Shown here piece by piece: positions 1 to 64,000 of a DNA stretch of 64,000 nt. Position numbers and translations under genes: made by a program. Position 1 is the first letter of the stretch. Each line of letters opens with the position of its first letter. Source of the stretch: Rhabditophanes sp. KR3021 (Eukaryota > Nematoda > Chromadorea > Rhabditida > Alloionematidae). The notes beneath the pieces were generated by a model. It did not search any database. It worked only from the letters and a program-made list of their open reading frames with translations, and was not told the DNA's origin. The stretch lies in contig CAUJLY010000003.1 of assembly GCA_963281155.1 (NCBI GenBank), positions 4,898,001 through 4,962,000 on the forward strand, written 5' to 3'.

Positions 1-17
1 ACAATTTATTTCCGCAT

Positions 18-3000
18 TCACACCAGATAATACGACACATTAACATCATCTGGAATTTCTAGAGATTTTATTTTTTCACGTAATTCAGTAAAATCTGGCA
101 TTGTAGAATTAGTGGCGTTCTTGCTTCTAAATTCGAGCAAGTCATTTAAAACTTTCTTAAGAATCAATGGATACTTTGCGGGTGAGAGGACACATTCAGC
201 TGATAACAAAAACTTTTCTAAAATTAAAAAAGGGAATCATACAGTTTAATTATAAACTATTGCACCATTACCTCCATCTTTTAAATCTAACGTATTAGCA
301 TGTATAAACATCATGCAATAATACAATGCTTGTTCTAAAATAGGAAGCTCCGCTTCAATGTGTCCACGATTGGCAATTAAGATAGCACCTGCGTCATCCA
401 GTTGGCCAATTTTAATCTGAAACAAAAAGGCATTGTGAAAGTAGTTGCAATAATACGAAAAGATGGCTTAAAATATAGTTGCATAAAGCTACGTGACAAA
501 ATATAGGGAAAATTTGATGGATTATAGGAAATTTTACTTAAAAATTAAATTTCTCTTCCACGCTTAGGATTATTTTGTTTACTTACGTAATATCCGGCAA
601 TTCTCCTAGCGATCATAGTACGAATATTTCGCAAACCATGTTCCTGAGCCATGTCAAGTGCTTTGTTGAAACTGACTATAGCTAATTCATAATTTTCAAT
701 ATGCAAATACATCTGTCCTTGAACCATCAAAGCTCTAATAAATTCAAAAGTAGTTGAACTTTTTGGTGATAATTTGGTAATGACTTGGTTGATGCGAGTG
801 ATGGCTGTTCCGATATCATTTACACAACAATCAAAAATGGCAAGTCTGATGTCATGTTCAAAATTACTGCTGAAGCGAATCGCATCTAAATTATCGCGAA
901 GTTCAGCCCATTTCCCTCCAAAGAAGTTAGTATCAAAAGTGACGAGAGCTTCAGCTAATTGAATATGTAGATATGAATCATCGACAGTCTCATCTGGAAA
1001 ATTATCTGCATACTTTTCAATAATTTTAAATGCCTGGTCTGGTAAACCTTGATAAGCACAACAATAAGCAATATTGGCTACCGCGTATGACTGAATGGCT
1101 GTACAAATTTTGGGAAGTCCTCTAAAAGGTGATTCCATACTATCAGTAACTAATCCAGCCTTATGAATCCCCTCATTAAAGTATCCTTTTTCAATCGCCA
1201 AAGAACTCATAGCTACTAAAACAGCATCTTTAAGCAGCTTTTGTTGCATAAATCTGTCTGGCCCAAAATCCGCGGCAAGTATTTTTTCAAAAATAACATT
1301 TACCAATGTTCGATATTTGCCTTTTTTGACCCATTGAATCGATTTGATATACAAAAATTGCTTGGCCATTTGCTTAAAGTAAGCTTCAGCATCAACTGAA
1401 TCATGTTCTTTTGCTAAACATGCTGCTAAGATTCCCTTGTCAAAGGAATTGATGACGAAATTGAACTCTGGGCAGTTTAGCATTGGATACTTTTCATCGA
1501 GCTCTGTGATTGTTTTTTCCAAAGCAACCTTCTCATCCATTCCACTTAAAGGAACTCCATCTTTGGCAACGTGGAAGACGTCTAATGAATCATCTCTGAA
1601 TTTGCGATGATATGTTACTTCAGCATCCATATCACCTTCTACCTCGTCATCATCCATTTCACTGATCATGATCTTTTCGAGTGTACATGCCCTCGTTGCA
1701 ACGCTATCTCTTGTGGCGTGACTTTGAGCTAACCCCTCGTCGATAAGAGACAAACATTTTCTTTTAGCATTTCTTTTTCGGTAAAGTCTGGACAAAATGA
1801 TGGCGCTATTGATAAATGGCTTCTTTTCAGATAAGGTTGGCTGTGGGACTGAAGTTTTCAACTCGACTATTACATCGTTGTCTGTTGGAAAGTATTGATG
1901 GATGTAATGTTCCGCCTCGACAAAATTTTTTCCTAAAATTATTCAAATATAATATAAGTTGTTCAAATGTAAGATATAATATCATTCTTATTAATTTAGT
2001 GCACAAGTATCGCCTTAATTGGTGTTTATTATTCTAGCAACGGATAAAAGTGAAAGAATGATGAAAAGAAGAGAAAAGCTACAAAGATCTCAAAGCAAGA
2101 TGCTGGCAATTTATCACAACTGCTCAAAAGTACGAGCATTCAGGCAGTTGAAGTGAAAGAAGTTGTAATGATGGTAAGAGTTTGCCATTTGGACGAAGTT
2201 AAAGGGATGAAGTACGTGATTAGTTTCAATTAATTTTACCTATTGTATTTTATTTATTTTTAATTAATAAAAAATTTCTTTTTATGTCGTACCTCTTATA
2301 TTATTTAAAATGAGTAAATAATAAATCTTTGTGACTCCTTCATAATCTACCTTTAGTAAATTCATGATTTCATTCATAGAGTCATGATCCAAGGCTTTTG
2401 AAGGATGGAATTGAAGTAACTCAATCTGACGTGTTACGTATTTATCTACACAAGAGTGTGAAATTACTTCATAAAGATATTGGTCTCTTTCAAAGGTGTA
2501 ATATGCAGGATAAATGTTTGGATATGTAGCTGACATTTCGACAAAAGACTTTAAAAACTTGAGGAGTGTTGCTTTTGAACCTTTAACGTAATTATCAAGG
2601 CAGTAGTGTGCTTTGAAAGGTATAATATCCATTTTTGCATATTCCTTGAATTTCCTTTTCATTGTAAAATCTTGGTCAGGGGTTGCTAAAACTTCAGTGA
2701 AACGTAAAGCTTTTAAAAAATAACCAATGATTGAGCAATTCTTAAATATTTTGAACTCTTTCTTGCTCTTTTGCAAACCGAAATCACTTAAAAGAGCAAA
2801 TTCTTCTCCAAGAACCGTGACTCCTTGGACTCTTCTAAAAAAGAGAGCTTTGATGATATCGTCATAAACATATCGTTGAACTAAAACAGCAAGTGTTGGG
2901 TATGTCATGTCCGGAAGAGGTAAAAGATAGTTGATAAATGCAGACGTTTGGTCAAAGATGTTTTTAGTTCTCTCTTCACTAGGCGATTCGGAACAAACTG

Positions 3001-3192
3001 CGTCCAAACATTCTATTAGAAAATAAATAGCTATCTAAAAATGACAGCATTATTAAATTATGATGAATAAATGCTTACTTTATAGGGACTTCTCGGTAAG
3101 CTAGCAAAACTACCATCACGTAAAGATAACTCTACATTTTCAATTATCGGTGGTACAGGATTAACTACAGCTGCTGCTGTAGGGGTTGCCAT
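18..3192 (-). CDS. APC5: Anaphase-promoting complex subunit 5
   Basis: TPR subunit of the APC/C ubiquitin ligase that drives mitotic exit. Five exons on the minus strand join in phase: 3192-3079, 3034-2293, 1932-587, 416-272, 217-18, giving 848 aa (human APC5 is 755). Recalled family landmarks align along the whole length: an N-terminal SPYKIAIYFLIE segment like TPYKIAVLVLLNE, a YYLLILNNIR segment before the repeats, and TPR-like helices such as YELAIVSFNKALDMAQEHGL. The C-terminus LREKIKSLEIP...YYLV matches the short APC5 tail, so the stop at 18 looks genuine. The start is the first ATG, opening MATPTAAAVV. Intron 2 (2292-1933) is unusually long for this locus. The upstream region up to the annexin 3' end presumably holds the promoter. 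The assignment rests on remembered APC5 sequence and is strong; only the N-terminal 40 residues are poorly conserved. Confidence 0.9.
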
Positions 3193-4479
3193 TTTAAATT
3201 TTTACTTCAAGATAAATAAAAGTAAATGAATGATTGTAACGAATTTAAATTTACTTTTGATGAAAAAGCTTGCAGTATACGATTTTCCAATGTACATCGC
3301 TTTTTATTATTTAGAGAGTAACAGACGAATCAAGAGTTTGAATATGTTGTTCAATGTGTTTGAACCTATTATTAATAACAATCTGAATGCCGAATTAACT
3401 TTGTAATTTCTAATTAAAGTTTCTCACGCAAACCAAATATGAAGTTGCAAGTAATTGGCTTGTTGATTGACACAGTTCAAAGTATTTAACCGTTTCAATA
3501 AGCTATCCAAGATTTTTAAATGCCTATGGTAACATGATATAATACGCAGAATCTCAATGCGTTCTGATTAGTACTTGATCACAATAGTGCTATACAACTT
3601 AATTGCTTGTTGGTTTATTAATCTAAAAAATATAGGTGTAAATCTTGCTGATCTCTATTTTATATGATGAATTTATGTGAATATATTAATACATAGAGTA
3701 TTTAATATTTTACAAAAAATAAACTCTTATTGATATAAAAATTATTATTTCACTTTCGTATTGTCTTAAAAAAGGCGCCTCAATAATTTTGACCATTTAT
3801 ATCGTTTTGAGATATCATCTCAGTGCAATGTACCTCCAATTTTCAAAACAAGTATCATACATACCATGTTAACTAAATAACAAGTTAATTCACATAAAAT
3901 CATCGTCATGGAGACTTCTTTACTTAAATACAAGGGGGAAAGACCTTTAAAAAAGATAAAAGCAAAATGACTGTAAATTTTATAAACATTCCGCCAATAC
4001 AAAGGTAAGTTTTGAATATTAATTATATATTAAATAAATGTCTAAGAAGGTATTATTGCATCAGTAATAACTTTTAATCATTAGGTTATTATTTAAGTAT
4101 CAATATTATATTATTATATCATGGCACACATACACAGGTGGTCAGTAGTTTTTTATGTATACCTTATGGTGGTTCGGGACATAAGCTTTCCCGCCTTCTT
4201 CACCTTATATTGAATTATTAGCCAAGATATTTTTACTTAATGCTATCTGATATTTATCCACCCGCGTTGATCATTTAAACCAAACTCTTGTTGTACAAAT
4301 AATTTATTAGTGGAAGTTAAAGATGCATAATTGGTATTAACTTTCTCAAGCATAAAAAAATTCCACACAACTTTGAAACTGATCAGACCTCTTTTTATTC
4401 AAATTACTTATTTATTTGGTGCATATGAAATAAAAATGATCTAATATTTGAGAAAGAAATAATGTGGGATAAAAAATAT
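3193..4479. other. Intergenic, APC5 upstream and annexin downstream
   Basis: AT-rich DNA between the APC5 start and the annexin stop, both on the minus strand. No convincing coding frame is present; the 60-codon open frame near 3820-4002 has no ATG start and no family resemblance. A small inverted repeat (CTTATG at 4163-4168, CATAAG at 4180-4185) is the only structure noticed. It likely contains the APC5 promoter and the annexin 3' untranslated region. Confidence 0.6.
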
Positions 4480-6544
4480 TTAGTTGCCTTTAACCAACTT
4501 GATAAGACCTTCTTTGTAGGCTCCGCTACAATCTCCGGCAATAGTCTTCTCCAAAGATCTTCCGTAACGTTTTTCAAATTCTTGCCTGATATCAGCCAAA
4601 TCGATTTCAGAACGAGTCACGACCTGAAATTAGATTAATATTAAAAGTTATTGGATGGTTTTAATTTACAAGTCGTATTAAATCGGTGTCTCTTGTGCCC
4701 ATGCCTTTCATACTATTTTCAAGTAATTCGGCAAAGTATAATGCTTTGTTTTCCACAACTTTTACGATAGCCATTAGTGTGTCTCTGATATCTCCGGAGA
4801 ACTCAGAGGCAATTGCTTTGTCTACACCATGCCCAGCAACTTTCTTATACTCTTGAAGCACTAGGAGAAGTTGGGGCAAGCTTTGCGAACAAAAAACTTT
4901 GAGGAACTCTGATTCGTCGGTGCCAAGACGTTTTTCTCCAGCCTTGTACAAGTTTCTGGCATCTTGATTAGCTTTTAATGGATCCGTAAATCCAGATTCG
5001 TCTCTATTCCCCGCGCAAAGAGCGACTAATATCCTTTGGAACCAAGAACTTGTATCTCCAATCAAATCCCTTTCCAATTCAGTCTTGTACAAGTTCTTGT
5101 AAACCATTTTCAATTCAGCAATTTGTGCACGCGTACGTGTGACCATGCATTCAATTAATACATGCTCCCGAGTACCAAAACCTCTGACAGCTCTCTTAAT
5201 TTGTTCAGCATCAAAGACAGCCGGTGGAGTCATAAGAGCAATAATGAGATCCTCGAAGTCGCCGTGGAGTTCACTCTTAAGGTCAGAAATAAGATCTTTT
5301 CCATACATTCCTTTAAACGCTCTTGCGATCTCTTGGCGTTGGTAATTAGTTCTTGCGCACAAAACCTCAATCACCTTAGTATTGTTACATCCAAATCCTT
5401 TCATGGCTTTTCTCAAAGCTTCCGCATCAGTATTGGCATTAAAGTTAGCACTCATGCGAACAGAAGGATTGCTATAATTCATGATTGAAGCTGAAATTAA
5501 ACAAAAATTAATTCAATATAAATTGACATCGCATATATACTTTAATAAACAATCACACTAACGATGACGAACTGATTTGACAATACATGACGCATAAAAT
5601 GGTTAATGACTAACTAAAGGGAAAAAATGTGATGCATTATTTCTAAAAACCACACCAATGGAGCGAATAAATTTTATATACAATATATAATATTCAGTCA
5701 ATTTTTACTTACGCTGCGCATAGTAATTATTTTGAGCAAAAGTTTGTTGTTGATCAACATTTGAATGGGGAGGTTGATAGTAAGGGTTTTGAGGAGGCTG
5801 GCTATTACAGTTGGGTGGAACATAGGATGTGTTTTGAAATGATTCAGAGGGGTTAGATTTTAGGGGATTATAAGAGTTACTAGGAAGATTTTTTTCTGCA
5901 CAAGGAAATTGCTGATTAGAAGTATTAGATAACGCTTCACTATTAAAGCCGATACCTAGCGACTTAGGAAGGACAGGAAAAGATAATAAAATATGCTCAC
6001 TCTTTTGGTATTGATCCGGGCGATTCGTTTGTTGTGCTGCAGGCTGGTTAGTATAAGAGGCTTGAGGGTAATTTAGCTGATTTCCAATTGGAGGTGGTGG
6101 ATATGATGGCTGATTAAAAGCTGACCCATATCCAACTGATGGTTGGGGAGAATACGTTGGTTGTTGATTGAATCCTTGTGGCAGGTATCCAGGATTAGCA
6201 GATGATTGTGGTGGGTATCCAGGATTAGCAGATGGCTGTGAAGGATAACCTGGTTGATTGTATCCTTGTGAAGGATATCTTGGTTGATTGTATCCTTGTG
6301 AAGGATATCCTGGTTGATTAAATCCTTGTGAAGGGCCTGTTTGGGTAAAGCCTATTGGATAAACAGGAGTAGAAGGTGCTTGATTCGACCCATATGGTTG
6401 AGAAGGATATCCTGTGTTAGGTTGTCTATTAGAACCATATGCTTGAGGAATAGAGTTGAAGCTTTGGGCAGAAGAAGCGTATTCGTCATTTTGATAACCG
6501 CTATGTTGACCGCCATGTTGGCCGCCATTGTTATGATAAGACAT
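4480..6544 (-). CDS. Annexin with long Pro/Gly/Tyr/Gln-rich N-terminus (A7/A11 type)
   Basis: Calcium-dependent phospholipid-binding protein. Exons 6544-5713, 5490-4670 and 4623-4480 join in phase to 598 aa. Exon 1 encodes a 277-aa low-complexity head starting MSYHNNGGQHGG with repeated GYPSQGYNQP-like units, the arrangement of annexins A7 and A11, whose heads bind ALG-2-like partners or phase-separate. Exons 2-3 encode four annexin repeats. Type-II calcium loops are visible as GFGTRE (repeat 2), LGTDES (repeat 3) and KGMGTRD (repeat 4). Repeat 1 has GFGCNN, so the usual threonine is replaced by cysteine and that site may be weak. Exon 2 carries an ATG (5482) only 8 nt after its AG acceptor, and from it a conventional 320-aa short annexin could be made. 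Start chosen as the first ATG of the A7-like head. Confidence 0.93.
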
Positions 6545-9500
6545 TTTGCTGTATTCTTTAAATATGTTAAAACTTATGTTAGAGGAGGAATTACGACTTT
6601 TAGGAGTATCGTCGGTAAATTTTCTATTTTAGGTTTAGTATGATGATTAAAACACTGGGTGATAAGCCATGGAGAAATCGAACTGAAAAGCATTTATATA
6701 GCACCAAAGAGAAGGCGTGAATTTCAAACAATGACTACAATGCATAGATAAACAATGATAACCATTTTTTGCGACGAAAAAAATAATAAAAGATATTTCG
6801 TTAACCTTTAAAATTAAATTATTTACTACTCATGAGATTCACCTCTTTTTTTAAGCGAAAGTCAGCACATCTTCAAGTTTACAAATAATTATAAGTTGGT
6901 GTATTACTCATCATTTCGATAATTTTAAATTATCATCTCGTACTTAGTTATTGTGCTGGGCAAGGGTGTCTTGCATATAGCACTGGCTGCTTAATAGATA
7001 ATCATCATCGGAAAGTGATGTTTGTATCGATTCATCTTTACAAGAATACATGATTCATAACAAACAATTTAAATTAAAAGTTTCCTCAATCATTGCGCAA
7101 TAGTTTATTCATTTTTAAAATGACATTTATGAGATCAACAATTCATTTTTAAAGAATCAAAACAAATTTGCAAAACACTTTTGAATCATCATTTGTTTGC
7201 CTTAAAAAACCATTTTTAACGTGACAACAACCATCCTGCAGCAAATAGACATCCTTTGCATCACAAGCTTGTATTTATTAAATAAAGTACATGCTCCATA
7301 CGCACTCACAAAAGCAATAAACACATAATTAGCGGAAAACGATCTCTCTCAAATACAATTCTTTAAAAAGTGGACACAATTTTATATATTTTAATTTATT
7401 TATGATCATTTTTTAGTTGTAAACACATAATATTTCAAATTTTTTAAAATAATCCATTCAAATCCTTTAAATACCAATATTTGTTTAGCCAATTTATTGT
7501 ATTTCAATACGATTAAAATATACATAAAATATAAATAACGATTTCCTTTATTTATACCCAATTAACTGTAACTAATTATGAACACAAATTCCTAAGTAAA
7601 TAATTTGTCGGCCTTTTGAACTTAATAAAACGATTGTCACATGTGATAATATCAATTTATTACAAATCCAATCAAGGTTAAAACTTTTTACCACCGTCTC
7701 AATCAAATTATCTCCATTTCTCATATTATCACTCCTTATTTTATATATCTGATCGCAAACATATCTCTCTCTTTCCCGATCAGATATAATTCCTTTCCTA
7801 TGAACTATTTATGGCGACAACATTGCGTAACTTATTCTTTCCGACTTTGTTTTAAAAATTAATAAACTCTCATAAAGACTATAGAAACTCATAATACAGC
7901 AGCGGTATTAATTACAAGCTCACAACTTTGAATGGTGTAATTGGTATTAACTTTTATACAAAACTTTGCTTCAATTGTGCCTTGGATGACCTTCAAGCAA
8001 CAACTTAAACAAATTTATGTTTACTGATCGGTCTATTAAAATACCACATTCAGATAAACGGAAGGCCACTATAATAAAACAATAAAAATTCGCAAACATT
8101 CATATGAAGCTTTAAATTATATTTCCTTATATGTACAAATTAAACAACATTTATTTATACTTTCCATCACTATTCCCAACTACTTATTATCCACAAGGAA
8201 CTACTCACATTAATTTGTCTCTTCCGTTGCCTAATTTGCAAATTCCAAACGACAATTAATTTGATTTAATTTAATTTATTTTTGATTGAAAGTAAGGGCA
8301 AATTGAAGTAAATACTAGGTTGTGCATAATGTTCTATAATACTATGTAATATTCATGTAAAGAAAGATTTTACATCTTAATGGATGTATTGGTGTCAATG
8401 TGTATTACCATTTGCCACCTTCACATCAATCACCCTTTATTTGAGAGATAAATTTATATGCCATGACAGGTAGGGTTAAAAGAAAATGATCGTTTATTTG
8501 GTAATAATTATTATCATCGCTACATACCCATATCATCTATACAAATCATATATACCGATATCATCTTCTTCATTAAAGGAGAACAAATACAAAAGTCGGA
8601 AACAATGAGAACCTCCTCTTATTCGATGTTGCGCAAAGTCCTTCCTTAAAAGGTTACCACTTACAATCTCGAAAACATCATTCTTGGTGGCCCATTTATA
8701 CAAATACATTCCGTTGATATTTTATAAAACTTTCCATATTTCAAATCACTTCATTCGACAACATTTTTGTTTTCATAACTCTATATGCATTTCAATAAAT
8801 AAATGTAAGTATGCATCCTTCATTTAATACCTATACGTCTCCACTTTTTTCTGTCGATTAAGTAAATGTGACGTGATAAATGGGCTATTGTTGTCAAAAA
8901 CTAATATTTAATTTCTTTTTAAAAACAAACTATGTTATTGATATCAAGCAATGTTCAAATTAATGATCAATTATAGGGGTGGACATTATAATTTATTCAG
9001 TAGCGATCATTTTTACGATTCATTATAAATTCCTTTTAACTAAAAATTGTATTTATTTTAACTATTTTAACCATTCCTCATATATTAATATTGGTCATGC
9101 ATTATTTCAGCACTGTTAAAGCCTCATTTCTCTTAAACAAACATAAATATTGTGTCCTCCTTTGAACATAAATCAGGTAGTCTTGATTTTTATGGACGAT
9201 GTATCTAAGACAGATACATTTAATCGAAAAAGTCGTAAAAATACAGCAGTTATATGGATGCTACTTTGTATAATAACTAAGTACATGACTAGGGCTATAA
9301 ATATTTATTTGTGATGACAATAATTATTCAGATCACTAATTTGTGTCTGTTATTTGTCTAAAGTTATCACAGGCAAGTGTCGCAGATTATTGACCACACT
9401 ATTGTCAATTTACGTATGCATAGGTTATAAAGTCATTAGCAATCACTCAAAATGACTATTACTATCGTTAACTTATTTTTGACAATCACGATAAAGAGTG

Positions 9501-11637
9501 CTGCTAATTGTAAGAACCAAAATAAGTGTATCCTTTTGTAACCAACTATATAATACACTTTAACTAATACCTATTATTAATTATTTCAAGATCAAAGATA
9601 CCTACAAAAATTGTCCCCTTTAATTGTTTCGAATCCTCTTTATTTTATTTCTTATATTTTATTTATTTTTATTCTATTATATTTTGACAATTCTTTTTGT
9701 GTGTGGTGACAAAAATTGAGTTAGGCCATTAATTCCGATGAACACATTACTTTTTTATTGAACTGAATGTTGTTTTTACCCTGCAATGGAAAACAATCCT
9801 TGAATACTTTCTCATTAATGTCTTTTCTATCTTTGGTGATTTAGTTGTAATGACAGTTTTAATAAATCATAAAGCTAGGTTACCAAAGCTAGAATTTTTG
9901 TTATAAATGAAATTAGTGTTCAATTTTTCTGATATTTAAATATGTATTTAAAGATACAAATATCCCAAATATTTAACATATTTTGATTAGTCATCAGTGC
10001 TAGCAGCAACATGTTTAGCATAACATAGGTTATGAAATCATACTCCAGGTAAACTAACTTCCTATATTACTCATCAGTTAATGTAACAAGACTAATAATT
10101 GAAAATGTGGAATAAACTACTTTAAATACCTTTATTCGTAGATTAAAAAAAGATATAAATGTTTATCCCTGTTCAAGTTCAAAAAAGTACTGATAGGTGT
10201 TGTATACCGGTATTTTTTGAAACTTGCAGGATTTATCAAATTACTGGAAGGTGGTTAAAGACTATATTCCGGATACTATATGTTTAATATCTCAAAAAAG
10301 AGTAAAAGTTGTGTAAACGTTTGATTAAGATGATATCAGTTAAAATAAAAGCCGGATTAGAAGTTTTAACACATTACTCTTATGTGGGCATCTTCCGGAA
10401 TCATTTTTTAGATGTATTACGATCTGACATTGACTATTGGTAGACTTTAAAATTACGACAAAAAGGTAAATGTTTACTTGAATTAATGATATTTTAAAGT
10501 AAATCCAAATTTCCTAAAAGCCGGTTTGCGGATAATGTAACAATAAATAAAAACAATTATTAGAAATCAACAAAGTTGATAATTTGATATATTAGTAATA
10601 TTATATGTATTATTGTCATTATTGTTACATGCATTCATGGATGTATCAAGAGTATTCCTCAATTAGCCTTTTTGAAAGTAAGGAATCGTAGATCCTGTTT
10701 GATTGTAATAATGGTATCCAATTGGTGGAGATAGCCATTCTTTCGCTTAAAATTGTTTTCTCCGATTGGATGCAACATTGTTGGACAATAATGCATAATC
10801 TTTCGATTAAAACATTCAAAAAGTGAGTAATTCTTTAATATTCAATGTCATTTCCAAAACGTGATTAGCAACGTCAAATTTAATTATTTATTTTGAAAGA
10901 AGGAAAAGGAGTAGAGAAAGTATGTATCTTATTTATCCAAACCTAAAAATATTTATATCATTGATACATTTAAGTTAATATCAAGCAGAGAAATCACCAT
11001 CCCGGATGTAAATCTAAGATTTTACTAAAATTTAAATCAAGGCCGCTTCAAATTGTAGCTTTTTTTGTTGATAACAGGAAAAGGGATGTTAAATAATTTA
11101 ATTATCATGTAACTTAAACGCTGCTAAATTATGCAAACAAGGCGATAAATTATAAATGGTTACCAGTTTAAATCGTTTTGAGCAAAATAAATACTTTATG
11201 CTTATCAAAAAATGAAATTTTACCTACAAAGTTTGAATAATAAACTGGATTTGAACTTGACAGCCAAATGAGTTTTAATAAATGTATTCTACCAAATCCG
11301 TTTTGCGACATTCCATGAACTATCTTGATGCCAAGGGAAGAAACCTGTACAAAGTGCCTGTTCATAGTGCGGCTTACTGTTATCTGTGGGAAAGTGCGTT
11401 TGATTTCATACATTTATTAAATGTTATTTCTTTTTGTTGGAGGTTGAATAGATTTGTCAATGAGCTGTGTTGATTACGCGGGCGCCGATGGATAATACAA
11501 AGACAGATTCCATCATCATCTAACCGTGATGTAAGGAATCAAAATGGGAGGTTCTTCACCACACAACCGGGCTCAACTTTTGAGTATTTAAAATTTTCAG
11601 ATTTATACTTTCTTCATATCATCAGCTTCAATAAAAT
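6545..11637. other. Long gene-free AT-rich interval
   Basis: About 5.1 kb between the divergent annexin (minus) and ground-like (plus) genes. I see no spliced or unspliced coding frame, tRNA-like boxes or transposon ends. The small open frames at 11168-11473 on both strands have no family features. The interval probably holds the regulatory DNA of both neighbours, but no specific element can be named. Confidence 0.55.
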
Positions 11638-13237
11638 ATGGTGTCTAAATATATTATTGCTCTCTTAGCCATTGCTAAGGTTTCAATGGCTTGCTTCGGA
11701 GGTTCTTCTGGACAAGCATGTTGCCCTCAAGCCCAAGCTAGTTCCTGTGGACCATCCGTGCCACAATGCGGAGCTTCCTCGTATGTTATAACAATAAATT
11801 AATTTGTTTTTATTTATTGTTTTTTAGTGCGCAGTCATATGCCTCAGCACCAGTTTCATCCTACGCATTGCCATCATCTGGTGGATATCCAAGACCCTTA
11901 GGCTACCAAACCTCTCCACAACAATCATACAATCAAGCCCCACAACCATCATACAACCAAGCTCCAGCTGTCAATACTTATTCTTCTAGCATTGATTCAT
12001 CTTCTTATGTCCATGAGAAATCGTTCCCAGCTCCTAGCCAAGGGTATAACAACGGACCACAAGTTGCTGTTCAACAAGTCGGACAAAGCCAAGGATATAA
12101 CAACGGACCATCAATTAGTGTCCAACCAAGCCAAGGGTATAACAATGGACCATCAATTAGCGTTCAACCAAGCCCAGGGTATAACAATGGACCAGCTTCA
12201 ATCCCTGCCCCCCAAGTAATTCCTTCTCAGGAAAATTATCAAAACAAACCAATCGAACAACCAACCGGCCCAGTTGCCCCAGCTCCTCAACCTCAAATTC
12301 TTCCAGCACCAGAAGTACATGAGCCAGGATTTGAAAACAGAGGATCAGAAGGCACCGAACCTGTTGCACCTACCCCAGCTGTTCCTGCACCAGGATACGA
12401 AGAGAAAACCGAAGTTAAACCAGAAGTTCCAGCTGTCGTAGAACCAGTTGCCCCAGTTGAACCTGTTGCTGTTGTTGAAGAAAAGACAACTGAAGTCAAG
12501 CCAGAACCTCAACCCGGATATGAAGAGAAAACCGAAGTTAAAGAAGAAGTTAAGCCAGAAACACCAGCTGTTGTTGAACCAGTAGCTCCAGCTCAAGGAT
12601 ATGAAGAGAAACAACCCGCTGTTGTCGAAGTAGTTGCCCCAGTTGCTCCATCTCAGGGATATGAAGATAAACAAGTAACTGTTCCAGTAACTCAACCAGA
12701 AAAACCAAAGTATGATGCTACTGCAGAGAATGTTGTTGCTCCAGGTAAATTTAGTTTTTAATTAGAGTGATTCACTGTAAATACTTCTGTGAAGTCCATT
12801 AGCAATGTACTCTTATCATGCATATTCGGTCATTTAACAACTATCGAGCAAATCTATTTTATATGGATTATTATTATTCAAATATTAATACTTTATTAAA
12901 CATTTAGTTGCCCCTGCCGCAGGAACAGACTATGCTGACGAAACCAATGAGGGAGCACTTGGAGACGAAGCGTGTTCTAACCATCAACTTAGAACCATCA
13001 TTGAAGCTGCAGTCAAGCAAAGCCAAGACAACTTAGAAATCGCAAAGATAATTGAATCTGAGTCATCAAAAGCAATCGGAGGCCGATTTAACAGGTAACT
13101 TTAACACCCACGGATTTAATTAAAACGATTTGTTTAGTATTGTATCATCAAGCGAATTCGGATACGTGAACTTCTATTCAGCCAACAACTGCGTGCTTAG
13201 GACGTCTGGAAAACACGTTCTATTATGGCAAGATTAA
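11638..13237 (+). CDS. Secreted ground-like domain protein with repetitive Pro/Val/Glu-rich spacer
   Basis: Nematode-specific ground-like (Grl) family, secreted proteins related to hedgehog-like signalling molecules and linked to cuticle or epidermis. Exons 11638-11780, 11828-12744, 12908-13094 and 13138-13237 join in phase to 448 aa. Residues 1-17 form a signal peptide (MVSKYIIALLAIAKVSM) followed by a Cys-rich stretch (ACCPQA, SCGPS, PQCGAS). The middle 300 residues are low complexity: SQGYNNGP units, then PAVVEPVAP and GYEEKTEVKPE units. The last 90 residues are the ground-like domain: CSNHQLRTIIEAA at its start, SKAIGGRFNSIV in the centre and a late cysteine in NNCVLRTSGK; the final domain cysteine of many family members is missing. 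An AATAAA-like signal lies downstream. The spacer is much longer than in typical Grl proteins. Family call is strong, function unknown. Confidence 0.88.
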
Positions 13238-14624
13238 AAAAACTTGATAGCTTTTCCTTCCAATTTTTCTTAATTATTTCTCACTTACAAAACTGCAATA
13301 CGTTTTTACCGTGCATGCCATGTTTTTGTCAAATTTATTATTGTTTGTACAAATGCCTCTTGACCGAGACTGTCACTATTTTATTTTGCCTTCCATTAGA
13401 AACTGTCTTTGTAAAAAATAAAATGATTCTTACACTTTCTATTTTAATTGGGAATGTTAATAGTCATTTAAAGCATCTAAGGATGTTACATTTATTCGCC
13501 ATATACTTGATCTGAAAACACGTTTTAAAGCAGATTATATGTATCAAAATACATCTTCCAATATTTTTGGAATATTTGCATGAATGGGTCAAAAATATAT
13601 GCATTTAAAAAATAAATGTATCAAATTGTAGGTGACCATTCAAAATCCTTAATGCCACTGCACTCAAACAATCACAATACCGTTAAGTGAATTATATTTG
13701 AATCATTTTGATTTATTTAACATTTATTGCACCCATCAAAAAAGACACTGACTGAGATGATGAATGCACGGACGTCTCATCTAGTTTGCCACTTTCAGTT
13801 TCTTTAACTATTATTATTTTAATTACCTCACTATAGACACAATAAATTATAAAACTCTGTGCAAAATAATAATTGTTATTAAGAGTGCAATAAAGATGAG
13901 TGTGCAACATTTAAACCCAAAATATATTATTCATGATTGTTGATGTTTTGATTGTTGTTATTATTGAAGAAAATATATTTTAATAAATAAAATATTAAAA
14001 CCAGTATCAACTTACCTTTCGGTCGTTTTTAAATAGATGAAGATTAAGGGAAAGGAGCTTTATCAGATTAAATAGATGTCGTCCAATTTAGTTTATGATT
14101 TTTTATCCAAATCTTTTAAACAAAAGAATAATTTTGTAGCCACCAGTTAAATTTATTCCTTCTTTGTAACAATTCCTCGTAAAAAGCATTTGACGATGCC
14201 TCAATTGTTTCAAACAACTTTATTAACGTCCTTATACAGACTATTGGCGTCATATATCCAGTTTTAAATTAGATAAAATGGAAAATGATTAACTTTATTG
14301 TTATTTTACATCTTCACAAATATATAAATCCTGACAATTGAACATCATAAAAAGTGACAAATGCTTTACCAGGTTAAATCAAAATGGTGTCGCCAATTGA
14401 CCATTGATAACCTTTGTTAAATATTTTGCAGACTCTTATGTTGAACAGTTTGAAGGATCTGAAAGGGAATTAAGAGTCAAATATTTCTTTTTTATGGAAT
14501 GCACTTGTGAAAACCAATTGGAACTAACCAACTTTATTTAAGATATCTCAGATATGTTCTAATTGGATACTGAGGGATCTAAAATATATAAGTTAATAAC
14601 AAATATTCCTTGAATTTATAAAAA
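13238..14624. other. Intergenic, no gene seen
   Basis: AT-rich DNA after the ground-like gene. Short open frames (13225-13515 plus, 13713-13910 minus) are hydrophobic or composition-driven, and none shows a family motif. Confidence 0.5.
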
Positions 14625-14780
14625 ATGTGTTGTCATTTATTAGATGTACAAAACAAATACGGAGGCACCAACGTTACAGAAGCCAGACGAAGAATCAACG
14701 GAAGATTTGTTCAAATGAGAAATAAATGCACAAGATTTCCATATCGAAAATATACAACTTACTTTTTACATGTTCATTAG
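14625..14780 (+). CDS. Possible 51-codon small ORF, or a terminal exon
   Basis: A short open frame beginning MCCHLLDVQNKYGG and ending YFLHVH lies in a locally GC-enriched patch. Its centre is strongly basic (ARRRINGRFVQMRNK), which is unlike translated intergenic noise here. An AG acceptor-like sequence (CATTTATTAG, ending 14643) overlaps it, so the patch could instead be the last exon of an unrecognised transcript; from that acceptor a second frame starting MYKTNTEAPTLQ is open for 24 codons. No family was recognised and no upstream exon was found. It is convergent with the chromodomain gene whose stop is at 14939. Confidence 0.25.
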   Translation: MCCHLLDVQNKYGGTNVTEARRRINGRFVQMRNKCTRFPYRKYTTYFLHVH

Positions 14781-14938
14781 TTGCAAATAACTTTCTGGAC
14801 TGACATTAAAGTTTTAAATGATAAATTGGAAAAGAAACTAAGTAAACATTATTTTAAAGACATTTACATCATTTATAAGATATTAAACAGTTCGTTATTA
14901 TAATAAAGATATTAAATAGTTCGTTATTAATAAAAAAA

Positions 14939-15834
14939 TTATTTGTTAGCACCTTCCAACTTGTCTTTAAGAGCAAGTTTTGCATGATGTTTGAATTTTG
15001 CGGGAACTTGGTTCATTGTAAGTCTGACGATCTTTCCGCATTTTAGCTCAAAACAGTATAGAATCTCGTCATCTACTGAAAGGACCAATCTGACAAAGCA
15101 GTGAATATCTTCGTTTTCAATAAAATCGAGTTCATGGTTTATGTAGAACCTTTCATGGAACTGACCGGTTATGATTGATTCAGGACTTTTCATAATAATT
15201 TTCATTTGGGCTTCAGTAAATCTGGCTGCATAACGTTTTCTTATTTCAGCAATACTTTTTCTGTCGAGAGGCTTCTTTTTTGCTTTTTTCACTTTCGAAT
15301 CTTCAAAGAAAGGGTGCAACTCAATTAGACTTTTACGTTTTTCAGCCTTTTGTGGCGCTTTCAGTTTCTTTTTAGGAGTTTTCAAAATAGCATCACCCAA
15401 GTCTCGAATTGGAGAAATACTAGGGCATTGTATACCACGTACTTCAGTTTTTACAGTTTCTGAATTGTTTCCCTCCTTTTCAGCGTAATTTGCAAGAAAC
15501 TTTTCTTCAGTACCTGTCTGCAGACCTTCTTTTATAAAAGGTGTGCAGCCATCCATACGTTTAATGCCCGCGACACGTATATTGTCTAACTCAATTCTCT
15601 TTGCCCACAATTCACGGGTGTTTTTGGTAACTCCTGCATTGTAAGCATCAATTAGGGGTTGATTCTAAGATAAAATAAGTAAGTATCGAGGAGAAAAAAA
15701 CATACACAAAAGTTTTCTTGGGTTTCCCAAGTCTTTTCGTCATATCCTAGCCATTTGATACGATAACGAATAGTGTTACTTTCTGCCCTCCACTGTCTTG
15801 TCATAATATATTGAACAGCGTAAAAGTCTCCCAT
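14939..15834 (-). CDS. Chromodomain protein, HP1-like in layout
   Basis: Probable reader of methylated histone tails in the nucleus. Exons 15834-15706 and 15664-14939 join in phase to 284 aa. Residues 2-50 are a chromodomain: FYAVQYIM, then YRIKWLGYDEKTWETQENF, then PLIDAYNAG. The aromatic cage is represented by the Y of YAV and the W and Y of KWLGY. The acidic residue that normally precedes YAV in HP1 is absent. A long basic linker follows (TPKKKLKAP, KVKKAKKKP), as in HP1 hinges. The last ~60 residues (LVLSVDDEILYCFELKCGKI) could be a divergent chromoshadow domain, but I cannot confirm this. The start is the first ATG, MGDFYAV. Orthology to a named C. elegans cec or hpl gene is not resolved. 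Confidence 0.78.
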
Positions 15835-16067
15835 TTTTAGCAATAAGTAAAGTAGTATTAATTAATTGGAAATTTGATGAATGTGCAATGGGTTTAGCGG
15901 TAAGTTACTTTATTTGGAATAAACTCTACTATCAAAGTCTCGAAACATTTGGAATGAACAAGGAGTTTATTAATGTTTAGTAGCCAATAGTAAATCAAAA
16001 GGTATGTGCTTACAACATTTTTAGACACAAAAATTAGTTGCAAATTATTTTTATAAAAATTGATTAC

Positions 16068-17908
16068 TTATGAATATGGGAACGTTTGTGAATAATCTGG
16101 CGTAAGGGTTGATTGGTACGATGGGGACGTGTATTGAGGAACAGGGTAATGAAAAGGTGCTTGATTGTATGGTGGAACGGGATTGCTCGTTAATTCATAA
16201 TTATTCATCGGATACATACTATTTGGCCAATAATTGTATGGCGTAATAGCACTATTTTCAGGATACGCGTGGTTTTCATTCCAATTAACATTTTCACATT
16301 GTGCATACCAGGGGGAGGGTAAATTATTATTCGCATTCCCAAATACACTTTCATTTTCATAGTATGGCCCATGTAATTCGGTTCCTACATAACTTTCTGG
16401 ACAAGTCAGATTCTGTAAGTAAAGAATTTAATAACATATTTAATTCACAAACCAAAAATGTTTTAAAAATATAAAAAGTTAATTCGGGATTGCCTGTGAT
16501 GTACAGTAATGACAAACTTTGGTTTCACATGTTGCACAATAACAATAGTTAATTCTCACTTATTTAATGTCAAGTGTTTGAGTCCTTATTTAAAGTAACT
16601 TCTGGTGAATGTAATTTCATCCTTAACCCCTTCCTGGTAGTTAAGTATGTGTGTAATATCATGTCTGTTAAACTTAATACCCTCTTAACAACATAATCAT
16701 AACTACTAAGCATTGTGTTGACCTTTCTTAAGCAAAACACAATCATTCATATCATTACTGTGGCTTTGTTAGTCAACTAAATAAATCACATAAGCTACCA
16801 CTTTAAAATCATCTCTTTCTATTAAAATAAACATTGTGACAATTTGCCATTTAAATTTAGTTTTTAGTTGTCATTTAAGTTAGAGTGAATAATTGGCATT
16901 TGTAAAAGATACTCTATTGTGTTTCCAAAAGATTCCGACAAATGAAAAATGGATACTTATACTGATAATGTGCAATTAATGTAAAGTAATGTAAAGTAAT
17001 ATTCACATAATGTGCAGCTAATACAAATTTGTTTTAAACTAACCGTTGAAGAATGTCTGCCTGAAGTTGTAGAATGAGTATTAAAGCTTTTTTCAATTTT
17101 ATCATCATTTAATTCACTGTCTTGCTTACGATTCAGTAAAAGATGATTATTGTTGGTGCCAATCATAGGCTTACCGCCTCGATTAGTTCTTGGTCGGCGA
17201 CGGTACATTCCAGCATCATAGAGAAAATCACTCGTTTCAGCAATTGTCCATTGATGGCCCTTGCCAACTTTTCCACCTTCAGATTTAGGCAGTTTTATGA
17301 AGCATTCATTTAAACTCAAGTTGTGACGAATACTGTTTTTCCATCCATTGTAATCTCCGCGGAAAAAAGCTGAATGTTGAAATAAGTATTTGTAAATTTC
17401 GGCAAGTGTGGCCTTTTTTGTTGGGTGGGAAGTTATAGCCATGGCAATTAAAGTTATGTACGAAACTGGAGGTTTCTCCAACCTTTTTGTTCTACTCTTT
17501 TTTGAAGTTGTCCCTTCTAAGTGACATTCAAAACTAGATGCCATTCTAAGGGAATCACATTTTGGCAAATGGTTATTAGATAAAGATAATTCCATCGAAG
17601 AAAGTGGATTAATAGAGTTTGTGGAATGGGTAGGAGAAAGTTCATTGTTAGGGGAAATTTCGCAATTTTCAATATGTAAATAAGGAGAATTATAATTGGG
17701 GCTCGTTTGCTGCGAAGTTACATTTGGAGAAATGGAATCTTCATCTGATTTACTAAAATTGAACGATAATAAATAAATATTTATGTTTTAAAGAAATAAA
17801 CATCTTTTGATTACACAATACGATCAACAGTTTATTTATTTGTCTATATACAAATTATACATGCAACAATAGTTTACAAATTTTAAATACTTACCTGATA
17901 GGAAACAT
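16068..17908 (-). CDS. Forkhead transcription factor, FoxF-like
   Basis: DNA-binding regulator of mesoderm-type development if the FoxF call holds (let-381 is the C. elegans FoxF gene). Exons 17908-17895 (14 nt), 17752-17044 and 16412-16068 join in phase to 355 aa. The N-terminal ~110 residues are Ser/Pro/Asn rich. The forkhead domain runs from [17 protein letters not shown] through [20 protein letters not shown] (recognition helix) to [20 protein letters not shown]. The [10 protein letters not shown] that follows and the preceding DAGMY resemble FoxF EEGSFRRRPRG more than FoxA, FoxC or FoxQ. The C-terminal exon is rich in Tyr, Asn and Pro and ends [17 protein letters not shown], a plausible activation region. 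Intron 2 (17043-16413) is long and AT-rich. The subfamily call is moderate; the forkhead assignment is certain. Confidence 0.9.
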
Positions 17909-18797
17909 CTCTGGCACTTTAAACAAATTATTTTCGACAAAGAAATAAATTCAAAAATCGAGCTAGCACCGTACTTGAAAGTGGTTTGTTTAAATAACTG
18001 AGTTGCTTGATTTGACGATGCACAAGGACCAGACTTTTGTTTATAAATTAGTAGAATTGATAATGGAAAGTTGATAGGCAGTCCATAACCAGAGACCTAA
18101 CTTAAAACAAAGGAGGAGAGAGGACACATACCAAGTTGTGGATCATATTATTACGGGCAAAGTGGTATGAATGTGATATGGAGTAAAAGTTTCGTTAGAT
18201 TGATATCTATTTGTGAAATACTATATAGTATTTATCATTTTGTTATCCATTCTTTTTGATTTGATCAAAAGTTTAAACTCTTCTGATATAGCTATTATAA
18301 ACCATATGATCTCCTAACTTATATAAACAAATTAAAAACGCCAAAACAATGTAATTTGAGTGTGTTTAATGGTTTATAAGTTATATAAAAAATGTAGTTT
18401 AAATTAAGCAATATCATAAATTTGGAATATTTTTTAAAAAATACATAATCTTTTTAAGAAGTTTATTTAATAAAATTTGAAATATACATATTGTTATGGT
18501 TTAAAGATAAAAAACTAATTATTTACCAGTATGTCCAGGGTTTAAGTGCTAAAATTGACTAGGAACTATGCAAATATAAAAATATGATACATTTTCTTTG
18601 TACATAAACAAAATGCTCTTAAAATATGCAAAAAATAACCAGGTAACAAATTTAATGTTTGTAACAATAACGTTGATTTGAATTTTCTTTGAGTTAATAA
18701 CAATAACTTTGATTTGAATTTGTTCTAATGTTAATAACAACAACATTGATATAAAATTCTTTAATTTGAAATTGATTTAGTGTTCATTTAAAAATGA
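17909..18797. other. Intergenic, forkhead promoter side
   Basis: About 0.9 kb of AT-rich DNA between the forkhead start and the phosphatase stop. It includes a short repeated motif, TTGATTTGAATTT at about 18672 and 18709, and no recognisable gene. Confidence 0.5.
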
Positions 18798-19836
18798 TTA
18801 AAAAGGTATTGTTTGGTGTCTGTTGATAAAATCATTCACATGGAATTTCTCTCTTATTAGAGGGCGGACGTCTTCATTTCTCATTACAAGATTTTCTAAG
18901 AATGGAATTAAATTGAGCAACTCCTCATCATCTCGGCATTGATACCAACTTTTTATAGGAATTCCATTGTCGACTTGATAAGCAAAAGATAATATTGAAT
19001 TGTCAACAATAACAACATGCGCCAAATCTCGCCCCAATATGCTAAGGTCTTTGATGTAAAAATTGTCGACACCTACACAATGCTCTCTAAAAAGTCTATG
19101 CTTGATAAATTTCCTTTTTGGATCCAGGATATCACATAACTTTCTGGCGTAGAAGTTTTTGCCTGCGGTAAAAATGATCAGCTCAAACAATTTGCTCATC
19201 CTGTCTATAAAATAATGAAAAAAAGGACGAACACGGACATAAACCTTGCATTCTAGTTGTTCACATTTGATTGGAAAGGCAATAGTTGCATCTTCAATTT
19301 CTAATAAACTACAATGCACAAGTGTTTCATCCAAGTCTAATACTAGCGAATATTTGGGTGTAGATCGTCTTTTTAATGGCAATACCGGAATGCGATACTT
19401 TAGTTCGGTATTTACTGGTGGTGGGCTATACAATAACTTTAGTCTAAACAAGTTTGGATTAAACTAAATTTCCTTTAACTTACGCTTCAATGTCAAGAAC
19501 ATTTAAATGATTTTCAACATCCGGTACTATTTGTAGCTGATTGTTTTTTTGGTAATAAATGCGAGGGTCATCAATCTCCATGGGTTCAAACTTATTTTCA
19601 AAGTTAGTGTTAGTAGGTTTCTTTACTTCCAATATTATAGTTTCATTATTTAAAATGATTGTTTCTTCATCTAACATTAAAGATTCTTCACCTATCAGTA
19701 TAGTTTCTTCAGTTAAGATTAAACTCTGGTCTTCTAATAGTAAGGTTTCCTCATTAGCCATAATGAGTGCAACATCTTTAGGATATAAATCTTTAAAACA
19801 CTTTAAATTGGCTTCCATTTTATTTATAACTTCCAT
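18798..19836 (-). CDS. CTD small phosphatase-like protein (CTDSPL2/SCP4 type)
   Basis: HAD-superfamily Ser/Thr phosphatase that removes phosphate from RNA polymerase II tails or SMAD-like substrates. Exons 19836-19484 and 19443-18798 join through a 40-bp intron to 332 aa. The catalytic signature is YSLVLDLDETLVHCSL, containing DLDET. It is followed by YVRVRPFFHYFIDRM, ELIIFTAGKNFYARKL, and the second acidic motif HVVIVDNSILSFAYQVDNGI. These order and spacings match CTDSPL2 and Dullard-like enzymes. The N-terminal 118 residues are acidic and contain an unusual run of ETI/ESLML-type units (TEETILIGEESLMLDEETII) of no known role. Start is the ATG at 19836; an acceptor-like TATTGTAG lies 18 nt upstream, so an untranslated 5' exon or trans-splicing is possible. 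Confidence 0.9.
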
Positions 19837-20839
19837 AATGATGCAATTAACACCCTACAATACACAGATAGTTATGCAAGAATTAAATAAAAATATATGA
19901 GTGTGTAAAATGGAAGCGTAAACACTATTTTTGACGATTTACCTACAGACTAGCGGAATTAATTTATCAGTAACGCTTAATCAATAAACAATATAAATAA
20001 CCACATAATATAAGACTTTTATATTTAGAAATGTTGAAACTTTATATAAAAGAAAATAACAAAAAGTACACCGCCTATTGATATTTTGTCAGACAGCCGA
20101 CAATTTATTTATCAAACGACTCTCAGCTTTACTACATACGCAACTCTTGATAAAAAACATTATGCGCATATCAGTCTCTCTATTCTCCTACTATTTAACC
20201 CCATCATTATGAATGGCTTGTGGTAAAAAATATGCAATCATTGTTGTGATTAGGCTGTCACTTTGATAATACTTTCATCTCCTCTTAAACAACTACAAAA
20301 CACACAGAAATTAAATAACAAAAAGTGAATAATTATGTGCTTTGATATGTAAATACAGATACTCGAATAATTAGCATTTCTGTATTTAACAAATTTAATA
20401 TAAAAAGGTGTCAACAAGAGATTCGTGTAATAACAAATAGGATATTGCACAACTATTTTTGTTATTCAAGAATTTAGTAAATTAAAGGCGTACTTTTCAA
20501 ATTAGTTATTTATAAATATTTTGTTTATCAGAAAATATATACATAACAATACTGTTTTCATTGAAACCTTTAAGCTCGAATTCGTAAATAGCATTTAAAA
20601 GGAATGTATTTGTCAAAATATTTAGTAAGGTCGTGAATTGAAAGCCTTTGAGTTGCATTTTAATGGATTATCTTGTGATATCATCAAATATCGTTTGTTT
20701 GATATGATGATTGAATATCGTTTCATTTTACAGTGACGAAGAAGCACTTTCCCAATCAAGTTCACTTTTTAAATACATTTTCTTGCCGACAAAACATTCA
20801 CTAATATTTTTAACAGCTTATTTATTGTAAAAACGTACA
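19837..20839. promoter_or_regulatory. Shared upstream region of phosphatase and SOSS-B genes
   Basis: A 1-kb AT-rich gap between two divergently oriented start codons, so it probably contains both promoters. No gene or named motif was found in it. Confidence 0.45.
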
Positions 20840-21284
20840 ATGCATAACTCAAGATCTCATTTAAATATAAATTCACAGCCAGTAGAGATAAATAAATTAA
20901 TTCCTGGACAAAAATCTGTTTGTGTTAAATTTATTATCATAGAGAAAGGTAATGTAATAGTTAGTTATACGCCAATCATTTTTGTAATTTTATTTAGGCG
21001 ATATTAAAAAAACACAACAAGGCCGTTCTGTAGTGACATTAAAAATCGGAGATAGAACTGGAGTTGTACAAATGGTCATTTGGAATGATATTGCCGATGT
21101 GGTAAAAGTTGGAGATGTTTGCAACCTAGAAAATGGAGTGGTTAATGCTTACAAAGGTATTTTGCAATTATCTTGTGGAAAATTTGGAAAATTGCACAAA
21201 GTTGATGAATTATGCTTGGCCATAAATGAGCAAGTCAATATGTCTGAGTATAATGAAAAATGGGTTATCAATGGACCAAATTAA
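20840..21284 (+). CDS. SOSS complex subunit B, OB-fold single-strand DNA-binding protein
   Basis: Homologue of NABP1/NABP2 (hSSB1/2), which bind single-stranded DNA in the SOSS and Integrator-linked damage response. Exons 20840-20948 and 20998-21284 join in phase to 131 aa. The OB fold is recognisable from EINKLIPGQKSVCVKFIIIE, then TLKIGDRTGVVQMVIWNDIA, then VNAYKGILQLSCGKFGKL, and the conserved ending around FNMSEYN-like residues (QVNMSEYNEKW). These correspond to human DIKPGLKNLNLIFIVLE, KVADKTGSINISVWDD and FKGCLTLYTGRGG. The protein is short, lacking the Gly/Pro-rich tail of vertebrate members, so it is essentially the OB domain. It is divergent from the phosphatase gene across 1 kb. Confidence 0.9.
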
Positions 21285-21521
21285 GTGGTATCAGCAGTAC
21301 GTATAACTATGTGTTATTTTAATAAATATATTTGAACTATGTGGTGTTATTAAATATAATTTGTATTAAACATTATTATGGTGGAAGTTCAAGTGTCGCT
21401 GCAATATGCATTTTGTTGTTTCTTCATATCAAAATAGACATTTAAATTACAATTTACATAACAAAATTTTATTCATGTGAAGTGTTAATTAAAATAGTTT
21501 ATGTATTAGAAAATTTCATAA

Positions 21522-22560
21522 TTACATTGAAATGCGGCACAGTCTAAAAATTCTTGATCGATGTTTGGATGGTCGGCAAGATTGTTTTTGCGATAATCTG
21601 ATGCAGCTTGTTTCTTTGCAAATGTGGTTCGATTTACGAATTGAATCTTTTTTGTCAGAGCTGGCTCTAACACCTAGTCCCTCTGAGTCACAAAGCTTCT
21701 GGTTGTTGTCAATGAGTTGGTTCCAGAGCAAGTTCATCCCAAATTTGCCCTTCTTACAAGAAGTATCAGGACCATTCTTTTGAGTAGACCTGTTGATTAC
21801 TGGCTTCTTCGTCAGACTCCGTTTTAAAGACGTTTGATTATTGCCTTTTTTACAGAACGGTCCCTCGCTTTCCCAGAAGGTTCGCCCATCTTCGATTCTT
21901 TAGGAAGTTTAGGAACGTCAGACTTGTTTGAGTTATCATGAACCGGCGCCTTTTTCTTGTTGGTTGGCGAAAGCATTTTGAAGCTTGTGAGAGAAGGCTT
22001 CTTTTTGACAGAGTCGATATTTTTGGTTTCATTAGCTACTGCTTCTTTAGGAACATTATCGCCAAGAATAGGAACAGCAACTGAATGTTTTTCGGAAAGA
22101 ATCGTATTCAAGGACAAGGTAGAATCTTTTGGTGGCTCAATGATGTCACTGAACGTTGGTCTGAGTAATTTCTTGTCCTTGTTGTCAATTCTGAGATGAA
22201 TTGTCTTCTTGGCAGCCGCTGGTAAATTCTCCCATTGATACAAAGCTCCTTGTTTGATCTTCTTATCAGCCATATACTTTTCGATAGTCTCAAAAATGAA
22301 GTAATAGTTAGGTTCCTGGTGAATTTTGAGGTCAAAAATATGCGAAACAACCGGAGAAAATGGATGAGGAAGGCATTTGGACAACTCTTCCTTTATGGCC
22401 TTCAATTTGATCGTCTGGATTTTGTGATCATCTGACTCTCTTGACCAAGGCAAAGCTAAAATAATAGTTAAATAATTTGGTTAGCTAAATGTTATTTACC
22501 TTTGTAGAAGTAATCATCCGGCAGAGGAACGAGAACATGTCATCTCTGGAAATGTGTGAG
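21522..22560 (-). pseudogene. Broken casein-kinase-1/TTBK-like kinase fragment
   Basis: A minus-strand coding relic matching the last part of a CK1/TTBK-type kinase domain plus a basic tail. One segment (about 22548-22501) reads DDMFSFLCRMITSTK, like the DDLWSLFYMLVEF helix. After an apparent intron (22500-22456) the frame continues LPWSRESDDHKIQTIKLKAI and HQEPNYYFIFETIEKYM, as in LPW...PDYQLL. The first two segments do not join in frame. The main open frame stops at 21824, but a second open frame one base away continues KKGNNQTSLKRSLTKK... to a stop at 21522, the switch falling at an A6 run near 21853. No catalytic lobe (VAIK, HRD, DFG) is present upstream; instead a tandem repeat begins. 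I read it as a 5'-truncated, frameshifted gene copy, though indel errors could mimic the shifts. It cannot be a working kinase as it stands. Confidence 0.55.
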
Positions 22561-22797
22561 TAATGTGTGTAAGGATTAAAATGAATTATTTGTTAATTAA
22601 TTTATAAACAGAATGCAATAAAGAAAATTTGAATTATACTTGATCAATTTGCCTTGAGTGTGTTATCGTTCCCAAAGTAATTGAGTTGCATGTCTTCGAT
22701 CTTGCATTCCTTCTTTTTGTGTTTCGGAATCATATTGAATAGAAATCATTCGGAATTTCAATTGCTTTTTTAAAAAAGTAAAGTGGTTTAAATTAAA

Positions 22798-22917
22798 AGT
22801 ATATTGGGGTTATGGTTAAAAATGTATTGTAGTTTATATTAAAAATGTATTGTGGTTTATAATAAAAATGTATTGTGGTTTATATTAAAAAATTTATTAT
22901 GGTTTATATTATCACTA
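22798..22917. repeat. Tandem repeat, about 23-bp unit
   Basis: Roughly five imperfect copies of a 23-base unit like TATTGTGGTTTATATTAAAA plus ATG, with single-base changes between copies. It lies exactly where the missing 5' part of the kinase-like relic should be, between that relic and the TTC7 stop. Confidence 0.8.
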
Positions 22918-22964
22918 TATTGCAATGATTGGTTAGTCATAAAATAAGTTTAAGAAAGCAGAAA

Positions 22965-25900
22965 TTATGTATCGCATCTTAAAGTCTTTGGAATTACCGA
23001 AAATTGTATCAAAGGAGTACTTTTATCAAGAGCTCCGCTCGTTTCAAAGCATTCCAAGGCTTGAATTGGGCGATCTTGCTCGAGTAAGATTGTTCCTAAG
23101 ACATTCCAGTGTTCGTGATTCAATGGATCAATGTTTATTACATCTCGAAGTAATTTTTCTGTCATTTCATAATTTCCTTGATTTTTATATATTTTTGATA
23201 AATGAAGTAAACTGGGAATATGAGTTGGTGTAATACTTAAGGCCGCTAAATAATAGCTCTTTGCTTCACTGATTAATTTTCCTTCAATTTCTAGATCTCC
23301 ACACTCATCTGCTCTTTTGTTTAATAAACGGCCACGTAAAAATAATGCTTGATGGGAGTTTGGAAATATTGAACAGGCTTCTTCAACGCAAGAAGTCACT
23401 TCTCTAATTTTGTTTAAATCTATAAATAACTCCGCTAATTCAACCCACAAATTCGCTTGTAATCGAAAAGCTGTCATCAAGTCAACACTTTTTGTTGACA
23501 TAGATTTTAAGCCAAGTGATTCAGAAATAGTTGAAGCCATTGCTCCTAATTCGCTAGAACATGTTTGATGCACTCCTGGCATTACTGATTGTCGTTCTAG
23601 TACTTCTGAATATGCACCTAAAGAAACGTGATTAATATTACAAAATCACATAATATGATGGATCTTTCTGATCATGTTTAATAATATAACATTTTTTATG
23701 TTTTGAAAAGGCAAGAATTGATAAAGCGTTTTTTAACATTCAAATTTACTTCACTCATAAAGGTGTTTTATATCTCATTTAAGTTGATATTTTGATTATG
23801 AAGCGACAATTAGCACATGGTGGAAGTCAAGAGGAACGCGGCTTATGGAGATTTTAGACAATAAAAAACAAATTGTAGCTTTCTATTTTGACGAGTTGAC
23901 TGCAAATGAAGCTTTAGCATTTGAATACACTATCACAATGGACCTTCAAAATATTTTGAGCAACATTGATGCATCGGGACAATTCAATGGTGTTATGTTC
24001 AAGAAACACCCAGAAACTATTAGAAGAATCTGTGAGATGGTCATAGGCAAAATCTATTTCTCTTTAAAGGATACTTCTCAATAGTATTCTGTCTAATTTA
24101 AATTATTGTGTCTTCCATTTAATAAACGTTTTTGATATTGATCAGCTGTTATTTTGTATACACTTTTTGATTGTTTTTTACTTACCTAAATTTAACGAAA
24201 CGTGCGATTGGTGTGAAATTATTCCAATGGAGTTGGCAAGAAGTGGAGTGAATGAATACCCATTATCTCTTTGGTTGCCTTTTACCACGGATTCTGTCCC
24301 CCCTGCATTACTTACAGAATATACACTTTTCTTAGTTGAGAAGTTTTCCTCTCCAACAGGATTGTATGGGCCATATGAATTGAATAGTGGTTTTTGAAGA
24401 TTCTTCCAAAATTGCAAGAGGTTTTTTGAAGTTCCCATTGCTTCTTGGACACGCTCGCATTTCATTTCCAACTTAAGTCTCAGTACTAGTAATCCGTAGT
24501 TTGAAGGAAATTCTTCCAACGCCTCAGTAATAACGGAAAGAGCGCCATTGAAATCTTTATTAGCAGTCAACAATAAAGCTAGCAACATAATGTTCCATGG
24601 GTTTTCTGCATTTAATTCTAGTGCTTGGTTGCATCGCTTTTGGGCCATTTCCAAATCTCTGGCATTTGCATAATTTAGAGCAGAGAGGAAGTATGCCATA
24701 TCGTCTTTAGGGTCAAGATCAATTGATCTATCAAACATGGCAATACTCTTGGCTAATACTTTTTTTCTTTCATCAAAAGACATAATGGTTTGTAATTTGC
24801 TGCTGTACGAAATGGCATACACCAAACTAGCTCTGGCTTCCATCCACGTTCCACGGGCAGCCTCAAAAGCTTTGTTAGATGCATAAATTGCATGGTCAAC
24901 TTCCATAGATGAATCCAATTCTAGTTTGGCTAAAAATAAATATTTCATCATCGAAGTTTGATTGTTCTTATTATTTTCATCCGATTCCAAGGTATCAATT
25001 AATTGCCGAAGTACTTTAGTAGCTCTCATATAACTTCCATTCGACATTAGAGTTAAAACGAATTGAAGCCAAATATGAGAATCATTGTTGGCAAACTTCA
25101 TAGCTCTTTCAAAAACCTTGCACAAAACTCCATATTGACCTAAGCTCGACAAAATAAGTGTAATGAATGAATGTACAACTGTAACATTTTTAAGACTGCT
25201 TTCTCTGCGAGCAGCACAATCCTCGGCTCTACTTAACACAACGTCCTTAGAAGCTAATGCTTCGGCGATAAATAAAAGTAACAGGATTTCTTCCGTGTTA
25301 TTATTTGGGCAAAAGTGTAAGTGATTTGGTCCCGAATAAAAGACAAGACTTTGACTTTTTTCATCCATTGTCTTTGAATCCCCATAAGTATTTCTCTCGA
25401 ATCTGTGCTTAACAAGAATTTCAGCTAAAAATCTACTGAACTTTTTCATTATCTTCTCGCCAATATACTTATCACCCATTCGTGTCAAAATTTTTCTGTA
25501 CCACTCGATTCCTTCAATATCCCACCTAGATGCATTGTCTTTGCCTTTCATGGCAAATTGCGGCAATTTTTGAAGGACTGATTCCATAATTCCTCCAATT
25601 ATATTGTCCTTTCTTTTGCTTAGATCGGTTGGGATAGAAGTTCGAGTGTGAGAGAATAGACTTTTCTCTAATTCAGTGACATAACTGATTCCAAGTTCCG
25701 CTGCGAATTTGAAACAATCAAAACACTTCGTCCTAGTCGCTTCGTCAATTTTCCCATGTTCTTTTAGACACATCTTTTCCAGTGTCAATCCTTTGACTGA
25801 ATAACCCTCTGCCACCAACTTTAATACTCTTAGTGTTTCGAATTTGGTTGACAAACTATCGGAATGACTTTTTTCAATGTCAGATAAAGCTTGAGGGTAC

Positions 25901-26232
25901 ATCTCGGAAATGTAATGTAATTTGGATAGTAACAAATACGTTTCCATCTTCATACATTCATCTCCTTTTTCGTTTAACTTTTTCAGAACTTTTAAAAGAA
26001 GTGTCTCACAATCTTTTAGATGCTTGTAATGATCACCAGCTGGGACGATTTTTGAATGCTTGCCAATATATTGTTCTAGTTGAACCTCGGCCTGATAAAA
26101 ATCCAAGTCTGATGTTGCTGATACTTTTGTTCTGATACCAGGTAACAAGGCTTCCACTCTGTTCCAATTGCACTCATTCCGGCAATTGCCTATTTCAGTT
26201 TCATACCGACTTCCTTTCCATTTTGAAGTCAT
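22965..26232 (-). CDS. TTC7: Tetratricopeptide repeat protein 7 (PI4KA complex)
   Basis: TTC7 scaffolds EFR3 and FAM126 to bring PI4-kinase alpha to the plasma membrane. Exons 26232-24186 and 23617-22965 join in phase to 899 aa, close to the human 843-858. The N-terminus GSRYETEIGNCRNECNWNRV matches the GSRLETEIERCRSECQWERI opening of TTC7. Many TPR-like helices follow, including SIDLDPKDDMAYFLSALNYA and AMAQKRCNQALELNAENPW-like repeats, and the family ending PLIQFSVIPKTL resembles PVLPFSIIPREL. The start ATG is immediately preceded by TTTTAG, a trans-splice-like acceptor with no 5' leader. The Tim8 gene ends only 143 bp upstream on the same strand, so the pair looks like an operon with TTC7 downstream. 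A small opposite-strand ORF lies in the 568-bp intron. Confidence 0.93.
23845..24084 (+). CDS. Possible small protein nested in the TTC7 intron, opposite strand
   Basis: A 79-codon open frame, MEILDNKKQIVAFYFDELTA... to ...KIYFSLKDTSQ, lies wholly within the TTC7 intron on the plus strand. Composition is protein-like (amphipathic, charged, no low complexity): LAFEYTITMDLQNILSNID and KKHPETIRRICEMVIGKIYF look like two helices around a turn. An AATAAA signal follows at about 24119, before the end of the intron. Upstream in the same frame the reading stays open for about 18 codons without an ATG, so a spliced 5' exon is possible. No family was recognised. It could be a nested gene or a retroposed fragment. 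Confidence 0.4.
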   Translation: MEILDNKKQIVAFYFDELTANEALAFEYTITMDLQNILSNIDASGQFNGVMFKKHPETIRRICEMVIGKIYFSLKDTSQ

Positions 26233-26246
26233 CTAAAATTCTTAAT
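26233..26246 (-). promoter_or_regulatory. Candidate trans-splice acceptor at the TTC7 start
   Basis: AATTTTAG directly abuts the TTC7 ATG, so a cis-spliced exon or a spliced leader must supply the 5' end of the mRNA. With Tim8 143 bp upstream on the same strand, spliced-leader trans-splicing within an operon is the simplest reading. Confidence 0.5.
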
Positions 26247-26375
26247 AAAGCATTCGTATGTTATAGGAAAAGTATTAAAAATCGAAGATACGATTAAATG
26301 GAAGAATAATGTAAAAACTAATATTTATTCTAATGAAAACAAGTATTAACTAGCTTTGTAACAAACTTTAAATCT

Positions 26376-26672
26376 TTACCACCATCCAGATTTTTTAGCA
26401 TCAATTGGCTGTTGAGTACTTGATTGCTGGGAGCCCCCTTGACCTGATTGAAAATGATTGACCATAAAAACAGATGCATCGAGCATTCTGTTAACACAGT
26501 TGTTAAGGCATCTCTCGTTTTTGGCTTCCATTTTACTTGAGTAACGGTTGTCGGGAAAGCACATGTCCCAGCATCGCCCAGCTAGTGTATGTACTTGCTC
26601 GGCAAATTTGGCCTTTTGTGTTTCGGCTTGTAATTCGTGAAGGAAACCAGATAAGGCAGGATCGGTATTCAT
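26376..26672 (-). CDS. Mitochondrial import chaperone Tim8
   Basis: Small intermembrane-space chaperone that, with Tim13, escorts hydrophobic precursors to the inner membrane. Intronless, 98 aa. The twin CX3C motif is CWDMC (Cys34, Cys38) and CLNNC (Cys55, Cys59), separated by 16 residues; these form the two disulphides. The leading helix LHELQAETQKAKFAEQVHTL matches Tim8 more closely than Tim9, 10 or 13. The tail is Gln/Ser rich and ends GWW. The start ATG lies 6 nt after TTTTTTAG, a trans-splice-like acceptor. TTC7 begins 143 bp downstream on the same strand. The C. elegans equivalent is named ddp-1 as I recall; the symbol is left blank here. Confidence 0.92.
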   Translation of the reverse strand: MNTDPALSGFLHELQAETQKAKFAEQVHTLAGRCWDMCFPDNRYSSKMEAKNERCLNNCVNRMLDASVFMVNHFQSGQGGSQQSSTQQPIDAKKSGWW

Positions 26673-26944
26673 TATTAACTAAAAAATGCGTGTAAAGAGA
26701 ATTATCAATTGGTTGAAATATTTGTCTTGGCTCAAAACCTGTATTATTGGCAAAATATTTAAATAGAAAATTTATTTTATTGGACAAGTATAGATACAAG
26801 GGAAGTGTTAATTTGTGGGCAAAGAATTAACTTAATTGATAACCACAAGGTGGTAAAACCAATATTTTGTTATAAAAAAGGGAGAGCCGGTGTTCACAAC
26901 AACGTAAAAAGGTAAAATTGACAAAATAATAATGTTAAAATAGA
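26673..26944. other. Intergenic upstream of Tim8
   Basis: AT-rich flank that probably contains the Tim8 (operon) promoter. No coding frame or named motif was seen. Confidence 0.4.
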
Positions 26945-27190
26945 AGGATGTGCGAGATGCACATCTCTCACAAGGATACTTGGAAAGGAGCATCCTTTAT
27001 CATCAATGACGTGGGTCCTTAGGCTTGGAGACAGGTCCGTCTGCTTCCTTCTTTCCCTATTTGCGCAAGAGCATCCGCATAGATGTCTCCGAGACTTGTG
27101 GCACGGGTTTCTTGGATTAGTAAAACTTGATCAGGCAGTAGGCTTTGGCAATTCAATTCTAGAATCTTGTGAAGGGCTGTTTTGCTACAC
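26945..27190 (+). ncRNA. Candidate structured non-coding RNA
   Basis: A GC-enriched island of about 240 bp in AT-rich DNA with nested complementarity. Near one end GATGTGC (26948-26954) pairs with GCACATC (26960-26966) across 5 nt, and AAGGAT (26972-26977) pairs with ATCCTT (26992-26997). A longer stem pairs 27024-27033 with 27084-27093 (ten contiguous pairs including GGAGACA with TGTCTCC), extends two pairs past a mismatch, and encloses a TGCG (27062-27065) with CGCA (27076-27079) hairpin. No SL, U-snRNA, RNase P or SRP signature was recognised, and the strand is arbitrary. A minus-strand frame (KILELNCQSLLPDQ...) is open for about 54 codons, so a decayed coding relic is the main alternative. 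Confidence 0.4.
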
Positions 27191-28397
27191 ACACATATTT
27201 ATTATTATTTTGATTGTAAAATAATTGTATGTGACAATTTTATAAGATTGCAAAAATCAACAATAAGTGGTAATTACGGACAAAACAATCTTTGTTAATT
27301 GTGTGTGACAATTTTTACTGATGTATGAGTAACAATTTTTAAAAATTACACTGACGCAATTTGGTATCTTTGCAATACATTTTCAATTATGGTGGTATGC
27401 ACTCCTCTAGTTAGTATAATAAAAAATGAGAAACTAAAATTAATAATAGCTGTAGTTTTTAAATAATACACGTTATCAAACCAAAGAATGATAATAGTAT
27501 TAGTCAATTTTAACTTATTTAAGGCCTGTCCATGATATTTTGACTATACACTGGCTTTAATCAAGAAGGATTTAATAATGCACTAAAATGCATGATTTCG
27601 GTACTGGACAAATTAACGATATGTTTATCTTTTTAATAACTCAATTATCAAATAATTCAAGTTCAACAATTTTTTAGGCTCAAGACATTCAAAAAATCAA
27701 CATTTTTGCGATGATGAGTTTTAAAATATACTAAATGTTAATGATTTTTCAGGATTTTTAAGAAACGACCTTTGTGATGTTCATTAAACTCATGCATATC
27801 GTTTAAAAAGTTATTGCATACATGTTAGGTGTTAAAAAATATATTTTAGCAGACCGATTATTAAATAATTAGATAAAACAAAAGACTTTTTGATCATATT
27901 TACCAAAATGATTTAATTGTTATTTATTACAGACGCAAATTTAAGAAAATGTAGTTGGCAATTTTTTAAAAACACTATAAACAAAGTTCACAAATTGCAT
28001 ATCAAAAAATCTTCGGTAATTGTCGTAAGAATAAAATCATATCTTTGTGTTCAGTTTTACTAAATCACATAAACAATTATGCATATTTAATGCGTGTATC
28101 AAAATCATTATTTTCGGTAATCATAATCAAGGGGAGTAATTATGATCGGAACGATAATATATATTTTGTGTGTACTTCTGTTGGAATAAAGTTGAAAGCC
28201 CCCCTCCCAAAGTGAGTCCAGATAAACAAGTAAAATAAATAGAAACTTTTATTTTAAACAAGTAAATTAAGACTGATTTTGGTAACAAAATCAAGGCATA
28301 ATAAATGGAAATAGTAAGGGATAATTTAGATATAGTTAAATCTTAATAAATTTACACTAATACTCGAACTATCCAAACCATACAACAACTGACGTCT
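27191..28397. other. Intergenic, nothing recognised
   Basis: About 1.2 kb of AT-rich DNA between the structured island and the Tom6-like gene, with no coding frame of note. Confidence 0.5.
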
Positions 28398-28610
28398 TTA
28401 ATAAAACAAATTTTTGAATCCAATCTTGTCTCCGAATCTTGCAACTAGAAAGATTTGAATAAAATAAGTTAATTAAGACTTACCAAGTTCAATTCCAACA
28501 GCCAAAAGAACGAAATTGCTCAAATTTTGAAGTGATTCACGTTTGACCTGATCACGTTCTCTAGCAACTTCCTGTTGACTGCGAGCCAAACCCATATTTC
28601 CTGGAAACAT
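28398..28610 (-). CDS. Small mitochondrial outer-membrane Tom protein, Tom6-like
   Basis: Two exons, 28610-28484 and 28444-28398, join across a 39-bp intron to 57 aa, too short for ordinary ORF calling. After MFPGNMGLARSQQEV comes a charged segment and one hydrophobic stretch, LSNFVLLAVGIELVARFGDK. The pattern ERDQVKR...NL..F...VGIELVA resembles the tail of vertebrate TOMM6 (DRNDFRRNLILNL..GVWLARNL) and more loosely TOMM5. A single C-terminal-half membrane helix fits a small Tom subunit of the import pore. The ATG lies 8 nt after TATTTCAG, again a trans-splice-like site. The gene structure is well supported; the family name is tentative because such short proteins carry little signal. Confidence 0.6.
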
Positions 28611-28885
28611 TTTGATATCTGAAATAGATATTTAAGATTAATATTTGAAAATCCACATAGCATACATTTGAAAACGGGGTTAATTATTAGTGTGTTAGAG
28701 AAGACGCGTTTTGCCATATGTTGTCGCGCTAGGAGACGGTCAAAGATAGGATGATTTGAATTAAAATGGCTGTGTCGAAAATCATAGTTAAAACAATGCA
28801 CATTTATTGCAAACGTTAAAATAATTAAATGCAAAATGAAAAGGTAGTTGAAAGATGATAAAAATAACTTTTAATAAAAGTCTTT

Positions 28886-30209
28886 TTAATCAGAAATTGT
28901 ATTTAAGCGGTATAGCAATTTTCGCCTCATTTTCTTGTTTTTAATTTTTATCATTAGCTGTTTATATTCCTTTAATGACATCTTTTTAAACCAATTTCTC
29001 CAAACAAAGCCTCTCTTGTTGCACTTTACAGATGTTAAAAAAGAACTTCTAGCATTGTGATATGTTTTCTGAAATTTCTTATTTTTCCTCTTCCAAATGA
29101 CTAATTGCTTACATAAAGAACAAAAGTTATCGTCTTTCCGTCTGTCAATGTCTATAATATTCCAGTTATGCTTGCGATACTCGAAAAATTTTAAGTAATC
29201 AGCGCGATTACTAATTAGTTTTCGTAGGTAGATTCCTAATTGTTGTGGTGAATTAAAATCATCCATTGCTATGAAACTATGAGGAGGAGCACCTTTATAG
29301 TATTTCCTCATGCCGACAATTGGAATTGAATTGAAATGTGAACGATGCCAATATTTTTCTGTGACATAGTCCTCACAATCGCTATTTTCTAAGGCTAAGT
29401 AGAAATAATACCTCTCATAAATGTCTTTAAATTCAGCACTATTTCGAGATGCTTCAATTCTGTTATAAGTACAAGCTCCAAATTGGTGCACTTTGATAAA
29501 TTTTTTTAACAATTGAACAGTTATCTCTCTTTCAGAGGCCGAAACGCAATCTGAGTTTGTCCAGATAATTGTTTTATCTTTGTATTTTAAAATTTCCTTT
29601 GCGTTGGTTATCCAATTTATATCAGCTAAAGGTAAAGTCTTCTTCTTATTAATTACTTGGACCCAAGGCCCTCCGTATCTCTTTTGAACATCGGATTTTG
29701 TTGAAAATGTGTAGGTTAAATTAAAAAAATTATCTGCCCAGGTATTGCCATTTTTTCCATCACTAAACATTACATTTATTAAAAAGACTTTTATACTCAC
29801 AACATTTGTATATGGTAAGGCGGTTCGAAATTCATATAAACATAAATTTGATTGCTTTTCCTCATTTTAGGAATATCTGTTACATCGGCTTTCAACTCTT
29901 TAAATAGAATGACGTCTGATGTTCGTATCAAACTCCTATTGTTTGTATAAACACATTCGGGATATGTCGGGCAAATGAACCTATACTTTTCGCTTTTCCA
30001 TAGTTTAGACCATTGGAGTATTACAATCTGTTAATAATTATAGAGATACAAAATGATAATATCTTAAACGTTACCTTATTCTGCGAAATATTTATTTCTA
30101 AGGGTGTAATTAATGTTTTAGCTAAAATATGTGCTCTTATAATTTGTGCTTCATAAAAATGCAACAAAGTTAAAAGTGTACTCAAAGTTGTTTGGCAAAT
30201 TCGCGTCAT
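28886..30209 (-). CDS. Alpha-1,3-fucosyltransferase, GT10 family
   Basis: Golgi enzyme transferring fucose from GDP-fucose to N-acetylglucosamine or the glycan core. Exons 30209-30075, 30027-29801 and 29762-28886 join in phase to 412 aa. A short hydrophobic segment, LSTLLTLLHFY near the N-terminus, is a weak candidate signal-anchor. The catalytic domain shows NFFNLTYTFSTKSDVQKRYG, like the LFNWTLSYRADSDVFVPYG region, and the GT10 signature YYFYLALENSDCEDYVTEKY followed by NSIPIVGM and HSFIAMDDFNSPQQL. The C-terminus has an unusual basic extension (WRNWFKKMSLKEYKQLM... ending LYRLNTISD). Nematodes have several fut genes; orthology is not resolved. Confidence 0.92.
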
Positions 30210-30411
30210 AAATTATTTAACTAGTATAATAAAACACTATTAATTCCTTATGCAAAAAAGTATTTGTTATGACGAATATTTTTTGTAAAATATGGTTTAT
30301 CTTTTTATTTTTAGACTCATAACTTGCTCGTGACCTAATCTTTTAAATCTTATTCAACAAAATTTCTATACATAACAATATAATGTTGATATTTAAAATA
30401 GAGTTGAAAAA

Positions 30412-31436
30412 ATGAAATATTTTAATTATTTGGAAATGGTTCTTTACCCAGTTGGAATTTGCTCAAGCATAGTGACTCTTACAATTTTTTTAAAACTTAA
30501 GCCATATCATATTCATTTGTGGAGTTTATTAGTATTTTTTGTAATATGCAGCATAATTAAATCTATCACTCGATTAACGTTAATTGGAATTGAACTTTGG
30601 TATGGAGAATTTTATGAAAATAATTTACTTCTTAATCTCATTATTTGGTTTCATAGTTTGGTATATTTTGGAACAGTAGAAGCTTTTCTAATAGTTTTTG
30701 AAAGAACGACTGCGACAATTTTTGTTAAAGTTTATGAATATAAAAGATATCCTGCATTTGTTTTTATTCTTATGTTCATAATATGGTTAACAGTATTTTT
30801 CCTTTTTCGATGTAAGTGAAAGAGTCTCAAGATATAATTTTTAATTTCTAGATACACCCACAAAATTACTAGCAGCTGCCGAAGTATTTATTGTAATAGT
30901 AACTCTAATTGTAAGTTGTTAAATGTTTTGATTCTAACTAATTTTAAATACGTAGTTCTTGTTTTTTCTTTTAAAGCGACTGAAGTTAAATTTGAAAAGA
31001 GCAGGTGATTCATTCTTAAAAAATGGTAATTATGAGCTGTCAGAAATTTATCAGATAAATGAAAATTATAAAACAACAGGAAAATTATTATTATTCGTCA
31101 AATTAATATCAATGTTTGCCATTTTAAATGCGTCAACAGCTTTTGTATTTCAGTTCTATGAGTTAGAAATTGCAATGGACGCTTATTTTGTTCTTATAAA
31201 CCTAAAGACTGTTATCACGCCATTATTATTACTAAATGTATGTTTCAAGAAACAAAATAATAATTTACTCCTTTCAGAGCCATAGATCGTTGCTTAATGA
31301 ATTCAAAATAATGCTCAGAATTAAATCTCGGAAAGTTCATTCTTTGAATTACATAAATAATGAAAGACAGCATGTGGACGATACAAGAAAACATTTTGAA
31401 ATGTTATGCAGAACGTGGAATCCACCATTTAAATAA
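30412..31436 (+). CDS. Nematode seven-helix chemoreceptor, Sre-like
   Basis: Putative chemosensory G-protein-coupled receptor. Exons 30412-30811, 30852-30910, 30956-31237 and 31278-31436 join in phase to 299 aa. Several hydrophobic helices are evident, for example VGICSSIVTLTIFL, LWSLLVFFVICSII and FVFILMFIIWLTVFFLF. After the third or fourth helix comes ERTTATIFVKVYEYKRYP, which resembles the ER..A..F..DYE motif of the nematode Sre class. The last exon (SHRSLLNEFKIMLRIK...) is a basic cytoplasmic tail. It diverges from the fucosyltransferase across a 202-bp gap, so the two probably share regulatory DNA. Family level is moderate: Srab and Sra relatives have a related motif. Confidence 0.8.
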
Positions 31437-31639
31437 AAGACTTGCACACACACAAAATTTACGGTCCGTTTTGTCTCTAGGTCTGCACAAAGTGTACAAT
31501 CTGTTTACGTAAAGAATGTGTTGTCTAAGGACAGTAAAATTAATTTATTAAGATAATCTTAAACGAATTTTGTTTACTAATTAGTACTAAAATTTGAATT
31601 TAAAATAGAAGTTAGGCACTATATTTTGTAAATTTTTTA

Positions 31640-33275
31640 TTATCTAATCAGGAAATAAAAGACAAAACTTAAATTTGTTTACACTCCCAGATAAAATATT
31701 ATTTGCTGAAGACGGTAAATTACTTGCAGTGATTGGAGAACGATATTGTGAACTTTTTGTATACAAAAACACTGACATGGTTATTTCGGGATTTTGGTAT
31801 CACAATCTTTTCATTTTAAAACGAAGAAAACAAATTGCTATACAACACTCAAACAAGAACTGTATTTTCACAACAAATGAGTGTTGACGATTATCTTCTA
31901 GAATGCAAACGAAACTCTTTCCTATATTAGCACTGGATTGAATTAATAGCTCAACACTTTGCAATCTCTAAACCCCGGGATAAAGAAACCACTGTTTTAG
32001 TTGAAGATGAAAATAAATATACGAATTTCTGTGGTAGATACCAAATGATGTAGAAGATCCCTAAACCAACACTAACTCTTATACTCTTTGGCCATTAATG
32101 TCTATTTTTTATAAAATGTAATTATTTAATGTGTTATTAATACTTATAGTGACTAACGTACCAACGATTACAATGAAGAAACCTCTAAAGACCGCTAGAG
32201 AATTGTTGATGTAATATTTAACTAATGGTTACAAATTAAAGAGAGCTTCACCTAGTTTGCCAAAAGAAATTATCACAATTTATCATAATCATTTATAGGT
32301 CCCAAGGTTATGGTAAGTCAAATGTAAAGAAATATTTGATAAAATCGGAAAAATTGTGGGTTAGATAAACTATCTTTCTACTTAATGTATGGTCTTCTTT
32401 TGTTGAACCCAGTTACGTATCCTTGAGCATCATAAAAGAAATTGAATCAATCAGATTAGGGAACAAGGATTATATAATTGAAGAGCAAATGACGGGGGTT
32501 GTAGATTTTTAAGCGCTGTTATTGGACATAGAAGACCTTCTGCTGCCTATCCATGTATTAAATGCATTTCCAAGACAAAAATTAATAAAACAGGAAAGAC
32601 TTGGGCCAAATTTAAAGTAGGTATGAATCGTGGAAAGCTGCTATTACTCACCTCAAAAAGAAATTTTCTCTTGACAATGAGCCATTATTTGATATCCACC
32701 CCGATTGTATTCATGTCCCGTTTCTTCATATATCAATGGGGATCTTCGAAAGTAGCTATGATGGAATTAGGAATCGCCTCTACGATCTTGATAATCCTAG
32801 GTTAGATGGAAATTATGTGTCTGACGAGCATGGCGAAGAAGACGATTTAATGGACATTAGCAATGTTTCTGAAGACCAAGGAGAATGATGGATCAGAGTA
32901 ATGATATTGAGGAAGGAATAAATGACGAAGAAGAGAATGAAGGGAAAATGAAGAAGAGCAGCATATTGATTATTCTGATGATGAAGATGGATTCCTATGC
33001 AATTTGAGCTGGCAAAAAAGATGCATATAGTGAAAATGGCTGAACAAATTTTTTAAGGATGTTATGAGCATATTAGGAAAAAATTGCCAAATATTACCTC
33101 ATATGACCGTGTGATTTTTAAAATAAAAGTATCTTCATGTATAGCAGTCAAAACTGTAATGAAAAAATATTTCTTGACCAAAAATGACACTTTTTCAGAG
33201 CTACCCCTACGAATATCCTTGAGTAACATTTTTTCTAAAACATACTCAATTGAATTAGTTTTTCCTCCTGATTAA
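31640..33275 (+). mobile_element. Decayed DNA-transposon remnants
   Basis: Several short plus-strand coding pieces in shifting frames, broken by stops. Examples are LPDKILFAEDGKLLAVIGE, VLVEDENKYTNFCGRYQ (about 31998), PLFDIHPDCIHVPFLHISMG (about 32687) with an acidic stretch after it, and KKLPNITSYDRVIFKIKV (about 33080). The HPDCIHVPFLHISMGIF phrase resembles the LHITLG.F motif of uncharacterised transposon-encoded proteins common in invertebrate genomes. No terminal inverted repeat or target duplication could be identified by eye, so the boundaries are approximate. The element is clearly non-functional. Confidence 0.5.
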
Positions 33276-34180
33276 GAATATATCATAATACCGGCATTAA
33301 AATTAAACAGACTATTTTACACGAAATTGTACCTCCGTGATATACAATAGATTGATACATTCTAAGACAACTTCAGACAAAAGTACAGTATTATTAAATA
33401 AGATTTTTTGGAGTTTTATAACTAGTTTACTGTCATACAATGGTGTTTATCCTTTTCTTAAGTTTATGATCATAAGCATATTTTATAAAAATATTTTTTA
33501 GCAAAACTGCAAGAACTGATTTTTTACAATTTTATTGACAATCAAAACATAGAGTAAATTGTAAAACAAATAAATTTGCTATTCCATGTATTATTTAAGC
33601 ACTTTTAATTTTTAAAAATTTGAATTTGTTTTGCGTAATAAAAGTTAATAAACATTATGAATTCATGAGATTTTAAGTCCAAGAGCTTATAAATAAACTT
33701 TTATTATTGTGAATAATGATATTTTCCTGTCTGATTGTAATTTCCTAGTATCCATAAGTAATGTTATTTTCAAAACTACCCATAACATACTTTTCTTCCT
33801 CATACACTGAAGATGTGATAAAAATGTGTTTTTGAATAAATTACTAATAATTACGCCATTATTTTCTCACACTGAAAAGGTGCTTTTTGCCGTGACTTAA
33901 TTAAAAATGTAGCATGTAATGTTTAGGGAATCAACTCAGTGTCACGGAAGGAATTAGATAAACATTGATAAAGTATATAATTCCAAAAAACATTTAGTAC
34001 AGATTATGACAAGATTTTCATAAAGAAATAACTAATGATTATTTTCAAATTTACAAATAATAGAATATTCGTGTCATATTATTATTTTACAATCCAACAA
34101 TCTTAATAAATTATTCGGATGACATTTGTTTATTGCTTTGGATGATAATTTCAATTGTTCTTCGAATACTTTTTTTTATT
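33276..34180. other. Intergenic, nothing recognised
   Basis: AT-rich DNA between transposon debris and the receptor pseudogene. The 5' helices of the pseudogene might extend into it but are not recognisable. Confidence 0.4.
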
Positions 34181-34970
34181 AACAAAAGTAATAAGACAAA
34201 ATGGAGTTTATTCTTCGGGATTTTGGCCATTTTGGTAATAAACAATTTTTTCCCCACAATTAGTCTTACAATAAATGAAATTTTTAAAATATGTCTAAAT
34301 TTTAGAATATGAAGTTGATGATATTAAGTGGGCTCTGAGAATCATTTTAATAAATGAATCAGTGAAAAAATCTTCTGTTGATGTGGCTCATTAATTGCAG
34401 CTAATGGTTTGTTATTTTTTACTCTCTATTCAAATATAATGATGTAAGTTTTTATAAAATGTTTTACAATATTTTCTTTGGTACTTTTCAATAAGAAGAG
34501 TCATCGGTTATTCCGTGATCTTAATGTTAATTGCACCAATAAGCATACGTTTCCGTTTTAATCTGGAGGCTTCTTATACTCCAGTAACTGGTAAAGTCGA
34601 TATTTTTCACATAAATAATATTGATCGAATGAAAACAATTGAACCAAGAGTTATTCATGATTCATTAATGTTGACAAGCTTTATAATATCAACTACTTTA
34701 AATTGTACCAGTTTTTTAAATGCCAAAAGATGATGGAAGCTAATCTTTTTTAAACTAATTGCACAAATTTAAAAAAGATTTCTTTCTACTCAATATTCCA
34801 AAATTTCATTTTTTTATTACTTGTAATTGTGGGTATATTCAGATTAATATATTCTACCGTTTCTCCTGACAAGCCACTAGTATTGCAGATTGAAAACATT
34901 TGGACCTACTTAAAGGAATTAATTAGTGTCAGTGATGCTTATTTCTTATTAATCCTCAGGTAAGTTCTTA
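34180..34970 (+). pseudogene. Srv-like receptor pseudogene
   Basis: A decayed paralogue of the intact receptor just downstream. Matching blocks occur in the same order: LIAANGLLFFTLYSN versus LLAANRYYALNYPTKYN; FRFNLEASYTPVTGKVDIFHI versus YFRINLPAHFSPVEGKVNIYHI; and KISFYSIFQNFIFLLLVIVG versus KVFFFYSILQNFCVFLLVFM. Between blocks the frame shifts and stops occur (for example just before 34515 and at 34731). The intron positions relative to YSN/YND are conserved. It arose by local duplication followed by decay. Confidence 0.75.
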
Positions 34971-35505
34971 GCTAATTATTTTTAAGAAATGATTTTATAA
35001 CTTTTTGTATTGGATCAGTTGTAATAGTTACAAAGATTAAAACGTTAAGTCATAATCTCGAACGTCATGTTTCCATTTATTTACATAGTTAATATTTAAT
35101 TTAGCAATTTTTTAGCTAGGATCAAACACACCAATGACTTAATAGAATGCTTCCATTATTGCGTAATGAAGTTACTATACTTCAATTTTTTATAATAAAA
35201 ACAAATTGAATAGGCTTATTTAGATTAATCCAAATAATTTCTTCCTTTTACAAAAACAAACAGATTATTGTTACGTAGGGGTTTCTATTAAATATACTCT
35301 TTATTTACTTTTGCCACTTCCTTTAAAATTTTTTCACATGAAATAATATGTTTTGGGGTTTTACGATAGTAAGGAAATACTTAGAAATATTCTATGTGTA
35401 CTTTTTTATATCATTAAATTTGAACAAATACTTTCTCGATAATTGCATATTTTAAAATAATTCGAATCTTACAAGTAACTAAATCTTTTAATATTTCAGT
35501 CAGCA

Positions 35506-36518
35506 ATGTTTCCTGATTATACAGATGATCTTTGTTTGTTTATGTTAATTTTTATTTCAACAATATTACAAAGCGCATTTTTTTTCTTTGTATTTATTAA
35601 AATACTTAAGAAAAATGAAGCATATAAAACTGGTTTTTACTTTATTTTGCTAATAAATAATTGTGTAACAACTGTTTGGTTCACATGGAATTGCATCACG
35701 GAAAGATTTGTTAATTTGAATATTTTGAAGGAAGAAATTTTAAACATTGAATGGCTTCCATCTTTTAATTTCATGGCTGAGTCAGCCGTAACATCTTACC
35801 TATGTTACAACTGTGCACTACTGGCTGCCAATAGATATTACGCTCTTAATTACCCAACCAAATATAACGACGTAAGTTCAGTATATGTTTTATGTAATAT
35901 TATTTTAGTTTTTTTCAATTGAAAGAATAGCTATTTATTGTATAATTTTGGCATTAATAGCATCAATAAACATTTACTTCCGCATAAATTTACCAGCTCA
36001 TTTTTCTCCGGTAGAAGGGAAAGTTAATATTTATCACATAAATTATATCATTCAAAGCATTGTTTTTCCTGCTAGACTTGCAATATCTATTTTAACTTCA
36101 GTCAGCTTAGTAATTTCAACAAGCTTAAATTATAAAAGCGTCTCCAAGTACAGACAGATGATTAAAGTGGGCTCTTTGAATTCCAATCACAATCGAGCAG
36201 AGAAAGTGTTTTTCTTTTATTCAATTTTACAAAATTTCTGTGTATTTCTACTTGTTTTTATGTACATTTTTAGAATCGTAACTGCTTCTATGGGTAAACC
36301 AATTACATTTTTGACTGAAAACTCCTGGAGTTATTTAACGAGTTTTCTAAGTTTTAGTGACAGTTACTTTTTATTAATTTTTAAGTAAGTTTTTAATCAT
36401 TTGTCTTATCCAAATATTTTTTAGCAAAAATGTGCGAAAAGATTTTGTGGCTTTTTATACTTGTTCAACAACAAACAATTCTTTTACAAAAGTTCATCCA
36501 ATAAATTCTCGCAAATGA
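35506..36518 (+). CDS. Nematode seven-helix chemoreceptor, Srv-like
   Basis: Putative chemosensory GPCR. Exons 35506-35871, 35909-36384 and 36425-36518 join in phase to 311 aa. Starts MFPDYTDDLC; seven hydrophobic segments are plausible (FMLIFISTILQSAFFFFVF, ILLINNCVTTVWFTW, IERIAIYCIILALIAS and others). After helix 3 it reads NRYYALNYPTKYND, the NRY.AL..P..Y motif seen in nematode Srv, Srg and related receptors. A charged cytoplasmic tail ends VHPINSRK. It has a pseudogene copy about 1 kb upstream in the same orientation. Class Srv versus Srg or Srx is a judgement by motif only. Local AT content is as high as the surrounding DNA. Confidence 0.8.
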
Positions 36519-36889
36519 TTCATTTGGATTATCATATCAAAAACCATATTTTTGAGTACCTTGAGTGGAAATTGCGTACAAACTAAATGGTTACATTTAT
36601 TCATATTAATTATCTTACATAAATGATGATTTGAATCTATTATAAATAAATACAAACATAAAGTTTCAACTTTTTAATTATCGCGTGAGAAGCTTTCAAG
36701 TTAAGCACATTCCAAAAAGAAAATGATGCTTAAAAAGCAAATTTTTTTCATTATAAAGTGTGTAGCCGAGGAGTCAAAGGTAGGGTCAAAAATTAGAAAT
36801 TGACGTACAATCATGATATTATGACCATTCGAAAAAGAATCAAAAATGAGGAAGAATCGTATAAAAATATTTTTGTTTAACCTACGGGC
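36519..36889. other. Receptor 3' flank
   Basis: AT-rich 3' untranslated and intergenic DNA; no gene seen. Confidence 0.4.
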
Positions 36890-37510
36890 GGTCCAGCACC
36901 AGTCGACTTTGTGAATTTTTGGAAAAATGTTTGACCTCCACACTTCTTTCGACACTCGCCTTGGGTGATACGTTGGATCCTATTTAATTTCTTTAACAGA
37001 CTTAAGTTATCATAGTCGATATTATCAGGAATCACCATCGTCTTATCCCAATTTTCAAACTCTATATAAGCCTTCTTCTCGATAATCGGGTATAGCTCGG
37101 CCTCTACTTCTTTTGGAAATAATACCGCTTCTTGTCGATTTTCGTTTTAAAAGAAGAATGAGTGGGGCCAGTAGTAGAGATGGTTACTCACGGTTGGTTC
37201 GAACTTGCTCCAAGCTACTGCTGAGACATCCTTAAACATCTTTTTATTACTACATAGGATTAATCTAACTGTTTCACACGGCATCTTGCATTGTCCGAAG
37301 CTTCCTTCCACGTCAATTTAAGGGCAAGACGTTTAGGGAAGAATGTAGAGCAGTTGAATACCTCATATCATGACAAAAGCCCTTTAGTCTCAGCCTGTTC
37401 GAGTTAACTTCGTCGTAGAAATGTCCACCGTGGTCAGTATTTTTTTCGGAGCCAACTTTGGTATTAAAATCACTCAAAGCAGCGCACATTAGACTTGTCA
37501 AATTTGGATT
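36890..37510 (-). mobile_element. Retroelement endonuclease relic plus MTO1/MnmG-like fragment
   Basis: Two GC-enriched minus-strand pieces. The first (about 37505-37400) reads SDFNTKVGSEKNTDHGGHFY...NSNRLRLKGFC, matching the GDFNAKVG...G.RL..FC core of endonuclease domains in RTE-type non-LTR retroelements; the catalytic-loop glycine is replaced by serine. The second (about 37120-36886) reads AELYPIIEKKAYIEFENWDK, then VIPDNIDYDNLSLLKKLNRI, resembling the C-terminal region of the tRNA-modifying enzyme MnmG/MTO1 (IP..+DY...L). No intact frame links them. This looks like composite debris and is not a working gene. Confidence 0.45.
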
Positions 37511-37739
37511 TATTAAAAAATTCTATGCGTTTTCCTCGGCAGCATGCTCCACCCAATATATCATTTTGACAGAAGTTAATTTATTGCTTTGCACAAAAGA
37601 AGCAACATTAAAGTAAATATTTTTGTCAATACAGAAAATAAGAGAATAACATTTATATTTCACTTATACTATAATATCTTATAATGAATGACATTGTTTA
37701 ATTTAATAAGTTATTTTAATTTTACCAAATGAATTCAAT

Positions 37740-40658
37740 CTAGTGACCATTTATTGAAATTTTTTGAATATCTTGTTCCAAGGATTCGTTAAAATTTGAT
37801 TTGGTAGCAAAGGAGTCAGTATCTGAAGTGTTGTTCATTTTGCTCTTCAATCGGTTGATTTCTTCCTCTTTTCTTTGGATTTCGAGGACAGCATCATTTA
37901 ATGCCTTACTTTGGACTTCAAAAGCTTGATATCCTGCAGTCAATTGTTGGTCCAATTGTTGGACTTGATAATTTAATTGCTGAACAACGGTATCATGAGG
38001 ATTAGGAAGCTGGCTTAATTGGTATGTTTGCCATTGGTCGGACCATTGCTTGTATTTCGCAACTTCCGACTGCCATAAACTAACATTTGTTGACAAAATC
38101 TCAACCTGTGATTTATAGGCATCCTTCTCACTCGCTTCAACTTCTAAAATTTCTTTAGTTTTCTTGAGCTCGGTGATTTCTTTAACAGATGTCTCTTCCA
38201 GATTGATGTACTTTTTAGTAATTTCTTCTAGTTTTGCTTTGTGATCGAGAAGCTCTACTTTTAGATTACCAATTTCTTCATCTTGCTTACGAATTAACTC
38301 AATATATCCGTAAACAGCTCCCTGCTGGGCACTATTAGTGACATCATAATTCTCATTGCCAGCTTTAAGTAGTTTCAAGAAGGACATTTCGTTCATTCTG
38401 TAGATCTTGCAGAATTGGTAATCCAAAAAAGGACTACTATCGCTCTTAGGATTGAATTGGGCTTTATTGGCTGATCTAAGGTAATACTCAGAATGAGTCA
38501 AGTTTTCAAGACTTTCAGCAACAGCAGATTTTCCAAGTCTAGAAAGTGAATTAGTTTGATAACTTTATTTTTAAATTTAAGTATTTATTAGTCACAGAAG
38601 CTCTGTATAAACATAACGGTAACACCTCATACATTTGAAACTTTGATTCTGGACATTCTTCTTTGACGAGGTTACCAAAATGAACTCGAAGCTAAACAAA
38701 GAGGTAGTTGATCTCACCATTGGCGAGTTTATGGTTGACCCTATGTTTTTGGGTGTTACAGTTTATAAATAATACCGTTAATAGTCTGCCAAATTATAAT
38801 ATATCACTCCCGTTATACTTTAATTAGAATAAAACAAACCTTCTGTTAATTAATTCAAATATTTTCTTCTTTTCGTCTTCTGTAGCTGAATTGGCGTGGG
38901 CGACCATCATAACGTATCCCAGCATGCCACGGACAATGACATCTTCTGTCTCACTATCTCCTACATCAGTATCAACTAAAAATAATTAGCTTAAGTAATT
39001 GGATATTCTTTCACTTACTAAATTCAGAAGTGATATATTGGACGAAATTTGGATCCTTCATGAAAATATTCAAAGCTTCTGGACAATCAGTAATCCAAAC
39101 TGAAATAAGCATCAGAAATCCAACCTTAGCTTGATTCTTTCTTTTTGCTTGAGAAATCAACAAATTACAAACAAATTCTAGTAGAGAAATTTTGCCATCC
39201 TTGTGTGGTTGCTTAATATTAAGCATAACGATCTTAACATCCTCATTTGCCATAATAAGATGCATAAGGCACACCGACCCAGCCCAAACTTGAAATGGTT
39301 CAGTACTATTTAAACATCTAATAATACTGTTACCGACGCCAGCTATTTCAGGAGTATTAGCAGCTCTTTGGGGATCAAGTGTTTTGACCAAATTATTACT
39401 TCCTATTTCATTGTCGTAAGTATAACAGAAAAATGCGTACAAAGCAGCGCATCTTAATTTGAACGGTTGTTTGTCAGTTGTCAAAGCATCCATTAAAACT
39501 GCAAGAGAAGAAGTATCAACTTCATCCTGGTTAACATGGGTGTTTATGAAAAAATCTTGGTTTGTAAAATTTCCTTTGATAAGCTCGCCAACAGTAACAA
39601 TCGTCTGAACAACTGTTTCAAGTCCGGCTCCCAATTCAGAAAAAATTACTCGACTCAAAGTTTGTAACATTCCATTTTGATAAAATATCTTTTGACAGCT
39701 GTTGTAATTTTCGTATAAATTTTCAGAAGAGACTAAGGCTCTAACTACTTCTAAACTAAAGAAAATATTACTAATCCTTTGCTTTGGCCATTCGAAATTT
39801 GGGTTGTAAGTTTCCTCCAACTCATCCTCGGGGAAAAATAGCCTAGTAATTACATTATTGAGCAAATTCGGCAAGTTAACGTCAGCTCTAAAGTAGCGCT
39901 GATTCCCAGTATTTCTTTTTAATAAATTTAAAATCACAAATAAACAATCTTCTATAACAATACTCTCGGACATTTCTTCAATTATGATTCCAAATAAAAT
40001 TTGGAATGAGTTTTCGTAAACAAGTAATTGTTGTACGTTGCCGTTTCCTTTACTTAATTCACTCAACATCAAAACCACGCTATTTCTGATAACTTCTCTT
40101 TGGTCTTGAAGTAAATCAACAATCTTTCCAATTCCATTGTGGTGGTTAATGATAGCTGACTGAACCTCACTTGCACGGTAACGTAAAAGAGCGATCAACA
40201 ATTGAACTAACGATTTTCTAACCATAAAATCAAAGGACTCCGTTGTATTCATGATTGCCTCCATCAAGGCTGGTTTTTTAACAAATAACTCGGCCAATTG
40301 ATCTCCTAAATCATCTTCCTTTGGAGAAATTGAATCTTCTACAGTCAAGACAGACTCCATAATGTCAAAAACAATATAAATTAATTCACAACTCTCTTGA
40401 TCTTGTACCAAAACATCCATAAAGCACTTTAAACCAATTGAACCAACATGCGATCTCATTGTCTGAAATGGCATTATTTAAAAAACGAAAATAGTAACTT
40501 ACAGGAGCCATATCTTTTATGGTTAACAAAGCATCTCTTCGATCTTCATAAATAGTAGACGATTCTACACGATCAAATAACTTCTCAACTAAAGAGACGT
40601 CATCGTCATCTTCAATAGCTTCTTTGTTTCCAGTAAAGAAGTTCTGGAAATAGGACAT
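37740..40658 (-). CDS. USO1: General vesicular transport factor p115 (Uso1)
   Basis: Golgi tethering factor that captures COPI/COPII vesicles with GM130 and giantin. Exons 40658-40503, 40462-39019, 38975-38840 and 38538-37740 join in phase to 844 aa (human 962). The N-terminus MSYFQNFFTG...VEKLFDRVESSTIYEDRRDA matches the p115 opening. About 600 residues of armadillo-like helices follow (RNSVVLMLSELSKGNGNVQQ, FKLRCAALYAFFCYTYDN). The block RLGKSAVAESLENLTHSEYY corresponds to RIGKENFIEKLGFISKHELY at the head-tail junction. The rest is a heptad-rich coiled coil (EEIGNLKVELLDHKAKLEEI), shorter than in vertebrates and ending DIQKISINGH without the usual acidic tail. Intron 3 (38839-38539) contains an open but out-of-phase segment that I exclude. 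Start chosen at the family MSYFQ methionine. Confidence 0.93.
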
Positions 40659-41770
40659 AATTGCAACTTTTGGGAGTTCCACGCGTCAAGGATTCCACAC
40701 TTGATTTGACAAGGGTGCAATATTCTAATTGACTGTTTACTGTCGTTGTGAGACATTCCGCTTGGTAATTAACCATTTTAACTCGCAAACAAAATGATAT
40801 GGTCGCCAAATTGTTTTGATAAAGCTCTCTTGTATATTTTGTCCTGTAAATATCAAGCATATTATTCTAAAACAATCAATTTTGGTATTCATAAATATTT
40901 GACAGATAAGAACCAATCCAGCAAAACTAGTTAGATTGTTTTATTTTGAAACTGTTTGGCTTTTTCTTAGGCCACAATAAGTTTGTATGGAAAAAACTTA
41001 TTCTTAGCAATTGTCTTGGCATTTATTATTTTAAAAATTACTTGTTACGTACCTTTTCTACTTTATAAAATGAACCGATTAATCTAAATAAATCTAAGAT
41101 AAAGATATTCAAGTGGCATCGGCATCAGACCCAATAAAATGTTACTAAAATGAAAGAAATTTGGTCTCAAAAGTACCTTCGAAACTGACAAAGAATGATT
41201 GTAAGTGTCGAACTGCGAGTAAGTAAGCGTTAGGATAATCCATATTTCATGTAATTGACCATTGTTAATACACATGGGATGAAAAAATATTAATTTTGGG
41301 TGCCAAGGTAAACAAAATATCTACTGTGATTTAGTCATGAAAGCATTTTCATCCCTTCTTTGCCATCTTCGACTGAAAGATCGTTTTCAAATTTAAAAAG
41401 ATTGGTACAGACCTCAGTAGTCTTTAAGTAATAACAACATTTCAAAGTTGACTTTAAGATAAAAAAATAATGAATTTATTTTGTAATAATTTACATGCTC
41501 TGTTTTACTCAGCTGTTTGTAATTTATTTTTAGGCAGTTTGATACTGCTAAGAAGTTAAATGGTGTGTCATACATATTACTTGAAGATTATCGCCTATTT
41601 ACAAATGTATGACTCAGGTTATTAAAATTGAACACAGAATACTCTATATTTTATAAGGATTAATATTCAGCCCTCAATTTAATAGTACTTTATTCCAAAG
41701 TTTGTGTTCAGTTTTATGGCAATAATTGATGCTGTGATCTTTTGACAATATTTTAAGCAGCAATTTTATT
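40659..41770. promoter_or_regulatory. Divergent upstream region of USO1 and PHETA
   Basis: About 1.1 kb between two divergent start codons, both serving Golgi or endosome traffic. No coding frame or named motif was recognised; promoter content is inferred from position. Confidence 0.45.
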
Positions 41771-42328
41771 ATGTTAGTGAATGGACGCAGTCTTACAGAA
41801 CTAGTATCTGACTCATCGTACGATAAAAGAATCAGTGGAACCCTATTTTATTTAAGAGTAAATCATATTGATTGTATTATTACTATTGTATTTTTGTTGT
41901 TTGTTTTAGGAAGATGGTTGGCAAGAATTGTTTGGCATATTAAAGGCCAATATTTTGTTTCTTTTTGCCTCTGAGCACAACTTAGAATCCTGTCCATATC
42001 TTATAATTGTAGAGGATTGCTTAATAGATTTACTTGATGACAATCAAACCGGAAGACCATTTTCTTTTTCAATTAAACTTAAAACGTAAGCAAAATGTTT
42101 GAAATTATGTCTAAAATTTTATTTATAACTATGTCTAAAATGCTGTTACAACTATGTTTTAGGACGGGAAGGGAATTTAGATTAGCAGCTGATACATTTC
42201 CTAATCTAGAAAGATGGATATCTGTGTTGACTGTTTGTCCGATAGATTATATTAATGCAATTAAGCAATCTTTTGATGAGCAATATAATCAACGTGAGGA
42301 AAGTTCAAGCAATGCCAACGAAGAATGA
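41771..42328 (+). CDS. Sesquipedalian-like PH-domain protein (PHETA family)
   Basis: Endosome-to-Golgi recycling adaptor that in vertebrates binds the phosphatase OCRL. Exons 41771-41857, 41910-42085 and 42163-42328 join in phase to 142 aa. It opens MLVNGRSLTELV, like MKLNERSLAFYA of PHETA1/2. A PH domain follows: GTLFYLRE, WQELFGILKANILFLF, LIIVEDCLIDLLDD, FSFSIKLKTTGREFRLAADT and ERWISVL with the invariant Trp. The segment CPIDYINAIKQSFDEQYNQ matches ASFDYLRLVVRELEQQL of the family. The vertebrate C-terminal OCRL-binding F&H motif is absent; the protein ends in an acidic Ser/Asn tail. A AGCAG acceptor-like site lies 10 nt before the ATG. Confidence 0.85.
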
Positions 42329-42660
42329 TTGCTTGATCAAATAAAAAGCTTTTCACTTATTTACTCCTTATTTGGGTAAATTATGTGGTTGTTGTATGAC
42401 TTGAATAAAATGTATTTAGTTGTAAAGTAATTTGCTTTGCGCAATTTAATTTGTGTATGGGTTGAATTCACCCTATTTATGATATCTTTTTTCCTTTTAT
42501 TATTGTATGATACGCCCATGGCCAAGTCATGCTCCTTGCCTTGTGTCTATGTTCCATTGACGTTGTCTTACGACGACTTTGTATGTAACATGTAATTTGA
42601 TAACGTAATAAAGTTAGTCCTCTGTATCTTGTCCAACAATTATTTACAAATTGTGACACA

Positions 42661-42671
42661 TCTTTTTAGTT
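42661..42671 (+). promoter_or_regulatory. Candidate trans-splice acceptor at the ARPC3 start
   Basis: TCTTTTTAG ends at 42669, two bases before the ATG. A leader this short implies that the mature 5' end is supplied by splicing, most simply by a spliced leader. Confidence 0.5.
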
Positions 42672-43264
42672 ATGCCAGTTTATCACTCGCGCTTCAATGC
42701 CTGCCAAGAAATGATTGGCAATATTGCCCTATTGCCAATAAAGACAAATTTCAAAGGACCAGCTTTGAAAATGGGTAATTTAATTATAAAGTGTCTTTTT
42801 ATTTACGTAACGTTTTAGATACAAACTCAGACGAAGTTGATATTATTGATGAAGCTATACTATACTTTAAACCAAATATTTTCTTTCGTGAATTTGAAAT
42901 TAAAGGTCCCGGAGATCGCACAATGATTTATTTAATTCTTTACATTTCTGAATGTTTGAGAAAAATCACCAAATGCCAAGACAGAATTCAAGCCCAAAAG
43001 GATTTAACAATGCTCGCTTTAAACCAAAAGATTCCGATTCCAGGAGACGTAGACTTTCCTTTGAATGCTATGTATAAAGCTCCCCAAAACAAAACAGAAA
43101 CCGAAGGAATGAGACAATATCTTCAGCAACTCCGCCAAGAAATGGGCCAACGACTTATTGAGATGGTTTATGGTGCCGACGGAACCCCTTCAAAGTGGTG
43201 GATGTGCTTTAGCAAAAAAAGATTCCTCGAAAAGTCTCTTATCAGACAAGGAGTTATGATATAA
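42672..43264 (+). CDS. ARPC3: Arp2/3 complex subunit 3 (p21-Arc)
   Basis: Core subunit of the actin-branching Arp2/3 complex. Exons 42672-42774 and 42819-43264 join in phase to 182 aa (human 178). The opening MPVYHSRF and the blocks NIALLPIKTNFKGPA, DIIDEAILYFKPNIFFREFEI, DRTMIYLILYISECLRKI, IPIPGDVDFPLNAMYKAP, EGMRQYLQQLRQEMGQRL and PSKWWMCFSKKRFL follow human ARPC3 closely. The ATG lies 2 nt after CTTTTTAG, a trans-splice-like acceptor, and PHETA ends 343 bp upstream on the same strand. An AATAAA signal occurs at about 43338. Confidence 0.95.
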
Positions 43265-43551
43265 TCTCTAACTCATTTGTTCAATACATGTTATTTTGGT
43301 AATATCATTCTTTATATTTATTTAACCTTCTACCGAAATAAATAATTGAACAAGACTTCCTCTAAAGTAATGAAAAAAGTAAATAAATGTTTGCATCATT
43401 TAATGAATAATGATATAGACCAAATAAAATACAATTCAATTTAAAAAGTCTTAAGCTTTGGCCCTTGGCGAATTGGTTAGTAAGTTGTAGATAATAAAGT
43501 TGGGCAAGTTTATACTTTGTTAGTCATTTCGGTGTCCACTTTGTTAACTGA

Positions 43552-43752
43552 ATGCTTCATAGGAGCTCTCTTTGCAGTACTGTGCCTGAAAAAACAGGTC
43601 TATTGCATGATTACGATGATTTGCCTCCCGATATTCCCCCACCTCCTATACCTAACGAATGGGACCTGTCAGAATTACTGCCAGAAGAACAGGTAAACCT
43701 AAACTTTCTTTTAAGTTCTTTAAAGTCGAGTTTGGTTCAAACTAAAAGTTAA
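43552..43752 (+). CDS. Hypothetical small acidic, proline-rich protein or first exon
   Basis: A 66-codon frame whose centre is distinctive: HDYDDLPPDIPPPPIPNEWD followed by LSELLPEEQ. The polyproline run resembles a ligand for SH3, WW or EVH1 domains. A GT donor-like site (CAG followed by GTAAAC) sits right after PEEQ at 43692, and coding character drops beyond it. The real exon may therefore end there and join an unidentified exon. No family was recognised. Confidence 0.35.
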   Translation: MLHRSSLCSTVPEKTGLLHDYDDLPPDIPPPPIPNEWDLSELLPEEQVNLNFLLSSLKSSLVQTKS

Positions 43753-44092
43753 ACTCTATAAATTGTGTAAAACAATTTTATTTGCTGAAATGTGTGTTTT
43801 ATTATCCACAATATTGTTATTTTTACTATGACTTGTGAACATGATAAATTAGCACATTCAATTTTTTATCTTCTCATATGTATGTTGCAAGGCAAAAAAG
43901 TTTAACAAAGATCCCATGAGAAATTTTTGTGATTAGTAGAATAATGAAAGAGAGGCGTTAGTATTTGTTTTAGTTAAACAATGGATGTATTACAATGGCC
44001 TACACATGTATTTATAAATAATACAATTTTTAGTAGGAAATATTCAAAAATTAAAAACTATATCTAAGACAACAAGTATTTATTGAATATTT

Positions 44093-44280
44093 ATGAAGGC
44101 AATAAATACTATGAATAGACTTCGGGCTCGTAGCAGAGCACGAAGTGAAGAATTTCGTCTAGGGAGGTTTCATAACAATAATGAGGTTTGAAGATCATAA
44201 AAAAGCTAATTAAACTTTATAATTATTTTATTACTGTTTAGGAGTTTGTTAATACAATGCCAGGTTTCGTTTTTCCTTAA
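44093..44280 (+). CDS. Hypothetical short Arg-rich coding segment
   Basis: Two segments, 44093-44185 and 44242-44280, join in phase across a 56-bp intron to 43 aa, starting MKAINTMNRLRARSRARSEE. The Arg/Ser-rich head is not background-like. The decayed transposon starts within about 70 bp, so this could be the 5' end of a gene interrupted by the insertion. Using an alternative donor after ACAATGCCAG (44263), its phase would be compatible with the first TWK channel exon at 46711, but the resulting hydrophobic junction is not convincing. Unknown function. Confidence 0.25.
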
Positions 44281-44349
44281 TGACCTTAACTAATTTTATT
44301 TCATTTTAGGTAAGTTTTAAAAGAGTCAAAAAAGATAATAAACATCAAG

Positions 44350-46620
44350 CGTTTATTTAAAAAAGGGAAAAACTATTAAAATTAGACACAATATTACTAA
44401 ATAGTAGTCGAAATTTCATGCATCTTGCTGAGAGCAATGCGTGATATCCTATTAGCAATTGTTGGATATTTCTTCCACATAACATTATTAGATTAACTTG
44501 AAGAGTCAATGTTAGGCAAAACATTTTGAAGATCCATAATAATTCAGCATTCCAGTGCCAAGGATTCATTTGCAGTTAAGCCATCAGTCGAAACTGGAAC
44601 AATCTGTCTGCCATACTTTAAGCTATCGATGATTGTTGCATCTTCACCCTTTAGAGGAATATTTCTTGAATACAGACGTTTAGCTTTACTAATATGATTA
44701 TTAAGTCTAATTCTCACGTTTTCTGAAACACCACACTAAAGGATTGATTTGACAGATTGGTCCAGATGTAACATTCATATGAAGAGGTCGATCGAGCAAG
44801 ATGTAAATGTTTTGTTCACCATTGCAGTATTGCGGGGCTTTACATTCTTTAATTCATCTTTTGGTTTCAGCCCCAATTCTTTGAAAGATAAACCTTCTTT
44901 TTTCTTAAAAGTCTTGGTAATGTTACTTCTCAACTCGACACACACTCTCTTCTTCACATGGTATGACCAATCTCTCCACTTATTAAATGTGCGACCACAA
45001 CTTTTACACTTCTACTTAAGATTTTAACAATAACAGATTCATTGTTGGGATTTTGGGTTTGTTTCATAAACTTGGTGGCCATCCAAAAGAAATTGATACA
45101 AGTACATTCCTAACTTTTGCAAAACTTGGGGATAGAGAAATAAAACAGACATCATAGTTGGTTGCGTACACTATCAATTAATCCTGAACGACTTTCGCCG
45201 AGGCCACATTTTTTGAAATCTTTTTGTCGAATAAATTATTTCCCCACATCCTTCATTCGTGAACTTTTAAGCAAAGGTATCTTCTTTTCTTGTCCTAGGT
45301 CCATTATTTTCACAGACAGTGAGACTTCCTTACTATGTCTTTTGAACCGTACTATTGGACTTTCATCTGCTAATCCTTCTAGTGCAGACACTTCAACATA
45401 ATTAGCATATTGAACTTTATTTCTTCCTACATAAATATGAGTGTTTTAAGGAGACCATCCATTGTCTAAAAGATATACGTAATTTATTTGTACATTCAAA
45501 CTTAACTTCTAAAGATTCCTTTCGGATGAATTCTATGGTTTGTCATTCAATTCTTCAATCATTCTAACTTCCTTCCAAAATTGTTCATTAATTAATACCT
45601 TGGGTAGGTCTTTCGGTATATCATTCAGCTCAGCTGCTTTCAATCTCATTTCTCTGCAGGATCTTTCACGGACATGGTTTTTTGAAAAGATACCAACACC
45701 AAAAAATGAACAGTAATTGGAATAGTTTATGTCATCAGTCTTGACATCCTTCAACTGGTTCAATATTTTTGCAACCAATTCGGTAGATTCATCATTTTCA
45801 CCTATCTCTGCAATTACTTTATAACCCAATTTGCTGTCGTGTGCTAACATTCATAAAAGATGTTTAGTTTTGGATTAATATGAGTGTTATAAAAGTTTTT
45901 TAAGTACAATCCTTTCCAAATAATAATCTTGACAGAAGAGTGACACGACTTTTTAGTTTGACATAATCTTCTAAAAATTGTTTTCTTGATAAAATCCTAG
46001 TACTTCTAGCTACTTGTTGCACCAGAATATCGTATTTTGACTTCCCTTCTTTGTAATTTTCTTGACCTTTGGCAGACTTTTCAAGATTTTGAATCAACAA
46101 TAAGTTGATCACTTTTTTAACTTTTCATTAAACATAATTTGGAAATTAACTTTCCCATAATAATCCTTAATAACTCCAAAATGCCGACAATAATCAGTAC
46201 TTGTAAAGTAAAATGCTCCTTTATATTTGTAAGACAACACGAAGGTCCAAAGAAAGTGGCAGTATATTTCATTATAACAACTCCATACTGTTTAACCTTT
46301 TCAAAGAAATAGTTGTGGCACTTTATTGCGTCTTCTTTTTGATAACATTTAATTATATTAAATTTATTCTCGTCCAATATATCCTTCACATCTTCTTTCG
46401 TTAGCAAGCATTCTTTATGTAAAGATAATTCAGTTTCTCCCTTTATTGATGCTGTTGATAGGGCTTGGCTAAGTTTGTTCACGTCTGCAACATTGTTGAT
46501 TATATTGGATGATTGACAACTTACCGGCAGCAACAACACCGCCTTGGCTTATTGTGGCGCTTCTTCCTGGCGTAGTACTCGTCTCAGACTTGAATTTCTT
46601 GTTTTGGTCTCCATAGCCGT
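44350..46620 (-). mobile_element. Decayed transposon, about 2.3 kb
   Basis: Minus-strand coding debris in several frames: SLHKECLLTKEDVKDILDEN (about 46430), SRKQFLEDYVKLKSRVTLL (about 45990), KLGYKVIAEIGENDESTELV (about 45830), DLPKVLINEQFWKEVRMIEE (about 45590), and RNKVQYANYVEVSALEGLAD (about 45425). Each piece is open for 60-140 codons, then frameshifts or stops. The order is consistent with one long transposase-like protein decaying in place. I did not recognise the superfamily, and no terminal repeats were identified. Its insertion lies immediately 5' of the TWK channel and may split that gene's first intron. Confidence 0.55.
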
Positions 46621-46710
46621 CGGCATCATCACTTGTATGTTTTATATTTTGATTATAAGGTTGAGGATGAGTTATATATTTATAACTGCATAAGCTAATT
46701 TAACATCAAG

Positions 46711-48337
46711 TGAAACACGTCCTACAAATTAGTATCTTCTTGAAATATTTGATTAAAATTTATTTCCTAATAAACACAAAATTGAATCGTCGAGGGCGAC
46801 GTAAATACTTTGGAAAATACACACAAAAATTAAAATCAAATAATGACTCGATTCAATTTAATTCAATTCCAGCTTGGAAAAAGTATGCCCGATTAGTTTT
46901 ACCCCATATAGGACTTTGTTTGTTGGTAGGTTTATAGGATTGATAATTGTAATTTTAGAAATTGTTTAGAGTTTATTATATATATCAGCTGGGGCTTTCA
47001 TATTTCTTCATGTCGAGAGACCAAATGAACTCGAAGTCCGCTCTTCAAGCATACGTCAGATTGAATCGGAAAAACAAAAAATGTTAAAGCATATTTGGCA
47101 GTTGCTCAATGAGGCTACTGTCTCTAGAGGTATTCATTAAAATAACAAGTAATTCATCATCTTTTAAAATTTTATTGTAGAACAAATTGAGAAAGACGCA
47201 CTAGGACACATTGACGACATTACTAGACTTTTATTCGAGGCATTTGATACACATTATGTTACAGCTAAGCATTTAAATCAGGAACTTGATTCGAGCGAAG
47301 ATGAATTTTCATGGACATTTACTACTGCGGCATTTTATTGTGCGTATTTATTTCAATACACCCATAAACATTTGTTTCTTTTCAGGCGCAACCCTCTTAA
47401 TGACAATAGGTTACGGGAATCTAGTATGTACCACTCAATTGGGTCGTCTTTTTTGTAAGTTACATTATCTGCTTTTACTAACTTTTGTATTTGGTTTCAG
47501 GCATTTTTTACGCTTTATTGGGTGTGCCTCTGATTTTGATAACCGTTGCTGATATTGGAAAGTTTTTGTCTGAAAACATCGTTCGTCTCTACACAGCTTA
47601 TAGTAGGACCAAAAAAAAGTTTAACAAACGATATAACGAAGTTGTCAATAATAATAACAATCTGACAGCTTCCTTAAATGACATTTGTACAGAAGATTTA
47701 GATGAGGAAGCCGCCAAAGAAAAAGATCAATTAGTTCAAGTTGGATTGGAAAATTATGTGGCTATTCCAATTTCCCTTATTATTTTCATTTTATTAGGGT
47801 ACATGACGATTGGGGCCTTTTTATTAGCCGAATGGGAGAACTGGAATGTCTACGAGGGTTTCTACTTTTCCTTCATTACTATGACCACCGTATGTGTGAC
47901 TTAACAATTTAAAATTGTAATGACTTCTTTAGGTTGGATTTGGAGATTACTATCCCATAAATGAGAAGTATTTCTTCTTGGATTTAGCCTACATAATCAT
48001 AGGATTAGCTATCACAACTATGTGCATTGATTTAGTTGGCATCCAGTACATTCGAAAAATCCATTACTTTGGACGAGCCATTAAAGATGCCAGATTTGCC
48101 TTAGTTAATGTAGGAGGTAAAATGGTGCATGTTCCGGATTTGATGAAATACGCCGTCGTACTTCAGCACAAATATGGTCAGAAAAAACAGAATGGGGATG
48201 AGATTAAGGGAGCTTTCGCACCTAAGGACTTGCCATTGATTAGATATATAGATTATGGTGCAATGGCCTCATTAGACTCAATATCTAGCTTATGGAGTTT
48301 GGTCTTTGGAAAAAGCCGTCAACCCAGCATGGTTTAA
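46711..48337 (+). CDS. Two-pore-domain potassium channel, TWK type (5' end unresolved)
   Basis: Leak potassium channel subunit. Exons ending 46925, then 46970-47129, 47181-47339, 47386-47454, 47501-47889 and 47933-48337 join in phase. The K2P plan is complete: TM1 region RLVLPHIGLCLL then LLYISAGAFIFLHVERP, the first pore with TIGYGN, TM2 FYALLGVPLILITVADIGKF (typical of TWK channels), TM3 YVAIPISLIIFILLGYMTIG, the second pore TVGFGD, and TM4 LDLAYIIIGLAITTMCIDLV followed by IQYIRKIHYFGR. The cytoplasmic tail ends GKSRQPSMV. There is no ATG in frame in the first exon, which opens upstream as far as 46711 after an AG. The true start is therefore in an upstream exon, perhaps beyond the transposon remnant. 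From LNRRGRRKYFG onward coding character is clear. Confidence 0.88.
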
Positions 48338-49567
48338 ATTGTTAATGGTGCATGATAATTATTTTTATGTTGTAACTTAATGTTTCTGTAGAATTATTTT
48401 TAGTTTATAAATGCCTATTTTGACAGTGAAATTCAGAAAAAATTGAAATGTCATATTTTTAACATATTTAACAAATCTTCAAATTAAAACAAGTTGTAAT
48501 GACACATATTTATATCGAGTAAGGTAATTGAGATAAAGACAAGAGTTCAATAAAGGTTTCGGGGGAGAATGTTTATTATATATGAATATCAGCAAATGTC
48601 GGTATGGCACATCTTTTATAACAAGTCAAGCCTACAGTATGAATTAAAAACTGCAAATAACTTAATAAATATAGTATGTAATTAGAACATGAATTCACTA
48701 TTAGTAATATTTCATTCAGAGAATCATCTTAACTTTATCTTTGCTTGCCCAATATTCCAAACAGCGGCACTATTTTGATATTAATGGAGACGATGATCTA
48801 AGAAGATGTTAGTACATCATCAGCTCTAGAAGGACAAAAATGGCAAAATAAACAAAATGAGCTTTGTTTACGTAGATTATTTGTAATAAGTAAATCTACG
48901 TCTCACATTTTTCCATATATACACTTTGCAAGGCTAATTAATTATTGCAGCTCTGGCAGAATGCATAAAATATAATGTGTAACAGTGAGAGCACAGTTTC
49001 GATGTCGTCCAGATACCAAACTCTGAAATTTAATATAGTTTTAGAAGCATTTCACTCTGGAAATATAACTGCGATGTAAAACCTTTGTGTGTTTGCCTGA
49101 AACATATCATTTCAAACGCATTGCAACATTTTTTTATTATTTTGTAAATACTTATTCTTAGATTCGTTTTAATCAACACTGAAAAGAATACAAAATCATT
49201 TGTTGAATGTTGTTTATTCAATACTACCTCTATAAATGCTCATAGTTATTCAAAGGGACTTATGAGTACTTGAGCATTGCTGCATGTTTTTAGAACTACG
49301 AGAGTATTTAATTAAAAACAATTTTACATTAAAATCACAAGTGGAGTATCAAATACCAAAATTTATAAATTTAAGATTACATTTAAAAATGAGTAAGTGT
49401 GTTATTCAATTTCCTACAAAATTAGGCTAATTATTGTAATAGTTTAAATGGCTGCAATACTTCTGCAAAGAATGATTGGAGTAGCGTTACATTACTTAGC
49501 TTATAAAATTATTTGAAGCTGTATTTTAAAATTAAATCCTTTCAAACTAAAAGATTATTAGATTATT
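48338..49567. other. Intergenic, nothing recognised
   Basis: About 1.2 kb of AT-rich DNA between the channel stop and the NME6-like start. No convincing gene was seen; a minus-strand frame near 49030-49221 has no family features. Confidence 0.5.
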
Positions 49568-51733
49568 ATGCATCTTGGAATGGTATTGGCTAGGCAACTT
49601 AATCGTCCACACGCGTTTACGTTTGCTCTCCTTAAGCCCGATATTGTCGCAAATCCAATTATGTTGAAAGTATGTAAGCTACAATTCATATCATTTAATA
49701 CTATATATAAATTTATAAGTTGACCCCCCAATTTGATATGTGTAAACGATTCTCGATCAAAGTTATGTCATATTTATAAGACATAAAATAAGACAAAGCT
49801 GATAATTGATCAGATTCGTGTAAGAGCTTGAGTCGCCTCGCATCGCTGTTTGTTTGTGTAATACATATATTTGTTATTTATAGAAAGTTTTTGCGCAGAT
49901 TCAAAATGAAAAGTTGATTGTTTGCGCGGGTAAGCGCTTGCAAATGACCAGAACAATGGCTGAGTCTCTTTATGAAGAACACAAAAGTAAGATTTCAAAA
50001 TAAATAACAGCTATATATTACTTTTTATACCCTCTTGGATATATAACGTTTCATACTACGCATTTTGTGCTTTGTCACTTGACAAAAATTAAATATGAGT
50101 CACGTTCAATAGACTCTAATTGATCAATGAATATACTTTTCTTATTATTTCAGACAAATTCTTTTACGAAAGACTAATCACTCATGTTACAAGGTCAGTC
50201 AAAAAGAACAAAAAATACTTTCAATACAGTGCAAATTTCTTTTACAAAAACATTCATTTTGTTTATAAGTCCATTGTTAAGTGCTACGTTTTATTTGCTG
50301 TAGTATTTTGTTATGAAACTTTAAATTCACCAACTTTAAAATCAACAACTCTAAAAATCACCAATTTAAAAATCATCAAGTAAATAGCCTTAAGTGATTT
50401 ACTAAATCATACACAAACACTTCTTTCTTACCAATTGGTCAAATTTGTGTACACTTTGCTTGAAAAATAAGCTTTCAAAGTGATTTAACTTAAGCATATT
50501 TTTGTTTGCATTTCCATCAGGAAGTAGTAGCAAAATTATGTATCTCATCTAACAGTATTCAGAACTTTGATTGAATTATCAAAACATTTCGACTAACTAT
50601 GTCCTTCCAAGATAACTTAAATCAGTCGAATAAGTTGTATCAGTTGATGCACTTAGATTAGTTAAATCTAAAAGTAAAAGGAGCTGAAGGAAATTGATGT
50701 GAACATTTTGATTTGGTGATTGAAAATGAACCATTTAATCTTATTCAAAATGGATGTATCGTTTTATTTAGTTATTTAGCGAATGTGGTGGATTAACATA
50801 CGAATTAAATTGAGCCCTGTTAATCACTTCTAGGGAAAGGAGATGTCATTTGTATATTAGGTATTAAGTTATAAATAAAAACAGAATTACACCACTTCAA
50901 ACATAATTCTTTTGGTTGAGGATATACTTTTATTTACATTTGTATTTTGTTGGATAATAAATATTATGTGTCCGTCTGATGTAAACGATTAAAATGTATG
51001 GATTTGTTGATTGAACGATTTTAATGCATATCAACCCATTATAATATTTACTACGATGCACTCCACAGGGGATTTAGGACAAAAATGGAAATAGAGTTAC
51101 CATTATTTGGATAATAATAGTAAAAGAGATTTAATGTATTACAAAGGTTTTCACATTTTAATAACAACAATAAAAGACAAATCTTTTCTTTGATTTTGAA
51201 TTGTAAATTTATGTACGGTCAATTAATGGTGTAACAAATGATATTGTTTTATTTTCATTACTTTATTTATGTTATGTTATTTACAGCGGTGACATTATTG
51301 CCCTTCGATTCGGGAACGGAGGATCAAGGAGTTGATCCGGTTATTGCTTGGAGAAGAATACTCGGCAAGTTTGTGAACCACTAAATTTGAACATTATTAA
51401 GGATTAAGACATTTGAAACGAAAAAATAATTAAGGACAAACGCAACCTAAATAAATAACAATACTTCCACCTATTACCAGCAATAATGTTTTATCTGTTA
51501 TAGGTCCTTCAAAACTATTCAAACACATTATTACTCACCCAGACACATTAAGGAGTCAATTTTCACTTTCGGATACACGAAATATTGGGCACGGTAGTGA
51601 TTCTACCACAGCCATCAATCGAGAAATTGCTATTTTCGAACCATTAAACGAAATAAATGGTAATACGGCTATTACAACCTTAATACCTGAACTAGAAAAA
51701 ATGATCATTGATATAAACAGTACATTAAAATAA
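49568..51733 (+). CDS. Nucleoside diphosphate kinase NME6-like, with a one-base frameshift
   Basis: NDP-kinase-fold protein; NME6 is mitochondrial in vertebrates. Exons 49568-49669, 49884-49986, 50154-50193, 51287-51364 and 51504-51733. Landmarks: AFTFALLKPDIVANPIML (ALIKPDAV), KFFYERLITHVTSGDIIA (phosphate-loop side), VIAWRRILGPSKLFK and SLSDTRNIGHGSDSTTA, which contains the NDPK catalytic histidine in GHGSDS. The fourth intron begins GCAAGT, a GC-AG intron, and splices in phase (CTC G joined to GT). The exon total is 553 nt, one more than a multiple of three: exon 4 must be read in one frame for SGDIIA and in another for DSGTEDQGVDPVIAWRRILG. The switch falls at the GCCC run near 51300. This is either an assembly indel or an inactivating frameshift; the rest of the gene looks preserved. 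Confidence 0.75.
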
Positions 51734-52374
51734 AGCGAACTTCGTCCATTTTTTATGATGTCTTAAAATAAAAGCCTAAGAATATCAATTTAATTATACG
51801 TTTGTTGTTGACGATTAAACAAATGATAATACTATATATTAACATTAGATGTTCTGAAACAGGTTCAAAATTTAAATACAGAATTTTCCGGTTTTGTAAT
51901 TAATAATTATATGTCTGGCTAAATTTATGTACAGACAATAAAAATAAAGTTTTTCCTTGTAAACAATTTTTCCATTCTTTTGAACATGTATTTGCAATAT
52001 TCGTCAAAAACAAAGTCATGGAGATGAAAAACAAATTTGTTACGATAGTTTGTAATATTAGGAAAATTTAAATTGTAGTTTGGTTATAGATTTTAAGTTT
52101 ATTTTGATAAAGAAGTTAAAAGCTTTCAGCAAACGCTCAAATAAAAATATATTTAATTTTTGACAAATGAACTATGAATTAATAGTAAAAACATGGATAC
52201 GATATATATAAAAAGGTTGTTGAATATTTTACAGGAAAGAACTTTGTATTAATAATTAATAACCGGCCGGCTTGTTTCGTATTTCCACAGAAACTTAAAA
52301 TGGATATACCGACTAAATGACGGAAGAAGAGGGTTGAAGTATTGTACATATGAGTTTTTAGATAATTATTTTGT
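51734..52374. other. 3' flanks of convergent NME6-like and Grainyhead genes
   Basis: The two genes converge here. AATAAA-type signals occur on both strands (for example AATAAA at 51768-51773 on the plus strand). No gene was seen. Confidence 0.5.
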
Positions 52375-55300
52375 TTAAGAATGATGTCCAAAGTGATCTG
52401 ATTGCTGTTCTTCTGTTAGCGTGACTGTGTAGTAGTTTGGATTATCAGGTATTTGTTTGATATCAATTAAGAAGGTATCTTGATTACAATAATGCTTTAC
52501 CATATCATCATCCATTTTGACTCTAACTCCTTTGTAGCAATGTCTATATAGTTGTGTGATATTGTCGTGATTTATTCTGTATTTTTCCCCGACAGCTCTT
52601 GCTAAACCAACATATCCAGGTGGTACGATATGTAGTGCTGTATAATCGGCTTCGTCTATTTTACGAACATATACCATTACTGAAAAAACATCTATAATGT
52701 TGATGTAATGTTGTAACGACTTTTCAGGGTATTTTATATCAAAATCGTTATTATTTTTGGAAATTATAGTAATGGATGTTTTTGCATCAACAAGATGTAA
52801 TTATCGAAATAATTGCAAAAATGATGGTAAAAATAATAGTAAAAGGTAATAGTTCCAAATAATGATATTTTTTGACATCATTATGTGGCGTTTTGAAATA
52901 TTTAAAATTAATTGTCCTTGAGACACATTTAAAATATTGAACATTTAATTGGCAATTGAACATACCTCGATCAGCTGTTCGCGGCTTTTTCGCGATCGGT
53001 TCCATGTCGGAGAGTCCATCAAAGGTAATTGAACTGGTATCTAGGTAATTGTTTTCGAATTCGTCTGAGGCGACAAACAGAGCCGCTTGCTTTTCCAAGT
53101 CACTCATGTGATAGAATTCACTTCTCTCACATGGCTCATGGAACTCGCCGTCCGACTTTTTCCTCCCTAGAATACCGGAAAAAAATACGGTAAATAAATG
53201 GTATAACCTCTTTGAAATTTAAAATGGAAAGTAGGGAAAACATAAACATAAATATAAAAGTGAACAAAATTAAACAAAGTTGAGCAAAAATGAACAAAGT
53301 TAAACAAAATTGAATAAAATGGACAGAAATAAAACGCAAAATTAGTAAACATAAAGGATAGATTGGCAAAAACAAACCAACCTTGCATTCGACGCTTCTC
53401 ATCTCGCCGTGTTTCATGTAACATTTTTCTGTTAGCTCCCTAAACAAGTAAAAGCCATGTTAGTCGATGTTTACTGATGGAAGTTATAATGCAAATAAAG
53501 GACACAACAGGACAACCAATGTTTTGTTTGCAAAAAACGAGTATTTAATAGACGATCTGATCAAGTTTTGTCAAGGAGTAGACGTAAGAGGTCAAACAAG
53601 CTCCAAACAAGCTCAATCAAATTTCTCGTAATCATTAATAAACTCGATTACACGTTTTGTAAAGCTACTAGCACATTTAGGTCAAAGAGCAAACAGTATA
53701 TACTAGTTTTAAAGAGGCTAGGGAGCCTCTGGTGCGCAAAAAAGCTGCAAGACGGCAACTGTTTTCCGGTTATACGTGATTTTAGGTGTAAAGTTCAAAG
53801 TTGACTATGTTAATTTATACACAAGTAAGTTAATGGAACGACTATTTTACATTTCATGTTATTAATGGACTTAATTATCTTTTTAATTTAGACGACGACT
53901 TAATTATCCTAATCATTTTATCCAAATGTCTTAACTACCTGTAATTTTGCGCTTTTGCGCTCTTTTATCCTCGTCACGAAGTTTTCTTTCTGCTCCCTAA
54001 ACCAAAAATAATATTAAATTTGAATTATCATTTTGATCAAAATTAAGACCGACACTACTAGGCTCATTTTGGGATATAATTGTACTAAACACTTTTCTGA
54101 AAGTTTATAAATACTTTTGGTTAATTTTTGCCTAAATGTAATTATTCGTGAAACTTGTCCTGTTCGTCTTAATTTTTTAAAAGCAAGAAAAGAAATTTGC
54201 CTTATCGCAAAAGACTTTGATTTGACAGAAACCCCTGTGGAAGGGTAACTTGCTATCATCGCCTTCATCGTATGTATCCACTTGTACGTGCAGAGGTAAT
54301 CCTTTGACTCCTTTTTGATTTGAGAAATCAGTTGAGAGACATTGAACGGCGATACTAATCTTCACTGAACCGTCAGCCGGATTCCAATAAAATTGAACGG
54401 CGTTGTGCGAAATTTCTTCAATCTGTCCGTTAACGCCAGACGAATTTTTGGAATCAACTTCCATTATTCTTTGTTTGGACGAGTGTTGACGACCATGCCA
54501 GAATTGCCAGGTTTTTAGTTCATCTTCGTGTGATTTGTCTTCTCTAAACACAACCATCAGAATACTCTAAAATTGGGGTTATTAGATGTTAGAGATTGTT
54601 GTATGAATAGAAAAAGAAAATGACATTCGCCAACTTACCCTAACCGTCGCACTTTTAAGAGGTTTGCATGAATCTGGAATGTAATCTAAAGAAATTGTAT
54701 AAAATTGGCCTTTGTTAACATAGGTCATGCGATCATCTTCCTTTCTAATGGATGTACTAATGGGAGCCTCCAACACATACTGAAAACCTAGGGAGTTGTG
54801 TAATTTAGGAATATTAATGGGTGATTCTCTGTGACTCATCATTCTTTCATTTCTGTCCATATTTTGAATTAACTCTTGAGATTGAGGATTTTGTTGAATG
54901 ACTTGCTGAAGCTGTTGTTGGCTCATGTAGAAATCATCTTTGGTAGGTAATTGAAAATTTAACTCAGCACCGATGCCAGAATCAACAGGACTGGGCATTT
55001 CTTGTTTAATTATACGTTCATGTTGATTGAGATCCTGGGATTGGTGATGATATTGAATTGTGGGTCGTTGTTGATAAATATTATTGGAATTTTCAAGTAC
55101 ATACTGATTTGTCAGGGCATTCTGCCAGTCTTGATTACTTCGAATTTGAGTGTTGACAACAGATGTAGCTGGGGAAGGAATAAAACCATTATAGTACAAG
55201 GAATTGGCTGTATGTCCACTGGTTGGCTGAAGAACAGTATGTTGTTGGTTGGACAAATTAGGGATGTAGTCATAATTTCTACCATAAATATTATTCATCT

Positions 55301-55469
55301 GGTAGTATTGATCAATGGGTTGCATTTTAGGAATATCATGAATGTTTGAATTTGTAATTGAATTTAAATCTAATGCGTCACCTTTCGTCATAAAATCTAT
55401 TTGCTGTCTTGGGCCTGGAGGGGCAGTTTTAATGACTGATGATGTATCAAGTTGAAATTGAGAAGACAT
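52375..55469 (-). CDS. grh: Grainyhead CP2-family transcription factor with alternative exons
   Basis: Epidermal barrier and cuticle regulator, pioneer DNA-binding protein. Isoform A uses exons 55469-54639, 54566-54201, 53996-53939, 53166-52966 and 52679-52375, in phase, 586 aa. The first ~240 residues are Gln/Asn/Ser-rich activation sequence. The CP2 DNA-binding domain follows: [73 protein letters not shown], and [18 protein letters not shown]. The last exon, [20 protein letters not shown] through [20 protein letters not shown], is the C-terminal ubiquitin-like/dimerisation domain. The donor after FCDK is GCAAAT, a GC-AG intron with no GT alternative nearby. Exon 53439-53382 can replace exon 53996-53939 in the same phase. 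The start at 55469 (MSSQFQLD) is the first ATG after an upstream stop; a longer spliced 5' end is possible. Confidence 0.93.
53225..53335. repeat. Degenerate A-rich tandem motif in grh intron
   Basis: About eight loose copies of an 11-base AACAAAGTTGA-like unit lie between alternative exon B and the next constitutive exon. On the transcribed strand this is T-rich and could influence exon choice; that role is inference. Confidence 0.55.
53382..53439 (-). other. grh alternative exon B (58 nt)
   Basis: Encodes [19 protein letters not shown] plus one base. It has the same length, entry phase and exit phase as exon A, a TTTAG acceptor, a GTTGGT donor and clear sequence similarity (GA.RK...E..R..KR). 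It is best read as the mutually exclusive partner of exon A: including both or neither would shift the downstream frame. Confidence 0.85.
53939..53996 (-). other. grh alternative exon A (58 nt)
   Basis: Encodes [19 protein letters not shown] plus one base, the canonical sequence that follows the CP2 domain in Grainyhead proteins. Flanked by TTTAG acceptor and GTAGTT donor. Enters in phase 0 and leaves in phase 1. Confidence 0.9.
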
Positions 55470-58400
55470 GCTAGAAGTAGGCGCGATCACCGACGGTGAA
55501 TCGTATAAGCCAAACTTCGTACTCGGATTGGCGAAAATGATGCCAACTTATAATACAATAAATAGTTTAGGAATTAAGTTAGAAGCGGCTAACTTAAGCT
55601 GCTGTAATAGAATAAACATTTTGATTAGATGGTACAATAGAGAAAGATAATATATGTAAAATATATGAGTATGATCACACTTTGTTTAGATGTGATCTTA
55701 AAAAGCGAAAGTGAATTAAAAAGGGAAATTGGAGTGACCGAAGAGAAGATTCATGAGCAAGGCACTTTCAATATTCCCATATTATTACAGGTATTTTGGG
55801 GTGGTAAAGGTCAAAGGAAGGACGCATGGCGAGGGGAAAAACAGGCTTAAACAAGATGACACCTATCCGGTCCTTTAGATGCCGAAGTCGGGTAGAAGAG
55901 TAAACTCGAAAAACCAGTAGAGTGAGTATGTTCTTTCTCGCTAGTATTATTTTGCGAAAAGTAGAAGAGCGGCCTGATCTGCCTCTGGTTTTGTAAAGAA
56001 GGCGCTGCTGATAATATGTGACTGCGCATACCCACACATACAGACACATATATTTTTCTACAAAGGTGTTGTAGAAATTTGTTCTTTCTTCTTCATCGCC
56101 TTCTTCTTCTACATCCTTCATTTTTGGTATAGTTATGGAAAGTAGAGAGAAAGAAAAGGTTGGAGGATGGAATTTAGGATTTGTTGTGGTGGGTATGTAT
56201 GTGTATGTATTGTCTGTCTATTAATACTACTTATAATATTCGACTATTGAGATATGTGGCGGTGTGTTTGGGAGCATACGAACGACGCAGGAGCAAATCA
56301 ACGTATTCTGAAGACCGGTTTTACATCAATTGAGAGGTGGTCTCCAGCCAAGAGTAAACTAATAAAAGGTGGTCACGATTCACTTGCGAAAAGTTATACA
56401 CGGAGACACAAAATCAAAAACTTTTTGAAAGAAAATTATTTTTGATAAAGATATAGGCGTTTCTTTATCTAAAATTCATTACAATGTTTGTGAGTGTAAT
56501 TTGGTAGTGAATACCAATCGACAGTTAAACTGATGACTGATAAAAATAAATATATTAAATGATATTACATATTCATACAACGAAGACGAACGACAATACT
56601 ATCTACCGAAAACATATATAATTATATGATACAACAACTACCAAAATAAAACAATTTACCGATAACTATAAAATTCATATCACGACATTTCTTCAGACCT
56701 CCATCAACAAAACAATATACACAAACTCTCTCACCGTAACTCTTTTTTCGCGCACAAAACAAAAATATCGTCTTAAAATTAAAAAGAAAACTTTTTAAAC
56801 ACACATTAAATATTTTGAAGGATCAGGACAGTCTTTTCATTCGGTACAAAAGACATTTATCACGCTTTTCTCACTAATTATGATTGTTGTTGTGCAAATT
56901 GCGAAACACATGCGCGATCGCAATTGTTTTACCAAAAGTTAGTCTCTTTATTAAACTTTTTTACATAATGCATTTGAGCCTCGGGCTCATTCATCAAATT
57001 ATTATCTAAAATCATTTTTACTTTAATAATAAAAGCAAATAAAAAGTTAAATTATGTATCTAATTAAAATAGTTAAATAAATCAAAATGAATCAAACCAA
57101 TTAAGTCGAAATAAAATAAATCAAATTAAAACTATAAAAGGAAAATAATACACTTAGTTGTATTCTACTCCAATGTGTTATAGAAATTGAACCCTTTGGA
57201 GATTGATGAATCATTTAATACATTGTACATTCACTTAATAATTTGTACACTTATTTAATAGTTTATATAACAATTTAGAAACTTTGTAAATTGTTTGGAT
57301 TTTAACAAAATAATATACTGATATATACTTATAGTATGTGTATGTGCGCATTTGTTCTCTTTTGATCATATGCTTTAACTTTTCCTAATTAAGATATATG
57401 TAAATAGTGTATATAATAATATGTGCAATTTATACATTTCTTTACGTTCAATCACGCTTTTTTCACTGAACAACAAAATCATTGTTGTGAACAAATTTAT
57501 CATTTTCTATGTTTGTCAATTATTAGATTATAAGTTCCTTAAAACATTTCTTATTTCTACAATTTCTGATATTGCGAAAGAAAATAAGACACTTTATTAT
57601 ATAGTACTTAACTTATATCTATATATGAATGTTCCTAAGGTAAACAAAAAAAATACTGTACACGTTATAATGTTATGTCAATTATATTTGAATGCACGTA
57701 TATTTGTGCCATAAATATATATTTTGTTGATAAAATAAGGCGTTAACATTTTGGTAAAGCTGACGCATGGAAATATGTTTAAGGCATACAAATAGTTAAG
57801 GGAATGAAATAAAATAGCTAATAAATATACAGTATGAAAGATATAAATAATTGCGAGTTTAAAGAAATGTTTTTGCGATTGAAAATGTGAAGAATTTGAT
57901 TATAATATCACAAGTTATTATAAAATAATGTTACCACCAATTTTTGAATTCCAATTAAAAGTCCTAATGTTATGAGCGGAGGAATTGGTAAAAACTAAAT
58001 AAATTGTGTACTTGACAATAGGTATGTATATATTGAAAATATAATTTTATATTTATCACACTGTCCATTATTAAAAACATTCAATAACAAATAATATATG
58101 TAATATATAATAATAAAGTCGAGCGTATTACCTTTCGGACCGACACCTCTATTAACTCATAATTATTGTAAATAAATCTAATTATTATTATATTATCTCT
58201 ATTGCACGAAACACATTCAAAGAAAGTCTTTTAACTGAAAGTTTTGAATGTTAAATATACAAAACTACATAATCTTAATGAAAGTTGTAAAGTTCAAAGA
58301 AAAGAAGAAATTTTTGCGCAACGAATCTTAAAATAATATAATGATATTGGTATGAATGTATGGGTCAGTCAAAGAAAAGGCTACCACCAATAAAGAAATT

Positions 58401-61081
58401 TATAAATCAAATAGATAATAGAGATTGGGTGAAGGCGATCACTTGAGGTGAATCGAGTGTGCTCCTTTCGTAACAAATCTATTTCACATCAATTGTCCAT
58501 TCATTTTACATTGCAACTTTTCGGACATTCAAAGATTTATGGATCAATTTGGTTTATTTGTTTGGGAGATAATTTATAACAAATTCCATCATACTCATTT
58601 GGTCTTTTAAAATATTCATTTTAATGTTGGATGCATCACTAAAGTCATTTCTAACATAATCAGCAAAATGATGTTAATATTAATAAGAGTGGGTAAAAAG
58701 TATACACTTATTTAATTGCATAATTTCTTCTCATATGAATTCTCTTACTTACCATCTTGTAATTAATCAAAACTGTCTTATTTTTTACAACATTTTAAAA
58801 TCCTTCAAACTAATATAATTTTATTTACGCTTTATTTGATCATGTTCCTTTATGTAGTGAAATTATTTAATGACGAATTTTGGAATAAAAACAGATGATA
58901 TTGTCAATTTATATAATAATATGATATATCTTTGAATAAACGCAAATACCTAATCGGATTACGATCTTTTTTCATTTGTGATCAAATAATATACGCTTAT
59001 GCTTACATCAAAGAATGTACTAAACTGATTTAAAATATCATATCATAGAGAAAAAGGTTTAATTCAACTTGAGTGGTCATTTAATTCTTTTTGCATTGAA
59101 TTGGATAATGCAATAAGTTTGTGAATCAGATGAATAAAAATAAATAAGAATAAATAATAATGATAAATAAAGTTTCTTAAAATATATTATGTAATGACAA
59201 AAGAACAACAAACAATATCAAATACGCACAACAAATTTCTTTAATTTCTTCAGTTTCTTCAGTTTGTGCAAGTTGCTCAATATATTCGATTAAGTTGAGG
59301 GGGATTTTGGTAAGTATGTGCGAAGGTAATTCATGTTGTTGTGGTCAAATGAAATGATCAAAACTATTGAAATGGACTGGTTGGGAAAGCTTTTGTTTCG
59401 GTCAAATAAATAAACAGAAATTTGAGAGCTTAAAAGAATCACAATAATAAACTGAAATTTAATTTATGGGATCTTTTTTGTGATCCAAAATATAATATGT
59501 TAAATTATGTCATTAAAAGTGGTAACCGTAAAAATAAACAAAAGTATGTATTTAAAAAGAATTTGTGTGCGTATATGCTGAAACAATTAAAAGGAATTTG
59601 AAAAGATTTAAAAGAACTTGTGAAAGGTGTAATATTAATTACATATTTATTTATTATATTCTTATTGTTTCAAAATATGTTTTTTGTAATATAATAATAC
59701 TGTAAAAAAGGATGTAGAAAACGTCACATCACATAACGTCTTATATCTATCACCAATTTGAATATATTTAATTTACCAAAAGTCCATAACGTCAACGTCC
59801 TTGAATTTATATTTATTTATTCAATCATTTGTATTTGTCTGTGTATAACTTTTTGTATTGTCAAAATATGTGATGCTGAAAATAAAAATTATATCAGTCA
59901 TTTTTCCTTTCTTAATCAGCATACACATAATAGGTCGCGACATATCTAGTGATCATCATTCAATAAAACACAATATTTTTCGCCATCTATTTTTGTATGG
60001 TTGAATGTATGATCAGAGATGTGCACACCATCCTTCCATCCACTGGACATCAAAACTAGTTCACCCGAATCAGGAAAGTTAGTCATTAAAACTCTATTTT
60101 ACAGTTTGTCCGGAACCGGGAAATATTCTATACTGGCGTCATAGATGTATTCTGCGTATTTTATCCTATCAGCTGGACAAACCAATAGGTCAATGTTTAG
60201 TTATTTTGAAACTTTAGGGAAAATGGTATTTATTTAATTCTTACAACAAAAGGGATATAGAGATATGTCTTTTTAAAATTGCCATCACCACTTTTTTGTC
60301 TTTAATAAATTATTTATCTTGACATTTATTGACTCATTAATTAAATTGCATTTAAAAATGTATTCATCCCAATATGTACTTGCAAATGTGAATGATTTGG
60401 TGTTATACTCGTTGATGGTATCTTCTTCGACATATAATTTAAAAATACATTAAAATTACCCAATTTACGAATTAGAATAATAATTAATAAACAGTGAACT
60501 TGCAAATGAATATCAGGATGAATGAAGATGTATTTTTTATTAGTAGTAAGAAAAATTTGTTTGAAATACAAAAGGGTCAATCAACCTTTTTATTAAACAT
60601 ATTCATAAATTTACAAATACAATAATGATTGAAATTTTAAAATTAAAATAATACAAGAAAATAAGACTTTAAATGTTAAATAAATAACTGTTGATTACAA
60701 TATATAATTAGATAACTAGATATACAACTCTATTTTACGTCGTGGCATTATGAAAGCCTTTCTGACCCTTTCGATTCCGCAAACATACTTTTTGGGTCGT
60801 AGTTGACTTCAAACACAGCTGTCCTAGCTTTTGTTGTATTATTAAATAATTAGGTTGGGAGATCAATTGAAATATTTGTATGCTGGAGAAAAATATGTAT
60901 ATTAGCATTTGAAGACAGAGCTTCAAATAGGAAGGAATCTGGTATTGATCAGGTCACGAATAAGGTTGTAATTCATTAAATTGCCACAATTGCTCAATAT
61001 GTATCACCATCTACTTTGTGAAAATTACAGAATAAAACATTTACATGCTTATTTTAATGATAAGTCATTGTAAATTTATAT
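55470..61081. other. Long gene-free interval upstream of grh
   Basis: About 5.6 kb. A relatively GC-richer part (55780-56440) may contain untranslated 5' exons or the promoter of grh, since its start has no near acceptor. The rest is strongly AT-rich with homopolymer and short-period repeats, for example repeated TTTCTTCAG at about 59245-59263. I found no coding gene, tRNA or transposon. Confidence 0.5.
59056..59113 (+). ncRNA. Weak spliced-leader-RNA-like motif
   Basis: GGTTTAATTCAACTTGAG (59056-59073) shares its first nine and several later bases with the nematode SL1 leader. It is followed by AATTCTTTTTG, loosely like an Sm site, and a perfect 7-bp hairpin (59091-59097 with 59107-59113). 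The expected GT donor does not directly follow the motif. In DNA this AT-rich a chance match is quite possible. Confidence 0.12.
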
Positions 61082-62543
61082 TTACAATTCTTCTACATGA
61101 CCCCATTTGTTAAGCAATTCTTTGTAGACGCTTGCTGTTAGGAAACGGGGATAGGAATCTCTTGCCATCAAAGTAAAGATTTGAGATTGAGCCTCGTCAA
61201 AAGTATTAGAAGTTGGATGGTGCATGTTCGAATTTATGATTTCGCGAACCCGTGAATCTAAGGAAACTTCTTTAGGCGACAAGATGGAAATAAAATCTTC
61301 ATATATGATTCTGGCTTTTTCTTCTATCTTTTCTGTGTTTTTTTCCTTCTTTAATTCCTCGCATGCTTGGTAGAAGAGAATATTTTCATCCGAAAATTCA
61401 GATTTTAAAAAGTCGGCAAACATCTTTTGACCAACTAAAATGATGTTCAAAAAGATGATTAAGATAATTGCAACCTTCGGACTTACCTTTGCTTTTGATA
61501 ACCCTATCAAAAGATATAGCCCAGGAAGACACTTCATCGTAAGATGTTCTAAAAAATTAATTAATTCAATTTCACATTTTTTTAAATTTCTTAAGTCAAA
61601 TCACTACACTCATTTATTCACATGCCAACATGTTTAATTTACTTTATGATTGACGTCACGATCATTTTTATCAGCATCAGCTGTTTTTAATCTTAATAAT
61701 TCTTTAGGCGATATAATACTTTGTCATTACTTTTTTCATAATGTAGTTACATTTTTTGGTGTTTCTAATTATATCTAATGTGTTAAGAATATCTATAAAT
61801 CTGGTTGTATAAAGCAATTTCATATGGTTAGTATTATTGTTAATATTATGAATTACGACGTATACGCTTAAAGATTCCAGTTTATGTGAGTAATGAAACG
61901 CATTTTTAAAGGATACAATTTATAAATAAAAAATAATAGTTGGAATAAAAAACTTACTTGTCATCGATGTCCATAGAACTATTTCGATTTCGATTGCCTT
62001 CTTTTGTACCTGTTGTCAACCTAAAACAAAAAACTATCAAAATATTCATAATATTTCCTCTATATTTATTTAGATTAAAATTAACTTTTTATGCACTCCA
62101 AAAATTGTTAATTCTTTGTGTTTCAATTGTTTATGCTTAATTCCTTATTTTAATATTCAATGTTTAATTGTTTATGCTTAATACTTAGTGTGCCAGAAAT
62201 TGTTTTACTACTAGCAATATTTCCGAGAGCTTAAGACATAGCAACGAATAAATTTTAATGGAAAATAGGGTCATAAAGGACATATATCTATAAAAATATT
62301 ACCACCAATCATGATTTTTATATTAGCTTCATTGAATTTTCGAAATGTCATGGCATAAAAGAGATACACATTAACAGGCATCAAAAAAGTCACTTCCATC
62401 CCACACGAAAAATTGACGATGCATTTTATAATGAACTCTTAATGAAATGTTTTTTGCAAAAAAGATACAATTTAGATGGATAAAACTTACCCATGACTAC
62501 TTTCTATGGAGGTGCAATTGCAAGTAAAAAACTTAAACAGCAT
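61082..62543 (-). CDS. Small regulator of G-protein signalling (RGS, R4-like)
   Basis: GTPase-activating protein for Galpha(i/o/q). Exons 62543-62491, 62020-61958, 61548-61487 and 61434-61082 join in phase to 176 aa. It opens MLFKFFTCNCTSIES; the cysteines in this hydrophobic head are likely palmitoylation sites for membrane attachment, as in small R4 RGS proteins. The RGS box covers residues ~45-170: VSSWAISFDRVIKSKVGQKM, FADFLKSEFSDENILFYQAC, EVSLDSRVREIINSN and IFTLMARDSYPRFLTASVY. Conserved contact residues EN (in SDENILF) and the Asn-like position in REIINSN are visible. Exon 1 ends two bases into a codon and the small exon 2 encodes a Asn/Arg-rich linker. No further domain follows. Confidence 0.92.
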
Positions 62544-64000
62544 CTGGATTATTCTTGACAATGTCAGTTTGACGATTTTTATTGAGCTCTCCAAACGAAG
62601 AAGCAGGCACGATGGTTCGGGAAGTATCAAAAAAGAGTATCGTGAAATTGTATAGAAAACGTCCTGAACACAATTTGCACGTATGCTACCTTAATTTTAA
62701 CACCAGCAAACGTGCAAACAATCCTTTCTCGTTTCCAAAATAATAAAACACACACTTGTATAATTAGAACAAGACTTGCTAGAATCACCAGTACCAGATG
62801 ACAACAATACTAAATTGTGCAACAAAATATATAGAATATTGAAGAGCAGAAAAACCTGGAATATATTGTATCAAATTAAAGATTCAAATAAAGGTAAAAC
62901 AAATATATGTGTTTTGTCAGAGCTAAATATTATATCAGTTATTCTAACACTTTTCATATACTTTTCACATATGCTTTCATATACAACTTTAAAATAATAT
63001 TTAATTTGACTACATTTAAACGAAAACGAGGTGAGAGATTTTTGCTGGTGGTACACATATAATATAATAAAATATATATAATATATAACTCTCTATATTA
63101 ATAATAAGTAAAGTGTTATTTAGTTTGGACAAGTTATCGGGTGTGATGATTAAAATAATTCAAATTATATGTAGCGCCTTGCCCTTAACTGAACCTTTCT
63201 ATATGTCTACATGCATGGCCATATCTGATAAGTTAATCTACTTATATTTGTATGATATCATTTTTTGTTCTCAGGAACTTTCCCAAATTAATTTATTAAA
63301 AAGGTCAAAAACGACATAATTAAAAATTCGAAAAATAATACCAAACAATGGAAGGTACAGGTTTATGGGAGAGTACAAAATAACAAAAAACATAACCAAA
63401 TTCTAATTTTATCTCAGTCCCTCAATGGTTACATTTATCGAAGCGATGAAACATTTTCAAAACGATTATTTTAAGATAATATCATGCTTATTTTTCCCTT
63501 TAATTTTTTCCTACCAAAAAACAATAATTTTCGTTTTAAAGGCTATTTGTTTACATAAATTATATGTTTTTAAATATGAAAAGTATGCCACAAAATGTCA
63601 ACTAGTGAACAAAAAATATGGATAATATACAATTAGGTACAAAACGGAGCAAACAAAATATTAAATTTCATTTGAAATTGTTAACATCTTTTTATAAGGC
63701 GAAAGAATTTGGCCTAGAATAACTTTATAATTGGAATTTAAAAAAGTCATGCATCAGAGAAGGCTAATTAAAATGTCCACTTCAGTAAAAGTAATCACCA
63801 TTTAAATACAATCAAGATGAAACAAGCTGAATATATAAATAAGTCAAATTAAAAACTATAAGGAGGAAATTCAACTTTAATCAGCAAATAAACCTTAGAC
63901 AATCTAGTTGAAATAATTAATACAAACTATGCAAGCTACAAATGGACACTATATTTATAAGTTATATTTATAAACTATATCTTTTATTGGTCTTTTTTAC
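62544..64000. other. RGS upstream region and window end
   Basis: AT-rich DNA upstream of the RGS start. A slightly GC-richer patch at 62560-62760 could be its promoter or an untranslated exon. The scattered short frames at 62776-63625 have no recognisable features. Confidence 0.45.

What the first reader, a model, noticed from the sequence alone, without database searches (positions are those of the whole stretch)
53382..53996. Mutually exclusive exon pair in Grainyhead just after the CP2 DNA-binding domain
Two exons on the same strand, both exactly 58 nt, both entering in phase 0 and leaving in phase 1, encode alternative 19-residue segments: GAERKLRDEDKRAQKRKIT and GANRKMLHETRRDEKRRMQ. Because 58 is not a multiple of three, including both or neither would break the reading frame. 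They differ in charge distribution directly beside the DNA-binding domain, so isoforms could differ in DNA affinity or partner choice. I do not know of a described counterpart in Grainyhead genes.
Basis: partly seen in the sequence, partly recalled or inferred. Interest (0 to 1): 0.85.

Follow-up and report, generated by a model that had tools for sequence, protein, structure and literature searches.

The report
Swappable DNA-reading exon in nematode Grainyhead
A nematode skin and moulting regulator gene, grainyhead, carries two interchangeable mini-exons that rewrite part of the protein's DNA-reading segment; both versions turn up in many nematodes, which suggests that one gene makes two regulators with different DNA targets.

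Summary
Confirmed and extended. On the minus strand the grainyhead gene has two 58-nt exons, A (53996-53939) and B (53439-53382), both entering in phase 0 and leaving in phase 1. A-only and B-only transcripts each give 586 aa. A+B stops at once (GGG AGC TAA); skipping both gives 20 foreign residues and a stop. The organism is Rhabditophanes sp. KR3021 or very close.

Exon B is not a private oddity. The segment GANRK[ML]LHExRRDE[KR]R[RK] occurs in 38 of 65 nematode Grainyhead rows, from 17 named genera, and in 0 of 101 other listed rows. Acrobeloides has A and B models of what looks like one gene. Steinernema carpocapsae and S. glaseri each have an A-type and a B-type protein.

Correction: the exons lie inside the DNA-binding domain, not after it. 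Position 427 (GRHL1 numbering, mutated in PDB 5mpi) is Arg in both. Position 430 is Arg in 134 of 134 A segments and Leu in 38 of 38 B segments.

Best reading: a nematode-wide mutually exclusive exon switch giving one gene two DNA-recognition variants. No RNA from this species was seen, and any change in binding is untested.

The parts
54639..55469 (-). Upstream coding part of grainyhead, from the ATG used here to the first donor; it begins the DNA-binding domain. The public model P0001 starts 51 residues further upstream.
54201..54566 (-). Shared DNA-binding-domain exon, ends ...QIKVFCDK in phase 0.
   Evidence: Pfam CP2 in P0001.
54199..54200 (-). GC donor of the shared exon (AAG|GCAAAT).
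   Evidence: the junction CDK|GAERK is set by homology to 5mpf.
53939..53996 (-). Exon A, 58 nt: GAERKLRDEDKRAQKRKIT plus one base; the version seen in all 101 non-nematode or unlabelled rows.
53440..53938 (-). Intron between A and B, 499 nt.
53382..53439 (-). Exon B, 58 nt: GANRKMLHETRRDEKRRMQ plus one base; Arg427 kept, Leu in place of Arg430.
53435..53437 (-). Cryptic acceptor inside exon B (AG at 53437-53436, first kept base 53435) that the public model P0001 uses to join A and B in frame.
53256..53335 (-). T-rich tandem repeat (10/20/30-nt period) in the intron after exon B; candidate splicing element.
   Evidence: function inferred.
52966..53166 (-). Shared downstream exon, entered in phase 1 (GRKKSDGEFHEP...).
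52375..52679 (-). Last coding exon, C-terminal GRHL1_C domain and stop.
   Evidence: Pfam GRHL1_C in P0001.

Best explanation
Exons A and B are a tandem-duplicated, mutually exclusive exon pair found widely in nematodes. Each encodes the C-terminal, DNA-reading segment of the Grainyhead (CP2) DNA-binding domain. Shown here: position, phase, splice sites, homology of A to B, frame logic, conservation of both versions, A and B models of apparently one gene in Acrobeloides, and separate A-type and B-type proteins in Steinernema. Inferred: in each cell one of the two is joined between the shared exons, chosen by splicing regulators acting on weak sites (GC donor upstream, off-consensus donors on A and B, a T-rich stretch after B), and RNAs with both or neither carry early stops and are degraded. 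Inferred: isoform A binds the classical AACCGGTT-type site; isoform B keeps Arg427 but has Leu for Arg430 and His for Asp431, so it should bind with altered sequence preference or affinity while dimerising through the same C-terminal domain.
For: Anatomy and frame logic; A-B similarity beyond chance; B in 38 of 65 nematode rows from 17 named genera, with 14-17 of 17 core residues identical to this one in the other 37; Leu430, His431, Asp436 and Glu437 in 38 of 38 B segments against Arg430 and Asp431 in 134 of 134 A segments; A and B models otherwise almost identical in Acrobeloides; transcript-sized contigs with A-only (P0002, P0013, P0027) and B-only (P0029) long frames; A-type and B-type proteins in two Steinernema species; residue 427 is the one changed in 5mpi.
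Against: No RNA from this species was available. 7 of 65 nematode rows, P0001 from this very species among them, are models with both segments. In clade I 18 of 18 rows have B and none A, so the pair is not shown there. RNA folding and the FOX-1 motif GCATG gave nothing. The role of Arg430 is recalled, not tested; no structure could be predicted.
Confidence: 0.75

Rival explanations
1. Isoform B is a DNA-binding-impaired form that dimerises with A through the shared C-terminal domain and acts as a natural inhibitor.
For: B lacks Arg430 while the shared last exon keeps GRHL1_C.
Against: Arg427 is kept in 38 of 38 B segments and B is strictly conserved. 18 of 18 clade I rows are B only and Steinernema has a B-type protein with both Pfam domains seen in its search row (P0051), hard to square with a pure inhibitor.
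Confidence: 0.15
2. Not exclusive: A and B are both included in frame through the AG inside exon B, giving a 604-aa form (from the ATG used here), as in the public model P0001.
For: P0001 equals this model letter for letter over 604 residues; six other nematode rows carry both segments.
Against: The joined forms differ in linker: KIT-ANRK, KVQGTGANRK, long intron-like inserts in P0004, P0021 and P0048, as expected of gene predictors forcing a frame; 31 rows have B alone and 26 A alone. The AG lies right after a normal acceptor.
Confidence: 0.07
3. The pair serves mainly as an on/off switch: both-included or both-skipped RNAs carry stops and lower the protein level.
For: Both forms stop early.
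Against: Does not explain strict protein-level conservation of B or B-only proteins.
Confidence: 0.05
4. Exon B is a chance frame or dead exon.
For: Only the lack of RNA evidence in this species.
Against: Open frame, intact sites and 14-17 of 17 core residues kept in 37 other rows.
Confidence: 0.01

Closest known systems
Mutually exclusive exons of C. elegans unc-32 (4a-c, 7a-b) and egl-15 (passages of PMC3585155)
   Same: Tandem alternative exons, one used at a time, chosen by tissue-specific RNA-binding proteins.
   Different: Those genes encode a proton-pump subunit and a receptor; here the exon is inside a transcription factor's DNA-binding domain, and no regulator is known.
FOXP1 exon 18/18b and MEF2 alternative exons (recalled, from no call)
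   Same: Splicing swaps a segment in or next to a DNA-binding domain and changes DNA preference or activity.
   Different: Other folds and vertebrate or insect genes; none is a Grainyhead gene.
Drosophila grainyhead tissue-specific splicing (Uv et al. 1997, seen only as a citation)
   Same: Same gene family, alternative splicing.
   Different: By recall an added exon elsewhere, not a swap in the DNA-reading segment; the 101 non-nematode or unlabelled rows, Drosophila biarmipes among them, show A only.
TFCP2/LSF (PDB 8y7v)
   Same: Same place in the CP2 fold; Arg427 equivalent kept and position 430 is not Arg but Lys.
   Different: Separate subfamily; exon B is not LSF-like beyond shared CP2 positions, and the protein has the GRHL1_C domain.

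Membership tests
Mutually exclusive tandem-duplicated exons | Neighbouring homologous exons, same length class and phases | tested here: met
   58 nt each, phase 0 to 1, 8 of 19 residues, shuffle p 1e-5.
Mutually exclusive tandem-duplicated exons | Both or neither breaks the frame | tested here: met
   420 aa and 419 aa truncations; exception if the AG inside B is used.
Mutually exclusive tandem-duplicated exons | Transcripts hold exactly one of the two | tested here: inconclusive
   No RNA of this species. In nematode rows 26 A only, 31 B only, 7 both, 1 neither, nearly all gene models; transcript-sized contigs A only or B only.
Mutually exclusive tandem-duplicated exons | Both versions under protein-level constraint | tested here: met
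   Core of 17: B 14-17 identical in 37 rows, A 9-17 in 32 rows.
Grainyhead (GRH) family | CP2 DNA-binding domain and GRHL1-like C-terminal domain | tested here: met
   P0001 matches both over the cut-offs; CP2 in the window's genome.
Grainyhead (GRH) family | Isoform B binds the AACCGGTT-type site | not testable with these tools
   Needs a binding assay.
Exclusion by RNA pairing (Dscam type) | Unusually stable or paired intron structure | tested here: not met
   A-to-B stretch folds at z -0.62; 4 of 20 shuffles fold as well. Inverted repeats were found but no relatives were available to test them.
Exclusion by steric hindrance | Very short intron between the exons | tested here: not met
   499 nt.
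Exclusion by U2/U12 incompatibility | One exon with U12-type sites | tested here: not met
   Donors GCAAAT, GTAGTT, GTTGGT, GTATGT by eye, none U12-like (U12 consensus recalled).

The most novel reading that the evidence does not exclude
Nematodes run two DNA-target programmes from one Grainyhead gene by swapping the recognition segment of its p53-like DNA-binding domain. The switch arose in the stem of the phylum, was split into two genes in Steinernema, and B may have taken over entirely in clade I. It could assign the moulting and skin regulator to different target sets by tissue or moult phase.
Probability: 0.45. Interest if true: 0.85.

Novelty: new member of a known kind. Interest (0 to 1): 0.7.

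Why it matters
GRH-1 is a moulting-clock factor and affects lifespan in C. elegans (PMC12673066, passages; PMC8748497, start of abstract and passages). If its DNA-reading segment has two versions, binding maps, rescue cDNAs and motif models that treat it as one protein mix or miss part of its activity. It can be tested at once in C. elegans if that gene has the pair. It would also be a clear case of a recognition-segment swap by splicing that was later divided between two genes.

Tried and rejected
Chance or dead exon: rejected by conservation. A second grh gene in this genome: the CP2 family, a tardigrade Grainyhead and both 46-aa exon queries matched only this locus, in searches that score best candidates only. 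RNA structure from A to B: no signal. Motifs in the three introns: no GCATG and no GTGTG; mild excesses in the A-B intron (TAAC 6 against 2.36 expected, TTGTG 2 against 0.73, TGTTT[AG] 4 against 0.82); strongest excess after B (TTTGTT 5 against 0.32, TGTTT[AG] 4 against 0.35, TTTTT 5 against 1.35). I considered that odd models (P0055, P0062, P0072) might show a conserved GC donor, but the residues after CDK fit neither a GC nor a GT start, so I dropped it. C. elegans exon B: not resolvable, since isoforms of one gene fall into one 90% cluster (P0022, four members). An unannotated exon A in clade I: no nematode genome other than the window's own was searched.

Full report
What is there. The minus strand carries a grainyhead gene. 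The DNA-binding-domain exon (54566-54201) ends ...QIKVFCDK in phase 0, followed by a GC donor. Exon A (53996-53939) reads GAERKLRDEDKRAQKRKIT plus one base; exon B (53439-53382) reads GANRKMLHETRRDEKRRMQ plus one base. The shared next exon (53166-52966) is entered in phase 1 and the last coding exon is 52679-52375. A-only and B-only frames are each 586 aa from the ATG used here. A followed by B reads GGG AGC TAA, an immediate stop (420 aa); skipping both gives 20 foreign residues and a stop (419 aa). A and B share 8 of 19 residues and 30 of 58 bases; 2 of 200,000 shuffles reach their score, and among 465 exon-like 58-nt windows on both strands of the window only A itself outscores B.

Which organism. 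The best protein match is the CP2 protein of Rhabditophanes sp. KR3021 (P0001). Its last 604 residues equal, letter for letter, the window's model that joins A to B through an AG four bases inside B. The window lies in a 44.8-Mb, six-contig assembly in which one CP2 locus was found. I take the joined model as a predictor forcing two exclusive exons into one frame, but it is a real alternative and is listed as a rival.

How widespread. Three protein searches listed 166 distinct proteins (120 best of 1990, 34 of 34, and 120 best of 217). I assigned 65 to nematodes by their labels, the four unlabelled ones (P0002, P0013, P0027, P0029) by their place among named nematodes in a tree. Of the 65, 26 show A only, 31 B only, 7 both and 1 (P0055) neither. 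The other 101 (arthropods, tardigrades and some unlabelled contigs) all show A and none shows B. B-bearing genera named in the listings are Trichinella, Trichuris, Romanomermis, Syphacia, Rhabditophanes, Steinernema, Panagrolaimus, Acrobeloides, Meloidogyne, Pristionchus, Caenorhabditis, Diploscapter, Mesorhabditis, Haemonchus, Trichostrongylus, Nippostrongylus and Ancylostoma; by recall these span nematode clades I, III, IV and V. Many rows are near-copies (15 Trichinella rows), so row counts are not independent events, and most rows are gene predictions. Only best matches were listed, so the absence of B outside nematodes holds for those lists.

Both versions from one gene, and from two. In Acrobeloides nanus, P0012 (A) and P0024 (B) differ only around this segment and by one 12-residue insert, as two isoforms of one gene would. 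Unnamed contigs of transcript size carry single long frames with A only (P0002, P0013, P0027) or B only (P0029, contig of 2604 bases, beside Meloidogyne and Heterodera in the tree). These look like spliced messages, but the contigs could not be opened. S. carpocapsae and S. glaseri each have two different grh proteins, one with GAERKLRDEYRR (A) and one with GANRKMLHENRRDEKRR (B). The S. carpocapsae pair is 42% identical over 482 aligned columns. In a tree that leaves the segment out, the five Steinernema rows form one group with support 92/97, short of the tool's mark for a firm branch. The simplest story is duplication of a gene with both exons, each copy then keeping one; an unannotated partner exon in either copy is not excluded. 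In clade I, 18 of 18 rows are B and none shows A, which could be loss of A or annotation choice.

What the exons change. The finding places them beside the DNA-binding domain. In fact Pfam CP2 runs to residue 386 of P0019 and 385 of P0022, covering 17 of the 19 residues, and the segment aligns without gaps to the crystallised GRHL1 domain from chain position 177 on. Mutant entry 5mpi has Gln for Arg at chain position 180, the Arg of GAER. With the construct starting at residue 248 (recalled), that is Arg427, and the Arg three on is Arg430. From the GRHL1 structure paper (Ming et al. 2018, not held) I recall that two conserved arginines select the target and that R427Q abolishes binding; I recall 427 and 430 as the two, and no call confirms it. 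In 134 A segments position 430 is Arg and 431 Asp without exception. In 38 B segments 427 stays Arg, 430 is Leu, 431 His, 436 Asp and 437 Glu without exception. Net charge is +4 in both. A recent GRHL2 study attributes contacts to positions 3 and 6 of AACCGGTT (PMC13105062, Discussion). So the switch changes the reading segment itself, and altered motif or affinity is the natural prediction. A review reports human GRHL2 c.1258-1G>A with a p.Gly420 frameshift (PMC7471608, passage). Codon 420 starts at base 1258, so an intron lies just before that Gly, which by recall is the Gly of GAERK. If so, the 5' boundary of exon A is ancestral and B arose by tandem duplication in the nematode lineage.

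How exclusion might work. The A-B intron is 499 nt, so steric exclusion is unlikely, and no site looks U12-type. Folding gives no signal. The donors of A (GTAGTT) and B (GTTGGT) depart from GTAAGT and the shared upstream donor is GC. The intron after B is 55% T, with a T-rich tandem repeat and TTTGTT five times against 0.32 expected. Weak sites plus a T-rich element next to one exon fit regulated choice by RNA-binding proteins, as shown for unc-32 in C. elegans (PMC3585155, passages), with frame-breaking forms cleared by decay. This part is inference.

What is known. No paper in the library held both 'grh-1' and 'mutually exclusive exons'. Grainyhead with mutually exclusive exon gave 5 papers, none on a grainyhead gene by title; grainyhead with alternative exon and elegans gave 2; grh-1a or grh-1b gave 1; a broader nematode search gave 5. 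These were judged from listings, apart from passages read in PMC8748497 and in PMC11789633. A survey of tandem duplicated exons with a nematode section does not mention the gene in its main text (PMC9741552, section 17 and term search). C. elegans grh-1 is listed with three splice variants (PMC7471608, table passage), and the isoform cloned in the lifespan study is grh-1b (PMC8748497, passage). The exon may thus already sit in a database annotation without discussion. Subscription papers, among them a 2017 review on Grainyhead splicing cited, were not seen.

Verdict. I rate it a new member of a known kind (mutually exclusive tandem exons), unusual because it rewrites the DNA-reading segment of a conserved developmental regulator.

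Noticed in passing
54199-54201 (-): The shared donor before the exon pair is GC rather than GT; by recall GC-AG introns are rare and linked to regulated splicing in C. elegans.
   Followed up: partly
53256-53335: T-rich tandem repeat (minus strand) just downstream of exon B, TTTGTT-rich.
   Followed up: partly
54039-54066 and 54149-54176: A 28-nt, 75% complementary inverted repeat inside the intron before exon A.
   Followed up: no
P0122, P0123 (Steinernema): A second, fast-evolving grh protein (branch length 1.27) that carries the A segment, next to a B-type one.
   Followed up: partly
47482-48337 (+): Two neighbouring open frames look by eye like a two-pore potassium channel (VGFGDYYP); the second frame alone gave no Pfam match.
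   Followed up: partly
16957-17787 (-): Forkhead-domain gene (Pfam PF00250).
   Followed up: no
4661-5512 (-); 18798-19463 (-); 24178-26232 (-); 39011-40477 (-); 61082-61600 (-): Annexin, NIF-type phosphatase, TTC7-like, Uso1/p115-like and RGS-domain genes, ordinary neighbours.
   Followed up: no
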